This document shows, piece by piece, positions 1 to 64,000 of a stretch of DNA of 64,000 bases. The translations under genes and the position numbers were made by a program. The stretch is from Enterococcus faecium (GTDB taxonomy: Bacteria; Bacillota; Bacilli; Lactobacillales; Enterococcaceae), in contig NZ_CP118955.1 in assembly GCF_029023785.1 (NCBI RefSeq), positions 618,501-682,500 on the forward strand. Reading direction: 5' to 3'. Each line of letters opens with the position of its first letter. The first letter of the stretch is position 1. The notes under the pieces are model-generated. The model did not search any database and had not been told where the DNA came from. It worked only from the letters and a program-made list of their open reading frames with translations.

Positions 1-516
1 ATCTTGATGTTCTTTTCTCGAGATAATCGACCAAGTACATTTTTAGATGATGCAGCAGATATGCTGGGCACAGTAGGGCCGTTAAGCATGTTGCCAATGC
101 TTTTAGCTTCTCTAGGTGCGGTATTTACAAGCGCTGGAGTTGGGACAGTGATTTCCAATGCAGTAGGTACGATCGTTCCAGAAGGAAATGTGAACATCGG
201 CATCATCATTTACGCTCTTGGCATGGTGATATTTACGGTAATCATGGGGAATGCATTTGCGGCCATCACCGTGATGACGGTTGGGATCGGTGCACCATTC
301 GTATTTAGTCATGGAGCGAATCCAGCGTTAATAGGAATGGTTGCATTGACTTGCGGTTTTTGTGGGACCCTGCTGACACCGATGGCTGCTAACTTCAATA
401 TCGTGCCTGTAGCGATGCTGGAGATGAAAGACAAATACGGAGTGATCAAAAACCAGTTGTTTATTGCGTTATTTATGCTAGTTTTCCAAATTGCTTATAT
501 GATTCTATTTAAATAA
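1..516 (+). CDS. DUF979 family membrane protein, C-terminal part
   Basis: This is the last 170 or so codons of a gene that begins before the window; the frame is open to base 1, and the TTG and ATG near the edge are internal codons. The protein is very hydrophobic, with about four membrane segments and Gly/Ala-rich stretches such as FAAITVMTVGIGAPF and TCGFCGTLLTPMAANF. It resembles the DUF979 family, usually encoded beside a DUF969 protein and just upstream of pcp, as here. The substrate is unknown. Pairing with a pyroglutamyl peptidase suggests a role in uptake or export of peptide products, but that is inference. An imperfect GC-rich hairpin follows the stop. Confidence 0.75.
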   Translation: MLMFFSRDNRPSTFLDDAADMLGTVGPLSMLPMLLASLGAVFTSAGVGTVISNAVGTIVPEGNVNIGIIIYALGMVIFTVIMGNAFAAITVMTVGIGAPFVFSHGANPALIGMVALTCGFCGTLLTPMAANFNIVPVAMLEMKDKYGVIKNQLFIALFMLVFQIAYMILFK

Positions 517-517
517 T

Positions 518-560
518 AGAAGAGAGGGGTTGTGACAGAATAATTGTCGCAACCTCTTCT
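518..560 (+). terminator. Imperfect hairpin after the DUF979 gene
   Basis: The left arm around GGGGTTGTGACA pairs with TGTCGCAACCTCTT. It has the same GTGACA/TGTCAC core as six other hairpins in the window. The T-run is weak, so termination is plausible but not certain. Confidence 0.5.
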
Positions 561-641
561 AACATTGTAGTGGAACACTATTTTTTTATAAGAATATATT
601 AAGTTTGATCTGTTATGTTATTTAAACTATTGTTTCCTTTA

Positions 642-670
642 TTTACGCTGTTCAAGGAAAATGGTATGAT
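642..670 (+). promoter_or_regulatory. Candidate promoter of pcp
   Basis: TTTACG at 642-647 and TATGAT at 665-670 are separated by 17 bp, 45 bases before the pcp start codon. The -10 is good and the -35 is moderate. It suggests pcp can be transcribed apart from the DUF979 gene. Confidence 0.45.
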
Positions 671-714
671 AAAAGATAACCATATGTTAAATCAATCGGA
701 CGGAGGAACAACAG

Positions 715-1359
715 ATGAAAGTACTAGTAACAGGTTTTGATCCATTTGGTGGGGACAAAGTGAATCCAGCCTATGAAGCAGTAAAAAAAATGCCAGATGA
801 AATCAGCGGTGCTGAAATCATCAAAGTGGAAGTACCGACCGTATTCGAAAAAAGCAGTCAAGTAGTCAAAGAAGCCATCCAACAGCACCAACCAGATGTC
901 GTGATCTGTGTCGGACAAGCAGGTGGGCGGTCAGCAGTCTCGTTCGAACGTGTCGCAATCAATCTAGCAGAAGCAAGAATCCCTGATAATGAAGGAAATC
1001 AGCCATTCGATACGGCTTTAGAAGAAAACGGTCCAGCCGCTTACTTTACCTCATTGCCAATCAAAGCAATGACAAAAAATGTACAAGATCATGGTCTACC
1101 AGCGTACATCTCTTATACAGCAGGAACATTTGTCTGCAATGATATCATGTATCGTTTGCTTCATTTGATCGAAACACAATTCCCGGCAATTCGAGGTGGG
1201 TTCATCCACGTGCCATTCTCACCCGATCAAGTGATCGATCGTCCAGTGGGTACGCCTTCTATGTCTTTAGAAGACATTGCTTCTTCTTTGACTTATGCAG
1301 TTGAAGCAGCAGTAGAAAATAAAGAAGATATTTCCGGAAATGCCGGAACAACTCACTAA
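715..1359 (+). CDS. pcp: Pyrrolidone-carboxylate peptidase (pyroglutamyl peptidase I)
   Basis: This cytoplasmic cysteine peptidase of family C15 removes N-terminal pyroglutamate from peptides. The 214-residue length is usual. The N-terminal motif VTGFDPFGG is present, and the catalytic triad can be placed at Glu78 (in SFERVAIN), Cys141 (in GTFVCND) and His165 (in GFIHVPF). The ATG follows a good ribosome binding site (GGAGGA). It lies downstream of the DUF979 membrane gene, a common arrangement. A hairpin terminator follows. The call is secure from motif content. Confidence 0.96.
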
Positions 1360-1376
1360 TTTAGCAAGAAACACTG

Positions 1377-1413
1377 GCTGGTTGCTAACGTTATGTTAGT
1401 AGCCAGCTTTTTG
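1377..1413 (+). terminator. Rho-independent terminator after pcp
   Basis: GCTGG-TTG-CTAAC pairs with GTTAG-TAG-CCAGC with a few internal mismatches, followed by TTTTT. Confidence 0.75.
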
Positions 1414-1437
1414 TAATTAGAAAGGAAAGAAACAGCC

Positions 1438-2715
1438 GTGGAAGAATGGCAATCCGTCTTTGAAGAATGGTTTCCAAAAGAAATCAGCAAAAGCTATCCC
1501 ATCAAAATTTCTAAACAATACACAAGCAGTCAACGTTGGGAGATCTATGCAAAATTAACGAAAAAACAGCGGGAACTAGTCGATAAGCACCGCCGATATC
1601 TAATCAGCTCTCGTTTTATGGAAGAACATTATTTAGCTGCAACAGATTGGGTGTTTTCTGACTTCAAGATCAATCCGTTTTTTCGAACAAAACGAAGCCA
1701 GCAAAAATTGTATTGTGAGTGTGGTAGAGAATTAAAAGTGCAATACATCGTTAAATCGCCAAAAACCGGAAAGATCCTAAAACTAGGCATCAACCACTTT
1801 GCCGATCACCTGCATGTCTCTCCGACAGTGGCAGCTTCGATCCATCAGGGAATGACAAAAGTTGATCTGGCCTTAGACGAATTATTATGGCTTAAGCAGA
1901 AGAATATCGATTTTCCTGAAGGACTATGGCAAAAATACTGTTTTGTCTTGTACCAAAATCGTCGGATGAAACAGCCATATTTACCGGATATAAAATTAGC
2001 TCAGCGGCTCGCAGAATTTCGCCAAGTAGAAATGCCGATTTACATAGCGGATTATCAAGCATTGGAAAATGAAATCAAGAAAATAAGTGAACACATCAAT
2101 GGGCAGTCAAAAAAGCGACAGATAAAAAAAGAACTATTTGACGACTTTGCAGAAGAATTAGTAAAGGATGTAGAAGAATTCTTGATCAACTATCGCGCAT
2201 TTTTACGTAAAGATTGGCAATCCATCGTATATGAAGAAGTGCCAGTACATCCTAATGCTTATTTTGAAACATTTATTTCCGTGTTGAGAAAGACAAAACG
2301 TCAACGAACACCAGAAGTCACTGCTCAGATGGAATATTTTGCGAAAAACCAACGATTCATCCAACCAAAAATCTATCTATTTATTTGGAAGCAATATTGT
2401 CGCTATGGTTTTACAGAAGGGTTCTTCGACAGCATTCCTCGGATAGTCAGAAATGGTTTTTTAAAAGTATTGCGTAAAGAACGAGAAGCTATACAATCTG
2501 CTGATAAGAAAGACCGTACAGTCTCAAAAGAAAAATGGCAACTAGTAGTGAAAGATATCCAATCTGGAAATGTGCAAGAGACAATCGACAAATGGAAAGG
2601 AAAACATTATCGTTTTACTGAAGCTCAGAAACAAGCGTTGGAATATTATCAGAAGTTAGAAGAATCACTGCGTTTCAATGATGAGGCAAGAAAGTATCTG
2701 AAGGAATTACTATAA
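1438..2715 (+). CDS. Conserved hypothetical protein with CECGR motif, 425 aa
   Basis: I do not recognise this protein. It starts with GTG after an AAAGGAAAG ribosome binding site and ends before a long hairpin element. It is soluble, basic and rich in aromatic residues. Around residues 92-125 a compact motif stands out: CECGR, then QYIVKSPKTGKILKLG, then NHFADH. The Cys-x-Cys followed by His-x(3)-His suggests a metal-binding nucleic-acid-type module, but this is only an impression. The rest is probably alpha-helical, with Lys/Glu-rich stretches and a YYQKLEESLRF helix near the C-terminus. No signal peptide or membrane segment is visible. Neighbours give no functional hint. Confidence 0.8.
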   Translation: MEEWQSVFEEWFPKEISKSYPIKISKQYTSSQRWEIYAKLTKKQRELVDKHRRYLISSRFMEEHYLAATDWVFSDFKINPFFRTKRSQQKLYCECGRELKVQYIVKSPKTGKILKLGINHFADHLHVSPTVAASIHQGMTKVDLALDELLWLKQKNIDFPEGLWQKYCFVLYQNRRMKQPYLPDIKLAQRLAEFRQVEMPIYIADYQALENEIKKISEHINGQSKKRQIKKELFDDFAEELVKDVEEFLINYRAFLRKDWQSIVYEEVPVHPNAYFETFISVLRKTKRQRTPEVTAQMEYFAKNQRFIQPKIYLFIWKQYCRYGFTEGFFDSIPRIVRNGFLKVLRKEREAIQSADKKDRTVSKEKWQLVVKDIQSGNVQETIDKWKGKHYRFTEAQKQALEYYQKLEESLRFNDEARKYLKELL

Positions 2716-2896
2716 AAAATAGAGGCTGGGACAGAAGAGTTTAACTCCAAGAAATAAGAAGAAATTCACGAAAATTGCTTTTCAAATTTTTGTGAATTTC
2801 AGCTTATTTCCGAAGGAGTTGCTTCTGATTCCGCCGTTTATACGTGTTTAGAGCGTGAGACAAAAGTGTTCTTTACTTTTGTCCCACGCTCAGTTT
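2716..2896. repeat. Long double-hairpin intergenic element, copy 1 (type E)
   Basis: A long imperfect hairpin runs from AACTCCAAGAAATAAG to CTTATTTCCGAAGGAGTT, with inner arms GAAATTCAC/GTGAATTTC. It is followed by a second hairpin, GAGCGTGAGACAAAAGT paired with ACTTTTGTCCCACGCTC. A near-identical copy lies inverted at 22804-22980. Both copies sit between convergent genes, so bidirectional termination is the obvious role. Confidence 0.85.
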
Positions 2897-2898
2897 TT

Positions 2899-3648
2899 TT
2901 ATGCGTGTTGTTGTGCGTTGTAGTATTCTTCTTCCATTTTTTGCATACGTTCACGTTCTTTTTGGTTATACCAAGGTGAAACGGTAAATGCAAGGACATC
3001 ATTCAGCAAGTAAACAGAGCTGTTCACGAACATCGCCAAACTTGCAGATCCATGCGTAAATGAAATATACCAAAGGACCATTTGAGCAAGCCCTGAAGCT
3101 AACCACCAGTAATATTGGTTGTTGTAACGCAAGAAACTGATGATACCAGCAGTCAAGCTAATAGAAAAAGCAATGGCATCTACCCACGGCCGAGGATCAT
3201 CTGTATAACGACCAATCAGGAATCCTGAAACAAGATAGACAAGGAAAGTACTGATGATTGCGATAAACCAGCTTTTTCCAGTGAATTTTCGGATTTTTGA
3301 AGCCATATTATGATTCCATTCTTTACTTAACAATACGGGGATATCCAATGTGATCATATAAGCAATCTGTTCACCGATACTTAAATAGTTCTTTGCTGAA
3401 AACCCAACGATAATAAAACAAATCGCAGACAAAATACCTAAAATACCGTTGACTGATTTTGCCGCATTGATGGATAAAATACACAATACACCAAGCGTGG
3501 TACCGATAAATGTAATAACGGACAGCCAAGTGATGGGACTATTGACAAGAGTCATGACCTGGCAGCCAAGACTGAAAAAGAAAAGATAATAATTTTGTTG
3601 CGGCCAGCCTTTTAGCTGATGAGCTAAAAACTGAAAATATGACTTCAT
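2899..3648 (-). CDS. pnuC: PnuC-type nicotinamide riboside transporter
   Basis: A multi-pass membrane protein of 249 residues with about seven hydrophobic segments. It has PnuC hallmarks: the INAAKSVNGILG stretch, the ITLDIP segment, TDDPRPWVDAIAFSISLTA, and the aromatic NNQYYWWLASGL motif near the sixth helix. PnuC proteins move nicotinamide riboside by facilitated diffusion, feeding NAD synthesis together with a cytoplasmic kinase. The C-terminus is charged (KERERMQKMEEEYYN). The start follows AAGGAGTCC. A 16-bp palindrome lies 19 bp upstream of the start codon and may be the operator of an NAD-biosynthesis repressor. The gene stands alone and converges with the 425-residue gene across a type E element. 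Confidence 0.9.
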   Translation of the reverse strand: MKSYFQFLAHQLKGWPQQNYYLFFFSLGCQVMTLVNSPITWLSVITFIGTTLGVLCILSINAAKSVNGILGILSAICFIIVGFSAKNYLSIGEQIAYMITLDIPVLLSKEWNHNMASKIRKFTGKSWFIAIISTFLVYLVSGFLIGRYTDDPRPWVDAIAFSISLTAGIISFLRYNNQYYWWLASGLAQMVLWYISFTHGSASLAMFVNSSVYLLNDVLAFTVSPWYNQKERERMQKMEEEYYNAQQHA

Positions 3649-3666
3649 GTATGAGGACTCCTTAAG

Positions 3667-3682
3667 ACACTAAATGTAGTGT
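3667..3682 (-). promoter_or_regulatory. Palindromic candidate operator upstream of pnuC
   Basis: ACACTAAATGTAGTGT is a palindrome with 6-bp arms just upstream of the pnuC ribosome binding site. In Firmicutes pnuC genes are often controlled by niacin-responsive repressors such as NiaR. Assignment to a particular regulator is inference. Confidence 0.45.
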
Positions 3683-3977
3683 GTTCTGTATTTACTAACA
3701 CAATCTATTGTATGCTTTTCTTGAAAAAAAACTAGTCTTTCAATTATAAATAATTTGTGTTATGATAATTTTCTGTTTGTTTTCTTGAAAATATAATTTC
3801 TTACTTTCATTTATTATATTGGGAACAGGAAGAGTGTCTTGGAGGACCTACTTTCTGTTTTTTTTTCCTTTTTTCTTATAAAAAGGAAAAACAGCTATTT
3901 TTTTCAATCTGACACATTTACAATGGAACTGGAGATTAATATAGATCCGAGCTTAAACGAAGAATAGGAGTGCTCAT

Positions 3978-4358
3978 ATGAACCTTACAACGATCCATCA
4001 TATAGCCATCATTGTTTCAGATTATCAGAAATCACGTGATTTTTATGTTAATAAATTAGGATTTGAAGTAATCAGAGAAAATTACCGCAAAGAACGAGAT
4101 GACTATAAATTAGATCTGAAACTAGGAAGTGCTGAATTGGAGATTTTTGGAATTGCTAATGCGCCACAACGACCAAACTATCCAGAAGCTTGTGGCTTGC
4201 GTCATCTTGCTTTCAAAGTAGACGATATTGAAGAAACAATTGCAGAATTGCAGTCCTTAGGGATCGAATCAGAACCGATTAGAGAAGATACCTTTACAGG
4301 AAAAAAAATGACGTTTTTCTTTGATCCAGACGGATTGCCATTAGAACTGCACGAATAA
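3978..4358 (+). CDS. VOC-family (glyoxalase/bleomycin resistance fold) protein
   Basis: A 126-residue protein with the vicinal-oxygen-chelate fold in two beta-alpha-beta-beta-beta halves. Candidate metal ligands are His7 or His8 at the start (TIHHIAI), Glu53 or Glu55 (AELEIF), His76 (LRHLAFKVDD) and Glu123 (PLELHE), which is the glyoxalase I pattern. It resembles the YaeR-type group, whose substrates are poorly defined. It could detoxify methylglyoxal or another small electrophile. ATG follows AGGAG. The 329-bp gap upstream holds the pnuC operator and T/A-rich sequence with no other gene that I can see. Confidence 0.85.
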   Translation: MNLTTIHHIAIIVSDYQKSRDFYVNKLGFEVIRENYRKERDDYKLDLKLGSAELEIFGIANAPQRPNYPEACGLRHLAFKVDDIEETIAELQSLGIESEPIREDTFTGKKMTFFFDPDGLPLELHE

Positions 4359-4453
4359 AGATAACAAAATTGTCACTTTTTTTTCGTTTCATTCGATTTT
4401 TCATTCGTTCATTTCTTGATATTCTTTAAAAAAAAGAAACAGGAGAATGAAGA

Positions 4454-4963
4454 ATGAAAAAAATGATGTTTGGTGTTGCTGCCCTCATCGTAATAGGGAT
4501 TACCGGTATGACGGGACTGCTCAATGCCGCTTTTCACATGGATGATATTAGTGACCAGGAATATCGGATCTCATTGAAAAAAGCAGCAGCAATCGTAAAA
4601 AACGAAACAAAAGAACATAACATATCTGCTATTCATTTTGCAGTTGAAAAAGATTTGGAGAATCCTACGAATGCAACATATGAATACCAGTTTTTTTGTG
4701 AAGGACAAGTCATAGCAGTCAATCCATCCACTGGGAAAACAACCGTACGAAATGACACGGAAAAGGCCGCAGAACATCTTTTTGATATAGAAAAAACGGA
4801 AGAATTCAAACAACCGCAAGCAGCGATGAAGGAAGCAGTCAGCTACTACGGGAAAAAAGCAAAAGTGAAAGAGTGGACACTTCTAGTCAAAGATGAACGT
4901 CCTTATTATAAAGTCCGATTAATAGATGGAGAACAGGACCGTCAGGTATGGATATCTGCATAG
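4454..4963 (+). CDS. Membrane-anchored PepSY-like protein
   Basis: A 169-residue protein with an N-terminal hydrophobic segment (residues 5-26) acting as uncleaved anchor or signal peptide, then an extracytoplasmic region. That region has two PepSY-like parts: an ISLKKAAAIVKNE helix followed by a strand pair and VIAVNPSTGK, then AAMKEAVSYYGKKAKVKEW with a second strand pair. PepSY domains are often inhibitory or chaperone-like modules for extracellular peptidases. The start codon follows AGGAGAATGAAG. It precedes the small zinc ribbon gene and GNAT gene in the same direction. Confidence 0.65.
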   Translation: MKKMMFGVAALIVIGITGMTGLLNAAFHMDDISDQEYRISLKKAAAIVKNETKEHNISAIHFAVEKDLENPTNATYEYQFFCEGQVIAVNPSTGKTTVRNDTEKAAEHLFDIEKTEEFKQPQAAMKEAVSYYGKKAKVKEWTLLVKDERPYYKVRLIDGEQDRQVWISA

Positions 4964-5039
4964 AAGAAGGATATTGCTTCTCTTTTTTACAATATAAGAG
5001 TAAGCTAAGAGAGTAAAGATGAAAGGAAGTTGAGATAAC

Positions 5040-5219
5040 ATGGAAAAAATGAAATGCCCTAATTGCGGAAAAAAATTTGCATACGAAGAAGTCAATAATG
5101 TAGTCGAACATAATGATAAAGAAATGCCAGTCGTCTGCCCTTATTGCCGAACTGAAGCGGCAAGAATCGTTACTCATGGTTATTTCATTACTGAAAAGAT
5201 TGAAGATTTTTTAAAATAA
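5040..5219 (+). CDS. Small zinc-ribbon protein, 59 aa
   Basis: A short open frame beginning MEKMKCPNCGKKF and ending EDFLK. It has two CxxC knuckles, CPNC at residues 6-9 and CPYC near residue 34, spaced as in a zinc ribbon. A good ribosome binding site (AAAGGAAG) lies 9-10 bases before the ATG. It starts 76 bp after the PepSY-like gene and ends 54 bp before the GNAT gene, so the three may be co-transcribed. Function is unknown; small ribbons of this type are often accessory nucleic-acid- or protein-binding factors. Confidence 0.75.
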   Translation: MEKMKCPNCGKKFAYEEVNNVVEHNDKEMPVVCPYCRTEAARIVTHGYFITEKIEDFLK

Positions 5220-5273
5220 CGATTTTGCGATTTCTTTTTCTGCATGTTAGAATGGAGAAAAGGAGAGGAAACT

Positions 5274-5837
5274 ATGATTCGTTTTGCGAGAAAAGAAGAT
5301 GCTCCAGAAATCGCCCCATTGATCTTAGTGATTCTAAAAGATATGGAACTGCCATTTTTGAAGCAGACAGGGGAACAAAAGACTTTAGAGATTTTAGAAG
5401 AAGCAATCACTGATCCAAATTATCGTTACAGTTATTCACGAGGTATCGTAGAAGAAATAGACGGTAAAGTTGCAGGAGTTGCTTACGGTTATACAGATGA
5501 AGAAGAATCAATCATCGATCAGCCACTGGTACCTATCTTAGAGAAATATCAGCTAGATGCGTCTACACGTTTGTTCATTGATAAAGAAACGTTTCCCAAC
5601 GAATGGTATTTGGACTCTATCAGTGTATCAGAAGATTTTAGAGGACAAGGCATCGGTTCGCGATTATTAGAAGCATTACCTAAATTGGCGAAGAAAGCTA
5701 ATCGCTCCGTCATCGGTCTAAGTGTGGATGAAAAAAATCCAAAGGCTAAAAAATTATACGAACGCCATGACTTCAAAGTTGTCGGTCAGCGGATGATCAG
5801 TGGTCATCTTTATGATCATATGCAAAAGAATATCTAA
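5274..5837 (+). CDS. GNAT-family N-acetyltransferase
   Basis: A 187-residue GNAT protein. The start is set at the ATG preceded by AAAGGAGAGG rather than at a TTG 30 bases upstream. The N-terminus has MIRFARKEDAPEIAPLI (motif C region). The acetyl-CoA loop is DFRGQGIGSRLLEAL, fitting the R/Q-x-x-G-x-G/A motif A, and motif B is NPKAKKLYERHDFKVVG. The acyl acceptor is not predictable. The gene ends in a long perfect terminator shared with the convergent gene. Confidence 0.88.
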   Translation: MIRFARKEDAPEIAPLILVILKDMELPFLKQTGEQKTLEILEEAITDPNYRYSYSRGIVEEIDGKVAGVAYGYTDEEESIIDQPLVPILEKYQLDASTRLFIDKETFPNEWYLDSISVSEDFRGQGIGSRLLEALPKLAKKANRSVIGLSVDEKNPKAKKLYERHDFKVVGQRMISGHLYDHMQKNI

Positions 5838-5885
5838 AAAGATGTACCTGAAATGCGTATTTCCGCATTTCAGGTACATCTTTTT
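5836..5885. terminator. Perfect bidirectional terminator
   Basis: Two 22-bp arms (5836-5857 and 5864-5885) pair perfectly around a 6-base loop. The stem begins with A5 and ends with T5, so it can serve both the GNAT gene and the convergent LURP-like gene. Confidence 0.9.
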
Positions 5886-6399
5886 AACTTAAGTTAAGTC
5901 GGTAAGAAACAGGCTTATCGCGACTTTTGTCTTTACGGTAGAGCCAGTAATCTAAAACCGCAGCAATACAAATACAAACTGGAGCATCTTCATCATTTGA
6001 GACATCCAATACATAGTAATCTCCTGAAAAAAGTGTTGCTTTATCCATTTTCATGATTTGCTGATTGAAATGATGGATTTGATATTGATGATTATAGATA
6101 TCACCTTGGACTGTCCAGTGAAGTCTACGAATATAATAAAAGTCACCGGGCCAATTGAATATTTTCTGCATGGTTCCCACCTTTTCGAACTCTTTATACA
6201 GCTCAAAACGCGTACCGAATGTCAGGCTTATCTGCTTGATGTGAGCAACGAGATCGCCATTCATGGCATAAAGAGACAATGCATCGCCCTTTGTTCCCCA
6301 GCGACCAACCATCAAAAACAGGGAATGTCCTTTTTCGTTTTTGACAATTGTCCGAGTTGCACGTCCAAGCTGCTTTTCCTGAATGAAAAATTCTGACAT
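5884..6399 (-). CDS. LURP-one-related (tubby-like fold) protein
   Basis: A 171-residue protein resembling the YxjI/LURP-one-related family, which has a tubby/scramblase-like beta barrel. Visible hallmarks are the N-terminal FIQEKQLGRATRTIV strand pair, alternating strands with GDLVAHIKQ, FYYIRRLHWTVQGDIY in the middle, and the C-terminal AAVLDYWLYRKD. No signal peptide. The function of bacterial members is unknown; the fold suggests phospholipid or membrane association. It starts 25 bp after the stop of the HAD phosphatase gene and is probably co-transcribed with it. Confidence 0.75.
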   Translation of the reverse strand: MSEFFIQEKQLGRATRTIVKNEKGHSLFLMVGRWGTKGDALSLYAMNGDLVAHIKQISLTFGTRFELYKEFEKVGTMQKIFNWPGDFYYIRRLHWTVQGDIYNHQYQIHHFNQQIMKMDKATLFSGDYYVLDVSNDEDAPVCICIAAVLDYWLYRKDKSRDKPVSYRLNLS

Positions 6400-6424
6400 C
6401 TATATCCCTCTTTTCTAGATAAAA

Positions 6425-7294
6425 CTACAAGTCTTCTGCAATCGCGCGCAATATGGCTTTTCCTACGCCAGATTCAAGGTTTGTGTCCGTTGTATATTTG
6501 GCATAATCTTTTACTTCGATTTCTGCATTTCCCATTGCGAAACTGACTCCTGCTACTTGCAGCATGCTGACATCATTGAAGTTATCGCCAATCGTCATGA
6601 CTTCTTCTAAAGAAATCCCACGCTCGTGAGCGACATGGGCAACAGCAATTCCTTTTTGAGCGTTTTTATGGTTCACTTCGATATTGTTTTGACCAGAGGA
6701 AGTAACGGCTAGATCGCCTAAAAGAGAAATCTGCTTTCCAACTGGACCTAATACAGCTGGCCCTTCTGTATGAAAACAAATAATTTTTAAAACTTCCAGA
6801 TTCTTTTCTTCCAAAATAGCACGAATACTGTCCACGTATGTGATGTGCAATAACTCCAGCTTAGCTGAGGCCATGGCAATCGCCATTTTATACGTAAGGT
6901 GAGGTAAATGGGTAGCCACCATGGAAGCAAAACTTTCAATTCGTTTCGCTTGATTTTCAGAATAAAGACCATCGTTGGTTGCTACTTCATAGTAAATACC
7001 GTTAGCATCTAGAATATCTAAAACAGAGATTGCTTGATTATTTGGAATCGACACGGTAAACAATGAATTTCCTTCTTTATCAAATACCTGTGCCCCGTTC
7101 AAAGTGATCATCGCACAATCGATTCCTACCTCATCTAAAGCTGCGCGAGCTTCTTGATAGTTTCGACCAGTAGCGACCATGAACTCAACACCGGCATCAT
7201 TTGCAAAACGTATCGCCTCGGCATTTTCAGGAGAAACACTCATATGGGCATCTAATAATGTGCCGTCCATATCTGATGCAATTAATTTGATCAT
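6425..7294 (-). CDS. Cof-type HAD-superfamily phosphatase
   Basis: A 289-residue cytoplasmic HAD hydrolase with a type IIB (Cof-like) cap. Motif I is SDMDGTLLD with nucleophile Asp8 and acid/base Asp10. Motif II lies at MVATGRN. The conserved Lys is near VNHKNAQKG and motif IV is TIGDNFNDVSML. Members dephosphorylate sugar phosphates, nucleotides or flavin precursors; the substrate here cannot be told. The start follows AAAGGA. Promoter proximal to the LURP-like gene. Confidence 0.9.
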   Translation of the reverse strand: MIKLIASDMDGTLLDAHMSVSPENAEAIRFANDAGVEFMVATGRNYQEARAALDEVGIDCAMITLNGAQVFDKEGNSLFTVSIPNNQAISVLDILDANGIYYEVATNDGLYSENQAKRIESFASMVATHLPHLTYKMAIAMASAKLELLHITYVDSIRAILEEKNLEVLKIICFHTEGPAVLGPVGKQISLLGDLAVTSSGQNNIEVNHKNAQKGIAVAHVAHERGISLEEVMTIGDNFNDVSMLQVAGVSFAMGNAEIEVKDYAKYTTDTNLESGVGKAILRAIAEDL

Positions 7295-7419
7295 AATGAT
7301 TATCGTTCCTTTCTGCTTCTTGTTCCTAGTTTACCATATTAATCAAGTGCTGAGGGTGAAGATTGTCCCTTGTGATTGAAGAAAATGTGAGTTATTCTTT
7401 TTATTAGGAGGTGGAGTTT

Positions 7420-8100
7420 TTGAAAGAAATCATTCATAACAGTTGGCAAGAAGTTTTGTCCTCAGAATTTTCAAAAGATTATTATCTGCATCTAAGAGAA
7501 TTTTTAAAAAAAGAATATGCGTCCCAAAAGATCCATCCAGATATGTATCATATCTATGAAGCATTGGAATTGACTCCTTATGAAGAAGTTAAAGTGGTGA
7601 TTTTAGGACAAGATCCTTATCATGGAGAAAATCAAGCTCATGGCTTATCTTTTTCTGTGCAACCTGGCGTAAAGATCCCGCCATCGTTAAGAAATATCTA
7701 TAAAGAGCTTTATGATGATCTTGGAATCGCACCTGTTCAACATGGAAATCTAGTGTCATGGGCTAAACAGGGAGTCCTTTTACTCAACACCGTTCTTACC
7801 GTTCGGGAAGGGCAAGCGTATTCTCATCGCGGGAAAGGTTGGGAAAGATTAACAGACACGATCATTGAAAAATTAAATGAACGGGAAAAACCAATCGTGT
7901 TTATCTTGTGGGGAAAACCGGCACAAGAAAAAATCAAAATGATCGATAAGAGTCGCCATATCATCATAACATCTCCACATCCCAGTCCGTTATCTGCAAG
8001 TCGTGGCTTTTTTGGTTCCAAACCCTTCTCGAAAACGAATGATGCGCTCCTTGCGTTAGGAGAAGAACCGATTGATTGGCAACTGCCTGAAACAGTGTAA
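7420..8100 (+). CDS. ung: Uracil-DNA glycosylase
   Basis: Excises uracil from DNA in base excision repair. Family 1 motifs are complete: GQDPYHG with catalytic water-activating Asp65, and [18 protein letters not shown] carrying the active-site His and DNA-intercalating Leu. I place the start at TTG 7420 because the AGGAGG at 7406-7411 is 8 bases upstream; the in-frame GTG at 7411 overlaps that site. This gives 226 residues, the usual size. Confidence 0.96.
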
Positions 8101-8252
8101 TAAAACAGCGCTTTCCTGTTATAGCGCAGTTCGCTATGTATGTGAAAAACTTAATTTTTCCAGCATTTTTGACTGATACAGATAAAATAAACTGTTCTTT
8201 TTTTCTGGAATAGTGTATGATAATACATATAAAAACGTCTGGAGGTCATCTT

Positions 8253-9233
8253 GTGGAATTGTTTGATAGTTTAAGATTTAAGATTGTTCGCCGTGGGATC
8301 AAAATCGTTTTCCCGGAAGCTACTGATGCTCGTATTTTAGGCGCAGCTGCCCGGTTGAAAGCAGAAGAACTTGTGGAACCCATTTTAGTAGGGAACGAAG
8401 AAGAAATAAGAAATGCAGCGCATGCCAGAGGAATCAAAACATCTAGCTTTACGATCATCAGCCCTGATAATTACGATAAGTGGGATGAAATGGTGGATGC
8501 TTTTGTTGAACGCAGAAATGGAAAGGCATCCAAAGAACAAGCAGAAAAGATTTTAAAAGATGTGAATTACTTTGGTACGATGCTTACGTATATGGGGATT
8601 GCAGACGGAATGGTCTCTGGAGCGATCCATTCGACTGGCGACACTGTTCGCCCAGCACTTCAGATCATCAAAACAAAGCCTGGCATCAGTCGGACAAGCG
8701 GAGCGATGATCATGGTACGTGGAAGAGATCAAGAAAAATATGTCTTTTCGGATTGTGCGATCAACGTGAATCCAACTGCGCAAGAATTGGCTGAAATCGC
8801 CGTAGATTCTGCAAAAACAGCAGAATTGTTCGATATCGAACCAAAAGTAGCAATGATGAGCTTCTCGACAAAAGGCTCAGCGAAATCGCCAGAAGTAGAC
8901 AAAGTAGTTGAAGCAACTAAAATCGCTAAAAAACTAGCGCCACAATACATGATCGACGGCGAATTGCAATTTGATGCTTCTTATGTTCCTTCAGTTGCAC
9001 AACTGAAAGCGCCAGATTCAGAAGTAGCTGGTCAAGCAACAGTCTTTGTATTTCCAGAATTGCAGTCAGGAAATATCGGCTATAAAATTGCTCAGCGTTT
9101 CGGTAACTTTGAAGCAATCGGACCAATTCTACAAGGCTTGAACAAACCGGTTTCTGATTTGTCTCGTGGAGCAAATGAAGAAGATGTATATAAATTATCG
9201 ATTATCACAGCAGCACAAACATTGATTGATTAA
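8253..9233 (+). CDS. pta: Phosphate acetyltransferase
   Basis: Interconverts acetyl-CoA and acetyl phosphate, the step before acetate kinase in mixed-acid fermentation. The 326-residue length matches the short PTA/EutD type. Motifs seen include FPEATDARIL, ADGMVSGAIHSTGDTVRPALQ, KSPEVDKVVEATKIA, DGELQFDASYVP and the C-terminal PVSDLSRGAN. The start is taken as GTG 8253 after GGAGG; an ATG 36 bases upstream in frame lacks a ribosome binding site. A terminator separates it from tsaE. pta and the downstream tsaE are neighbours in several lactic acid bacteria. Confidence 0.95.
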   Translation: MELFDSLRFKIVRRGIKIVFPEATDARILGAAARLKAEELVEPILVGNEEEIRNAAHARGIKTSSFTIISPDNYDKWDEMVDAFVERRNGKASKEQAEKILKDVNYFGTMLTYMGIADGMVSGAIHSTGDTVRPALQIIKTKPGISRTSGAMIMVRGRDQEKYVFSDCAINVNPTAQELAEIAVDSAKTAELFDIEPKVAMMSFSTKGSAKSPEVDKVVEATKIAKKLAPQYMIDGELQFDASYVPSVAQLKAPDSEVAGQATVFVFPELQSGNIGYKIAQRFGNFEAIGPILQGLNKPVSDLSRGANEEDVYKLSIITAAQTLID

Positions 9234-9244
9234 CAAATACACGC

Positions 9245-9292
9245 GAACTAGCCAAAAACAGCAGCTGCTGTTCTTGACTAGTTCATTTTTTC
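9245..9292 (+). terminator. Terminator after pta
   Basis: GAACTAG pairs with CTAGTTC around an inner palindrome AACAGCAGCTGCTGTT, followed by ATTTTTTCTTT. Confidence 0.85.
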
Positions 9293-9355
9293 TTTAAAAA
9301 AACTTCATTACGCGATATACTGGCAAAAAGAAAGAAGAGCGGGAGAAGATGAAAA

Positions 9356-9829
9356 ATGATCGAACTATCAGGATTAACAATGACAGAACAATTCGCAGAG
9401 GCAATTGGTCATTCCGCAATGCCAGGTGACAATCTGATATTGACTGGTGATCTAGGTGCGGGTAAAACAACGTTGACGAAAGGAATTGCCCAAGGATTAG
9501 GGATAACGCAAATGATCAAAAGTCCGACATACACGATTATTAGAGAATATAGTCAAGGTCGGATTCCGTTGTATCATATGGATATTTATCGGGTAGCAGC
9601 TAGCGGAGCAGATTTAGGGTTAGATGAATATTTTGAAGGTGATGGGCTTTCCGTTGTCGAATGGGGAAATCTATTAGAAGAAGCACTGCCGGAGGATTAT
9701 TTGGAACTGATTTTAGAAAAAAGTGATACAGATTTAGAAAAACGGTATGTGAAACTAATCTCATACGGGGAGCAAAGTGAAACCTTCAAACAGCGAATTC
9801 TAGAAAAATGGGCTGAAAATCATGAGTGA
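9356..9829 (+). CDS. tsaE: tRNA threonylcarbamoyladenosine biosynthesis ATPase TsaE
   Basis: The ATPase component of the t6A synthesis machinery, working with TsaB and TsaD in the cytoplasm to modify A37 of ANN-decoding tRNAs. 157 residues, normal for the family. The P-loop is GDLGAGKTTLTKG, followed by KSPTYTIIREY, PLYHMDIYR and the VVEWGN motif. It overlaps the next GNAT gene by 8 bp, so translation is coupled. Confidence 0.95.
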   Translation: MIELSGLTMTEQFAEAIGHSAMPGDNLILTGDLGAGKTTLTKGIAQGLGITQMIKSPTYTIIREYSQGRIPLYHMDIYRVAASGADLGLDEYFEGDGLSVVEWGNLLEEALPEDYLELILEKSDTDLEKRYVKLISYGEQSETFKQRILEKWAENHE

Positions 9830-10346
9830 AGAAGTTGGGATCATCTTGCGGGAAGCAGTGCCAGGAGATGCAAAAGACATTCTTTTGATGATGGGACAAG
9901 TCAATAAGGAGACAGAATTTTTAGTTTTGGATGAAGCAGAACTCCTGTTACCACCAGAAACCTTAGAAGAAGAGTTGGATTATATATACGAAAGCAATAA
10001 TAATTTATTGCTGCTTGCAATCTATGAAGGGACGATTATTGGAACAGCATCTGTCAAGGCAGACAGTCAATTTCGTTTGTCTCACGTGGGAGAAGTCGGT
10101 ATCAGTATTCTGCAGGAATATTGGGGAATGGGACTAGGCACTCTTATGCTAGAAGAAATCATCAGTTGGGCGAAGGAAATGGGTGTACTTTTTCGATTGG
10201 AGCTTGACGTTCAAGTTCGTAATGAAAGAGCCGTACACCTTTACCGAAAAATGGGCTTCCAAATCGAAGCGGTCATGCCTAGAGGGGCAAGAACAGATCT
10301 AGGCGAATTTTTAGATGTATATAAAATGAGTTATTTGATTGAATAG
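9822..10346 (+). CDS. GNAT-family N-acetyltransferase translationally coupled to tsaE
   Basis: 174 residues. The ATG lies inside the end of tsaE. The acetyl-CoA site shows EYWGMGLGTLMLEEI and the later RNERAVHLYRKMGFQIEA. It looks like the RimI/RimL-type or RimJ-like side of the family, with an extra N-terminal region (EFLVLDEAELLLPPE). The tsaE neighbourhood often contains rimI, but this protein ends in DLGEFLDVYKMSYLI, more like small-molecule or general GNATs. The substrate is unknown. Confidence 0.85.
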   Translation: MSEEVGIILREAVPGDAKDILLMMGQVNKETEFLVLDEAELLLPPETLEEELDYIYESNNNLLLLAIYEGTIIGTASVKADSQFRLSHVGEVGISILQEYWGMGLGTLMLEEIISWAKEMGVLFRLELDVQVRNERAVHLYRKMGFQIEAVMPRGARTDLGEFLDVYKMSYLIE

Positions 10347-10404
10347 AAGAAATAGGAAAAGAGTGAGAAACTGTCATCCTTTTGAGAAGGCAGAAAAACA
10401 CACG

Positions 10405-10442
10405 AAGGGACTATGACAAAATACGTGTCACAGTCCCTTTTT
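10405..10442. terminator. Terminator with GTGACA-type core
   Basis: AAGGGACTATGACA pairs with TGTCACAGTCCCTTT and a T-run follows. One of seven related hairpins in the window. It directly precedes the first palindromic repeat unit. Confidence 0.85.
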
Positions 10443-10448
10443 CTGAAT

Positions 10449-10812
10449 AAACGGTGTTCAATCAGCTAACCTTCGGTATTAGCTCAAAAAACAGCAAAAT
10501 ATGAGGAACTATTTTGCCGTTTGTTTCTCTAATACTCAGATCAAAACGCTGATTTCACAACCTCTTGGTAAACGGTGTTCAAAAGCTTGCATCTGCGGTA
10601 ATAAGTCCAACCAAATGAAAAATATCAGAAGCTATTTTTGTTTGGCTGTTCTTATTACTTGATGCAGAACAGCTTTTTCACAACCTCTTCCTTATACGGT
10701 GTTCTCCTGCCAGCTCCTCGGTTACCAGTCACAATATTTAATAAACATGAGGAGCTATTTTTTGAAATTGCTCCTTGTGACTCGGAGTGAAACGGCAGGC
10801 TCACGACCTCTT
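10449..10812. repeat. Array of three hairpin repeats (types A, B, D)
   Basis: Three units of about 120 bp start at 10449 (A), 10570 (B) and 10694 (D). Each begins with a form of AAACGGTGTTC and ends with CACAACCTCTT or CACGACCTCTT. In each, an outer and inner stem flank a loop carrying ATGAGGAGCTAT or a variant. The array fills the convergent space between the GNAT gene and the exonuclease gene. Confidence 0.9.
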
Positions 10813-10834
10813 TGTGTGTTTCATAAGTATTCTT

Positions 10835-11368
10835 TTACTTTATAGTCACAAGTTTTTTCAATGGATCTGTCCCGAATTTTTTTTCTTGATAAAGCAGGAT
10901 TTCCGCACATGCACGACTATCTTCCAATGCATCATGGTGATGATCTAATTGGATGTTCAAATTTTCGCACACAGTGTTCAATCGATGATTTGGAAATTCA
11001 GGAAACAAGCGACGGCTACTTTTCACTGTACATAAAGAAAGATAATTAGGCTGTTCAAGATGATAATAATCTAAGCATCCCGCTAAGACCTTTGTATCAA
11101 AAGCAGCATTATGTGCAACGACTAAACGATTTTTTTGAAAATATGGTTGGATAGTTTGCCAGACTTCTGGGAATTTCGGCGCATTGCGTACGTCTTCTTG
11201 ATGGATTCCGTGAATTTGGACATTTCGCCAGAAAAAAGGAGTCTCAGGCTGTATCAATGTATAGAATTCATCAACGATCTGGCTGTTTTTTACCATGACT
11301 AGCGCAAGAGAACAAGCACTATAAGGCTGATGATTGGCAGTTTCAAAATCCATGGCAACAAAATTCAT
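10835..11368 (-). CDS. DnaQ-family 3'-5' exonuclease
   Basis: A 177-residue single-domain DEDDh exonuclease. Exo I is AMDFETA with Asp7 and Glu9, Exo II is HNAAFDTKVL, and Exo III is HDALEDSRACAEIL with the catalytic His and Asp. It resembles stand-alone DNA polymerase III epsilon-like nucleases, which degrade or proofread DNA ends. The start is the ATG at 11368 preceded by AAGGAGG; a longer frame upstream has no ribosome binding site. It is bordered by repeat arrays on both sides. Confidence 0.9.
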   Translation of the reverse strand: MNFVAMDFETANHQPYSACSLALVMVKNSQIVDEFYTLIQPETPFFWRNVQIHGIHQEDVRNAPKFPEVWQTIQPYFQKNRLVVAHNAAFDTKVLAGCLDYYHLEQPNYLSLCTVKSSRRLFPEFPNHRLNTVCENLNIQLDHHHDALEDSRACAEILLYQEKKFGTDPLKKLVTIK

Positions 11369-11505
11369 TTCTGTAAAACCTCCTTGGGAAATTACTGTAA
11401 CATACTTTTGAAAAAAGCAAATAAATTTAACAAAAAACATAGAATTTTTTATGTAATATTTGTTGAAAAAAGCTAGTTTTTGAACTTATTCCTTGTGATT
11501 TGGAG

Positions 11506-12354
11506 TTAGATAGGGATCATGAATTCTCGGTATTAAGCCAAATTTATGCAAAGTTGTGAGGAACCATTTTCAAAAAAATTTCTTACGACTCGAAAGTAGG
11601 CGACTTTTTCACAACCTCTCCACTAAACGGTGTTCAATCAGCTGACCCTCGGTATTAGCTCAAAAAATGGCAAAATATGAGGAACTATTTTTTCCATTTG
11701 TTTCTCTAATACTCAGGTCAGAACGCTGATTTTACAACCTCTCCACTAAACGGTGTTCAATCAGCTGACCCTCGGTATTAGCTCAAAAAATGGCAAAATA
11801 TGAGGAACTATTTTTCCGTTTGTTTCTCTAATACTCAGGTCAGAACGTTGATTTCACAACCTCTCCACTAAACGGTGTTCAATCAGCTGACCCTCGGTAT
11901 TAGCTCAAAAAACGACAAAATATGAGGAACTATTTTTCCGTTTGTTTCTCTAATACTCAGGTCAAAACGCTGATTTCACAACCTCTCCACTAAACGGTGT
12001 TCAATCAGCTGGCCCTCGGTATTAGCTCAAAAAATGGCAAAATATGAGGAACTATTTTTCCATTTGTTTCTCTAATACTCAGGTCAGAACGCTGATTTCA
12101 CAACCTCTTAATAAACGGTGTTCAAAAGCTTGCATCTGCGGCAATAAGCCCAATCAAACGAAAAATATGAAGAGCTATTTTTGTTTGGCTGTTCTTATTA
12201 CTTGATGCAGGACAGCTTTTTCACAACCTCTCGATAAACGGTGTTCAAAAGCCAGTTTCTCGGTATTAAGCCAAATTTATGCAAAATGTGGAAAGCCATT
12301 TTCACAAAATTTTTCTTAATACTCGAAACTAAACGACTTTTTCACATCCTCTTT
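11506..12354. repeat. Tandem array of seven hairpin repeats (C, A, A, A, A, B, C)
   Basis: A degenerate C-type unit ends near 11620. Four A units begin at 11625, 11748, 11870 and 11992, a B unit at 12113 and a C unit at 12236, giving a period of 121-124 bp. The A units differ by only a few bases, so they are recent duplications. The last unit ends on the stop codon of exoA. No open frame spans the array. The stretch 11369-11505 between the exonuclease start and the array is A/T-rich and holds nothing else I can name. Confidence 0.92.
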
Positions 12355-13105
12355 ATTTCAAATCTAATTCTACTGGACAATGATCACTGCCCATAATGTC
12401 CGTATGGATCTTTGCATCAGCTAGTCTTGGCTCTAAATCTTTGCTCGTCAAAAAGTAATCGATCCGCCAACCAGCATTGTTTTTTCTTGAATTGAATCGG
12501 TAGTTCCACCAAGAGTAGACACCTTCCTGGGTTGGATAAAAATAACGGAATGTATCGATAAACCCGTTATCCAACAGTCGAGAAAGAGCCGCTCTTTCTT
12601 CTGGAGTGAATCCAGCATTTTTTTGATTCGTTTTCCAGTTTTTCAAATCAATCTTTTGATGAGCGACATTTAGATCCCCACACACGATGACTGGTTTTTG
12701 TTTTTTTAGATTTTCCAAATAATTATAAAAGGCTTCTTCCCATTCTAATCGGTAATCTAAACGTTTTAATTCGCTTTGAGAATTTGGCGTGTAACAGGTT
12801 ACAAGAAAGAAATCGGAATATTCCAAAGTAATCAGACGGCCTTCTGTATCATGGATATCGATACCCATTCCGTAAGTGGCATTCAATGCTGGTTTTTTAG
12901 CAAAAATCGCTGTGCCGGAATAGCCTTTTCGTTCTGCGTAATTCCAATATTGATAATAACCTGGAAGATCTAAATCAATTTGTCCTGCTTGGAGTTTCGT
13001 TTCCTGCAGACAGAAAAAATCGGCGTCTAACTCATGAAAAACTTCTAAAAAATTTTTATTTACGATGGCACGAAGCCCGTTTACGTTCCAAGAGATAAAT
13101 TTCAA
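12353..13105 (-). CDS. exoA: Exodeoxyribonuclease III
   Basis: AP endonuclease and 3'-5' exonuclease of the ExoIII/APE1 family, acting in base excision repair. Motifs: SWNVNGLRA at the N-terminus, FCLQETKLQ with the metal-binding Glu, VVCGDLNVAHQKIDL, WRIDYFLTS and the final GSDHCPVELDL with catalytic Asp-His. The start is set at TTG 13105, 10 bases after AAGGAG, giving 250 residues. The frame extends 57 bases further upstream without homology-like sequence. The stop codon overlaps the end of a repeat unit. Confidence 0.95.
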   Translation of the reverse strand: MKFISWNVNGLRAIVNKNFLEVFHELDADFFCLQETKLQAGQIDLDLPGYYQYWNYAERKGYSGTAIFAKKPALNATYGMGIDIHDTEGRLITLEYSDFFLVTCYTPNSQSELKRLDYRLEWEEAFYNYLENLKKQKPVIVCGDLNVAHQKIDLKNWKTNQKNAGFTPEERAALSRLLDNGFIDTFRYFYPTQEGVYSWWNYRFNSRKNNAGWRIDYFLTSKDLEPRLADAKIHTDIMGSDHCPVELDLK

Positions 13106-13217
13106 TAAAAGCACACTCCTTCGAATTAATTTCCTTACCTTTGCGATACTATTGTACCTCATTTTAGTAAAAAATGGTGTAAGATGAAAGTAACTAAATG
13201 ATCCAGGAGGAAAGTCG

Positions 13218-14138
13218 ATGAAGATTGGTGTAATCGGTGTAGGGAATATCGCAGAAAAAGCATATTTACCAACTTATGCGAAAAAACAAGGAACACTTGA
13301 TTTTTATTTTGCAACAAGAAATAAAGAAACAAAAGAAAGAATTCAAAAAGAGTACGGGTTCCAACATCTATATGAAACGATCGATGAGCTTTTAGAAGAA
13401 AAAATCGAAGCATGTATGATCCACGCAGCAACAAAAGTACATTATGAATTAGCCAAAAAATGTCTAGAAAATGGTATCCATGTTTATATTGACAAACCAC
13501 TTAGTGTCCATCTAAATGAAGTTCGTGAATTGCAAGAATTAGCTGATAAGAACCAAAAAATTTTGATGATCGGTTTCAACCGGCGCTTTGCTCCTATGGT
13601 AGAAGAATTGAAATGTATCCCAGATAAGCGGTTGATCCACCTGCAAAAAAATCGAATAGCGGCAAAAGAAACGACAGAATTCGTCCTTTATGATTTGTTT
13701 TTACATCTTATTGATACAGCGGTGTATTTATTGGATGAACCCATTTTGAGAACAAAATACCAGATAAGAGAAACAAAAGAATTTTTGGAATATGCCATTT
13801 TACAATTAGAAACACAAAATCAAACGGCTATTTTAACGATGGATTTAGCAAGTGGCGCTAATATAGAAAAATATCAAGTAACAAGTAAAAATGGTACTTA
13901 TGAAGTAAACGATCTGACCCAGCTTGTCATTCAAGATGCTGATGGAAAAAAAGTGAAAGAATTTGGCGACTGGACAAACACGCTAGTCAAACGCGGGTTT
14001 GAGCCAATGGTAGAGGCCTTCTTTTCTCAGATCCGTTTAGGTAAATCGGAAACAGAAATGCTTAAACAAAAAGAAGTTGTAAGAAGTCATGAATTATGTG
14101 AGGAAGTGCTTAAAGATCACTACCGTCATCAACTTTGA
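13218..14138 (+). CDS. Gfo/Idh/MocA-family oxidoreductase
   Basis: A 306-residue NAD(P)-dependent dehydrogenase. The N-terminal Rossmann fold is KIGVIGVGNIAEKAYL, and the family marker is HVYIDKPLSVHLNE, with the catalytic Lys in DKP. GFNRRFAPM follows. The C-terminal half is the Gfo/Idh/MocA dimerisation domain. The substrate, usually a sugar or inositol derivative, is unknown. ATG follows AGGAGG. It lies 72 bp before murB in the same direction. Confidence 0.9.
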   Translation: MKIGVIGVGNIAEKAYLPTYAKKQGTLDFYFATRNKETKERIQKEYGFQHLYETIDELLEEKIEACMIHAATKVHYELAKKCLENGIHVYIDKPLSVHLNEVRELQELADKNQKILMIGFNRRFAPMVEELKCIPDKRLIHLQKNRIAAKETTEFVLYDLFLHLIDTAVYLLDEPILRTKYQIRETKEFLEYAILQLETQNQTAILTMDLASGANIEKYQVTSKNGTYEVNDLTQLVIQDADGKKVKEFGDWTNTLVKRGFEPMVEAFFSQIRLGKSETEMLKQKEVVRSHELCEEVLKDHYRHQL

Positions 14139-14210
14139 ACAAGACTGGCAAGATTGTATTAAGCGTGATAGAATAATGAGGACGTTTGAGAAAAGAAAGG
14201 AAAATCCTCA

Positions 14211-15146
14211 GTGAATAAAGAAGAAATAGTTGAAAGCTTAGCCACGATTACTTTATTGTTTGATGAACCATTGATGAACTATACGTTTACGAAAACAGGC
14301 GGACCAGCTGATGTCCTTGCATTCCCGAAAAAGCAAGACGAAGTAAAGCAAATCATCGATTATTGCCGAATCCATGATATACCTTGGATGGTATTAGGAA
14401 ATGCAAGCAATCTGATCGTTCAAGATGGCGGGATTCGCGGTGTAGTCATCATGCTGACTGAAATGAAACAGATTCATGTCAAAGGAACGATGGTCATTGC
14501 GGAAGCAGGTGCCTCACTGATTGATACGACTTATGCAGCTTTGGCAGAATCATTGACTGGATTTGAATTTGCTTGCGGCATCCCGGGAAGTGTCGGTGGA
14601 GCGGTTTATATGAATGCAGGTGCGTATGGCGGAGAGATCAAAGATGTTTTTGCTGAAGTGGATCTTTTGCTTGAAGATGGAACATTGAAAACTTTGACAA
14701 AAGACGAAATGGTATTTTCTTATCGTCACAGTAAAGTCCAAGAATTACGTGCTATCGTATTGGAAGCTCGATTCAGTTTGCAAACAGGGGATTATGAAGC
14801 AATCAAAGCAAGAATGGATGAGTTGACCGAATTGCGTCAATCAAAACAGCCATTAGAATACCCTTCATGCGGAAGTGTCTTTAAGCGCCCAGTAGGACAC
14901 TATACAGGTCAGCTGATCCAACAAGCAGGATTGCAAGGCCTGAAATGGGGCGGTGCACAAGTCTCTGAAAAACATGCTGGATTCATCGTCAATATTGATC
15001 ATGCGACAGCGACAGATTATATTGAATTGATTGCGCACATCCAAGAAGTAATCAAAGAAAAATTTGATGTGTCTTTAGAAACAGAAGTGCGGATCATTGG
15101 AGAAAAACAAGCAATATCAGAAACAAGCAGAAGTTTAGCCAATTAA
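14211..15146 (+). CDS. murB: UDP-N-acetylenolpyruvoylglucosamine reductase
   Basis: The second committed step of peptidoglycan precursor synthesis, reducing UDP-GlcNAc-enolpyruvate with NADPH via FAD. 311 residues. The FAD-binding region shows [15 protein letters not shown] and [14 protein letters not shown], then [20 protein letters not shown]. The catalytic Ser lies in [11 protein letters not shown], and the C-terminal AGFIVN and ETEVRIIGE complete the domain. This is the type II MurB pattern. GTG start after AAAGGAAA. A terminator follows. Confidence 0.96.
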
Positions 15147-15170
15147 TAAGTAATGGAACTTAAAATAAGT

Positions 15171-15206
15171 AAAAGAGCAGGACGGTGGCCGCCCTGCTCT
15201 TTTTTG
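15171..15206 (+). terminator. Terminator after murB
   Basis: AAAAGAGCAGG pairs with CCCTGCTCTTTT around a GC-rich loop, followed by a T-run. The 240 bases after it, up to the Mga-like gene, are A/T-rich with no other feature seen. Confidence 0.9.
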
Positions 15207-15443
15207 TGGTTGTTTACGCAAATGGCGCAAATCTTGTACATTTTAACACAATAAAACAAAAAATATAGAATATTTCCTCATAAATTTTTCCATTTTTTGC
15301 AATATTCTCAAAAAAAAGATAAAAAATGAGAATAACTGATGAAAAAACAAGCATAATCCATCATAAAATCAGTATAGGTGAAAAGATGAACTTTCATCTG
15401 CATATCAAGTAATTGGTATGAGGCATTTTTTGAGGTGTAGGAT

Positions 15444-16922
15444 ATGAAGTTGGATTACCTTATAGAAGAGGAAGATAGAGAAAAACTGCTGCTAGCTAGA
15501 TATTTAGAATTTGAGAAAAAGAATTATGTAGTGCTACCTAAGTTATATGAAACATTAGGTTTGTCTAAATTTAAAACAAGAAATTATATCATAGAATTAA
15601 ATAAAGAATTTACTGAATTCAAAACAAAGCCAGAGATCCAAATTTCAGAAGAAGCAGAGATCCATGTCGAACGTCTGAATTTGACGGATATCAAAAATTT
15701 AAGAAGAATCTACTTTCAACGATCAAAAATTGCTCGACTGTTAACGGAGATCGTGGATTCAAAAGTAACGATCGAAAAATTTGCAGAGAATCATTTTTTA
15801 AGCATATCAAGAGCCTATGTAAAAAGAAGAGAATTAGTCTCTTTTCTTGAACAGCATCAAATAAAGTTAAAGAAAAACATATTAGTTGGGGAAGAAATAA
15901 ACATACGGAACGTATTATTTGGGGTATATTTCGGGGTCTTTAATGGTTTTTCTATGCCATTTAGAGAAAGCGTCATGAATGAAGCAAAGAGTATCGTGCA
16001 ATATTTTGAATATCTGTTCAATTTAAAACTGTCTGCAACAAAACGAATCAAATTCAATTTGCTAACCACTATTAGTTTGTTGAGGGCCTATGGGAATCAA
16101 CCAATCGGAAAACGTTTCTTTTCAGATGAATACTTTAAGAGCTCAGAAGGAATGAAGATCATCAAGGATTTATCACATATTTCTTTTTTTCATATCCCTA
16201 AAGAGCAGATCATTGATGAGATTTCTTATATCATGTTGTTTTTGATCACGGAAGAAGAATTTGAATTAGATGGCGCATTTGGACTTGCGGAAGCTCATTT
16301 TCATGATATCCACATGATTAGTCAAAAAATGTCAGTGGAATTGATTGATCAATTACCATTTTCGATTGAAATCTCTGAAGAAGAAAGACTATATATACGA
16401 AAAGAACTTCGTATGGGTATGATGCATGTCAATCGAAAAAATTGGATATTCGACTTTGAGATGACTAGCTTTACGTCTAAAAAGCAGCTACAGTTTTTCT
16501 TCGAGACGTATCCAATATTCAGTACAGCAATCCAAAAGGTCATACAAGAGAATAAACGCTATTTCTTGGGAAAAGATGAACGTTTCATGATTCGCTTATT
16601 TTATGATTATCTCTTTTTATTGGTCGGTATTTGTCCGGTATCATATTTTGAAGCACCGATTCATGTCTGTATTGATTTTTCGCAAGGATCTGCTTATACC
16701 GATTACATTATTTCTCAAGTGAAAGGATTTAAAAATTACAATATTGTGATTGAGAGTCGAATCACTTCTCGTACGAATATTTATTTATCTGATTGTTTAC
16801 TTGAAAAATTTAATAAAGAACAGATAATTTGGAAAAATCCACCGACTCCAGATGACTGGGAATATTTTGGAAATATCATCATCAGAGAAAAAAATAGACA
16901 TTTAACTGAAAAAATCAGCTAG
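15444..16922 (+). CDS. Mga-like transcriptional regulator
   Basis: A 492-residue protein with the layout of Mga/AtxA-type virulence regulators: an N-terminal pair of helix-turn-helix regions (around residues 20-55 and 105-135), a long central PRD-like helical part and a C-terminal EIIB-like segment (PIHVCIDFSQGSAYTDYIISQ). ATG follows GAGGTG. It sits 266 bp before a large secreted protein gene in the same direction, so it is likely its regulator, as Mga-like genes often lie beside surface-protein genes. The intervening DNA has a tandem 10-bp repeat (ACTAGATATA twice, 16991-17010). Confidence 0.8.
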   Translation: MKLDYLIEEEDREKLLLARYLEFEKKNYVVLPKLYETLGLSKFKTRNYIIELNKEFTEFKTKPEIQISEEAEIHVERLNLTDIKNLRRIYFQRSKIARLLTEIVDSKVTIEKFAENHFLSISRAYVKRRELVSFLEQHQIKLKKNILVGEEINIRNVLFGVYFGVFNGFSMPFRESVMNEAKSIVQYFEYLFNLKLSATKRIKFNLLTTISLLRAYGNQPIGKRFFSDEYFKSSEGMKIIKDLSHISFFHIPKEQIIDEISYIMLFLITEEEFELDGAFGLAEAHFHDIHMISQKMSVELIDQLPFSIEISEEERLYIRKELRMGMMHVNRKNWIFDFEMTSFTSKKQLQFFFETYPIFSTAIQKVIQENKRYFLGKDERFMIRLFYDYLFLLVGICPVSYFEAPIHVCIDFSQGSAYTDYIISQVKGFKNYNIVIESRITSRTNIYLSDCLLEKFNKEQIIWKNPPTPDDWEYFGNIIIREKNRHLTEKIS

Positions 16923-17188
16923 TATTTATGGATGGCAGCTTTGTCTCACATATTTATTAGCTGATTTATGTTTTTTTCAAAGAAAAGGTAACTAGATATA
17001 ACTAGATATATTACTTAACAAAATTAAAAATTACATAAGTTATTATTCCGATTTTCTTGAAACAATAAAAAATCAAAAAAAATACTCTCCTAATAGTCCA
17101 TCTTCTTTTGATTTTATTTATATAATGAAATCATCTTATGAAAATTACTACTTCATGTTTAGACAAGAGTAGGGAGGACTAAGAATAA

Positions 17189-19249
17189 ATGTGTTCAAAA
17201 AGACGTTCAAAACAACTAAATAAACACGCTTGTCGTTTAGATAAGGAACGGTCGTGTTCTGAAAAACACTACGTTAAGTTTATGATGCGCACGATGCTGA
17301 TCAGTTTATCTGTAGGTGTCTATATGCATGTACCCGTTCAGGCAACGGCACAAACCATCAAGGTCGTACGTACCTCTGTTTCTGAGACCACTGATTCCCC
17401 TATCACTATTACTCATACTTTCACTGATGCAAATGGAAAACAGCTACTTCCTGCATTGACTTCCTATAATAAAGTCAGTTATCCTCCAACGATAAACCAC
17501 TACTGGTTAATTCCTAACAAAACATTATGGACATCGGAAACCGGAAGCAGTGTGCCGCTTTCTATCTTTTCCGATATGACTGATCCTACAAAAGGTGATC
17601 AGTTAAAACAGATCACTGATATTTTGAATCATGCTTTGACAGATATAAAGAACGGTGGAAGCGCACAAGTTTCTTATGTATATGAAAAAGATTATTCACA
17701 GTTTGAAGGAAAGAAAATCGATGTTCTGGCAGGGACAAAAGTTTCGATATCTGATCTGGTAGAAAGGCTGAAGAACGCAGATGGAACACAAGGAGATATG
17801 TCCAAAGTAATTTCAAACAATGGGAATATCGTGGATACGACTAATACAGGAACATCTACTATTTCCTTGTCCTATTTTGATCCAATTGCTTTAAAAACAA
17901 TGACTGCATCTGCTGTGATCCATGTTCGTGCTGATCAAACAGCTATCAAAGGAAAAGATCTTCACTTAAGAACAGGAGAGAGTTACGCCCCTAAAGATCT
18001 TGTTGAATATGTAACAAAAAGCGATGGAACTTCAGGAAATAAAGAAGAAATCAAAATGAACGGGACAGTAGATACTACAACTCCGGGAGAATATCCCGTT
18101 GTATTAACTTATATAGACTCGAAAACATCAAATGTGGCAGAAACAACAGCTGTAGTTTATGTAGAAGCATCTGCTGCTTCATCGACTGTCATCACTCATT
18201 TTATAGATAGTCAAACAAATAAAGAACTTCAAGCAGAAACACATATGAGTAGTGTAAATCGTATTCCTGATTTGCGCCTACCTGCTGAATTTTCTGATCG
18301 AGTGCCAAATATAGATTTATCGACTTATGAACAAGACGGAAAAGTCACTTCTATTTCTGATTGGATGCAAGCAAACGGATTAGACAGAAAAAGTCACTGG
18401 TCGGAGATCCTTGAAGTACTTCACTCAGAACTGATGAATAACAGGAAGCAATCAGGAGGGGAAATTACCTTTACTTATGTTTATATACCAGACAATCGTT
18501 CATTAGAAGGCCATGATCTTATTGTTCATCCAAACGAAAAAATAAACAAAGAAGAGTTGATCCAATCAGCAACAAATTCCTTAGATAAACCCGTACCGTT
18601 AAAGGATGTATCGGTTACAATCAATGAAGTACCATTGGAGGATGGTTATTTGACCAAACAAACAGGTGATTTTACGATTATGTATAGTTATCATGACCCG
18701 TATTCACTCCAAGAACTCCATGCTCAGTCGCTTTTACACGTTTTACCATTAAAAAAACAGATAAGACAAAAAGAACAAAAAAAACAAGAAGAAAACTTGT
18801 CAGAAAAAAAACAACAAATGGCTCATGCAGTTTCTCCAACAGGGGAAGCAAAGCAAACAAGAAATTTACAGCCAGCAAGAATATCTAGAAAAATCTCAGA
18901 ATCTAATAAAACGATAAGGCAAGAAGCTCATTTGGCCCCACAAGTTTCTGGATTGGAAAATGAAATTTTAGAGCCTAAAATAAAACAACAATCAGAAAAA
19001 GAATTTGTTGCTAAACAGTCGGCAGATCAGAATGAATCAGATGACCAGAAGGAAACGAAGAAAAAACGCTTGTCAACTATTGATTCCACCGATGAGCATC
19101 TGCAGCCGCAAGTACCACTTCCTAGTCCGGGAACACCCGCACCTGGTGGAGGTATTCCTTCTTCTGCTTTAGGAGATTTCATGCGAGGTATGGCAGGAAC
19201 ATGGGTATACGCTAATCGAAATGAATTTGGCGCAGATGACTGGTTCTGA
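17189..19249 (+). CDS. Large secreted protein with MucBP-like and Ig-like repeats
   Basis: 686 residues. A long charged n-region (residues 1-33) precedes a signal hydrophobic stretch ending near VQATA (about residue 54). Then follow a MucBP-like block (70-165), two Ig-like blocks (about 172-247 and 252-327) of the kind with a DTTTPGEYPVVLTY strand, a second MucBP-like block (about 334-432) and a third Ig-like block (437-518). A Lys/Gln/Glu-rich stalk (520-650) ends in a Pro/Gly-rich linker and a C-terminus WVYANRNEFGADDWF. There is no LPXTG motif, C-terminal membrane segment or WxL domain, so wall attachment is unclear. ATG follows AGGGAGGA. It is probably an adhesin or matrix protein, an inference from domain type. 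Confidence 0.75.
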   Translation: MCSKRRSKQLNKHACRLDKERSCSEKHYVKFMMRTMLISLSVGVYMHVPVQATAQTIKVVRTSVSETTDSPITITHTFTDANGKQLLPALTSYNKVSYPPTINHYWLIPNKTLWTSETGSSVPLSIFSDMTDPTKGDQLKQITDILNHALTDIKNGGSAQVSYVYEKDYSQFEGKKIDVLAGTKVSISDLVERLKNADGTQGDMSKVISNNGNIVDTTNTGTSTISLSYFDPIALKTMTASAVIHVRADQTAIKGKDLHLRTGESYAPKDLVEYVTKSDGTSGNKEEIKMNGTVDTTTPGEYPVVLTYIDSKTSNVAETTAVVYVEASAASSTVITHFIDSQTNKELQAETHMSSVNRIPDLRLPAEFSDRVPNIDLSTYEQDGKVTSISDWMQANGLDRKSHWSEILEVLHSELMNNRKQSGGEITFTYVYIPDNRSLEGHDLIVHPNEKINKEELIQSATNSLDKPVPLKDVSVTINEVPLEDGYLTKQTGDFTIMYSYHDPYSLQELHAQSLLHVLPLKKQIRQKEQKKQEENLSEKKQQMAHAVSPTGEAKQTRNLQPARISRKISESNKTIRQEAHLAPQVSGLENEILEPKIKQQSEKEFVAKQSADQNESDDQKETKKKRLSTIDSTDEHLQPQVPLPSPGTPAPGGGIPSSALGDFMRGMAGTWVYANRNEFGADDWF

Positions 19250-19331
19250 TTTATATCTCTATCTGTTATAGTCAAATAAGTAGCTGAGTCATATGTTATT
19301 TGGCATAATGGAGACGAGGAGGGATAGAAAA

Positions 19332-19901
19332 ATGTTAGATAAAACGTTACCTTACGCAGAAATCTGGATGACAAGACCACTTCAACAAAATGTTCCAATC
19401 ACGCCTTTAGCGGAAGGTTTTGAATTTCGATTTTATCAAAAAGAAGATGAATCTGCTTGGGCGGAGATTGAGACTTCCGTTGGGGAATTTCAAACGACAG
19501 ATGAAGCACTTGAGTATTTTCAACAAAACTTTGCTCCTTATCCTGAAGAACTTGAAAGAAGGATGTTTTTTGTAGAGACAAAAAAAGGAGAAAAAGTAGC
19601 AACCTGTACCGCTTGGCGAAAAAAATCAAGAGAGCAAGTGTATCCTGTTTTTCATTGGTTAGCAGTGAAACCAGATTACCAAGGAAAAGGGCTCGCAAAA
19701 GCATTGACTGCCAGAGTCTTGCAAGAATTTCCTACCCTCCATACGGACGGACCAATCTATCTTCACACACAGACATGGAGCCATCAGGCGATTGCTCTTT
19801 ATAAAAAAATGGGTTTTACTTTTATTGCTGAAAATCTAGACGGCACACCTAATCCAGATTATGAAAAAGTTATGCAGGTTTTAAGTAAATTAGATAAATA
19901 A
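19332..19901 (+). CDS. GNAT-family N-acetyltransferase
   Basis: 189 residues. The ATG at 19332 follows GAGGAGGGA; an ATG 39 bases earlier lacks a ribosome binding site. The C-terminal GNAT core is visible: VYPVFHWLAVKPDYQGKG carries the strand and acetyl-CoA loop (DYQGKGLAKALT), then SHQAIALYKKMGFTF. The N-terminus (LPYAEIWMTRP) is longer than in minimal GNATs. Substrate unknown. Ends before a degraded repeat and a bidirectional terminator. Confidence 0.85.
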   Translation: MLDKTLPYAEIWMTRPLQQNVPITPLAEGFEFRFYQKEDESAWAEIETSVGEFQTTDEALEYFQQNFAPYPEELERRMFFVETKKGEKVATCTAWRKKSREQVYPVFHWLAVKPDYQGKGLAKALTARVLQEFPTLHTDGPIYLHTQTWSHQAIALYKKMGFTFIAENLDGTPNPDYEKVMQVLSKLDK

Positions 19902-19905
19902 CGAA

Positions 19906-19992
19906 ATGGTGAAATAAGTCCTCAGTATTGGGATAAAAAACGAAATAGTCATTCCTCATATCTTACTTTTTTGAGTTAATACTATCGGATAA
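19906..19992. repeat. Degenerate hairpin repeat unit
   Basis: CCTCAGTATTGGG, CATTCCTCATATCTTA and TTGAGTTAATACT recall the inverted A/C-type units elsewhere, but the constant ends are lost. Probably an old copy. Confidence 0.45.
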
Positions 19993-20018
19993 CTAATGGC
20001 ATGCCATACATTCAAAAA

Positions 20019-20057
20019 AGAAGGGGCAGTGACAAAAGTATTGTCACTGCCCCTTCT
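20019..20057. terminator. Perfect bidirectional terminator with GTGACA-type core
   Basis: 17-bp perfect arms (20019-20035 and 20041-20057) around a 5-base loop, flanked by an A6 and a T6 run. It serves the GNAT gene and the convergent membrane-protein gene. Confidence 0.93.
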
Positions 20058-20075
20058 CTTGTTTTTTAGCATGTT

Positions 20076-20882
20076 TTATCGTTTGATTTTTTTAGGAATA
20101 AAATTCTTGATGAACGTAAATTTTTGGTAATCGTTTCGACTATAGAGGTAACCAAATACACTGAAAACAACTGCTCCAATAAAATTAACAAATAAATCCT
20201 TCATAGTATCCATGATTCCCACGTCTAAGTAACCATTTTGGATGATTGTTTTATCTGTTTTACCATCTGCATTTTGACTTTCAATGATTGTCCGAGTGAT
20301 ATCTGGAACATGATAGACAGTGTTTCCGTCTTTACTTAACTCCACACTATTGATTTGCTGGATGATCGTATCTTTTTGCATATCGAATTGCAGTAATTTA
20401 TCTGCTGAAAATTCCACAAACTCCCACATAACACCAACTGTCATCGAAAAACAGAAGGAAACAACTGCTAGTAATAAAGGAGTCAAGTTCATGGTTTTTG
20501 TATTTTTATTGAGCAAATAAACAAGGGAAAAGCCGACACCCCCAGCTAAAAATCCGCTGAATGCATGTAGAAAAGTATCCCACATTGAAAAATAGCCATA
20601 AAAATCACTTAACTCTCCTAAAACTGTTGAACTAAAAATAAAAGATAACAAAATGATTTCTAGCATATTTGGAATCTGTATCTTTAATATCTTTTCTAGG
20701 AAATAAGGAATTTCAAACAAAATCAGTGTCAATAATAAAAGCATCGTATTTCCCCAATGTTGGTTCCAAATCTGATCAGCCAACATAATAACAACGATGA
20801 TACGTAATAAAATATAGATTCCATTTGTGATTCTGCCAGCAGTTTTTGTACTGTTCGTAAAAAAGGTTTTCAAATGATTCAT
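20076..20882 (-). CDS. Multi-pass membrane protein, DUF2238-like
   Basis: 268 residues with about seven hydrophobic segments. The central part, DTFLHAFSGFLAGGVGFSLVYLLN and VGVMWEFVEFSADKLLQFDMQ, carries His, Glu and Asp residues inside or next to membrane helices, as in YjdF/DUF2238-type proteins. A hydrophilic stretch (QINSVELSKDGNTVYHVPD) sits between the last helices, followed by DTMKDLFVNFIGAVVFS. The C-terminus is strongly basic (KKIKR). Function unknown. ATG follows AAGGAG. It is transcribed away from the flavoprotein gene. Confidence 0.6.
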   Translation of the reverse strand: MNHLKTFFTNSTKTAGRITNGIYILLRIIVVIMLADQIWNQHWGNTMLLLLTLILFEIPYFLEKILKIQIPNMLEIILLSFIFSSTVLGELSDFYGYFSMWDTFLHAFSGFLAGGVGFSLVYLLNKNTKTMNLTPLLLAVVSFCFSMTVGVMWEFVEFSADKLLQFDMQKDTIIQQINSVELSKDGNTVYHVPDITRTIIESQNADGKTDKTIIQNGYLDVGIMDTMKDLFVNFIGAVVFSVFGYLYSRNDYQKFTFIKNFIPKKIKR

Positions 20883-20964
20883 AAAATAACTCCTTCATGT
20901 ATATCCTTAATTATACTAAGAAGCGTGTGTTTACCAAAGCTATATGACTTAAAGAAAAACAGAG

Positions 20965-20993
20965 TTGATATTGTGAAAAAAATCACTTAATAT
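20965..20993 (+). promoter_or_regulatory. Promoter with embedded Rex-type box
   Basis: TTGATA (20965-20970) and TAATAT (20988-20993) are 17 bp apart. TTGTGAAAAAAATCACTT (20971-20988) fills the spacer and matches 15 of 18 positions of the Rex consensus TTGTGAAWWWWTTCACAA, which is quoted from memory. Binding there would block RNA polymerase until NADH rises. Confidence 0.7.
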
Positions 20994-21019
20994 AGTATAA
21001 GGAGAAAAGGGGGATACAA

Positions 21020-22534
21020 ATGAAAAAATTAGTTGCTGGTTTATTAACAGCCGTTGCACTTCTTGCTATGAGCGCATGCGGCGCAGATCAGAAAAATACA
21101 GCGCAGACAAGTTCTAGTACGAAGGAATCTGCCGAAGTATCATCAGGCGCTTCTGAACAAGTATATACAGATCCAAAAGAAATGAAAGAATCTTATGATG
21201 TCGTGATTATTGGAGCTGGTGGTGCAGGGATGGCAGCAGCTATCGAAGCAAAAGATGCTGGGTTGAATCCAGTAATTTTGGAAAAGATGCCTGTTGCCGG
21301 AGGAAACACATCTAAATCATCAAGCGGTATGAATGCTTCAGAAACAAAATTTCAAAAAGAAGAAGGAATCAAAGACTCGAATGATGCCTTCTATGAAGAA
21401 ACGCTAAAAGGTGGTGGAGGAACGAATGATAAAGAAATGCTTCGATACTTTGTCGATCACTCTGCTGATGCGGTCGATTGGCTAGATCAAAACGGTATCA
21501 AACTGGACAACTTAACGATCACTGGAGGGATGAGTGAAAAGAGGACACATCGTCCGTCTGATGGCTCGGCTATTGGTGGATACTTAGTGGAGGGGTTATT
21601 GAATAACGTCCATGAGCGGGAAATCCCTATTTTTGTCAACGCAGATGTGACAGACATTAAGAAAAATGGGGAAACGGTCAATGAAGTGACTGTACATGTT
21701 CAAGGAGAAGAACCAAAAGAGGTCACCGGAAAAGCAATCGTAGTTACCACAGGCGGTTTTGGTGCCAGCAAAGAATTTATTGAAAAATATCGTCCCGATT
21801 TAGCTGATTATATTACGACAAATCAAGAAGGATCAACTGGAGATGGTATCACCATGATTGAAAAATTAGGTGGACAAACCGTTGATATGGATAAAATACA
21901 AATTCATCCAACTGTGCAGCAGGATGAGGGGGTCTTGATTGGTGAGGTTGTTCGCGGAGAAGGAGCAATCTTGGTCGATCAAGAGGGGAAAAGATTTGTC
22001 AATGAAATGGATACAAGGGATAAAGTATCTGCAGCAATTACAGCATTGCCTGAAAAATCAGCTTATTTGATTTTTGACCAAGGCGTGCGTGATCGTGCCA
22101 CAGCTATTGAATTTTATGACCAAAAAGGATATGTCACAACTGGAAAGACAATGGAAGAATTAGCAGAAAAAATCGATTTACCAAAAGAAACACTAGCAAA
22201 AACAGTTGATGGATGGAATACGGATGTTGCGGAGAAAAAAGATGCTCAATTCAACCGTGCCACAGCCATGGAACATGACTTATCGTCTCCGAATTATTAT
22301 GCGATCAAAATCGCACCAGGAATCCATTACACGATGGGCGGTGTGAAAATCAATACGAACACTGAAGTATTAGATAAAGAAAACCAGCCAATTAGGGGGT
22401 TATATGCTGCTGGTGAAGTCACAGGTGGCTTACATGGAAACAACCGGATCGGTGGAAATTCAGTTGCGGAGATCATTATTTTTGGGCGACAAGCGGGCAT
22501 ACAAGCAGCTCGATTTGCTTCGGAAAATGAATGA
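21020..22534 (+). CDS. Extracellular lipoprotein flavoprotein, fumarate/urocanate reductase type
   Basis: 504 residues. The N-terminus is a lipoprotein signal peptide with lipobox LAMSAC (Cys20), then a Ser/Thr-rich linker to about residue 55. The FAD domain opens with DVVIIGAGGAGMAAAIEAKDAG and closes with NNRIGGNSVAEIIIFGRQAG. The active-site region has THRPSDGSAIGG, IQIHPTV and VVRGEGAILVDQEGKRFVNE, as in soluble fumarate reductase flavoproteins. No FMN-binding or heme domain is present, so an external electron donor is needed. It may act in anaerobic respiration or extracellular electron transfer outside the cell. A Rex-type box lies in its promoter. The substrate could be fumarate, urocanate or a related enoate. 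Confidence 0.85.
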   Translation: MKKLVAGLLTAVALLAMSACGADQKNTAQTSSSTKESAEVSSGASEQVYTDPKEMKESYDVVIIGAGGAGMAAAIEAKDAGLNPVILEKMPVAGGNTSKSSSGMNASETKFQKEEGIKDSNDAFYEETLKGGGGTNDKEMLRYFVDHSADAVDWLDQNGIKLDNLTITGGMSEKRTHRPSDGSAIGGYLVEGLLNNVHEREIPIFVNADVTDIKKNGETVNEVTVHVQGEEPKEVTGKAIVVTTGGFGASKEFIEKYRPDLADYITTNQEGSTGDGITMIEKLGGQTVDMDKIQIHPTVQQDEGVLIGEVVRGEGAILVDQEGKRFVNEMDTRDKVSAAITALPEKSAYLIFDQGVRDRATAIEFYDQKGYVTTGKTMEELAEKIDLPKETLAKTVDGWNTDVAEKKDAQFNRATAMEHDLSSPNYYAIKIAPGIHYTMGGVKINTNTEVLDKENQPIRGLYAAGEVTGGLHGNNRIGGNSVAEIIIFGRQAGIQAARFASENE

Positions 22535-22551
22535 AATAGAACGTAAATAAA

Positions 22552-22793
22552 AAGAGGTTGTGAAATCAGCGTTTTGACCTGAGTATTAGAGAAACAAACG
22601 GCAAAATAGTTCCTCATATTTTGCCGTTTTTTGAGCTAATACCGAGGGTCAGCTGATTGAACACTGTTTAGTGAAGAGGTTGTGAAAAAGCTGCCCTGCA
22701 TCAAGTAATAAGAACAGCCAAGTAAAAACAGCTTCTTATGTTTTTAACTTGGTTGGACTTATTACCGCAGATGCAAGCTTTTGAACACCATTT
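22552..22793. repeat. Two inverted-orientation hairpin repeats (A then B)
   Basis: Read on the minus strand, a B unit and an A unit in the same head-to-tail form as elsewhere. The A unit spans about 22552-22671 and the B unit 22673-22793. They lie at the 3' end of the flavoprotein gene. Confidence 0.88.
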
Positions 22794-22803
22794 GTTCGGA
22801 AAA

Positions 22804-22980
22804 AGAGCGTGAGACAAAAGTGTTCTTTACTTTTGTCCCACGCTCTAAACACGTATAAACGGCGGAAGCAGAAGCAACTCCTTTGGAAATTAGCTGGAAT
22901 TCACAAAAATTTGAAAAGCAATTTTCGTGAATTTCTTCTTATTTCTTGGAGTTAAACGCTTCTGTCCCAGCCTCTTTTTT
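22804..22980. repeat. Long double-hairpin intergenic element, copy 2 (type E, inverted)
   Basis: Near-identical reverse complement of 2716-2896. It contains GAGCGTGAGACAAAAGT/ACTTTTGTCCCACGCTC and the long arm pair ending AGCCTCTTTTTT. It lies between convergent genes, as does copy 1. Confidence 0.88.
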
Positions 22981-22993
22981 GATCAGCATGATT

Positions 22994-23977
22994 TTATTCA
23001 GTTATCTTCAAAATGATTTTTCCGATGTTTTTGTTTGCTTCCATATATTCATGCGCTTGTTTGACTGCGCTGAATTGGAATGTACGGTCAATGATTGGCC
23101 GAATCTTGCCATTTTCTAGAAAAGGCCCAGCTTTTTGCATAAAAGTTTGTGCGAGCTCTGCTTTATACTGATCACTTCTAGGTGTCAATAATGTACCAAG
23201 CAGTTGGACACGTTTCCCAATCAATACACCAAGGTCTATCTCAGGCACGATGGTCCCACCTAGCATACCAATCAAGACCCAACGTCCATCAACGGCTATA
23301 GAAGCTAAATTCTTTTCCCAGTAAGAAGCGCCGATGAAATCCAAAATAACATCGATTCCCCGACCTTCAGTGATTTTTCGTACCTCTTCTTGAAAGTCTT
23401 GTTTTTTATAGTTGATCAATTCATCTGCACCAAGTTCTTTACAAAAGGCGAGTTTTTCTTCTGATCCTGCAGTAACGATGATTTTCGCGTGAGAAAGCTG
23501 TCTAGCTAATTGGATCGCTGCTGTTCCCACACCACTTGCTCCTGCATGGATCAAGACAGTTTCGCCTTCTTGTAATTTTCCAAGCCAGTAAAGTGTTTGA
23601 TAAGCAGTCAAAAAAACTTCTGAGATTCCAGCAGCAGAAACATAGTCTAGCGTATCAGGGAGAAGGATTGCACGATCGGCAGGCATCACAGCATATTCGG
23701 CATAACCACCTAGATTGACTAATCCGTATACTTTTGTCCCAGGAGTAAAAGTGGAGATATCACTTTTATTCTCAACTACCTCTCCAGCTACTTCGACTCC
23801 CAAAATAGGGTAGGGAGGTTTCAAAGAGACTGATTCTCTTTTCATAATATCTGTTCGATTGACAGCTGCTGTATGGACTTTGATCAGTAATTCGCCTTGT
23901 TTTGGTTTAGGAACAGGCACTTCAATTTGTTCTAATACATCTACAGAACCAGGATGCTTGATTGAAATGGCACGCAT
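22994..23977 (-). CDS. NADPH:quinone reductase-like zinc-independent alcohol dehydrogenase
   Basis: 327 residues of the quinone oxidoreductase (QOR/PIG3) branch of MDR proteins. The GroES-like N-terminus has VHTAAVNRTDIMKRES and GVEVAGEVVE. The Rossmann part has VLIHAGASGVGTAAIQLARQ and TAGSEEKLAFCKELGADELINYK. No structural zinc Cys cluster is seen. It likely reduces quinones or reactive enals with NADPH. It lies 4 bp after the NAD(P)-binding protein gene, so the two form an operon and may both deal with electrophile or redox stress. Confidence 0.88.
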   Translation of the reverse strand: MRAISIKHPGSVDVLEQIEVPVPKPKQGELLIKVHTAAVNRTDIMKRESVSLKPPYPILGVEVAGEVVENKSDISTFTPGTKVYGLVNLGGYAEYAVMPADRAILLPDTLDYVSAAGISEVFLTAYQTLYWLGKLQEGETVLIHAGASGVGTAAIQLARQLSHAKIIVTAGSEEKLAFCKELGADELINYKKQDFQEEVRKITEGRGIDVILDFIGASYWEKNLASIAVDGRWVLIGMLGGTIVPEIDLGVLIGKRVQLLGTLLTPRSDQYKAELAQTFMQKAGPFLENGKIRPIIDRTFQFSAVKQAHEYMEANKNIGKIILKITE

Positions 23978-23981
23978 GGAT

Positions 23982-24629
23982 CTATCCCTCCTTTGCCCAT
24001 TCTTGGAATGCTGTATTCAACTCTTTGCTACCTTCAGAAAGTACTAGAGTCGTACGAGAAATATCCGTTTCTTCCACTAGAGCGGCAAGTACAGCAGCAA
24101 CTGTAGAGCGAGTGATCGTTTTTGATGCCTTCTCATTAGGCTTAGTTAATTGAATGGAAGTAACTTCTTCATCGTTAGTCAATGTGACTGGTTGAAGAAT
24201 GACAAAATCTAAGTTAGTTCGTTTCAGCCATTCATCTGCATAATGTTTAGTAATATAATAATCTGTCATGGACTCAGGCCATTTTGCTGGTTCATCTGCA
24301 TAAACAGCACTGACCATCAGATAGCGAGAGACATGCGCATTTTCAGCTGCGATCACTGTTTTGATTGCGCCATCCAAGTCTACTTGCAGAAGATTCTTTC
24401 CTTGAGAGCCGGCAGCAAAAATTAATACATCGATGCCTTTGAATGCTTCGGTCATTTTTTCCACGGACCAAGTTAAATCAAAAGAGACATACGAAACATT
24501 CTCTTTTTTTACTAATGTTTGGGAAGCGACATCTCTCACCCCTGCAAAAATTTCATGGGAACTTGGAGCTAAATCTTTTATCAGGTGTCGGCCAATTTGT
24601 CCGTTTGCACCTACAACAAAAATTTTCAT
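23982..24629 (-). CDS. NAD(P)-binding SDR-type protein (YwnB-like)
   Basis: 215 residues, an atypical short-chain dehydrogenase fold. The start is the ATG at 24629 after AAAGGA. The nucleotide motif is VVGANGQIGRHLIKDL, followed by VSYVSFDLTW, DVLIFAAGSQ and the YYITKHYADEWLK segment in place of a YxxxK. It resembles NmrA/YwnB-type NAD(P)H-binding proteins, some of which are redox sensors. It is the promoter-proximal gene of a pair with the quinone reductase. Confidence 0.85.
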   Translation of the reverse strand: MKIFVVGANGQIGRHLIKDLAPSSHEIFAGVRDVASQTLVKKENVSYVSFDLTWSVEKMTEAFKGIDVLIFAAGSQGKNLLQVDLDGAIKTVIAAENAHVSRYLMVSAVYADEPAKWPESMTDYYITKHYADEWLKRTNLDFVILQPVTLTNDEEVTSIQLTKPNEKASKTITRSTVAAVLAALVEETDISRTTLVLSEGSKELNTAFQEWAKEG

Positions 24630-24713
24630 TTGGATCATCCTTTCGACGTCAAATCTTTCCATTCAATAGTAACACCAAAAGAGAAAAAAATCAGAGATCG
24701 GCTACGATGACTA

Positions 24714-25346
24714 TCAGTTAGTAAGAGAAGGGTGCTTGAAGTATCTTAACAAGACATTGCATACTGCTGCAGTCGCAAGACCTGCGACGATTCCTTCAGG
24801 TATACCACTTGTAAAAATAACCGCTAGAATAGCTGAATAAACAGCATTTAAATTTGTTCCGATGACTTTGGCATAATCTTGCTGGAATAAAAAGTAGATC
24901 ATATTCATCACTAAAATCGTATTGGTCAATGAACCGGAAAGTCCAGCTAAGAATAAAGAAACGGAATCTGCTTTTTGTTTCATTAGTTTGCGCAGACCTT
25001 TATAAACGAAATAAGGAACCACCCCAATCAAGATACGAGGAATAAACGCGATCAGCAAGGCTTTCCAGCTTCCATGTTCTGTTCCGATGACTGGGATAAA
25101 CGGAGAAAAGACAAAAGACAAAGGTGTTTGGATAACTGTGCTACGGATCATGCTGATCAGTCCAAATGTACCGCCAAGAAAAGCACCTAGTCTTGGTCCT
25201 AAAACGATCGAAGCAATGATTACAGGAATATGCATGGTTGTTGCATTGATTGGACCGATAGGGATAAAACCTAAAGGCGTAACAGCTAATAAAATCAAAA
25301 TAGCTAAAAACATCGCAGTTAATGTAAAGTTTTTTGTATTTTTCAT
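24714..25346 (-). CDS. panT: ECF transporter S component, probable pantothenate transporter PanT
   Basis: 210 residues with about six hydrophobic segments. The loop IGPINATTMHIPVIIASIVLGPRLGAFLGG is typical of ECF substrate-binding subunits. The gene follows coaB and coaC closely, which fits the pantothenate-specific S component of lactic acid bacteria. The shared EcfA/A'/T energising module is not in this window. The specificity assignment rests on the operon context. Confidence 0.72.
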   Translation of the reverse strand: MKNTKNFTLTAMFLAILILLAVTPLGFIPIGPINATTMHIPVIIASIVLGPRLGAFLGGTFGLISMIRSTVIQTPLSFVFSPFIPVIGTEHGSWKALLIAFIPRILIGVVPYFVYKGLRKLMKQKADSVSLFLAGLSGSLTNTILVMNMIYFLFQQDYAKVIGTNLNAVYSAILAVIFTSGIPEGIVAGLATAAVCNVLLRYFKHPSLTN

Positions 25347-25361
25347 AAGTACTCCTTTTTT

Positions 25362-25913
25362 CTAAGCATTTCTTTCATTAAGAGTCAGCATGACCTGTTC
25401 GATGATCGTCTGAATATCAGCTAAGGCACCTTTTCCAAAATCTCCACAAGCTAAAAGAGATTCTCTTGGTTCAATTTCCTGATAGCCGACAGATCTCAAT
25501 GTTTCCAGATTACGCTGAGTGATCGGGTTTTGATACATATTCGTGTTCATGGCAGGGGCAATCAATTTTGGTGTTCCCACTGGAAGCGCCATTGCGACTG
25601 TTGAAAGAAGATCGTCTGCAATGCCATTTGCTAGCTTGCCGATAATGTTTGCTGTAGCAGGCGCGATGAGAAACAAGTCAGCTTGTTTTGCTAGTTCGAT
25701 ATGATTGATTACCTGCGGATTTGATTCTTGCATGACGTCTGTATGGACTGCGCGCTTCGACAGAGATTGCAAGGTTAATGGCGTGATAAAATGTGTGCTG
25801 CTTTTAGACATAATCACATCTATCTGGGCACCTAATTTGACGAATTGACTTGTAAGATCAGCGCTTTTGTAAGCAGAAATACTTCCAGTAACGCCTAGTA
25901 AGATCTTTTTCAT
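25362..25913 (-). CDS. coaC: Phosphopantothenoylcysteine decarboxylase
   Basis: Decarboxylates 4'-phosphopantothenoylcysteine in coenzyme A synthesis, using FMN. 183 residues. N-terminal LLGVTGSISAYKSADL, the flavin region IAPATANIIGKLANGIADDLLS, and the PAMNTNMY and ACGDFGKGALAD motifs are present, the last with the active-site Cys. It is separate from coaB, as usual in streptococci and enterococci, and overlaps it by 4 bp. Confidence 0.95.
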   Translation of the reverse strand: MKKILLGVTGSISAYKSADLTSQFVKLGAQIDVIMSKSSTHFITPLTLQSLSKRAVHTDVMQESNPQVINHIELAKQADLFLIAPATANIIGKLANGIADDLLSTVAMALPVGTPKLIAPAMNTNMYQNPITQRNLETLRSVGYQEIEPRESLLACGDFGKGALADIQTIIEQVMLTLNERNA

Positions 25914-26647
25914 TTTGATTCCTCCAGTCTAATTTTCTCAGTAATCAATGCAGCAATCTCAGATTTACTTTGAGCTTCTTCCACTGTTCCATCTTTAGAT
26001 AAGAGATAGCCGTGGTGTGTCTCGCCATGGATTTCCGTCAAATCATTTGCGAAAATAAAATCAGTTTTGTTATTTATCAGACTATTTTTTGCGACTGCCA
26101 GAAGAGATTCCTTTGGTACATCTACTAATAGTTTGAAACCAATGATTTTTGCTTTTGGCTGCCATTCACGTAGATAAGAAATGATTTTTGGTGTTTTCTT
26201 CAAAACGAGCACAAGATGCTCGGTGTCAGAAGAGATCTTTGAAACAGTGGTATCTGTCTGTTCATTTTCCGCAAACCAATTGTCCAGTTCTTCTTGCGTT
26301 GAAGAAGTGGGTAGGTTTTTTGCCAGCTGTTCTTCTGAAAAACTAAAAGCAGGAGTAAAATCACTGACTGCCATACTGTGGATAATCGCGTCGTAGTGTT
26401 CTTTTTTCGTTAGTGCTTCTAATTGTAAAAATAAGTCCAGTGCAGATTCGATCGTATAAATCGTTATATTGGAGTGTCTTTTCGGTTTCAGTGCTTGTTT
26501 CGTAGTCACGTAATCGATTGTGGTATCCGGATTGGCAGCTAAATAATCAGCTAATGCTTGCCCTAATCGTCCTGTCGAATGATTTGTAATAGCACGTACT
26601 TGATCGATTTTTTCAGTCGTTCCTCCAGCTGTGATTAGAATCTTCAT
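25910..26647 (-). CDS. coaB: Phosphopantothenate--cysteine ligase
   Basis: Joins 4'-phosphopantothenate to cysteine, using a nucleotide cofactor, in coenzyme A synthesis. 245 residues. N-terminal LITAGGTTEKIDQVRAITNHSTG is the family signature, with TVDYVTT-type strand and SMAVSDFTPA in the middle, then ELVLVLKKTPKIIS-type and KIIGFKLLVDV. It overlaps the preceding gene and coaC by 4 bp each. Confidence 0.95.
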   Translation of the reverse strand: MKILITAGGTTEKIDQVRAITNHSTGRLGQALADYLAANPDTTIDYVTTKQALKPKRHSNITIYTIESALDLFLQLEALTKKEHYDAIIHSMAVSDFTPAFSFSEEQLAKNLPTSSTQEELDNWFAENEQTDTTVSKISSDTEHLVLVLKKTPKIISYLREWQPKAKIIGFKLLVDVPKESLLAVAKNSLINNKTDFIFANDLTEIHGETHHGYLLSKDGTVEEAQSKSEIAALITEKIRLEESK

Positions 26648-27633
26648 TTATGGTCACCTACATTTACTAGTGTTCTTCCTTGGTGTGTTCCAGCAAGTAG
26701 TTTAGATGCTGTTTCAGGCAATTGATCCAGAGTAATCTCTTGGACGACCAGTTCATCTGCAATCTGCAAATCCGCCATCTGTTGCCATAAAGAAAGACGT
26801 TGATCTATTGGTACATTGACAGAATCAATTCCAATCAACTGGATGTTTCGCAGAATAAAAGGCAAGACAGTCGCGTTTAGTTTGATTCCCCCAGCATTGC
26901 CACATAAAGCTACTGCACCGTTATAAGAGATCAATGGAAGAAGACTACTTAGCTGCTCGCCACCTACTGTGTCGATGACATAGTCGATTTGCTGTTTTCC
27001 TAAAGCTTTTGTTGTCTCTGGCAGAAATTCATCAGGTCGTACGACTTGAGAAGCACCTAGACTTTTTAGCCATGTGACAGACTCTTCTTTTCTGGAAAAG
27101 GCAATGATTGACTGGAATCCTAGTTTATGTAACAGGGCTATCGCTGTACTGCCTACACCGCCAGAAGCACCAGTAACGACAACTTTTTTATCGGAGGTCA
27201 TACCTTGACGGATTAAAGCGTTCACACACAACATAGCAGTAAACCCTGCTGTACCAAAAATCATCGCTTGACGCAGTGTCATATTTTTCGGTAGAGGGAC
27301 TAACCAGTCTCCTGGTACTTTTTGGTATTGGCTGTAACCGCCTGGATAGGTGACACCAAGCCCAAAACCAGTAGCAAGTACAAGATCTTCTTTTGAAAAA
27401 CGTGGATTGTTACTTTGGACGACAGTTCCGGATAAATCAATCCCTGGAGTCATCGGATATGTTCGTATCACCTGACCAGATTCGCTCATTGCCAATGCAT
27501 CTTTATAATTGACATCAGAATAGGCAATTTTTACCAAGACTTCATTTTCAGCCAATTCAGTAAATGGCAGATCACTGATTGCTGTATGGAAAACAGGTTC
27601 CTTTATTACCTGAAAAGATCGAAAAGCGTTCAT
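26644..27633 (-). CDS. YhdH/YhfP-family quinone oxidoreductase
   Basis: 329 residues. The start is set at ATG 27633 after AAGGAG; the frame extends 36 bases upstream without a signal. The GroES-like part has YSDVNYKDALAMSESGQV and GIDLSGTVV, typical of acryloyl-CoA reductase/YhdH proteins, and the Rossmann part has VVVTGASGGVGSTAIALLHKLG. It probably reduces acrylyl or quinone substrates with NADPH. It is first in the operon with coaB-coaC-panT, overlapping coaB by 4 bp, though the metabolic link is not obvious. Confidence 0.88.
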   Translation of the reverse strand: MNAFRSFQVIKEPVFHTAISDLPFTELAENEVLVKIAYSDVNYKDALAMSESGQVIRTYPMTPGIDLSGTVVQSNNPRFSKEDLVLATGFGLGVTYPGGYSQYQKVPGDWLVPLPKNMTLRQAMIFGTAGFTAMLCVNALIRQGMTSDKKVVVTGASGGVGSTAIALLHKLGFQSIIAFSRKEESVTWLKSLGASQVVRPDEFLPETTKALGKQQIDYVIDTVGGEQLSSLLPLISYNGAVALCGNAGGIKLNATVLPFILRNIQLIGIDSVNVPIDQRLSLWQQMADLQIADELVVQEITLDQLPETASKLLAGTHQGRTLVNVGDHK

Positions 27634-27803
27634 TCGTGAGACACTCCTTTTAAAATTTTCTTTTATCATACCATAAAGCCTACTCTTTTATTCTTGTTCT
27701 TCCGTAAATTTAGACAAAAATTAGGTGAAAAATAAAGAATCAAACAACTAGAATTTATTCCAAAAGATAAAGAAATATTCAGCAAAAAAAATTTTACAAA
27801 GGG

Positions 27804-27863
27804 TTGCCTTTTTCAATAAATTTCGTATACTAATACGAGTGGTAGTAAACAGGAAGTTTACTA
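27804..27863 (+). promoter_or_regulatory. Promoter and palindromic operator of the pot operon
   Basis: TTGCCT (27804-27809) and TATACT (27826-27831) lie 16 bp apart. Twelve bases after the -10, TAGTAAAC-AGGAA-GTTTACTA (27843-27863) is a perfect 8-bp-arm palindrome near the expected transcript start. It probably binds the XRE-cupin regulator encoded next. Confidence 0.65.
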
Positions 27864-27890
27864 TTAGAAAACTTCGATTCGGAGGAAATT

Positions 27891-28433
27891 ATGGAAATTG
27901 GTGAGAAGTTAAGAAATTTGCGCATCCAAAAGAATTTGACACAAGAAGAACTAGGCGAACGCACAGATTTGTCAAAAGGGTATATTTCCCAGTTGGAACG
28001 AGATTTAAGTTCACCATCAATGGAAACATTCTTTTCTATTCTTGAAGTCTTAGGTGTGACTCCAGAAGAATTTTTTCATCAAGAAGCAGCGAATCTGCAA
28101 GTGGTTTATTCAAAAGAAGATCATACGGTTTATTTTGATGAAGAAAACGGGTATGAATTGGAATGGCTCGTGGCTGATTCGAATGAAAAAGAAATGGAGC
28201 CTGTCTTGCTGACTTTTGAAGGTGCAGGAGAATATAAGACGTTTGAACCTTCATTATCTGAAACGTTTATTTTTGTATTAGAAGGGGAATTAGAGTTAAG
28301 CTTAGGAGAGACGGTCTATGTGGCAAAAGCAGGACAGTCGATCTATTATCAAGCGACAAAACAACATCAATTAAGGAATCATCTCAAAAAACGAACAAAA
28401 GTATTGATTGTTGCAACGCAATCATATTTGTAA
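27891..28433 (+). CDS. XRE-family regulator with C-terminal cupin (PuuR-like)
   Basis: 180 residues. The N-terminal helix-turn-helix (residues 1-62) shows [19 protein letters not shown] and [19 protein letters not shown]. The C-terminal cupin (about 105-178) has the strand [16 protein letters not shown] and a metal/ligand-site pattern ending in [10 protein letters not shown]. Such proteins regulate polyamine or amino-acid uptake. It sits immediately upstream of potA and ends before its start by 16 bp, so it likely senses polyamines and controls the operon. ATG follows GGAGG. Confidence 0.9.
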
Positions 28434-28449
28434 TATAGGGGGTAAAAAC

Positions 28450-29535
28450 GTGGGGAAACCAATCATTTCATTTGATCAAGTAGTGAAACGCTATGATGAT
28501 GAAACAGTATTAAAAAAAGTAAGTTTTGAGATCGAACAAGGAAAATTTTATACACTGCTTGGTCCTTCCGGCTGTGGTAAAACAACGATCCTACGTATTA
28601 TAGCTGGATTCACCGAAGCTACAGAAGGGGACATCTATTTTGAAGGGAAACGGTTGAATGATTTGCCAGCTAATAAGCGACAAGTAAATACCGTCTTCCA
28701 AGATTATGCACTTTTTCCTCATATGAATGTTTTTGATAACGTTGCTTTTGGATTGAAGATCAAGAAAATGTCCAAATCAGATATCGAAAAGAAGGTAAAA
28801 GATGCTTTGCGTATGGTCCAGCTTCCTGGATACGAAAAACGGGAGATCAGTGAAATGTCTGGTGGTCAAAGACAGCGTGTAGCGATTGCACGAGCAATTG
28901 TAAATGAACCGAAAGTATTGCTACTAGATGAACCGTTATCGGCGCTTGATTTGAAACTACGTACAGATATGCAGTATGAACTGCGGGATCTGCAACAACG
29001 ATTAGGAATCACGTTTATTTTTGTTACTCATGACCAAGAAGAAGCGTTGGCAATGAGTGATGAGATTTTTGTCATGAATAAAGGGAAAATCGTCCAAAGT
29101 GGTACACCTGTAGATATTTATGATGAGCCAATCAATCATTTCGTTGCTGATTTTGTTGGGGAGAGCAATATCGTGGACGGTGTAATGATCGAAGATAATC
29201 TAGTTGAGTTTGTTGGTAAGCAATTTGAATGTGTCGATGGCGGGATGCGTCTAAATGAACCAGTTGAAGTTGTTTTACGCCCAGAGGATTTGACGATCAC
29301 GACACCAGATAAAGGAAAACTAGTCGTAACGGTTGATACTCAGCTGTTTCGTGGTGTCCATTATGAAATCATCTGTTATGATGAACAGCAAAATGAATGG
29401 ATGGTCCATTCAACGAAAAAAGCTAAAGAAGGAAGCAAAGTAGGATTGGCCTTTGAGCCAGAAGATATCCATGTCATGCGTTTCAACGAGTCTGAAGAAG
29501 AATTCGATGCACGTCTTGACAGCTACGAAGAATAG
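28450..29535 (+). CDS. potA: Spermidine/putrescine ABC transporter ATP-binding protein
   Basis: 361 residues. The start is GTG 28450 after AGGGGG; a longer frame begins inside the regulator gene. Walker A is [12 protein letters not shown], the signature is [15 protein letters not shown], Walker B is [12 protein letters not shown] and the switch His is in [11 protein letters not shown]-terminal TOBE-like regulatory region follows ([12 protein letters not shown]). It energises import through PotB/PotC. Confidence 0.95.
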
Positions 29536-29546
29536 GGGGGACAAGA

Positions 29547-30353
29547 ATGAAAACAATGCGCAGGATCTATTCCGTCCCTTATATTTTGTGGCTCGGTTTA
29601 TTCGTGATCGCGCCTGTATTAATGATCATTTATCAATCTTTTTTTGATATGAATGGGCAATTCACGCTGAATAATTATCTATCTTATTTTACGTCGGGGA
29701 CATCGCTTTCTATGACGATCAATTCTGTATGGTATGCATTTTTGATCACGTTTTTCACGCTGATCATCAGTTACCCGACTGCTTATTTTTTAACAAAACT
29801 GAAGCACAAGCAATTATGGCTGATGCTGATTATTTTGCCTACATGGGTGAATCTGCTGCTTAAAGCTTACGCATTTATTGGAATTTTCAGTGTGCACGGC
29901 AGCGTGAATCATTTCTTTGATTTTATCGGGATCGGGCCGAAACAGATATTATTCACAGACTTCAGTTTTCTGTTCGTGGCAACGTATATCGAGATTCCAT
30001 TTATGATTATGCCAATTTTCAATGCATTGGAAGAGATGAATCCTTCTTTGATCAGTGCCAGCAGAGATTTAGGCGCGAATAGCTTTGAGACCTTCCGACG
30101 AGTGATTTTTCCGTTATCATTAAATGGTGTGAAAAGCGGCGTCCAAGCAGTATTTATTCCTTCTCTTTCTTTATTCATGCTGACTCGTCTGATTGGCGGA
30201 AATCGGGTGATCACTTTAGGAACGGCTATCGAACAGCATTTCTTGGTTACACAAAACTGGGGGATGGGTTCTACAATCGGTGTGATTTTAATCATTGCTA
30301 TGTTCATCGTGATGCTCCTGACAGGCGAGAAGAAAAAAGGAGGTCGCTCATAA
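29547..30353 (+). CDS. potB: Spermidine/putrescine ABC transporter permease
   Basis: 268 residues with six hydrophobic segments. The EAA loop that contacts the ATPase is ISASRDLGANSFETFRRVIFPLS. It lies 11 bp after potA and its stop abuts the start codon of potC. Confidence 0.95.
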   Translation: MKTMRRIYSVPYILWLGLFVIAPVLMIIYQSFFDMNGQFTLNNYLSYFTSGTSLSMTINSVWYAFLITFFTLIISYPTAYFLTKLKHKQLWLMLIILPTWVNLLLKAYAFIGIFSVHGSVNHFFDFIGIGPKQILFTDFSFLFVATYIEIPFMIMPIFNALEEMNPSLISASRDLGANSFETFRRVIFPLSLNGVKSGVQAVFIPSLSLFMLTRLIGGNRVITLGTAIEQHFLVTQNWGMGSTIGVILIIAMFIVMLLTGEKKKGGRS

Positions 30354-31181
30354 ATGAAAAAATTTAAATGGTCGTATCTTTATTTAGGGATTGTTTTTTT
30401 ATTCTTATATGCACCGATCTTCTATCTGATTTTTTATTCCTTCAATGAAGGAGGAACGATGAACAGCTTTACAGGGTTTACTTGGGAAAATTATGAAGCT
30501 GTTTTTGAAGATACTCGTTTGATCATTATCGTATTGAATACGTTCATGCTGGCTTTCTTATCTGCATTGATCGCCACGATCATCGGGACATTTGGGGCTA
30601 TGGGAATCTATTACACGAAGAAACGACGTGCACGGACAGCGTTGTTGAGCATGAATAACATCTTATTAGTCTCTCCTGATGTTATTATCGGTGCTAGTTT
30701 CTTGATTTTCTTTACACTACTAGGATTCGGATTAGGTTTTCAGAGTGTATTGCTTTCCCATATTGCTTTCAGCATTCCAATCGTCGTCTTGATGGTCTTG
30801 CCAAAATTGCAGGAAATGAACGATTCAATGGTCGATGCGGCTAGAGACCTTGGTGCTAATAATTTCCAAGTAGTCAAAAATATCATTTTGCCTTATCTTT
30901 CTCCAGGAATCATAGCTGGATATTTTATGGCATTTACTTATTCTCTTGATGATTTTGCGGTTACGTTTTTCGTCACAGGAAATGGCTTTACGACGCTCTC
31001 AGTAGAGATTTATTCTCGTGCAAGACAAGGAATCAGTTTAGAAATCAATGCGCTAAGTGCGTTAGTTTTCTTGTTCTCCATGATATTGGTCATTGGATAC
31101 TACTTCATTAGTAAAGAAAACCGTCCAAAACGGCTGAAGAAAAACAGAAGAGTACGCGAGGGGGTGGCACGGCTGCGATGA
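30354..31181 (+). CDS. potC: Spermidine/putrescine ABC transporter permease
   Basis: 275 residues with six hydrophobic segments and EAA loop MVDAARDLGANNFQVVKNII. It begins directly after the potB stop and overlaps potD by 4 bp. The C-terminus is basic (NRPKRLKKNRRVREG). Confidence 0.95.
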   Translation: MKKFKWSYLYLGIVFLFLYAPIFYLIFYSFNEGGTMNSFTGFTWENYEAVFEDTRLIIIVLNTFMLAFLSALIATIIGTFGAMGIYYTKKRRARTALLSMNNILLVSPDVIIGASFLIFFTLLGFGLGFQSVLLSHIAFSIPIVVLMVLPKLQEMNDSMVDAARDLGANNFQVVKNIILPYLSPGIIAGYFMAFTYSLDDFAVTFFVTGNGFTTLSVEIYSRARQGISLEINALSALVFLFSMILVIGYYFISKENRPKRLKKNRRVREGVARLR

Positions 31182-32251
31182 AAAAATTACAATCTCTGTT
31201 TTTAGGTATTCTCATCATTATTGCGGTGCTGCTGCTTGGTGTTCGTCAACTTGAAAAAACAAGTGGCATGAGTGGAGCAAAGGTACTTACCATCTATAAC
31301 TGGGGAGATTATATCGATCCTAGTCTGATCACGAAATTTGAAAAAGAATATGGATACAAAGTGAATTATGAAACATTTGATTCTAATGAAGCGATGTTCA
31401 CAAAAATCCAGCAAGGTGGGACAAACTACGACATCGCTATACCAAGTGAATATATGATCCAAAAAATGATCAAAGAAAAACTAGTACTTCCATTAGATCA
31501 TTCGAAGATCAAAGGATTAAATAATATTGATCCACGATTTTTAGACTTGGATTTTGATCCAGATAATCAGTATTCGATTCCATATTTTTGGGGAACTTTA
31601 GGGATCGTATATAACGATAAATTCTTTGATGCAGATCAAATTAAGCATTGGGATGATTTGTGGAAGCCGGAATTAAAAGACAGTTTGATGCTGATTGACG
31701 GTGCACGAGAAGTTATGGGGCTTTCTTTGAATAGTTTAGGCTATTCTTTGAATAGTAAGAATATGGCACAGCTGACAGAAGCAGCAAATAAATTGAATCA
31801 TTTAACGCCAAATGTCAAAGCAATCGTGGCAGATGAGATCAAAATGTATATGATCAATGAAGAAGCCTCCGTGGCAGTGACATTTTCTGGCGAAGCTGCC
31901 GATATGATGTGGGAAAATGAACATTTACATTACGTAATCCCACCAGAAGGTTCCAATCTTTGGTTTGATAATATCGTTATGCCAAAAACCGTGAAAAATA
32001 AAGAAGGTGCCTATGATTTCATCAACTTTATGCTAGAACCGGAAAATGCGGCACAAAATGCAGAGTATATTGGTTATTCTACACCAAATGAAAAAGCAAA
32101 AGCGTTATTGCCAAAAGACATTTCGTCGGACGAACAATTCTATCCATCTGATGACACGATCTCCCATCTTGAAGTCTACGAAGATCTAGGATCGAAATAC
32201 CTAGGCATCTATAATGACCTATTCTTAGAATTCAAGATGTATCGGAAATAG
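31178..32251 (+). CDS. potD: Spermidine/putrescine-binding protein
   Basis: 357 residues, the extracellular binding protein of the importer. The N-terminal hydrophobic stretch (residues 5-24) has no clear lipobox, so it looks like an uncleaved anchor. The mature part has LTIYNWGDYIDPSLITKFEKE and GGTNYDIAIPSEYMIQKM, both typical of PotD, and YFWGTLGIVYND. Ligand-binding aromatic and acidic residues (WGDY, the Asp/Glu-rich lobes) are in place. Terminator downstream. Confidence 0.94.
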   Translation: MKKLQSLFLGILIIIAVLLLGVRQLEKTSGMSGAKVLTIYNWGDYIDPSLITKFEKEYGYKVNYETFDSNEAMFTKIQQGGTNYDIAIPSEYMIQKMIKEKLVLPLDHSKIKGLNNIDPRFLDLDFDPDNQYSIPYFWGTLGIVYNDKFFDADQIKHWDDLWKPELKDSLMLIDGAREVMGLSLNSLGYSLNSKNMAQLTEAANKLNHLTPNVKAIVADEIKMYMINEEASVAVTFSGEAADMMWENEHLHYVIPPEGSNLWFDNIVMPKTVKNKEGAYDFINFMLEPENAAQNAEYIGYSTPNEKAKALLPKDISSDEQFYPSDDTISHLEVYEDLGSKYLGIYNDLFLEFKMYRK

Positions 32252-32283
32252 CGAGAAAATAAGCAAATTTGTATAACTATAAT

Positions 32284-32333
32284 AAAAAGGACTTAGTTTT
32301 GATGGGAAATTTTTCAAAATTAAGTCCTTTTTT
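32284..32333 (+). terminator. Terminator of the pot operon
   Basis: AAAAAGGACTTAGTTTTGA pairs with TCAAAATTAAGTCCTTTTT with one mismatch; T-run follows. Confidence 0.92.
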
Positions 32334-32481
32334 ATGTGGTTGAAACGGGTATGATCATTTTAAGGAAGTGATCTAAGATGAAAGGACGACTGAACAATTA
32401 TCATATTAGAAAAGCTTTATTGTATTCCACAAACCAATTACTAAGAATAACAAATTAGTTTTTGTTTGTTCTTATTCCCTA

Positions 32482-32509
32482 TTGACTTTTCTTTCAAACA
32501 TGCTATTCT
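32482..32509 (+). promoter_or_regulatory. Promoter of the T-box transcript
   Basis: TTGACT (32482-32487), 16 bp, then TATTCT (32504-32509) with a TG one base before it (extended -10). Confidence 0.7.
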
Positions 32510-32522
32510 AATTTTATTCTAA

Positions 32523-32782
32523 TAGTATCCGATGAGAAGGAAAGTAGACAGAAAATGGTTCAAGAGAGGCTTTGGTTGGTGTAAAAAGCTAGAAGTTGAC
32601 TGTCGAAAATGGCCTTAGAGGATTTTTTGTCGAAAGGTAGGCAAAAACGAACAGTCTTTCGTTACCAAGACCACTGATTTTATTGTCAGGCTGAGAGAAA
32701 GAATGTTTTTTCTGAAAAAAGGTGGTACCACGAGTATAATCGTCCTTTTACTAGTATTTGCTAGTAAAAGGATTTTTTTTTA
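32523..32782 (+). promoter_or_regulatory. T-box riboswitch, probably methionine-specific
   Basis: A leader of about 260 bases. The T-box sequence AAAGGTGGTACCACG lies at about 32718-32732, and the terminator CCTTTTACTAG/CTAGTAAAAGG with a T-run at 32743-32782. The 5' part has the GAGAAGGAAAGTAGACAG of stem I and AGAGAGGCTTTGGTTGGTG-like stem-I features. In the 3' side of stem I, AAATGGCC places a candidate specifier codon ATG at 32609-32611, in keeping with the methionine-related gene downstream. Uncharged tRNA-Met would favour antitermination. Confidence 0.92.
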
Positions 32783-32810
32783 CAAAAAAACAAAGAAAAG
32801 AGTGAGTGAA

Positions 32811-33941
32811 ATGAGCAAAAATAGACCATTTACAGTAGATCATGTCGGAAGTTTCTTACGCCCGCAATCGATCAAAGAAGCAAGAAAAAAAGTTCAAGAA
32901 GGCTTACTTTCAAAAGAAGAACTTCGTGCAATCGAAGACCAGGAAATAAAAAAATTAGTGGAAGACCAAAAAGCAGTCGGCATCAAAGGAATTACAGATG
33001 GTGAATTTCGGCGTGGATTTTGGCATCTTGATTTTTTAGAAGAACTAAATGGTATCGAAGGCTATGTTCCAGAAACTGGATATAATCAAACATTCCACGG
33101 AAAAGCAGCTCCAGCTTATAATATTCGGGTAGTAGATAAATTATCTTTCAATCCAAATCACCCATTTTTAAAAGATTTTGCTTTTCTGAAAGAAGTAGTG
33201 GAAACAGATGATACTTTTGTTGCAAAAGCAACGATCCCTAGTCCCACGATGATTTTACGACAAGAGATTCTATCTAATGATGGTTCTTCAAAAATCAAGG
33301 AGATTTATCCTGATCTAGCTGATTTTTATGAGGACTTGTCCTCTACTTACAAAGCAGCGATTCATGCTTTTTATGAAAAAGGTTGCCGTTACCTGCAATT
33401 CGATGATACAAATTGGGCGTTTCTAGCTGATCAAACTAAAAGAGAAGCACTTCTTCAAAAAGGAATTGATCCGAAAGAAATGGCCCATATTTGTACAGAG
33501 ATTATCAATAATGCACTGGAAGACAAACCAGAAGATTTGACGATCACAACACATATCTGCCGCGGGAATCACGCTTCTTCTTGGCTGTTTTCCGGTGGAT
33601 ATGAACCCATTGCAGAAGAGTTGTTTTCAACAAATTATGATGGTTTCTTTTTGGAATACGATTCTGACCGAGCAGGAGATTTTACTCCTTTAAGACATTG
33701 GAGTAACAAAGAAAGTAAAGTTGTTTTAGGATTAGTTACTTCTAAGTTTCCAGATTTGGAAGATACGGAGAAAATAAAAGAACGAATAAAAGAAGCACAA
33801 CAATTTGTACCATTGGAAAATCTAAGTATCAGTCCTCAATGTGGGTTTGCTTCAACAGAAGAAGGAAACCATTTAACAGAAGAAGAACAATGGAAGAAAA
33901 TCCAATTATTGCAGCAAGTCGCAAAAGAAGTTTGGCTATAA
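32811..33941 (+). CDS. MetE-like cobalamin-independent methionine synthase family protein (YxjG/YxjH type)
   Basis: 376 residues, equal to the C-terminal catalytic half of MetE. The open frame extends upstream into the T-box, but the true start is ATG 32811. N-terminal FTVDHVGSFLRP and IKGITDGEFRRGFWHLDF, then DDTNWAFL, are conserved. Zinc ligands fit: HIC in TTHICRGN, Glu in FLEYDS and Cys in PQCGFAS. It probably transfers a methyl group to homocysteine, perhaps with a donor other than methyl-folate. T-box control by methionine supports this. Confidence 0.9.
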   Translation: MSKNRPFTVDHVGSFLRPQSIKEARKKVQEGLLSKEELRAIEDQEIKKLVEDQKAVGIKGITDGEFRRGFWHLDFLEELNGIEGYVPETGYNQTFHGKAAPAYNIRVVDKLSFNPNHPFLKDFAFLKEVVETDDTFVAKATIPSPTMILRQEILSNDGSSKIKEIYPDLADFYEDLSSTYKAAIHAFYEKGCRYLQFDDTNWAFLADQTKREALLQKGIDPKEMAHICTEIINNALEDKPEDLTITTHICRGNHASSWLFSGGYEPIAEELFSTNYDGFFLEYDSDRAGDFTPLRHWSNKESKVVLGLVTSKFPDLEDTEKIKERIKEAQQFVPLENLSISPQCGFASTEEGNHLTEEEQWKKIQLLQQVAKEVWL

Positions 33942-33991
33942 AAATGTGAGGCTTGGCAAAAAAAAGCGTCCCAAAAAGTCGGCTTTTCATG

Positions 33992-34016
33992 GAGTGGAGA
34001 AATCCACTCTTTTTTA
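33992..34016 (+). terminator. Terminator after the MetE-like gene
   Basis: GAGTGGA-GAAA-TCCACTC followed by a T-run. Confidence 0.85.
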
Positions 34017-34088
34017 TTTACCTTTTATATTATTTATTTGTTAAATAAATAGGAACAAAAAAATTAAATTACTTAATACACACATTAG

Positions 34089-34400
34089 GGATCATTCATT
34101 GAAGGATTAGAAGACAACGAGGATGGCGAAAAATATGATTACAATAGAAAAGTCGTTCTAAACAAATCAGTTCCTAGTATCACACAACGCAAGCCAGTCG
34201 ATTTGGTGAGATTAGAGGAGTGAAAGCAAACTTTATTATATAAGAAAAAATATTCGAAAGGGATGCTAGTTTAGGTACTAGTGCTGATGAATTAATATTA
34301 TGCCTCGTAATATTAGGCGTAGTTACTCTAGAGACATCACTATGGACTATGATTTGTCTCAGAGTCACAACATGTTTTTTTATGAAAAGAAACAGCTAAA
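34089..34400 (+). pseudogene. Possible gene remnant between the MetE-like gene and the reductase
   Basis: Two short in-frame stretches look protein-like but lack starts. The first runs from 34089 to a TGA at 34221 and includes EDNEDGEKYDYNRKVVL and ITQRKPVDLVRL. The second, near 34247-34400, has KIFERDASLGTSADEL, whose LGTSADEL ending recalls the C-terminal part of XRE helix-turn-helix regulators. I suspect a degraded regulator gene, but homology cannot be checked here. The rest of 33942-34591 holds only A/T-rich sequence and hairpins. Confidence 0.3.
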
Positions 34401-34445
34401 ATAATTAAATTGCGCAATGTTTAAACTTTCTTAAACTATAACCTA

Positions 34446-34485
34446 ATAAATGTGAAGAAATAATGCACAATTTCTTCACATTTAT
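34446..34485. terminator. Perfect 16-bp hairpin without a clear gene
   Basis: ATAAATGTGAAGAAAT and ATTTCTTCACATTTAT pair perfectly around an 8-base loop. It may have ended the degraded gene upstream. Confidence 0.5.
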
Positions 34486-34563
34486 CTTCTATTCTATATA
34501 CATACCAACCAACAACCCTATATACTTTTTCATTTTTACTCCTCAAGTAAAAATAACTCCTAG

Positions 34564-34591
34564 ACCGCGGCTACCCACCGCGGTCGTTTTT
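34564..34591. terminator. GC-rich hairpin terminator
   Basis: GACCGCGG pairs with CCGCGGTC, followed on the plus strand by a T7 run. On the minus strand it sits directly after the reductase stop but has only a weak T-run. Confidence 0.7.
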
Positions 34592-36205
34592 TTATTCTTC
34601 AATCAAAATCGCTTTGATACCCAAACCTGCCAAGATTCGGGCAGAAGTATAAGTATTCAATCCTCTTCTGAAAGTAATGTAAACTTTTTTATCTTTTGGG
34701 ATTTCATTGATTCGATCTCGTAACTCATTCATTGGAATATTTTTTGTTGCCGAGATACTGCCAGAAGGTGCTTTATTAGGTTCACGTATATCTAAAAAGA
34801 ACGCTTCTTTCAAATCGTTTTCGGGTATATCACTTGCTTTGATCGTTTCTACGATATTCGTCATTTGATTGATTGCGACATAACCAGCTATATTCAACGG
34901 GTCACGGGTAGTAGAATACGGTGGAGAGTAAGGCAACTCCAAATCAGGCAAATCAAAGACTGTCAAGTTTCCGGTGATCGCTACAGAAAGTTCTCCCATC
35001 CGTTTATCGACACCTTTTTCTCCAAATGCTTGTCCACCTAAAATACGACCGCTATCTGCATCAAAAATCAGCTTTAGATTTAATCTTGTAGCTTCTGGAT
35101 AGAAATAGGCATGGTCAAAAGGAGTGATAAAAACAGTTTTATAATTTGTTATGCCTGATGCTTTTAATGCATGTTCTGTCATTCCCGCATAACTTGCTGT
35201 ATGATCAAAGATTTTTGCGACACCTGCACCAATATATCCGCGATAGCGCATAGGCGTACCATTTAAAATATCTGCCAACATATGTCCTTGACGATTGGCC
35301 GCACTGGAAAGCATACTTTGGATCGGCTGACCAGTCACTACACTAGTCGTTTCGATAATATCGCCAATCGCATAGATGTCCGGCAGATTGGTTTGTAACT
35401 GGTCATCAACAATGATCTGGCCTGTATCTGATAATTGTATGCCGGTTGCTTTCACCACTTCATTATTCGGAGAAACACCAACAGCAAAAATTAGCATATC
35501 AGCAGAAAGGACGGAGCCATCTGATAATACTATTTCTCGACCTTTATCACGGATCTCAGTAACTCTTGTTTCTAAATGAACGGCTAATCCTTCTTTCAGC
35601 AATTTGTCATAAACTAAATCAGCAATTTCTGGATCATAAGGGAAAGCGACTTGTGGCAATTGATCGATTAAAGTCACGTCTAAGCCGCGATGCTTGAAAT
35701 TCTCAGCTAATTCCAGACCCATAACACCTGCACCAAGAATGACGACATGTTGTGGATTTTTTTCTTCAAGGAACGATTTGATTCGATCCGCATCCGTCAC
35801 ACTACGGAGGACAAAGCCGTTTTCTGCTTCAAAAACTCCGGGAATATCCGGATAATCTGGTCTAGCACCAGAAGAGATGATCAACTTATCGTAATCTGTT
35901 TTTGTTTCTTCATTTGTGGATAGGTCTTTAACTGTTAATCGCTTAGTAGAAGGATCGATTGCTGTTACTTCGTGTTTAGTAAAGACATCGATGTTGTTTT
36001 TTGTTTTCAATATTTCTGGTGTACGTTCGATCAGCGAGTCACGGTCAGTGATCACACCTCCTAAATAATAAGGCAAAGCACAACTTGCATAAGAAATATT
36101 TTCTCCGCGTTCATAGATAATGATTTCGTGCGCTTCATTCAATCGACGGAAACGAGTGGCAAATGAAGGACCGCCAGCTACACCGCCAATGACAACAACT
36201 TTCAT
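34592..36205 (-). CDS. CoA-disulfide reductase/NADH oxidase-like flavoprotein with rhodanese domain
   Basis: 537 residues. The N-terminal pyridine nucleotide-disulfide oxidoreductase part has FAD motif VVVIGGVAGGPSFATR, the redox Cys42 in ISYASCALPYYLGG, the NAD motif VVILGAGVMGLELAENF and IYAIGDIIET. The dimerisation domain follows (to about 450). A C-terminal rhodanese-like domain (about 455-537) has FFLDIREPNKA, but where the catalytic Cys loop should be it reads ITFRRGLNTYTSARIL, with Phe in place of Cys. Members reduce CoA-disulfide, polysulfide or peroxide with NADH. The enzyme half looks active while the rhodanese half has lost its Cys. Confidence 0.9.
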   Translation of the reverse strand: MKVVVIGGVAGGPSFATRFRRLNEAHEIIIYERGENISYASCALPYYLGGVITDRDSLIERTPEILKTKNNIDVFTKHEVTAIDPSTKRLTVKDLSTNEETKTDYDKLIISSGARPDYPDIPGVFEAENGFVLRSVTDADRIKSFLEEKNPQHVVILGAGVMGLELAENFKHRGLDVTLIDQLPQVAFPYDPEIADLVYDKLLKEGLAVHLETRVTEIRDKGREIVLSDGSVLSADMLIFAVGVSPNNEVVKATGIQLSDTGQIIVDDQLQTNLPDIYAIGDIIETTSVVTGQPIQSMLSSAANRQGHMLADILNGTPMRYRGYIGAGVAKIFDHTASYAGMTEHALKASGITNYKTVFITPFDHAYFYPEATRLNLKLIFDADSGRILGGQAFGEKGVDKRMGELSVAITGNLTVFDLPDLELPYSPPYSTTRDPLNIAGYVAINQMTNIVETIKASDIPENDLKEAFFLDIREPNKAPSGSISATKNIPMNELRDRINEIPKDKKVYITFRRGLNTYTSARILAGLGIKAILIEE

Positions 36206-36350
36206 AAAAACATCTCCTTTTCTACGTTGATCGTACTATGTTATGGTAAAAAACAGCAAATAATTGTGCCGGAAAATTATTGTTTATTTTGTCAGTAGAG
36301 AAAAATAGTAAGAAAAAGAGAAAGGTTTCGCTATGTTTCTGCATAAAAAA

Positions 36351-36390
36351 GAAAGAGGCTATGACAACAGTGCTGTCACAACCTCTTTCC
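36351..36390 (-). terminator. Terminator of the ABC-F gene
   Basis: GAAAGAGG-CTATGACA pairs with TGTCACAACCTCTTTC, and the plus-strand A6 upstream gives a minus-strand T-run. Member of the GTGACA-core family. Confidence 0.85.
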
Positions 36391-36398
36391 ATTGGCTT

Positions 36399-38333
36399 TT
36401 AATTCTCGTATTCTTCTAATTCCAAGCTTAGTTCTTCCCATTCCGTCAATTTTGTTTCTTGATCTTGTCTAGCAGCTTCTAAATCTTGGTTCAGCTCATT
36501 GAGTTTTACGTGATCTTCCAGGTTTTCTGGCGCGACCATTTCTTGTTCCAACTGATCGATCCATTCATCGATCCGCGCCATTTCTTCTTCAACCTGAGTA
36601 ATTTTTCGTTGAAGGCTACGGATAAGCTTTTGCTGTTCTTTGCTTTGGTAATAATCAGATTTGTTCGTGGGAGCAGGAGCAGATTCTGGCTCATCTTGTG
36701 CCAACAATTCGGCGATTTCTTCTTCTTCCTGCTTTTTCTCTAAATAATAATCATAGTCTCCTAGATAGACTTTGCTGCCATTTTCAGAGAGTTCGACGAC
36801 TTTTGTCGCGATCCGATTGATGAAATATCGGTCATGGGAAACAAAAAGCAGTGTGCCGTCATAATCGATCAATGCATTTTCTAATACTTCTTTGTTGTCA
36901 ATATCTAAATGGTTTGTTGGTTCATCCAAAATCAAAAAGTTTTCTTTGTTCATCGCTAACTTGGCTAAAGCAACCCGTGCTTTTTCACCGCCACTTAGCA
37001 GAGGGATTGGTTTTTCTACATCTTCGCCAGAAAATAAGAAAGCACCTAAAGCACTTCGAATCTCTTTTTCTGGAGTGGTAGGATGCTCATCCCACAATTC
37101 TGCTAGGATCGTCTTGTTTGTATGCAGATCAGCTTGACCTTGATCGTAATAGCCGATGGTGACATTTGTCCCTAGCGTTTCTTTTCCACGGATAAAAGGG
37201 ATCTGGTGAATGATTGATTTCAGCAATGTCGATTTCCCGATACCATTCGGACCTACTAGAGCAATCGCTTCTTGACGACGGATATCTAGATTGATTGGTT
37301 CAGATAAGGTGACATTATCATATCCGATAGCGGCATCTTCGATTTGCAAGACTACATTTCCAGAAGGCTTTTCTATACTGAATAGAAAGTTTGCTTGTTT
37401 TTCATCCCCTTGAGGACGATCCAGCCGGTCCATTTTTTCTAATGTCTTTCTGCGGCTTTGCGCTCGTTTTGTGGTAGAGGCGCGAACAAGGTTCCGAGCA
37501 ACGAAGTCTTCTAATTTATGGATTTCTGTTTGCTGCTTTTCATAAGCCTTCCATTCACTTGCTAGCTGTTCTGCTTTCAAATCTAGATATTTCGAATAGT
37601 TACCTTTGTAATGGCGCATTTTTCTTCTGCTTAATTCATAGACTTCATTGACTACTTTATCTAAAAAATAACGGTCATGGGAAACAATCAATAATGCACC
37701 AGTATAGCTTTGCAGATAATTCTCAAGCCAGGAAAGCGTCTCGATATCTAAATGGTTCGTTGGTTCATCTAGAATCAAAATGTCAGGGTGTTGCAAAAGC
37801 ATGCGAGCTAAAGCTAAACGAGTGCGCTGTCCGCCTGATAAAGTATCGATTTTCTGATCATAAAATGAAGAATCGAATTTAAACCCATGCAATACGGAAC
37901 GAATTTCATTTTCATAACCATAGCCGTTTCGATCTGAAAAATCGTGTTGCAGCCGGTCGTATTCTTTTAAATAAGAAGTATATGCAGGTGTGTCTGGCGT
38001 ACCTTCGCTAATGAAAATCTCTAGCTCGCGCATCCGCTCTTCCATTTGTCTAACTTGTTCAAAAGCTTTCAGCATCTCGTTCCAAACTGTTTCATTGGAA
38101 TCAAGTCCTGTGTCCTGAGCGAGGTATCCGAGAGTCGCTGTTTTATTTTTAGCGATCTTTCCTTCATCAGGTGCTTCAATTCCAGCAATGATCTTCAATA
38201 AAGTCGATTTTCCAGCGCCATTTCTACCAACTAAAGCGACACGAGCGCCTGTACTGATTTCTAAATGTATGTTTTCAAATAAGACTTCTGCACCAAAATG
38301 GCGAGCAATCTGATTGGCTTGTAATAATATCAT
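36399..38333 (-). CDS. ABC-F family ATPase (YdiF-type)
   Basis: 644 residues with two ABC domains and no membrane segments. The start is ATG 38333 after a GAGGA-like site. Walker A sequences are GRNGAGKSTLLK and GPNGIGKSTLLK, the signatures LSGGQRTRLALARML and LSGGEKARVALAKL, and the Walker B strings ILDEPTNHLDIE and ILDEPTNHLDID. The linker lies between the domains, and the C-terminus is an acidic coiled coil (residues about 530-640). ABC-F proteins act on ribosomes; this branch is of housekeeping type rather than the antibiotic-protection type. Divergent from rex, as in several Firmicutes. Confidence 0.93.
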   Translation of the reverse strand: MILLQANQIARHFGAEVLFENIHLEISTGARVALVGRNGAGKSTLLKIIAGIEAPDEGKIAKNKTATLGYLAQDTGLDSNETVWNEMLKAFEQVRQMEERMRELEIFISEGTPDTPAYTSYLKEYDRLQHDFSDRNGYGYENEIRSVLHGFKFDSSFYDQKIDTLSGGQRTRLALARMLLQHPDILILDEPTNHLDIETLSWLENYLQSYTGALLIVSHDRYFLDKVVNEVYELSRRKMRHYKGNYSKYLDLKAEQLASEWKAYEKQQTEIHKLEDFVARNLVRASTTKRAQSRRKTLEKMDRLDRPQGDEKQANFLFSIEKPSGNVVLQIEDAAIGYDNVTLSEPINLDIRRQEAIALVGPNGIGKSTLLKSIIHQIPFIRGKETLGTNVTIGYYDQGQADLHTNKTILAELWDEHPTTPEKEIRSALGAFLFSGEDVEKPIPLLSGGEKARVALAKLAMNKENFLILDEPTNHLDIDNKEVLENALIDYDGTLLFVSHDRYFINRIATKVVELSENGSKVYLGDYDYYLEKKQEEEEIAELLAQDEPESAPAPTNKSDYYQSKEQQKLIRSLQRKITQVEEEMARIDEWIDQLEQEMVAPENLEDHVKLNELNQDLEAARQDQETKLTEWEELSLELEEYEN

Positions 38334-38558
38334 GGAATCCTCTTTTCTACTTTGTGAATTCTCCTCAAATAAAAAACTATTTTTCAATTAGTAGTCTACC
38401 ATAAATTCCATTATACTGCGAGATTTGCAGAAATGATAAATAAATGAATAAAGAATAAAATTTCACAATATCTGAGCAATGGAATTGATTTTTTCCTATA
38501 AATACTGCTATGATGGAGAAATCAAAGATGTAATTAGACAATACGTGGAGGTCATTTC

Positions 38559-39215
38559 GTGAAAGATCATATTATTCCAAAGGCGACAGCTAAAAGACTG
38601 CCTTTGTATTATCGCTATTTAAGGATTTTAAATAATGCTGGAAAGAAAAAAGTGTCTTCAACTGAATTAAGTGAAGCCGTTCAAGTAGATAGTGCAACGA
38701 TCCGTCGAGATTTTTCTTATTTTGGCGAATTAGGAAAACGTGGGTATGGTTATGATGTAGAAGATCTTATGCACTTTTTTGCAAAGACATTAAACGACGA
38801 TCAATTGACAAATGTTGCGCTGATCGGTGTAGGGAACTTGGGAAGTGCTTTACTAAAATACAAATTCCATCAAAGTAATAGCATACGTATCAGTTGTGCT
38901 TTTGATGTGAATGAGGAAATCGTTGGGCGCATCGTAGACGGTATCCCCGTTTATCCAATGGAAGATATGTCAGAACAAATCAAGATCCAACAAATCGAAG
39001 TAGCAATTTTAACGATACCCGCTGAAAGAGCACAAGAAGTAGTCAATCAGTTAACGGAAGCAGGAATCAAAGGAATCTTGAACTTTACCGCTGCTCGATT
39101 GAATGCTCCGTCAGATGTATTGATCCAAAATGTTGATTTGACGAATGAATTGCAAACCTTGATCTATTTCTTGCATTCTGACGCAAATGCGCATTCCGAA
39201 AATACAGCAGAATAA
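38559..39215 (+). CDS. rex: Redox-sensing transcriptional repressor Rex
   Basis: 218 residues. The N-terminal winged helix (about 1-80) shows [20 protein letters not shown] and [28 protein letters not shown]. The Rossmann NAD(H) domain begins [16 protein letters not shown]. The C-terminal swapped helix has [15 protein letters not shown]. Rex leaves DNA when NADH/NAD+ rises and controls fermentation and alternative electron-acceptor genes. GTG start after GGAGGTC. A TTTCACAA half-site lies about 90 bp upstream. A candidate target operator is at 20971-20988. Confidence 0.95.
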
Positions 39216-39220
39216 AAATA

Positions 39221-39273
39221 AAAAGCGATTGAACAAATGAAGGCAAAACTTTCACTTGTTCAATCGCTTTTTT
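39221..39273. terminator. Bidirectional terminator between rex and the thioredoxin-like gene
   Basis: AAAAGCGATTGAACAA pairs with TTGTTCAATCGCTTTT, T-runs on both strands. Confidence 0.9.
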
Positions 39274-39288
39274 CTGTTTGGACAACGA

Positions 39289-39642
39289 TTATTTTGTTCG
39301 GAAGATTTCTTCATAAGAAAGGGAATCATCTTCTGCTGTCAGTTCATCTAGTAGATAACGGATTTTTTTAAAGTCGATGAACCGTGCTTGCCGAAAGACT
39401 TCTTTTCCTTGATGAAAAATCAGGACAACTGGCGCAGTCAGCACTTCAAATTTACTAGCTACTTCTGGTGTTTCAAATGCATCCAAATGAAGTGCCGGAA
39501 TATCATAATGTGTGAGCAGTTCTTCTAGTCGTGGACGAACAGCGTGACAAACACTGCAATTAGGCATCGAAAGATAAACGACGACAACGGATGATTGTTG
39601 CAGTATGTCTTGAACTTCAGTCAAGTTAGTGGTTTGTTTCAT
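39289..39642 (-). CDS. Thioredoxin-like protein
   Basis: 117 residues with a thioredoxin fold. The active-site CxxC is CSVC in SMPNCSVCHAV. The cis-Pro region is TAPVVLIFHQGKEV. No signal peptide, so it acts in the cytoplasm as a small dithiol reductant, perhaps YbbN/YtpP-like. ATG follows AGGGAG. Confidence 0.88.
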   Translation of the reverse strand: MKQTTNLTEVQDILQQSSVVVVYLSMPNCSVCHAVRPRLEELLTHYDIPALHLDAFETPEVASKFEVLTAPVVLIFHQGKEVFRQARFIDFKKIRYLLDELTAEDDSLSYEEIFRTK

Positions 39643-39834
39643 TTTTATTCTCCCTTTTGTGATAGAAGTGATATGTATGAGACCTTAATTTAATGGGAAT
39701 AACAGAAAAAGTCAATTGAAGTGCTTTGGTAAAAAATAAGAGTTGTGTAAAAATTTACAGAGCAACTTGTTTTTTTTTGAATAAAAGCGTATATTTGCAA
39801 AGCGAATGAACTAGAAATAAAAAGGAGGAAACTC

Positions 39835-40764
39835 ATGTTTTCTTTTATTCCAAATTCGGTTTTGCAGATGAGTACGATTTTCTTATCGATCGTTATTGAA
39901 GCATTACCTTTCGTATTATTAGGCTGTCTTATCTCAGGCGCCTTACAAGTATTTTTGACCCCAGAACGTGTGAAGAGATGGCTTCCTGAAAATCGTATAT
40001 TCTCTATTTTTACTGGTTCGATCTTAGGATTTTTCTTTCCTTCATGTGAATGCGGCATCGTACCGATCGTTCATCAATTTGTTAAAAAAGGCGTACCAGT
40101 TCACACAGCGTTTGCTTTTATGCTGACTGCTCCGATCATCAATCCAATCGTGATTTTTTCCACTTTTATCGCATTTGGCAATTCTTGGCAGATGGCAAGC
40201 TGGCGGGTGATAGGCAGCTTTTTTGTTGCCCTTGTGATTGGTGTCTGGCTTGCCTATTTTCAAAAAGACGCTGTATTGAAAGAAAAAATCACGTCTAAAG
40301 TAGCAGAAAATCACCATCATCATGTCCATGAAGAAGAACAAAGTGAGAAGAATGAACCAAAAAATCAGCTGATCCATCAAACTGGGCATGTGTTGACACA
40401 TTCAATCGACGAATTTTTTGATACAGGTCGTTATTTGATCATTGGCGGATTAATCGCAGCTGCGATGCAGACTTATTTACCAACTAGAATTATGCTAACG
40501 CTCGGCTCAACAAAGATTTTAGCCATTATCATCATGCTGTTATTGGCCTTTACGATGTCTCTTTGCTCAGAAGCAGATGCGTTTATAGGATCTTCTTTGT
40601 TAAGTCTGTTCGGCACAGCACCTGTAGCTGCCTTTTTGGTCTTTGGCCCAATGGTCGATATCAAAAATCTACTGATGATGAAACGATATTTTACAGGACG
40701 CTTTATTTTATCGCTGATCGGACTGATTGCCCTTAGCGTTATTGGATTCACATTATTTATTTAG
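39835..40764 (+). CDS. Permease of the DUF318/ArsP-like (YcgR) family
   Basis: 309 residues with about eight membrane segments. Family hallmarks are IVIEALPFVLLGCLISGALQ, the Cys-containing FPSCECGIVPI and PVHTAFAFMLTAPIINPIVI, and CSEADAFIGSSL. A His/Glu-rich cytoplasmic loop (NHHHHVHEEEQ) interrupts the middle. Substrate unknown; homologues include ArsP, which exports organoarsenicals, and the YcgR/YcgQ pair. ATG follows AAGGAGG. The next gene encodes its usual partner. Confidence 0.85.
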   Translation: MFSFIPNSVLQMSTIFLSIVIEALPFVLLGCLISGALQVFLTPERVKRWLPENRIFSIFTGSILGFFFPSCECGIVPIVHQFVKKGVPVHTAFAFMLTAPIINPIVIFSTFIAFGNSWQMASWRVIGSFFVALVIGVWLAYFQKDAVLKEKITSKVAENHHHHVHEEEQSEKNEPKNQLIHQTGHVLTHSIDEFFDTGRYLIIGGLIAAAMQTYLPTRIMLTLGSTKILAIIIMLLLAFTMSLCSEADAFIGSSLLSLFGTAPVAAFLVFGPMVDIKNLLMMKRYFTGRFILSLIGLIALSVIGFTLFI

Positions 40765-40774
40765 GAGGAAAAAT

Positions 40775-41611
40775 ATGCTGCGGTTTTTGATTTTATCTGG
40801 GTATTTCGAATTGATGATGTACTTGCAAGTTTCTGGCAAACTCGATCAATATATCAATGTCCATTATCGCTACTTAGCTATTCTTTCAATGATTTTATCT
40901 GCTCTTTTGGCTTTAGTTCAGCTGTATTTGTGGGTCAAAAACGGAAAAGCAGAGGAAAAGGCACACGAGCACGATCATGACCATGGGTTGTCAAAACCTT
41001 ATCAACGTGGAATCGCTTATGTACTGCTAGCTTTGCCAGTAATCGTGGGGACGTTGTTTCCAACAGTTAGTCTCGACACTACGATCGTAGAAGCCAAAGG
41101 ATTTAATTTCCCAGTAAGTAAAGAATCAGTAGGGGATCCGGAGATGCAGACACAATACTTAAAGCCGGATACCAGTATTTATTTCAACAAATCAGACTAC
41201 TTAGACCAAATGAATGAGTTGAAAGAAAAGTATGGGGATAAGCAAACTATCAAGATCACAGATGAAAACTATTTAGAAGTTATGGAGCTAATTTATAATT
41301 ACCCTAGCGAATTCATTGGCAAAAAAATCAGCTATGAAGGATTTGTTTACCAAACACCGAACGATAGCAATACAGATATCTTCTTGTTCCGATTCGGCAT
41401 TATCCATTGTGTGGCAGATTCAGGAGTCTTTGGTTTGTTGACGCATATGCCGGAAGGAGTAACGGTTAAAAATGATGAATGGTATAAAATAGAAGGAACC
41501 ATCCAATCAGACTATTATCAACCATTCAAGCGTGAAATCCCATCTGTAGTTGTTACAAACGCTGAGAAAGTCTCTGCTCCGAAAAATCAGTATGTGTATC
41601 GTTCTTTTTAA
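40775..41611 (+). CDS. YcgQ-type (TIGR03943-like) partner of the permease
   Basis: 278 residues. Start ATG follows AGGAGG. Two N-terminal membrane segments (about 5-20 and 35-58), a His-rich loop AHEHDHDHG, a third membrane segment (about 88-105) and a large extracytoplasmic domain with FIGKKISYEGFVYQT and FLFRFGIIHCVADSGVFGL. It is encoded directly after the permease, as in other Firmicutes. His-rich segments in both proteins suggest metal ions or metal-linked substrates. Confidence 0.85.
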   Translation: MLRFLILSGYFELMMYLQVSGKLDQYINVHYRYLAILSMILSALLALVQLYLWVKNGKAEEKAHEHDHDHGLSKPYQRGIAYVLLALPVIVGTLFPTVSLDTTIVEAKGFNFPVSKESVGDPEMQTQYLKPDTSIYFNKSDYLDQMNELKEKYGDKQTIKITDENYLEVMELIYNYPSEFIGKKISYEGFVYQTPNDSNTDIFLFRFGIIHCVADSGVFGLLTHMPEGVTVKNDEWYKIEGTIQSDYYQPFKREIPSVVVTNAEKVSAPKNQYVYRSF

Positions 41612-41636
41612 AAGAACAAAATAAATAAACATAGCT

Positions 41637-41679
41637 CAGACAGCTGACACGCAAGGACGTCGGTTGTCTGGCTTTTTTT
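41637..41679 (+). terminator. Terminator after the permease pair
   Basis: CAGACAGCTGAC pairs with GTCGGTTGTCTG with mismatches, then a T7 run. Confidence 0.8.
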
Positions 41680-41858
41680 GCATGATGTATTCATTTGTTT
41701 GATATTTATTTTAGAAGCAGCATCCTGAAAGTATTTGATATCGGTTTCAAAGGTGTTGGAAAAGATTGTGAAGAGAATTACAATTTATTCCTAACATGTA
41801 TGTTGAAAAGTTGTATGAAATGATTTTGATAGTAAAATATCGAGTGGAGGTACTTTTT

Positions 41859-42635
41859 ATGGTAACGCGTATATTTATTTTGGATGATAGTTTGGTTTTT
41901 GAAAAAATGCTAGTAGAAATTTTGGAAGAATCCAGAATTTTATTAAGTCCTTGGAAATTTGAGATCGTTCAGGGATTGAACGTTATACAATTTGTTGAAT
42001 TCATTAAAAATAATGAAATCTATTCCTCAGATATTTTTTTCCTAGACATCGATTTGAACGCCTATTATAGCGGTATCGAACTAGGCGAAATGCTTAGAGA
42101 AAAGAATGAAAAGTGTAAAATTGTTTATCTAACGTCTCATCCGAATAAAGCAATAACTGTTATTAATCGAAAGATTACGCCTAGTGGTTATTTGATAAAA
42201 GAATTCACTTATGAAAAAAATAAAAAAAGCATCCAAAGTTACTTATTGAAAGAAAAAGAAAACTATCCTGTTCAACATGCTACGAAAAAAAGGTGGACAA
42301 CTGTCCGTTATGGTAATAGCGATCACTATGTCCATTACGATGAAATCCTTTATCTAATGAGCATGCCAGGTTATAAAAATAAAATAGGCCTAGTATTGAA
42401 AGATGAAGAGATTCTCGTAAACGGCACAATTAAAAAATATAAAAAATCACTCGAATATGAGTATTTATGTAAAGATTTAAAAGCTTATATCATTAATACT
42501 GAAAACATCACATCTATTAGCAGAGTAAACGAAATAGTAACATTTGCAAATGGAGAACAACTAGAGATGGGAAAGAGAAGTATTGATAAATTAAAGAATT
42601 TTATGCAAGAAAAGATAGAAAATGAATCATTTTAA
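41859..42635 (+). CDS. Orphan LytTR-family response regulator (AgrA/ComE-like)
   Basis: 258 residues. The start is the ATG after TGGAGGT; the frame runs further upstream without a signal. The receiver domain has acidic pair Asp9-Asp10 and phosphoacceptor Asp63 in FFLDIDL, with the conserved Thr in VYLTSHP. The C-terminal LytTR DNA-binding domain begins near KRWTTVRYGNSDHYVHYDEIL and contains CKDLKAYIINTENITSISR. No sensor kinase or peptide pheromone gene is adjacent. It may respond to a kinase elsewhere. Confidence 0.87.
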   Translation: MVTRIFILDDSLVFEKMLVEILEESRILLSPWKFEIVQGLNVIQFVEFIKNNEIYSSDIFFLDIDLNAYYSGIELGEMLREKNEKCKIVYLTSHPNKAITVINRKITPSGYLIKEFTYEKNKKSIQSYLLKEKENYPVQHATKKRWTTVRYGNSDHYVHYDEILYLMSMPGYKNKIGLVLKDEEILVNGTIKKYKKSLEYEYLCKDLKAYIINTENITSISRVNEIVTFANGEQLEMGKRSIDKLKNFMQEKIENESF

Positions 42636-42749
42636 AGAAAACAAAGACTCATATCTTACCTGTTAGAAGAGTGTTTTCCTGTAGAAGAGAACAACCCAAG
42701 TAGCAGCCTAGTCGTTTCTATCCTTTTTTGTTATGCACTCTTTTTGACA

Positions 42750-42778
42750 TTTACTCCACCAATAACGAAGGGTACAAT
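42750..42778 (+). promoter_or_regulatory. Candidate promoter of the ABC exporter genes
   Basis: TTTACT (42750-42755), 17 bp, TACAAT (42773-42778). 33 bases later the ATPase start codon follows. Confidence 0.5.
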
Positions 42779-42810
42779 AAAAAGTAATAACAAACAAAAG
42801 GAGTACAGAA

Positions 42811-43554
42811 ATGATTGAATTCATCAATGTAAGTAAAAGTTACGGGAAAAAACAAGCATTAAAAGACTTGTCTCTCTCGATAAGACAAGGGGAAATTTTT
42901 GGATTTTTAGGACATAATGGTGCCGGAAAATCAACTACGATTAAAAGTTTAGTTAGTATTATTGAACCATCATCGGGAACGATTTTAGTAGATGGAATGA
43001 AATTGACGGAAAATCGCTTGAGTATCAAACAAAAAATCGGTTATGTGCCTGATTCCCCAGATATTTTTTTACAATTGACGGCTGGAGAATATTGGGACTT
43101 GATTTCAGCTGCCTATGAATTAGACACACAAAAAAAAGAAAAGCGTTTAGCAGAATTGACAGCGCTTTTTGATATGTATAGTCATCAAAATGAAACAATC
43201 GCAAGTTTTTCACATGGAATGCGTCAAAAAACGATTTTGATCGGCACGTTGCTGCCAGATCCAGATATTTGGGTATTGGATGAACCTTTGCAAGGACTTG
43301 ATCCTCAAGCAGCATTTGATTTGAAAGAAATGATGAAGGCTCATGCCGCAAAAGGAAAAACAGTCATTTTTTCTACACATGTATTGGATACCGCACAACA
43401 GTTATGCGATAAACTGGCTATTTTGAAGAAAGGTGAATTGATTTATCAGGGGGCAGTTAGTGAATTATTGAATGGCTCACCTGATGAAACGCTAGAAAAG
43501 ATTTATTTGAAAATGGCTGGAAGGCAAGCGACAGGAGATGGACCGTATGTATAA
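42811..43554 (+). CDS. ABC transporter ATP-binding protein
   Basis: 247 residues. Walker A is GHNGAGKSTTIK, the signature SFSHGMRQKTILIG and Walker B WVLDEPLQGLD, with the switch His in FSTHVLD. It resembles EcsA-type or Ytr-type exporter ATPases (one ABC domain, long C-terminus). Its stop codon overlaps the permease start. ATG follows AAAGGAG. Confidence 0.92.
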   Translation: MIEFINVSKSYGKKQALKDLSLSIRQGEIFGFLGHNGAGKSTTIKSLVSIIEPSSGTILVDGMKLTENRLSIKQKIGYVPDSPDIFLQLTAGEYWDLISAAYELDTQKKEKRLAELTALFDMYSHQNETIASFSHGMRQKTILIGTLLPDPDIWVLDEPLQGLDPQAAFDLKEMMKAHAAKGKTVIFSTHVLDTAQQLCDKLAILKKGELIYQGAVSELLNGSPDETLEKIYLKMAGRQATGDGPYV

Positions 43555-45127
43555 GCGACAATTATTAGAATTAATTCGAGTTAATCTTTTATATGTTAAT
43601 CCACAGCTCACGAATAAAGCAAGAGAGAAAGGAAAAAAGGGAAAGCGATTAACTATCTATCTTTTGTCTCAAAATCTTTTTTCAGGGCTGATTTTTTTAC
43701 TGATTTACGGATTTGCTATGTTTGCTATGAACTTTGTTAAATTGCCAGGTTTCTTTACTTATTACGTGGCACTTTTTGGTATGTTAGGTTTAACTCAAAG
43801 TATATCAGTCATTTATAATATCTTTTTTGAAGGAAATGACCTGCAAGTATTTTTGCCTCTGCCTTTTGGACAAGGACAGGTTTTTTCAGCAAAGATTTTG
43901 GTAGTTGCTTTGACCATCATCCCTTTTGTTTTTCCGCTTCTAGTCATGTTTATTTTAACCGGATGGCGAGCTGATCTAGGGATTTTGCTTACTATCATTA
44001 TCTCAATCCTTTTGTTTTCTCTATTTTTGATTATTCTTTTTTGTCTGGCTAGTTTGATTGTTTTTGGTTTGGCTCGAACAGCAGTGTTTAAAAAACATAG
44101 AAAAACAGTTTCTAGTATCTTGCTTGGCAGCTCGATGCTGATCGCATTTGCTGGAATCATGTGGATGAATCATCAAACGGGGACTATTGAAAATGAGTTA
44201 ACAGATCGGCATCCGATTTCGATATTATTGCCATTCTATGATGCTGCCAGTCAGCCACTTTCTCAACAAGGTTTATTGGGTTGGGGAATACTAGCTATCA
44301 CGGCTCTGGGATTTTTCCTTGCTGTAAAACAGCTGATAGTACCAAAGCTTACAGAGCAACTGACTGATTCAAACAGTGAGTTCAAAATAAAAAGAACCCA
44401 TAAAAAGAACCAAAATGTGCATCAGCTTTTATTTAGTTACAATGCTCAATTAGTAAAAGAACCTAATTTGATTATGCAAGTTCTTTCTTCTTCCTTGTTA
44501 ACTCCAATCATTTTTATTCTTGCTTTTGCCCTAGGAGGCGAAATAAAATTAACTGATTTAGATAATAAGTTAATCGGTGTTGTTTTCCTGGTAGGGATCG
44601 CATTGGCTTTCTTAACAGTTAATCAGACTTCTTTTATCAGTAATCTTATTTCTTTGGATCAAGAAAATTTTCTGTTTATCCGTTCTTTGCCAATCTCTAT
44701 GAACCAATATTTAAAAGAAAAGTTCAGATTCGGATGGATATTGCAGAGTTTTTTAACTGGTGGGATCGCATTATTAAGCGGACTGTCTTTTCAGCTGCCT
44801 TTGTTTTTTATCCCTAGCTTGCTATTTGGTTCTTTATTCGGTTGCTACTTATTGTCACTACGTTATTTCGCTAGAGATTATCGGTTGCTGCTGCTGAACT
44901 GGACCAATATTAACCAATTATTTAACAGAGGTTCAGGAAGTTTGGGTTTAGTCGCAACTATGATGGGTTCATTGATCATCAGTATTATTCTTATCGTCTT
45001 ATACGGAATGTTGGCTTTGTTTTATCCATTTTGGTTAGTGAATATTCCTGTGATCGGTTTAGTTCTAATACTTTCCGCTCTATGGATCGTTTATTATCAA
45101 CGAACGTTTTGGAAAAAATTTGAATAA
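43547..45127 (+). CDS. ABC-2-like exporter permease
   Basis: 526 residues with about twelve hydrophobic segments. The start is ATG 43547, nine bases after AGGAG, rather than ATG 43538 that touches it. There are repeated membrane blocks (FSGLIFLLIYGFAMFAM, SILLFSLFLIILFCLASLIVF, LSLRYFARDYRLLLLNW). A basic loop (SNSEFKIKRTHKKNQNVHQLL) lies mid-protein. It pairs with the ATPase as an exporter. The substrate is unknown; no precursor peptide is next to it. Confidence 0.85.
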   Translation: MYKRQLLELIRVNLLYVNPQLTNKAREKGKKGKRLTIYLLSQNLFSGLIFLLIYGFAMFAMNFVKLPGFFTYYVALFGMLGLTQSISVIYNIFFEGNDLQVFLPLPFGQGQVFSAKILVVALTIIPFVFPLLVMFILTGWRADLGILLTIIISILLFSLFLIILFCLASLIVFGLARTAVFKKHRKTVSSILLGSSMLIAFAGIMWMNHQTGTIENELTDRHPISILLPFYDAASQPLSQQGLLGWGILAITALGFFLAVKQLIVPKLTEQLTDSNSEFKIKRTHKKNQNVHQLLFSYNAQLVKEPNLIMQVLSSSLLTPIIFILAFALGGEIKLTDLDNKLIGVVFLVGIALAFLTVNQTSFISNLISLDQENFLFIRSLPISMNQYLKEKFRFGWILQSFLTGGIALLSGLSFQLPLFFIPSLLFGSLFGCYLLSLRYFARDYRLLLLNWTNINQLFNRGSGSLGLVATMMGSLIISIILIVLYGMLALFYPFWLVNIPVIGLVLILSALWIVYYQRTFWKKFE

Positions 45128-45128
45128 A

Positions 45129-45170
45129 GAAGAGGGGCCGTGACAAAAATCATGTCGCAGCCCCTTTTTT
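45129..45170 (+). terminator. Terminator after the ABC exporter
   Basis: GGGGCCGTGACA pairs with TGTCGCAGCCCC, T6 run follows. GTGACA-core family; the repeat unit starts right after it. Confidence 0.88.
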
Positions 45171-45175
45171 ACAGA

Positions 45176-45358
45176 TAGAGGGTGTTCAAAAGTCAGTTTC
45201 TCAGTATTAAGTCAATTTTATGTAAAAATGTGAGAAGCTATTTTTACAAAACTTTTTTTAATACTCATAATTACTTCTTATTGCTCCTGCGGTTACTTGT
45301 CGCAATGTTTGTGAGATATTTTGTCATCGCTCAAGGCTGAACGTCTCTTTCACAACCT
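45176..45358. repeat. Degenerate hairpin repeat region (C-type half plus another unit)
   Basis: GGTGTTCAAAAGTCAGTTTCTC starts a C-type unit, with ATGTGAGAAGCTAT as apical loop and TTTTAATACTCATAA after it. The following 90 bases (CTCCTGCGGTTACTTGTCGC) resemble the left part of D-type units and end in TTTCACAACC. Confidence 0.75.
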
Positions 45359-45377
45359 TTTCTTTGTTACACTTCGT

Positions 45378-45857
45378 TTATTTAAAAAGCCGTTTTTTTC
45401 GTTTCATCATGATTGCGTCACGCTTTACTTTGAAATTACGGATGTTATGGTTAAAGACTTCTGATAATACAAGACCTAAAGCGATTGCTCCAGCAATCAT
45501 AATTGCTTGGACCGCATAATGAGCCGCTTCTCGATAGGATTCAGTAACGAGATTCCGAACCGCTTGATAAGCTAAACCACCAGGGACTAGAGGAACCATC
45601 CCGGGAATATTGAAAATCGTTACGGGCATTTTCAAACGTTTAGAGAAAAGATCGCTGATGAATGCTACTCCTAAAGAACCAAGCAATGAACCAAAAGCAG
45701 CAGATCCGCCTATTTGAACACAGATCCAGTAGATCATCCAGCCAAAAGCACCAGAAAGACCACAACAAATCAATGAACGCCTAGGTACATTTGTAATAAC
45801 GGCAAATGCCGCAGTCGCTAAAAAACTAAAAGAAAACTGAATAAATATCGTCCCCAT
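45378..45857 (-). CDS. ThrE-family exporter, small subunit (YjjB/DUF3815-type)
   Basis: 159 residues with four or five membrane segments. The motif FNIPGMVPLVPGGLAYQAVRNLV is typical of the C-terminal half of threonine/serine exporters. Together with the next-listed DUF1212 protein it reconstitutes a ThrE-type transporter. The C-terminus is basic (KRKKRLFK). It starts 15 bp after the DUF1212 gene ends. Confidence 0.9.
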   Translation of the reverse strand: MGTIFIQFSFSFLATAAFAVITNVPRRSLICCGLSGAFGWMIYWICVQIGGSAAFGSLLGSLGVAFISDLFSKRLKMPVTIFNIPGMVPLVPGGLAYQAVRNLVTESYREAAHYAVQAIMIAGAIALGLVLSEVFNHNIRNFKVKRDAIMMKRKKRLFK

Positions 45858-45872
45858 ACTTGTGTTCCTTTC

Positions 45873-46625
45873 CTAATAAAAAAGCTGGAAAATAAAAGCA
45901 ATCGCAAAACCGATCATCGTAGCGGTCATCATCGCTTCTGTTCCGCGAGAAACTCCTGAGACATAATGTCCAGCTAGCAAATCACGGATAGCGTTCGTAA
46001 TTTGAACTCCAGGAACTAAAGGCATCACACATCCGATAATGATTAGATCCTGATTGCTTCCTAAGCCAAAACGTACGCTGTAGATAGCGGCTATGCCAAT
46101 CAATAAAGAAGATAAAAATTCCGATAAAAATTTGATTCTAAAAAATTTCAAACTATATAGATAAGCTGCGTATCCCAATCCTCCAATGACTAAAGTTACA
46201 GGTAAATCGGTCATCTTTCCGCCAAATAACACCATAATTGTTCCACTGATCACTGCCGCGCTAACGATTTGCAACCAGACAGGAAAGAAAGAACGGTCTC
46301 GGTCGATTGCTTGCAGTTCGCAGTAAAGTTCTTCTAATGTTAGCTCTGAAGCAACATATTTACGTGAAAGATCATTTACTTTTACTACTTTTTCTAAATT
46401 AATCGAACGGTTGGTAATTTGTTCCATTCGGATGGTCGAGGTACGATCAAGACCAATAAAGAGACCGGTTTGAGTGACATAGCTGACCAAACGGAAATTT
46501 CCAGAAGCTAAAGCAATTCGACTCATCGTATCTTCTACCCGATACATCTCCGCATTGCTTTCCATCATGATTTTCCCAGCGAGTAAACAAGTGTCCAGCA
46601 ACAGATCTAATTCTTTTCCCGTCAT
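45873..46625 (-). CDS. ThrE-family exporter, large subunit (YjjP/DUF1212-type)
   Basis: 250 residues. The soluble N-terminal half has DTCLLAGKIMMESNAEMYRVEDTMSRIA, followed by five membrane segments with GCVMPLVPGVQITNAIRDLLAGHY as conserved pore region. It partners with the 159-residue protein to export threonine/serine or similar small molecules. First gene of the pair; ATG after TTGGAGAA. Confidence 0.9.
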   Translation of the reverse strand: MTGKELDLLLDTCLLAGKIMMESNAEMYRVEDTMSRIALASGNFRLVSYVTQTGLFIGLDRTSTIRMEQITNRSINLEKVVKVNDLSRKYVASELTLEELYCELQAIDRDRSFFPVWLQIVSAAVISGTIMVLFGGKMTDLPVTLVIGGLGYAAYLYSLKFFRIKFLSEFLSSLLIGIAAIYSVRFGLGSNQDLIIIGCVMPLVPGVQITNAIRDLLAGHYVSGVSRGTEAMMTATMIGFAIAFIFQLFY

Positions 46626-46741
46626 AGCATCTTCTCCAATAATTGATTGATTAGTTTTATTTTACTACAAAACATACCAGAAGCGTAAAGAATAAAAAAA
46701 CTTGAGGAAGGAATAAAAGAGGCGTATACTGTTTTTGTATT

Positions 46742-46812
46742 GCGGGTGTAGTTTAGTGGTAAAATCCCAGCTTCCCAAGCTGATGTCGCGGGTTCGATTC
46801 CCGTCACCCGCT
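46742..46812 (+). tRNA. tRNA-Gly, anticodon CCC
   Basis: A 71-nt cloverleaf. Acceptor GCGGGTG pairs with CACCCGC; the D arm has AGTGGTAA; the anticodon arm is CAGC-TTCCCAA-GCTG with loop TTCCCAA, giving anticodon CCC; the T arm has GGTTCGATTCCC. The discriminator is T and CCA is not encoded. It stands alone. An inverted B-type repeat follows within 7 bases. Confidence 0.9.
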
Positions 46813-46817
46813 TAAAA

Positions 46818-46972
46818 TAGGTTGTGAAAAAGCTGCTCTGCAACAAGTAATAAGAACAGCCAAGCAAAAACAACTTCTTATGTTTTTAACTTGGATGGAC
46901 TTATTACCGCAGATGCAAGCTTTTGCGCACCGTTTACCAAGCGGTTTTGAAATCAGTGTATTGTCTTGAGTA
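46818..46972. repeat. Inverted B-type hairpin repeat plus a truncated A unit
   Basis: AGGTTGTGAAAAAGCTGC at 46818 begins a reverse B unit that ends GCACCGTTTA near 46936; a fragment with GGTTTTGAAATCAGTGTATTGTCTTGAGTAT continues as a truncated reverse A unit. It lies directly 3' of the tRNA. Confidence 0.8.
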
Positions 46973-47027
46973 TGAAGAAAATTTTTGAATAATAATAAAT
47001 ACCTTACAGATAGAGTGGTGACTGATT

Positions 47028-47054
47028 AGAGACGAGGAATCCGTCTCTTTTTTG
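47028..47054 (+). terminator. Short terminator downstream of tRNA-Gly
   Basis: AGAGACG-AGGAATC-CGTCTCT followed by a T-run. Confidence 0.75.
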
Positions 47055-47172
47055 TATTTTTAAGCCATCTTAAAACAGGTTTTATTTTTTGCTGTTTCTA
47101 TTTCTTTCTAGTATTTATTTATAGGGGAACATATGTTAAGATTTAGGGAGCTGTTAGTAAAGGAGTAAAGAA

Positions 47173-47898
47173 ATGAGCAAAAAAACAACCAAGGCGATCG
47201 TGGGGATCGTCGCTGCTGTGATTGCAGGGGCATTCGGTGTTTCCACCACACAAAAAGATTCAGATATCTTTCAGCAGATTACAACTATTTTTGATTCCAC
47301 ACCACAAGCTTCTCAAGTAGCGGATGTGCCAGAATATGATGGAAAACATCAAGAAATAGAAATCAATGGGAATCAGCCGGAATTTACAAAAGAGGATCTT
47401 AGCCTTTCCAAAGAGACATGGGAAAGCTATTCAAATATTGATAAATTGAACAGAGTAGGACAAGCCAATGCTATGCTTGGAAAAGATTTGTTCCCTACTG
47501 AAAAGAGAGAGCCTTTGTATATTGACCCGACAGGTTGGAAACAAAAGAAATTAAGTGACGGGCAATGGTTATATAATCGCAGCCATTTAATTGGTTTCCA
47601 GCTGACTGGTCAAAATAACAACATTAAAAACTTGATGACAGGGACACGTTCGTTGAATGCTCCATACATGCTTGCTCACGAAAATGATATTGCGGCATAT
47701 ATCAAAGAAACAAATCATCATGTACGCTACCGTGTCACTCCTCATTTTGAGGGGGATGAACTGGTAGCCAGGGGAGTGCAATTGGAAGCAGAAAGCATTG
47801 AAGACAAAAAAATTGAATTCAATGTCTTTATCTACAATGTTCAAGATGGCTACACGATCAATTATGAGACAGGACAAGCAACAAAAACAAAAAATTAG
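47173..47898 (+). CDS. DNA/RNA non-specific endonuclease, secreted or membrane-anchored
   Basis: 241 residues. An N-terminal hydrophobic stretch (residues 8-25) acts as signal anchor. The nuclease core has NRSHLIGFQLTGQNNN and LMTGTRSLN, where NRSH takes the place of the DRGH motif with catalytic His, and the Asn after it binds metal. It resembles streptococcal secreted nucleases of the EndA/NUC group. Roles would be nutrient DNA use or DNA uptake. ATG after AAAGGAG. Confidence 0.9.
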   Translation: MSKKTTKAIVGIVAAVIAGAFGVSTTQKDSDIFQQITTIFDSTPQASQVADVPEYDGKHQEIEINGNQPEFTKEDLSLSKETWESYSNIDKLNRVGQANAMLGKDLFPTEKREPLYIDPTGWKQKKLSDGQWLYNRSHLIGFQLTGQNNNIKNLMTGTRSLNAPYMLAHENDIAAYIKETNHHVRYRVTPHFEGDELVARGVQLEAESIEDKKIEFNVFIYNVQDGYTINYETGQATKTKN

Positions 47899-48152
47899 TA
47901 GCAGCTATTCGAATTTTTTATGAATATTATGAAAAAATTGTGTAAAAACATACATTCAAAGAAATATAGCGTATACTTTATGAAAAGAGTACTTTTGATA
48001 AAACTACAGAAAAAAGGAAAAAAACATACAAATAGTGTTTCTTAATTTATTCGGAAGTTTGGAATATTTGTTTGTAGTTTTCCCTTTCTTCGAGTAAAAT
48101 AAGGTTGTAGAAGGTAAGCTGGAATTACCTTGCGGGAAAGAGGTGTAGAATC

Positions 48153-48419
48153 ATGGGTTTTACAGATGAAACCGTACGTTTTGGTTTTGACGATAGTCGC
48201 AAAAAAGAAGTGAGCGAAACATTAGCGATTGTTTATCGGGCTTTGGAAGAAAAAGGCTACAATCCAATCAATCAGATTGTCGGCTACTTGCTTTCTGGAG
48301 ACCCGGCCTACATTCCTCGTTATCGTGATGCTCGAAATTTGATTCGCCGTCACGAACGCGATGAGATCATGGAAGTAATTGTCAAGGACTACCTCTCAAA
48401 TCATGGAGTGAATTTATGA
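48153..48419 (+). CDS. ireB: IreB family regulatory phosphoprotein
   Basis: 88 residues, formerly DUF965/YrzL. In E. faecalis IreB is phosphorylated by the kinase IreK and lowers intrinsic cephalosporin resistance. The reported Thr phosphosites correspond to Thr4 and Thr7 in [10 protein letters not shown], both present. The remainder ([28 protein letters not shown]) is fully conserved in type. It overlaps ruvX by 4 bp. Upstream, 47899-48152 is A/T-rich with no other gene I can see. Confidence 0.94.
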
Positions 48420-48847
48420 GAGTAATGGGCTTGGATGTCGGTTCTAAGACAGTAGGTGTTGCTATCAGTGACCCCTTTGGCTGGACAGCTCAAGGAGTAG
48501 AGATCATTCGGATCAATGAAGCAGAAGAAGAGTTTGGCTTTGATCGGTTGAAGGAATTAGTAGCACAATATGAAGTAGACCGGTTTGTAGTTGGATTACC
48601 TAAAAATATGAACAATTCCATCGGACCAAGGGCAGAGGCTTCCATGTCATACGGAGAAAAGATCAAAGAACTATTCTCCTTGCCAGTTGATTATCAAGAT
48701 GAACGATTAACCACTGTTCAGGCAGAACGTATGCTAGTAGAGCAGGCAAATACTTCAAGAGCCAAACGAAAAAAAGTCATCGATAAATTAGCAGCTGTGA
48801 TGATCTTACAAAATTATTTAGACGGCTCAGGTAAGCAATTATTTTAA
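48416..48847 (+). CDS. ruvX: Holliday junction resolvase-like protein (YqgF)
   Basis: 143 residues, RNase H-like fold. [20 protein letters not shown] carries the first catalytic Asp, [16 protein letters not shown] lies in the middle and [13 protein letters not shown] holds the acidic helix. It has been assigned to pre-16S rRNA processing and to junction resolution. In the ireB-ruvX-DUF1292 operon. Confidence 0.94.
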
Positions 48848-48871
48848 TAATAAAAGAAAAGAGGTAATCTT

Positions 48872-49177
48872 ATGACAGAACATAACCATTCCCACGACCA
48901 TGAAGGACACGAACACATCACATTGGTGGATGACCAAGGAAATGAAACATTATATGAAATCCTACTAACAGTTGACGGACAAGAAGAATTTGGACGTAAC
49001 TATGTTCTTTTATATCCTGCTGGTGTTTCAGAAGATGAAGATGTAGAATTACAAGCTTATGCATACATCGAAAACGAAGATGGAACAGAAGGCGAGTTAG
49101 AACAAATCGAAACAGACGCAGAATGGGACATGATTGAAGAAGTATTCAATACATTCATGGCGGAAGAAGAAGAATAG
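48872..49177 (+). CDS. DUF1292 family protein (YrzB)
   Basis: 101 residues, very acidic. A His-rich N-terminus ([12 protein letters not shown]) precedes the DUF1292 core with [18 protein letters not shown] and the ending [17 protein letters not shown]. Function unknown; conserved after ruvX in many Firmicutes. ATG after AGAGGTAA. A strong terminator follows. Confidence 0.9.
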
Positions 49178-49209
49178 AACAAAAGAATGAATTAATTAAT
49201 AAGATATAA

Positions 49210-49250
49210 AAAAAGGGATTGTGACAAACGTCTTGTCACAATCCCTTTTT
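49210..49250. terminator. Perfect terminator after the DUF1292 gene (GTGACA-type core)
   Basis: Two perfect 18-bp arms (49210-49227 and 49233-49250) around ACGTC, with A and T runs at both ends. The repeat array begins immediately after. Confidence 0.93.
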
Positions 49251-49253
49251 CCA

Positions 49254-49744
49254 AATAAACGATGTTCAATCAGCTGCCCCTCGGCATTCGCTCGAAAAAC
49301 GGCGAAATATGAAGAACTATTTTGCCATTTGTTTCTCTAATAATCAGGTCAAAACGTTGACTTCACAGTCTCTTCCTTAAACGGTGTTCTCCTGCCAACT
49401 CCTCGGTCACAAGTCACAATATTCAACAAACATGAGAAGCTGTTTTTTGAAATTGTTCCTTGTGACTCAAAGCTGAACGGCAGGCTCACGACCTCTTCCT
49501 TAAACGGTGTTCTCCTGCCAACTCCTCGGTCACAAGTCACAATATTCAACAAACATGAGAAGCTGTTTTTTGAAATTGTTCCTTGTGACTCGGAGCTGAA
49601 CGGCAGGCTCACGACCTCTTTCTTAAACGGTGTTCAAAAGCTTGCATCTGCGGTAATAAGTTCAACCAAACGAAAAATAGGAGGAGCTATTTTTGTTTGG
49701 CTGTTCTTATTACTTGATGCAGGACAGCTTTTTCACAACCTCTT
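49254..49744. repeat. Array of four hairpin repeats (A, D, D, B)
   Basis: Units start at about 49255 (A), 49379 (D), 49502 (D) and 49625 (B), a period of 123 bp. The two D units differ by only a couple of bases, so one arose by tandem duplication. An apparent 87-codon frame on the minus strand arises only from the duplicated D units. Confidence 0.92.
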
Positions 49745-49877
49745 TTCGTTTAGTACTACATTTCCTTAAAAAGTAGAAAAGCTTTCGAAGCCTCGTTCGT
49801 TTCTTTTACTGTATAATATAAGCAAAGAGTAAAAATCGCTAAAAGATATAAATAAGAGAAAGGATATACAAGATGAT

Positions 49878-50714
49878 ATGATTGGTCTGATTTATTTTGT
49901 GGTGATCGTTCTGGCAAATACAGTTGGCGCTATTTCCGGCATGGGCGGAGGCGTGTTGATCAAACCGATTCTTGATCTTATCGGTGCCCATTCTATTGCA
50001 GGTATTTCTTTTTACTCAACGGTTGCGGTATTCACGATGTCTATTGTTTCGACAGTGCGACAAGTATCAAGTGGGAAATCGCTGAATTGGCAGATTGTCG
50101 GTTGGGTATCTGGTGGAGCTGTAGTTGGAGGAATAGCCGGTAACATTGTATTCGAAGTTTTTTTACGGTTGTTTGAAAATGAAAAGCATGTGCAGCTGAT
50201 CCAAATTTTCTTGACGGTATTGACCTTGGTTTTTGCGTTCTTCTACACCAAGCATCATCAGCCAAAATTTCATCTAACGTCATGGATTTGGTATCTTATA
50301 TGTGGGGGGATCTTGGGCTTTTTAGCTAGCTTTTTAGGTATCGGTGGTGGACCCATCAATGTTTCATTACTGATGCTGATGTTTGCTTTGCCAATAAAAG
50401 AAGCAACGCTGTATTCTCTATCTACGATTTTCTTTTCTCAACTGGCTAAATTGGTAACGATTGCTTTAACAAGTGGCTTTATGCGCTTTGATTTATCTAT
50501 GTTGTTTTATATTATCCCCGCTGCTGTTATTGGAGGTTTGTGGGGAGCAAAATTTAGCAGGATTTTGTCTCCAAAAAAAGTGACCTTTATTTTTCAAGTA
50601 ATTGTCCTCGTGGTTCTTTTGGTCAATTGTTACAATGCCTTTGTCATCTTACAAACATTAGGAGAATCTAGACTAACGCAAGTCAAAATCACTGAAACAT
50701 ATTGTTCTAAATGA
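49878..50714 (+). CDS. TauE/SafE family sulfite exporter-like membrane protein
   Basis: 278 residues with about seven membrane segments. The duplicated half motif appears as GAISGMGGGVLIKPILDLIG near the N-terminus and GFLASFLGIGGGPINVSLLMLMF in the second half, both typical of TauE/SafE (DUF81). Likely exports sulfite or organic sulfur anions; the substrate is not predictable. ATG after AAAGGATA. Confidence 0.92.
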   Translation: MIGLIYFVVIVLANTVGAISGMGGGVLIKPILDLIGAHSIAGISFYSTVAVFTMSIVSTVRQVSSGKSLNWQIVGWVSGGAVVGGIAGNIVFEVFLRLFENEKHVQLIQIFLTVLTLVFAFFYTKHHQPKFHLTSWIWYLICGGILGFLASFLGIGGGPINVSLLMLMFALPIKEATLYSLSTIFFSQLAKLVTIALTSGFMRFDLSMLFYIIPAAVIGGLWGAKFSRILSPKKVTFIFQVIVLVVLLVNCYNAFVILQTLGESRLTQVKITETYCSK

Positions 50715-50778
50715 AAAAAAAAGTATACTATGATAAAAAAATTCATTTTAAAAAATCAGAAATTGGCTGGTGATTTGG

Positions 50779-51213
50779 ATGTTACGGGAAATGCGTTTAG
50801 AAGATGCAGAAGCACTACGTGAAATCAATGCGGATCAATTAGGGTATGATATACCATTAACCGTTACGGTGAGACAAATGAAGAAACTGCTGAAGGAGCC
50901 AGAGAAAAATTTTTTCTTGGTTTATGAAGATCCTACTTCTAAAAAAGCAGCTGGCTATGTACAAGCGGAGTCCTATGAATCGATTTTTAGCGATCCAATG
51001 TTCAATATTATGGCACTTGCTGTGTCTAAATATGCTGAAAAAAGAGGCATCGGAAAGGCTTTGATGACTGGCGTAGAAGAAGAAGCGAAAAAACGAGGAA
51101 TAACGGCAATAAGGCTTAATTCTGCAGAATACAGAGTAGAAGCACACCAATTTTATGAACACATCGGTTATCATTCCGATAAAATGCAAAAAAGATTTTT
51201 GAAAATCCTGTAA
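50779..51213 (+). CDS. GNAT-family N-acetyltransferase
   Basis: 144 residues. I chose ATG 50779; a GTG 9 bases upstream is also possible, and neither has a strong ribosome binding site. The acetyl-CoA loop is YAEKRGIGKALMTGVEEEAKKRG, and motif B is VEAHQFYEHIGYHSD. Preferred substrate unknown. It converges on the malate carrier across a shared terminator. Confidence 0.88.
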   Translation: MLREMRLEDAEALREINADQLGYDIPLTVTVRQMKKLLKEPEKNFFLVYEDPTSKKAAGYVQAESYESIFSDPMFNIMALAVSKYAEKRGIGKALMTGVEEEAKKRGITAIRLNSAEYRVEAHQFYEHIGYHSDKMQKRFLKIL

Positions 51214-51224
51214 ATCTTTATCAA

Positions 51225-51270
51225 AAAAATACCCGATCATCAAGCGGATACTTGATGATCAGGTATTTTT
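51225..51270. terminator. Bidirectional terminator between the GNAT and the malate carrier
   Basis: AAAAATACCCGATCATCAAG pairs with CTTGATGATCAGGTATTTTT around CGGATA, with T-runs both ways. Confidence 0.93.
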
Positions 51271-51280
51271 GTTTTTTTGA

Positions 51281-52603
51281 CTAAGAAAGTAATTGCATCA
51301 AGAAACCAGAGATGATCAAAACGATGGCACCACCAAGTCGATTGCCCATTTGAGCAAAAGCAATAAGTTCCATCCGATTAGCTGCAGATAAGACGGCTAC
51401 ATTTCCTGTTCCGCCCATCGAGTTGTTGCATAAGCCAGCAGTAATAGTTGATTCAATTGGATATAAACCAAACAAACGACCGACAAATCCTGAAACAACT
51501 GAAATCGCGATAACACTTGTCAGACATAAGACAACAAATTGCCATGTCAAAGCAGAAGCTAATACATTCAGATTCAGCAACGCAATACCGATACCGGCAA
51601 GAACAGCTGCTGTCAAGTTTTTGACAATCAAGTTATTGAACATGATAGCTGCATCTTCATAATATTCTGGTAATAGGTTGGCGATTTTACAGATGACAAC
51701 GATAATAATCATAAATGCGTATGCATGGACTTTAGGAACAAAATAGTTACCAATTTGTCCTAAGATGAAGAAAGTCAATGATACCATCAAACCAACACCT
51801 AACTGTGGAATGGAAGGTTTCACAGTTCGAGGTTTTCCATCGCCAAGATCGCCTTTTTCCATTAATTTACCATTGCCGTTGAATTTTGGCATTGATTGTC
51901 CAGCACGAGCAACTAATGCTGCACCGATGATAGCTAAGACATTTGTCATTGCTGTAGCAGGAATCAGGCGGGAAATGATAGAAGAAGCATCCGTACCTAA
52001 AACATTTGCATAAATCGTTGATAAAGGAACGGCTCCGGCTCCAACACCACCAGCCATCGCAGGTAATGAGATGTATAAAACGGAATTTGCAAAACCATTT
52101 CCGATAAGCATGCCCACGAGTCCTACGGCAAAAAAGGAGACGACCATTGAAATAAGTGCAACGGGAATAAAACGAACAGAAGCTTTCATCAATAGATTAC
52201 GGTTCATACCAAGGATGCTACCAGTAATCAAGGCAGCAATATAAAAGTCCAAAAAGCCCATATTGCTGACAAAGTTTTCTGTGGATTTCACTACATATTC
52301 AGGTAAGATCCCAAATGTAGCAATCGCAGCAGAAGCGAAGATCGCAAAAACGGAACCACCACCCAAATAACTTTTGACGATAGGGATTTTTGTCCCGATA
52401 AAATGAAATAAATTACCGAAAATAACCAAAACTGCGATTGGTCCAATCATATTCGTCGGTAATTTCCCTAAAGCCATTGCAATGATCAGGACAAGGACCA
52501 TGATCAAATAAAGTGGCAAACTTACGCCGGTGATTTTTGTGGACCAAAAACCTTCTTTTTTCTTTTCCTCAACTGCAGTTGCAGTTGTTGTTTTTTGTGC
52601 CAT
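51281..52603 (-). CDS. 2-hydroxycarboxylate transporter family malate carrier
   Basis: 440 residues. The start is ATG 52603 after AAAGGA; the longer frame upstream lacks a signal. About eleven membrane segments. Two conserved re-entrant loop motifs of the 2HCT family are present, around MAGGVGAGAVPLS and GLCNNSMGGTGNVAVLSAANRM (GGxG). It resembles CimH/MleP malate or citrate carriers. Located directly after the malolactic enzyme gene, it should import malate and exchange it for lactate. Confidence 0.93.
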   Translation of the reverse strand: MAQKTTTATAVEEKKKEGFWSTKITGVSLPLYLIMVLVLIIAMALGKLPTNMIGPIAVLVIFGNLFHFIGTKIPIVKSYLGGGSVFAIFASAAIATFGILPEYVVKSTENFVSNMGFLDFYIAALITGSILGMNRNLLMKASVRFIPVALISMVVSFFAVGLVGMLIGNGFANSVLYISLPAMAGGVGAGAVPLSTIYANVLGTDASSIISRLIPATAMTNVLAIIGAALVARAGQSMPKFNGNGKLMEKGDLGDGKPRTVKPSIPQLGVGLMVSLTFFILGQIGNYFVPKVHAYAFMIIIVVICKIANLLPEYYEDAAIMFNNLIVKNLTAAVLAGIGIALLNLNVLASALTWQFVVLCLTSVIAISVVSGFVGRLFGLYPIESTITAGLCNNSMGGTGNVAVLSAANRMELIAFAQMGNRLGGAIVLIISGFLMQLLS

Positions 52604-52652
52604 TTTTACAGATCCTTTCTTATTCTGTATCATATGAAAAAAGCCAAAGAAA

Positions 52653-52694
52653 AGCGGCAAAAGAGCAGGAGTTGGCTGGCCGCTGTTTTGCCGC
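52653..52694 (-). terminator. Hairpin between the malolactic enzyme and carrier genes
   Basis: AGCGGCAAAA and TTTTGCCGC are 9-bp arms around a 24-base loop; the minus strand continues into a T-rich stretch. It could lower read-through from the enzyme to the carrier gene. Confidence 0.55.
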
Positions 52695-52756
52695 AGTCGC
52701 TTTTTTCTTTTTAGACGTCATACAAAGTTTCTGTATGTTCTTTTACTATAACGATC

Positions 52757-54397
52757 TTAATCTTCTAAAGATTTATATTCAGGAACCCATTTAGCAGATT
52801 CAACTGCTTCTTTGATATCCGTGATTTCTTCACGATTCAAGTTTTGTGCGACAACTGATTTTGCGACAGTTTCAGCAATCGTTTGAGAAAATTCAGTGAT
52901 TTTTGCTACTGGAGGCAAGATAGCTGCTCCTGGTTTTGTTACATCAACGATTCCGCCTAATGCTCGACTAGCTTGAGAAATGATTTCAGCATTTACTCGT
53001 GTAGCTGTTGAAGCAATCAAACCAAGTCCTAAACCTGGGTACATCAAAGCATTATTTGCTTGACCGATTTGGTAAGTTACACCATTATATTCAACATCAG
53101 CAGCAGGGATACCTGTTCCAACTAATGCTTTTCCGTCCGTCCATTCTATTAAATCTTTTGCTTTTGCTTCTGCCAATTTTGTTGGATTAGACAAAGGCAT
53201 GATGATCGGACGTGGTGTATGAGCAGCCATTTCTTTCACGATTTCTTCAGTGAATGCTCCAGGTTGGGTAGAAGTACCAATCATGATTGTCGGATGAATC
53301 GCTTTTACAACTGCTTCTAAGTTTGTCAATTCATCAGCATTAATGAATTCTGAGCGTTTGCGAGCGAATGGGATTTGACCAGGAGTCAATCCTTCTGTAT
53401 CTTCAAACAATAAACCTTGTTTATCTACTTGATAGAAATGTTGGCGTGCTTCTTCTTCAGGTACACCTTGACGGATCATTTCATCTAAAAGGATGTTTGC
53501 GATACCCACACCAGCAGTACCAGCACCAAATGTCAAAATTATTTGGTCTTTCAATTGTTCACCGGATATATTCAATCCGCCTAATACACCTGCTAGGACA
53601 ACAATTCCTGTACCTTGGATATCGTCGTTGAAAGTAGTGATTTGATCTTCGTATTTTTCTAAGATCGCTGCAGCATTTCCTCGTCCAAAATCTTCCCAAT
53701 GCAATAACAATTCTGGGAATAATTCGGTAGCTGATTGAACGAATTGATCGATGAATTCATAGTAAGTTTCGCCTTCTACACGAGCATGACGATTGCCTAA
53801 GTATAAGGGATTATTCAATAATTCTTCATTATTAGTACCAGCGTCGATCGATACAGGCAAAACTTGTGCTGGATTAATACCAGCAGCAGCAGTATAGACC
53901 ATCAATTTGCCGATAGCGATGTCAACACCGTTCACACCCCAGTCGCCCATACCTAAGATTCCTTCTGCATCAGTCACAACAATCAAACGAATGTCTCGTC
54001 CATCTGCCGCGTTCTTCAAACTTGCTTTGATGTTTTCTGGTTCGTTGATTGAAAGAAATGCAGCATCTTGCGGTTTCAAGAAAATTTCGTTGTATTGTTC
54101 GATTGAATCCGCGACGACAGGATCATAAACGACAGGCATGAATTCAACTAAATGTTCGCCCATCAATTTATAAAACAATGTCCGATTCGTATTGAATAGA
54201 TTCATTAAGAAGATACGTTTTTCCAAATCTGTTTGTTTGCTTAAGTATTGACCATAAGCTTGAACAGATTGTTGTTCCAGTGTCTGGACAGTACTTGGAA
54301 GCATACCAGTGATTCCATATTTTGCCCGTTCTTCTTTTGTAAAAGCTGTTCCTTTATTTAGAAAAGGATTATTTAATAAGTTTAACCCTGTAAGCAT
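52757..54397 (-). CDS. mleS: Malolactic enzyme
   Basis: 546 residues. Converts L-malate to L-lactate and CO2 with bound NAD+ and Mn2+. The malic enzyme fold is clear: [39 protein letters not shown], the NAD motif [18 protein letters not shown] and [11 protein letters not shown]. Overall length and the neighbour carrier favour malolactic enzyme over malic enzyme (sequence cannot be separated with certainty by eye). ATG after GGAGGA. The -35/-10 (TTGACT, 18 bp, TATACT) lies just upstream. Confidence 0.9.
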
Positions 54398-54429
54398 GAA
54401 TGATTCCTCCTAAGTTTTAATACAAACGA

Positions 54430-54459
54430 AGTATAGAAGTCAGATGATGATATAGTCAA
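54430..54459 (-). promoter_or_regulatory. Promoter of mleS
   Basis: On the minus strand, TTGACT (54459-54454) is 18 bp from TATACT (54435-54430). The rest of 54398-54726 holds A/T-rich sequence and a cre-like site. Confidence 0.6.
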
Positions 54460-54651
54460 AAAGAGCAGGTATGATAAATTTTATTTATATGTAATATAGC
54501 CAAAAGAAATCAAAATAGCAGTATTTGTTCTTTTTATATCGACAATCCTTGCTTGAATACTATGCGTATCTCTTATATGCTAGAGAAAGAAAAGTAGAAG
54601 AATAAGGGATAGATGGAATGGATAAATAGGATTTCTGAGGAAAAAAGCACA

Positions 54652-54665
54652 TGATAGCGTTGATA
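54652..54665 (+). promoter_or_regulatory. Possible cre site
   Basis: TGATAGCGTTGATA fits the CcpA consensus TGWNANCGNTNWCA except at one position. It lies 62 bp before the frameshifted gene. Confidence 0.35.
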
Positions 54666-54726
54666 GGAGTCACCTATGTCAGGTGATAAAAATACATAAG
54701 TAGAAAATTAAGAGGAGGAAGAGAAA

Positions 54727-55186
54727 ATGAAAGAAGTTCAATTGATTAGAAAAAGCGAACTATCAGAAGGCGGTTGCAATGCATGTGGCGTAGTAGAAGC
54801 GACAAGCTATACATTCCAATCAAGCAATAATCTCTGAACTGACAGTAGGCGGTCTTGTGGACAGTCTGGCGCTTGCTGAAGGTTTTACTGGAGAAGATAT
54901 TTATGAGATGTTTTCAGAAGTCCGTCAGTTAAAAAAAGGAGAAAAATGCATAGAGGTTCATCATGAGAGCCCGAATGTGAGGTTCAAACGTGGTGATAAT
55001 GAGATGATCTTCAAGAATCATGTGTCTGATCACACTGAACTATATGAAATCGTGAATCAAATACTGTCTGGGCTTTTTGAATTAGGACCTTATGAGTTCA
55101 AGGAAGAAAACGGTAATCCAAAATTAAATGAAGAATGGCAAGAAACGATTGAAACACAAAGAAACAATCCACACTTATTTCAATAG
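54727..55186 (+). pseudogene. Frameshifted gene of unknown function
   Basis: The ATG follows GAGGAGGAA and encodes MKEVQLIRKSELSEGGCN..., but the frame ends at a TGA (54835-54837). The sequence continues in another frame as QAIISELTVGGLVDSLALAEGF to the stop at 55186. Removing one C from TTCC at 54824-54827 joins the two into an intact protein of about 150 residues, SYTF-NQAIISEL. A ribosome would make a 36-residue product. The second part has GEDIYEMFSEVRQLKKGE and a FELGPYEF region; I do not recognise the family. It may be a real pseudogene or a sequencing error. Confidence 0.8.
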
Positions 55187-55238
55187 TCTTCCACAGTATT
55201 TCGTAAAAATGTTGATGAAAAAGAAACACCGTGAATCA

Positions 55239-55356
55239 GAGGTCGTGAAAAAGCTGCCCTGCATCAAGTAATAAGAACAGCCAAACAAAAATAGCTCCTC
55301 CTATTTTTCGTTTGGTTGGGCTTAATACCGAGAAAATGGCTTTTGAACACCGTTTA
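55239..55356. repeat. Inverted chimeric hairpin repeat (B half plus C half)
   Basis: One end is B-type (AAGCTGCCCTGCATCAAGTAATAAG) and the other, ACCGAGAAAATGGCTTTTGAAC, is C-type, so the outer stem is poorly matched. The constant ends are intact. Confidence 0.8.
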
Positions 55357-55366
55357 TTCAAAAAAA

Positions 55367-55408
55367 GGGACTTTGACACGAATTTTGTCAGAGTCCCATC
55401 GGTTTTTT
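55367..55408 (+). terminator. Terminator with GTGACA-type core
   Basis: GGGACTTTGACA pairs with TGTCAGAGTCCC, then a T-run. Confidence 0.85.
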
Positions 55409-55478
55409 ATCTATTTTTATTACAATCATTTCTTCCAGAGTAGTGACATCTGGAATGGCTGAAATGTAAACAGATTAT

Positions 55479-55527
55479 TTGCCTGTATCAATGTCGAAGA
55501 GTAATATAAAAAGTGTAAACGCTATCA
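55479..55527 (+). promoter_or_regulatory. Promoter of the lactate oxidase gene with cre site
   Basis: TTGCCT (55479-55484) and TAATAT (55502-55507) are 17 bp apart. TGTAAACGCTATCA (55514-55527) matches the CcpA cre consensus TGWNANCGNTNWCA and overlaps the expected transcript start, fitting carbon catabolite repression. Confidence 0.75.
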
Positions 55528-55568
55528 TATTGTTCGTCATTCAATTTTTATAGAAAGAAGGCATTTAG

Positions 55569-56672
55569 ATGGAAAAAACATATCAAGCAGGTACAAATGA
55601 AGGAATAGTAGATTTTATCAATATGGAAGATTTAGAAATCGCGGCTTCACAAGTGATTCCAGCTGGTGGTTATGGTTACATCAGCAGTGGTGCTGGCGAC
55701 TTATTTACTTATCAAGAAAATGAACGGGCATTCAATCATCGTTTGATTATTCCTCATGTATTAAGAGATGTAGAATTACCCGATACAACTACACATTTTG
55801 ACGAAGAAATGCTGACTACACCAATCATCATGGCACCAGTTGCTGCTCATGGATTAGCTCATGTGAAGGCGGAGAAAGCTTCTGCAAAAGGTGTAGCAGA
55901 TTTTGGGACGATCTATACAGCAAGTTCTTACGCTTCTTGTACTTTAGAAGAGATAAGAGAAGCAGGCGGGGAGAAAGCACCGCAATGGTTTCAATTTTAT
56001 ATGAGCAAAGATAATGGAATCAATTTGGATATTCTTGAAGTGGCCAAGCGTAATGGAGCAAAAGCAATCGTATTGACAGCGGATGCAACAGTTGGCGGAA
56101 ACCGTGAAACAGACCGCAGAAATGGGTTTACCTTCCCGCTGCCAATGCCGATCGTTCAGGCTTATCAATCAGGAGTAGGCCAAACGATGGATGCTGTATA
56201 TAAATCTTCCAAACAAAAACTTAGTCCAAAAGATGTAGAATTTATCGCTGCTCATTCTGATTTGCCAGTCTACGTGAAAGGTGTTCAATCAGAAGAAGAT
56301 GTCTATCGATCATTAGAATCTGGTGCTGGTGGAATTTGGGTATCTAACCATGGTGGCCGTCAATTAGATGGGGGGCCTGCTGCGTTTGATTCGTTGCAAT
56401 ATGTGGCAGAAGCAGTAGATAAACGTGTACCAATCGTGTTTGACAGCGGTGTACGACGTGGACAACATGTTTTCAAAGCAATCGCATCAGGTGCCGATCT
56501 TGTTGCTATTGGCAGACCCGTTATTTATGGATTGTCTTTAGGAGGAAGTACAGGAGTCCATCAAGTGTTTGATTTCTTTAAAACAGAATTGGAAATGGTC
56601 ATGCAATTAGCTGGAACACAAACAGTAGAAGATATCAAAAAAATAAAATTGCGTGAGAATCGTTTTATTTAA
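55569..56672 (+). CDS. lox: L-lactate oxidase (FMN-dependent alpha-hydroxy acid oxidase)
   Basis: 367 residues. It oxidises L-lactate to pyruvate with O2, giving H2O2. Family marks: PIIMAPVAAHGLAH with the Ala of the FMN loop, WFQFYMSKDN, and the catalytic His/Arg motif SNHGGRQLDG, then FDSGVRRGQHVFKA. The length and PVAAHGLAH favour lactate oxidase over lactate dehydrogenases (also FMN). H2O2 made here would be handled by peroxidases outside the window. A cre site suggests repression by glucose. ATG after AGAAAGAAGG. Confidence 0.92.
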   Translation: MEKTYQAGTNEGIVDFINMEDLEIAASQVIPAGGYGYISSGAGDLFTYQENERAFNHRLIIPHVLRDVELPDTTTHFDEEMLTTPIIMAPVAAHGLAHVKAEKASAKGVADFGTIYTASSYASCTLEEIREAGGEKAPQWFQFYMSKDNGINLDILEVAKRNGAKAIVLTADATVGGNRETDRRNGFTFPLPMPIVQAYQSGVGQTMDAVYKSSKQKLSPKDVEFIAAHSDLPVYVKGVQSEEDVYRSLESGAGGIWVSNHGGRQLDGGPAAFDSLQYVAEAVDKRVPIVFDSGVRRGQHVFKAIASGADLVAIGRPVIYGLSLGGSTGVHQVFDFFKTELEMVMQLAGTQTVEDIKKIKLRENRFI

Positions 56673-56688
56673 GAAATAAATGACGAAA

Positions 56689-56729
56689 AAAAATAGGAGT
56701 GCGGCAGATGATGCCGTACTCCTATTTTT
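56689..56729 (+). terminator. Terminator after lox
   Basis: AAAATAGGAGTGCGGCA pairs with TGCCGTACTCCTATTTT around GATGA. Confidence 0.93.
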
Positions 56730-56956
56730 ATAGTTCAAGGATGTCACTAATAGAATAATTTGAAACGAAAAAATAAAATTGAAATATTTTTTCATACTTA
56801 ATAAAAAAGGAAGAATATTCATGTAAACGATTTTATTGTTTTTTTCTCTTTTATACAAAAAGGGTCATAATTTCAAGTAAGCGGATGAATTCATGAGGAT
56901 TTTTTGCATACTGTCTCTACTATACTTAGGTCACTAAGAAAAAGGAGTGATTTATT

Positions 56957-57637
56957 ATGAAAAAGAACATGATTGGGACATTATTACTTTCAACACTTCT
57001 TCTAGGTGGCTTGGCAACACCAGCTTTTGCTGAGGGTCAAGCGACTTCAAAAGGAGATATTACCTTTACTGAACCAACAAATACCGTTGAGCCTCTTAAC
57101 CCTACTGATCCTTCAAAACCAGTAGAGCCAGCAGATCCGGAAAATCCAGCAACTGGCCAGACAGGTCCTTTAACACTGGATGTAGTTCCCGAATTGCCAT
57201 TTGGTACACACGAGATTGAAAGCGGAACAAAAACGTATCAAGTAGACGCTTCAAAAAACGATACACCTTATCTCCAAGTATCAGATCGTCGAGGTGTAGG
57301 TGCAGATGGCCAAGCACAAGGGTGGAACGTGACAGTTTCGGTTTCAGATTTTGTAAACGGTTCACAAGTTTTGCAAGGCGCTGAATTAGATTTTGGAACA
57401 TCCATTGTTAAAAGTACGTCAGATAACGAATCCACTGGACCAACTAGTCAAACTGTAACTGGGTTGAGTAAAGCAAGTGCAGCGACACCAATATTTACAG
57501 CAGCAAAAGACCAAGGTCTGGGAACATGGCTTTCTGTTTATGATCCAGCAAATATCACACTGAAAGTGCCGAAAGCAGCAGCTGGAACATTCACGGCTGA
57601 TTTGACTTGGAACCTCGTGGCTGGCCCAGTAGCATAG
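56957..57637 (+). CDS. WxL domain surface protein
   Basis: 226 residues. A signal peptide (residues 1-25, ending in ATPAFA) is followed by a Pro-rich linker (LNPTDPSKPVEPADPENPATGQ) and the WxL domain. The two WxL motifs are GWNVTVSVSDF and LTWNLVAGP at the C-terminus. WxL domains bind peptidoglycan non-covalently on Gram-positive cells. First gene of a WxL locus with DUF916, a small LPxTG-like protein and a large WxL protein. ATG after AAAGGAG. Confidence 0.95.
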   Translation: MKKNMIGTLLLSTLLLGGLATPAFAEGQATSKGDITFTEPTNTVEPLNPTDPSKPVEPADPENPATGQTGPLTLDVVPELPFGTHEIESGTKTYQVDASKNDTPYLQVSDRRGVGADGQAQGWNVTVSVSDFVNGSQVLQGAELDFGTSIVKSTSDNESTGPTSQTVTGLSKASAATPIFTAAKDQGLGTWLSVYDPANITLKVPKAAAGTFTADLTWNLVAGPVA

Positions 57638-57726
57638 AGTATGAAATAAATTCAACAAACTGCGGTGAAAATACTATAGGTGAAGGATTTTTTACCGCAG
57701 TTGTTGTTGAAAGGATGTGGTGGACA

Positions 57727-58761
<1,035 letters not shown>

Positions 58762-58774
58762 TGAGGTGATTTCG

Positions 58775-59093
58775 TTGAAAACATCGATCTTATTGGGAGG
58801 GATTATTGCAAGTTTGCTGTTCTTCAGCTGGCAAGAGCCAGTCCAAGCAGATACCAAAAGTTCAGGTATGATTACATTTTATGATCTAAGTCCAGTTCCG
58901 CATCCAAGTGGTTCAGTCAATGGCGCATCAAAACAGCAGACACAGCTACCGATTTATAAAGAATCTAATCAACATGGCGTATTCCCGGAGACGAATGAAC
59001 AAAAGATCCGTTTTCTTTATTTGATCATTGGTATAGAATTATGGCTTCTTGCGTGGTTGTTGTTATGGAGAAGAAAGGAAAAGGAGGATGAAC

Positions 59094-59110
<17 letters not shown>
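58775..59110 (+). CDS. Small membrane-anchored WxL-locus protein with FPETNE motif
   Basis: 111 residues. The TTG start at 58775 follows GAGGTGA (in-frame GTG 58766 overlaps that site). A signal peptide (to about VQA) precedes a short extracellular segment. Then comes FPETNEQK, a hydrophobic helix (LYLIIGIELWLLAWLLLW) and RRKEKE. The layout is a sortase substrate, but LPxTG is replaced by FPETN, so sorting may fail or use another sortase. Such small proteins are regular partners of DUF916 in WxL loci. It ends inside the next gene. Confidence 0.8.
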
Positions 59111-61574
<2,464 letters not shown>

Positions 61575-61591
61575 GTGATTAGAATTTGTAT

Positions 61592-61625
61592 GGATCTGTG
61601 ATAACTGTCACAGATCCTCTTTTTC
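61592..61625 (+). terminator. Terminator of the WxL locus
   Basis: GGATCTGTGA-TAACTG-TCACAGATCC, then TCTTTTTC. Confidence 0.88.
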
Positions 61626-61680
61626 AAGGATGAGAAGGAAACTTCTGCTGTTAAAATCAGAAATGCTTGGAGGAGTGGAC

Positions 61681-63189
61681 TTGGAACTTTTCAGTTTGCT
61701 TGAAAAAAATGAACAACGGCAAATCAAACTTTTCCAACTTTTATTAGAGGAAAAAGGAGAGGTTTCCGTTAATAACGTACTTACCCGCTTATCAGTTGAT
61801 CGGGCTACCTTGAAAGAAGATCTGTTTTATTTACAAGCTAACTTGGAAAATATCAAACAATTGGAAATTGTTATCCAAGAAGGGAATATTTTATTAATCA
61901 GACATGGAAATATAGCAGCAGTCGATGTTTATTATCATTGTTACTTGCGCTATTCTACAAAATATCAGATACTTCTTTATCTGTTGGAAAATGGCTCATT
62001 TGATCGGCAGAAACTTGTCATGGAACTTAATATCAGTTCGGCTACTTTGTCTCGCAGAGTGAAGGAATTAAATGATTCTTTAAATGAGTTTCATCTGAAA
62101 ATAAAAAGCGGGCGGCTGACCGGTCCAGAAAGTCAAATTCGTTATTTTTATTTCCAATTATTTTGGTTTGGACGTCCCTATCTTGAAAACAAAAAAGAAT
62201 ACAGTGATTTATCAGGAAACACTTTTTTAGATCTGCTGCAAAAAGAGTTTAGTTTTGCTATTACAGAAGAAGGACGATTGAAATTTGAAATATGGCTTTC
62301 CATTATGAAGAAGCGAATGCGCTGTACGAAAAAATCCAAACCAGATTATAGCAATCTTCCTGTTGGATTGTTTCAAACGACACAATTTTTATTGGACCTC
62401 CATACATTTTTGACCCGTTACTTCTTTCAATATGCCTTTCCTTGGAATCAAAATGAAACGTTGGTTTTTTATCTTTTCATGATCAGTAACTTTACATTAG
62501 ATACACATAACTCGCATGTCCAGGAGTTTTTGATAAGCGAAAAATACAAAGACGACGTAGTAGCTCAATTGAATCGAACGTTTAAACAATCGATAGAAGA
62601 ATATTTCTCTTTTTATGTTTTTCCAGAAGAGATTTCGCAAAAGATTGCGTTGACAGTGATGCAAAATCACGCTCATTTTGCCTATTTTAGAGGATGGATG
62701 AATATTTTTGGCCAAGAAGGATTAAAACAGCGGTTAACTGAAGTAGAAGATAAACAATTCCTGGTTTTATGTGAAAGATTGGTCAGACAAACATTTGCTA
62801 TTGTTGATTTTACTGAAGTAGACGAGGAAAATGCCCGCTTTGAATTATTTGCTCGCTATGCATCTATTTTACGGACGCTGATCAAGCAGTTAGAATTACG
62901 TCTGCAAATTGCTTATGATCTTCCTTATGAAAGGCTAATGGCGGATATCGTGAAAGAAATCATCCAGGAACAATTGCTGAATACGATCAAATATGATTTA
63001 GTCGAATACGAGAAAGAAAAGCAGTATGATATCATTTTGACTAGCCAATTGAAAGAGTACCCGTCACAGAAGTCCGCTAAAGTTTTTGTATTCACTAGCA
63101 ACGAATATAATTATGATTTCCCCTATTTGAACCAATTTTTAAAAGAATGTTATTTAGAAAAATTGAATTTAAGGATGAATAAAACATGA
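61681..63189 (+). CDS. Mga-like helix-turn-helix regulator downstream of the WxL locus
   Basis: 502 residues from TTG 61681, six bases after GGAGGA; the frame is open to an ATG at 61630, which has only a poor site. The N-terminus has two HTH regions (about LLEEKGEVSVNNVLTRLSVDRATLKEDLFYL and LLENGSFDRQKLVMELNISSATLSRRVKEL), then a long helical PRD-like body. It resembles Mga/AtxA-type regulators commonly linked to surface-protein loci. It probably controls the WxL genes. It overlaps the next gene by 4 bp, suggesting co-translation with the flavin oxidoreductase. Confidence 0.82.
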   Translation: MELFSLLEKNEQRQIKLFQLLLEEKGEVSVNNVLTRLSVDRATLKEDLFYLQANLENIKQLEIVIQEGNILLIRHGNIAAVDVYYHCYLRYSTKYQILLYLLENGSFDRQKLVMELNISSATLSRRVKELNDSLNEFHLKIKSGRLTGPESQIRYFYFQLFWFGRPYLENKKEYSDLSGNTFLDLLQKEFSFAITEEGRLKFEIWLSIMKKRMRCTKKSKPDYSNLPVGLFQTTQFLLDLHTFLTRYFFQYAFPWNQNETLVFYLFMISNFTLDTHNSHVQEFLISEKYKDDVVAQLNRTFKQSIEEYFSFYVFPEEISQKIALTVMQNHAHFAYFRGWMNIFGQEGLKQRLTEVEDKQFLVLCERLVRQTFAIVDFTEVDEENARFELFARYASILRTLIKQLELRLQIAYDLPYERLMADIVKEIIQEQLLNTIKYDLVEYEKEKQYDIILTSQLKEYPSQKSAKVFVFTSNEYNYDFPYLNQFLKECYLEKLNLRMNKT

Positions 63190-64000
63190 AAATCGTGATC
63201 ATTGGTGCTTCCCATGCAGGCATCACAGCTGCCCTAAATCTAAGAAAACTTCAACCGAAAGCAGAAGTTTTACTGATCGATGAAGATCATAAAGATGGAC
63301 TAGGCTATGTTTCAAATGGAATCAACCTTTATTTAAAAGGAAAGATACGTAGTTTAGCTGAAGTTGCCCATAACATGCGGACTCTTCAAGAAAGTGGGGC
63401 AAAACTGATCACCGAATGGAGAGTAACTGAACTTGATCCAGACAAACATCAGCTCATCCTCGCATCCAAAGAAGGAAAAAACGAGACCATAACCTATGAT
63501 AAATTAATCGTAGCGACAGGTTCCTCTCCTGTCACCTTGTATAAACAAATTGAAGCTGAAAATGTCTACACCTATAAAAATCTAGTGCAATCTAAGCAAG
63601 TACTTGCCGCTTTAAAAGAAGCAAAAGAAGTAGTGATCTTCGGTGCTGGTTACATTGGATTGGAATTAGCAGATGCTTTGAGAAATAAAGGATACATTAT
63701 TCATCTAGTTGATTATATGCCGAATGTTTTATCAAGATATTTCGATAAGGATATGATCAACAGTTTTCAAAATCAGCTGCAAACTAAGCAAATAAATTTT
63801 TATCCAAATGAATTCTTGATCGATTGGAAAAAATCAGAAGAGAAAGTAGTATCCGTACAACTTCTGTCTCAAACAATAAAGGCAGATATGGTCATTTTTT
63901 CTGCCCAAACTCGTCCTAATACGACATTGTTAAAAGAAAAAGTGGCTTTGTATGAGGATGAGACTGTGATAGTCAATGAATATCTGCAGACAAGTGATCC
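63186..64000 (+). CDS. FAD/NAD(P) oxidoreductase of the NADH peroxidase/CoA-disulfide reductase family, N-terminal part
   Basis: The frame starts ATG and overlaps the Mga-like gene by 4 bp; it runs off the window end at residue 271. The FAD motif is IVIIGASHAGITAALNL and the NAD motif VVIFGAGYIGLELADAL. In NADH peroxidase/oxidase the flavin-side segment reads SxxCGxxLYL; here it reads YVSNGINLYL, with Asn44 where the redox Cys belongs. It could therefore be a flavin NADH-quinone or ferredoxin-type reductase without thiol chemistry. Expression is coupled to the regulator. Confidence 0.85.
   Translation, partial: MKIVIIGASHAGITAALNLRKLQPKAEVLLIDEDHKDGLGYVSNGINLYLKGKIRSLAEVAHNMRTLQESGAKLITEWRVTELDPDKHQLILASKEGKNETITYDKLIVATGSSPVTLYKQIEAENVYTYKNLVQSKQVLAALKEAKEVVIFGAGYIGLELADALRNKGYIIHLVDYMPNVLSRYFDKDMINSFQNQLQTKQINFYPNEFLIDWKKSEEKVVSVQLLSQTIKADMVIFSAQTRPNTTLLKEKVALYEDETVIVNEYLQTSD

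Follow-up and report, generated by a model that had tools for sequence, protein, structure and literature searches.

Hairpin repeats of Enterococcus faecium, probably of the EFAR/Efa-1 kind, as candidate exchangeable mRNA 3' ends

Introduction

The Enterococcus faecalis repeats called EFAR, whose description is said to go back to Venditti et al. in 2007, reportedly measure ~170 bp and contain two stem-loops; they are also said to comprise 16 sequence types and to have empty sites that are short stem-loops. Efa-1, as described in Cozzuto et al. 2008 (PMC2267715), is 163 bp long, is present in 65 copies, is intergenic and consists of two adjacent stem-loops, and EFAR is named as an enterococcal MITE in PMC3733652. 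Here we analyse a hairpin-repeat family in a 64,000-nucleotide stretch of Enterococcus faecium DNA (the window), of which a preliminary description had been made, together with its members elsewhere in the genome and in other bacteria.

Results

Hairpin units and arrays in the window

A covariance model built from 16 window units located 21 repeat units at eight sites, in agreement with the roughly 20 units at eight sites first counted; four weaker opposite-strand matches to units already counted were left out of the 21. The left-end motif has 16 matches (at most one mismatch) against 0.94 expected and the right-end motif 18 against 1.08, counts that none of 100 shuffles reached in either case. 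We denote as S the strand on which the preliminary description read the units, and as R its complement; in R the unit reads AAGAGGTTGTGA...GAACACCGTTT, the reverse complement of the unit as first written. At the ends, where a MITE would have terminal inverted repeats, an imperfect basal stem pairs GGTGT with AC.ACC around a bulged base.

The largest array (11498..12353, R on the minus strand) contains seven units, which in R order are of types C, B, A, A, A, A and a degenerate C (11498-11620, with a degenerate left end). Its start coincides with the stop codon of ORF 12353-13162 on the minus strand, and at its R-3' end no terminator passed the score described below. The four-unit array at 49257..49744 (minus strand; A, D, D, B in S order), whose R direction opposes both neighbouring genes, is accompanied by an element terminator at 49210..49251 (GGGATTGTGACA..TGTCACAATCCC) that occupies the place of the native terminator of relatives, and the three-unit array at 10449..10812 (minus strand; S order A, B, D) adjoins a terminator-like hairpin of the element type at 10404..10442 (GGGACTATGACA..TGTCACAGTCCC), whose R test score is only 18. 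Two opposed elements enclose a terminator hairpin at 22803..22847 (GAGCGTGGGACA..TGTCTCACGCTC): a two-unit array at 22552..22793 (plus strand; R order A, B), with its R-5' end behind the stop codon of ORF 21020-22534 on the plus strand, and an E-type unit at 22857..22976 (minus strand), which has E. faecalis-type ends and the opposite orientation to its neighbour. Four further elements are single units. An E-type unit with E. faecalis-type ends lies at 2720..2839 (plus strand), where E. lactis has a native terminator hairpin; a unit with a degenerate left end at 45177..45279 (minus strand) adjoins a terminator hairpin at ~45131-45170; and a B unit at 46816..46935 (plus strand) is located beside the tRNA gene 46742-46812. 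The fourth, at 55237..55355 (plus strand), is chimeric, with a left arm of type C and a right arm of type B, and adjoins a terminator-like hairpin at 55361..55398 that falls below the strict R score; E. lactis has no unit here and retains the terminator. The ends that had been attributed to all units are shared by most of them, the exceptions being the two units of E. faecalis type (2720-2839, 22857-22976) and the two with degenerate left ends (11498-11620, 45177-45279). ORFs 49349-49612 and 22327-22617 (87 and 96 aa), which enter or cross units, are likely spurious.

Pairing is kept through different stems

In the 16 window units, the same sequences from which the structure was drawn, 93.8% of cells are paired and 22 of the 35 pairs have changed on both sides, against 31-48% pairing in slid controls; one of five measures (further pair types) is no higher than in shuffles. 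Pairing and double changes amount to 93.6% and 26 of 35 pairs for 150 own-genome units, 91.2% and 31 pairs for 103 matches from other Enterococcus loci (94 distinct rows), and 92.9% and 31 pairs for 30 matches from Staphylococcus and other families (27 distinct), these three alignments having been fitted to the model, which favours its pairing. Over all four sets slid controls reach at most 51.6%, and further pair types are not clearly above shuffles in three (window, own-genome and Staphylococcus/other families). The proposal of a mosaic hairpin family with constant ends, in which pairing is kept through different stems, is borne out. At least four stem types had been distinguished; the family exceeds four, since a type E, with a core of the E. 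faecalis kind, and rare recombinants occur in addition to A-D. The left and right arms share their nearest type in 148 of 150 units, as assessed among A-D by a rule under which E units count as B.

Wobble pairs point to the R strand

An A·C mismatch in S corresponds to a G·U pair in R, and mismatches were counted accordingly as R- or S-wobbles. Across 360 units (some duplicated between loci) there are 453 G·U pairs in R and 112 in S, while sets thinned to 175, 99 and 62 units gave R/S wobbles of 261/82, 162/42 and 107/31, respectively. In the set of 99 units 25 of the 35 pairs favour R and four favour S, and 94 R-wobbles stand against 39 S-wobbles when the three largest pairs are excluded. The G·U share in R is ~5%, compared with 6.6% in nine tRNA genes, which contain no A·C. 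Strand-biased tolerance of G·U within kept base pairs is what would be expected if the R-strand RNA must fold, and RNA-level selection on R is thus likely, if not proven, on this comparison of sequences. The strict within-type bias is only suggestive: distinct single changes in E. faecium number 46 versus 32 (p 0.14 by a binomial test, and p 0.076 by Fisher's test relative to unpaired columns), and in E. lactis 32 versus 16, a set that is not independent of E. faecium. It is possible that strand-biased mutation adds to the wobble signal. The scarcity of G·U had been considered as a sign of a role in DNA, a view that was reversed by counting A·C against G·U.

The suspected RNA role is, therefore, likely on the evidence of the wobble bias; the strand concerned would most likely be R rather than S, on which it had been sought. 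This bears on the suggestion of a ribosome binding site in the apical GAGGAG loop, which does resemble one in many window units. The loop sits on the wobble-disfavoured S strand, its sequence differs in E. faecalis and Staphylococcus and, with R as the RNA-relevant strand, it would read CUCCUC, which is not such a site; we find this interpretation hardly credible.

It could be argued that the complementarity of the arms is kept by DNA events rather than by RNA function, through template switching in imperfect palindromes or through an attC/REP-like recombinase acting on hairpin DNA. Such events would fit the observations that whole stems differ as blocks, that G·U in the S reading makes up 0.3-1.2% of paired cells and that transversions account for 14 of the 31 distinct double changes within types in E. 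faecium. DNA repair, however, would not be expected to enrich G·U on just one strand, and the wobble count had already weakened this alternative; furthermore, internal loops that are asymmetric remain so in different families (by eye), and chimeras with unmatched arms persist. On these grounds we judge it improbable.

Genome-wide census and terminators

The E. faecium genome (2.67 Mb, two contigs, rated 100% complete) contains at least 150 units, 85 on the plus and 65 on the minus strand, among the best 150 candidates of the covariance model. In 55 sources around units, window included (476,651 bases, ~18% of the genome), an HMM detected 219 units, 191 of them full length, in 94 arrays of one to seven units. 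When contig G000:C1 is divided into bins of 267,223 bases, 15 of the 150 listed units fall in bins 4-6, the middle of the contig.

The R-3' flank of the arrays often comprises a linker like ATTCGGAAA followed by a hairpin like GGGACTGTGACA..TGTCACAGTCCC. A terminator score of at least 30 in R was obtained behind the R-3' end of 52 of the 94 arrays, the hairpin starting a median of 6 nt past the array. The same flank read in S passes in 45 of 94, because the terminator hairpin is two-way, while on the other flank only one array (R) and three arrays (S) of the 94 pass, as do 18 of 300 random pieces. The motif TGTGACA..TGTCACA adjoins units in 36 of its 40 matches, within own-genome loci that were themselves chosen around units. 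The 42 arrays that fail the R score, 11498..12353 among them, count against the explanation that we favour below.

Most arrays follow the stop codons of co-directional genes

With genes called by a simple ORF rule, the gene at the S-3' end points towards the array in 76 of 94 cases, such that in R the array follows a co-directional gene. The stop codon is within 20 nt of the array in 58 of these 76, compared with a mean of 16.0 and a maximum of 30 in 2000 random placements within the same gaps, and the earlier assignment of units to gene 3' ends is thus upheld. Convergent gaps account for 32 of 94 arrays versus 31 of 197 array-free gaps (p 7e-4), divergent gaps for two of 94 versus 45 of 197 (p 8e-7) and, between tandem gene pairs, 44 of 60 arrays lie in the R direction. 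Read in R, arrays usually start a few nucleotides after a stop codon, and would thus supply the 3' end of the mRNA of the gene concerned. The 18 arrays without a co-directional R-upstream gene, which include the clearest gain (49257), again count against our preferred explanation.

In other species 60 of 86 arrays are R-co-directional (E. faecalis 16/20, genus-mates 18/28, other named Enterococcus 26/38), a count from which three locus-edge arrays were dropped and in which the genus-mate and named-Enterococcus sets share arrays. A harsh removal of shared flanks, at the cost of three separate E. faecalis arrays that merely have terminator sequence in common there, leaves 50 of 73, and 36 of these 50 arrays lie no more than 25 nt from a stop codon.

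Units in place of native terminator hairpins at three sites

The relative G005, which we infer to be E. lactis, has a counterpart 96% identical to one window gene. An E. faecium ddl primer site that the window's genome contains exactly does not occur, even with two mismatches allowed, in G005 or G009, the pair of relatives examined for it. Both flanks of 40 of the 94 arrays were located in E. lactis DNA, in stretches chosen near E. lactis units. Unit number by HMM differs between the species in 29 of these 40 entries, among which neighbours 38/39 and 88/89 each share one gap, and is equal in 11. Six entries are devoid of units in E. lactis, and three of the six carry a native terminator hairpin instead. 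At three clean sites (window 49257 and 2720, and L062:13390) E. lactis has an unrelated hairpin plus T-tract, and E. faecium one or more units plus a terminator. L042:2553 and window 55237 look like losses in E. lactis, with remnants or the element terminator kept there, and window 22857 is part of a composite.

At site 49257, as judged by eye, the gene is followed in E. lactis and 13 other genomes of the genus by a short native terminator, and the array is missing, the HMM giving a single weak match (13.7 bits) ~570 nt away in G002. As all 14 relatives lack it, the array at 49257..49744 is, on this comparison, a gain in E. faecium. This is the only one of the three replacements that is polarised; outside E. 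lactis, site 2720 gave partial matches of 67-76%, which were not used.

A plausible rival is that the unit is a selfish MITE moved in trans by a transposase, its fold serving to join the ends and gene 3' ends being the least harmful place of insertion. High copy number, imperfect inverted ends and presence or absence between sister species all accord with such an element, as does the excess of pneumococcal BOX, RUP, SPRITE and IS between convergent genes, which is read as tolerance in the available part of PMC3049150. A DNA element would not, however, be expected to show strand-biased wobble, and the distance to the stop codon is far tighter than under random placement. In addition, no target-site duplication is visible by eye at the three clean sites, where a hairpin has been replaced instead. 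An autonomous partner with the same ends, sought as a split unit with an insert of more than 150 nt, was not encountered among 937 HMM matches in fetched loci (~18% of this genome). A match to a named family with transposase-driven mobility had been held to speak against the preliminary description; a named family does probably exist, but no transposase came to light in the scan for split units in the fetched loci. The selfish MITE is, in our view, unlikely.

Entry at terminators, together with a selected RNA fold, also brings to mind SINE-like copying, in which a reverse transcriptase would copy the folded RNA and use terminators as targets. Group IIC introns target terminators, and RVT_1 matches occur in six of 12 unit-bearing genomes tested. 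There is no RVT_1 match, however, in this genome or in G005, G002, G011, G004 and G091, all of which bear units, and RVT_1 is also found in two of five genomes without a unit match. RVT_1 thus shows no association with the units, and we consider this route very improbable.

Where arrays differ by one unit in the alignments examined, the difference mostly falls on unit boundaries, whether at either extremity of the array or in its interior; site 16 resembles a crossover within like units. The proposal that newcomers enter only at the terminator end is contradicted by gains or losses inside arrays. Among 63 multi-unit arrays, E units occupy the place nearest the stop codon in 12 of 16 cases (5.3 expected; reached by none of 2000 shuffles) and D units last in 17 of 28 (9.1 expected, p 0.0015); unassigned partial matches also gather at the last place (12/16). 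Unit order is given for E and D only because single-linkage typing merged A and B.

Distribution across taxa

Units are present in all 15 genomes of the genus, with 19 to at least 150 matches each (best 150 candidates per genome), and in 71 of 395 genomes sampled from the order, 51 of them in the window's family (best nine candidates per genome). In the class sample 15 of 398 genomes match at E 1e-6: four in the window's family and 11 in family f17, which we take for Staphylococcaceae because named contigs of Staphylococcus microti and S. rostri hold members. The matches in these two species (74.7 and 77.5 bits, among the matches listed) look like real members. Members in families f17 and f8 have similar ends and different stems, and their units are in places arranged in tandem. 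In the f17 genomes G771 and G604 (L320-L323, L327, L328) the unit seems to sit within a larger repeat whose flanks are alike, and it is not directly preceded by the end of a long open frame. A pattern match in a Chlamydiae MAG (L117), which has no HMM match, looks like chance.

Genome G293, taken as E. faecalis on an exact match to the ddl pattern (which one other genome matches with one mismatch), has 20 matches, of which 17, judged by eye and including imperfect cases, have a second hairpin of ~50 nt beside the 120-nt unit, ~170 bp together. Units at two of its loci (L264, L269) contain an unrelated insertion of ~50 nt or a substituted arm. The genome labelled E. faecalis 13-SD-W-01 (G003; L114 and other KE351xxx records) falls in the window's genus and not with G293, and is probably misnamed.

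In the plasmid collection three E. faecium plasmids match, and records under other names look mislabelled; the 'Klebsiella pneumoniae' plasmid records CP069367.1-CP069369.1, which match an enterococcal unit, are probably mixed assemblies. One window unit matches 124 phage records, all labelled Listeria (for example, OR847129.1 and OR848433.1). The 20 listed are unannotated records named 'Listeria phage LM ...', two of them at 100%, and look like mislabelled enterococcal DNA. Against Rfam the units gave no match, apart from four weak ones below gathering scores.

Discussion

The explanation that best accommodates these data, and which we hold with moderate confidence, is that the repeat is a module of the EFAR/Efa-1 kind that replaces terminators, whose R-strand RNA would be under selection and would form mRNA 3' ends. 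In the proposed module a single multi-stem hairpin of ~118 nt is joined by a short linker to an intrinsic terminator of its own. Transcribed in R, it would constitute the 3' end of the upstream gene's mRNA, where hairpin and terminator may give that gene a stable, well-terminated 3' end, acting possibly as a terminator or as a barrier to exonucleases or to convergent transcription. A place at terminators would then be harmless or useful, so that the module could persist while spreading. Recombination between the constant junctions of ~25 nt would fit the exchange and loss of units within arrays, while entry into new sites would need a hairpin- or terminator-directed step.

A wider proposal, which we advance tentatively and consider possible if on balance doubtful, is that these repeats represent a cross-order family of portable 3'-end RNA cassettes. 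The R-strand fold would predate the split between Enterococcaceae and Staphylococcaceae or have spread between them, stems could change freely, and the cassette would move by a hairpin-directed swap for resident intrinsic terminators, such that genes acquire exchangeable mRNA 3' ends. If this were true, the arrays would be layered records of successive waves, with E near the stop codon and D near the terminator.

If our interpretation is correct, dozens of E. faecium genes would have mRNA 3' ends that are mobile and modular and are selected at the RNA level, while intrinsic terminators would be a mobile target. The effect of the 3' hairpin on mRNA, and the enzyme or repair route that swaps hairpins, would then be open to experiment. 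The finding further connects a repeat of E. faecalis with E. faecium and Staphylococcus. In literature searches for a name or description of the family we did not find arrays, strand-biased RNA selection, polarised terminator replacement or cross-order spread in print.

ERIC and Correia (NEMIS) are likewise palindromic miniature elements whose transcripts are reported, in the available portions of PMC2229807 and PMC10969869, to alter mRNA fate. In contrast with the present repeats they are Gram-negative and linked to RNase E or RNase III, and the same portions make no mention of terminator replacement. The pneumococcal BOX and SPRITE are also small repeats over-represented between convergent genes, modular in the first case and terminator-like in the second. 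They differ, on comparison with their description in the accessible part of PMC3049150, in that BOX is composed of A-B-C modules and SPRITE of an 18-bp duplex with a U-rich tract; strand-specific RNA selection is not mentioned in that part.

Compared with EFAR and Efa-1, the E. faecium repeats form same-orientation arrays of units with different stems, and have mostly other constant ends. The E. faecalis form, in which the unit and the second hairpin together span ~170 bp, resembles the adjacent stem-loop pair of the 163-bp Efa-1. Two traits that EFAR is said to have are also encountered: the empty sites reported to be short stem-loops have a parallel in the three of six E. lactis entries with a native terminator hairpin, and the exchangeable sequence types in types A-E and their mixed arrays. 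The preliminary description knew no name for the family, which probably does have one, as the E. faecalis two-hairpin form matches Efa-1 and the reported architecture of EFAR. Likened by architecture and description, the repeats are thus probably of the EFAR/Efa-1 kind, because E. faecalis carries the unit within a two-hairpin repeat of ~170 bp, as in Efa-1.
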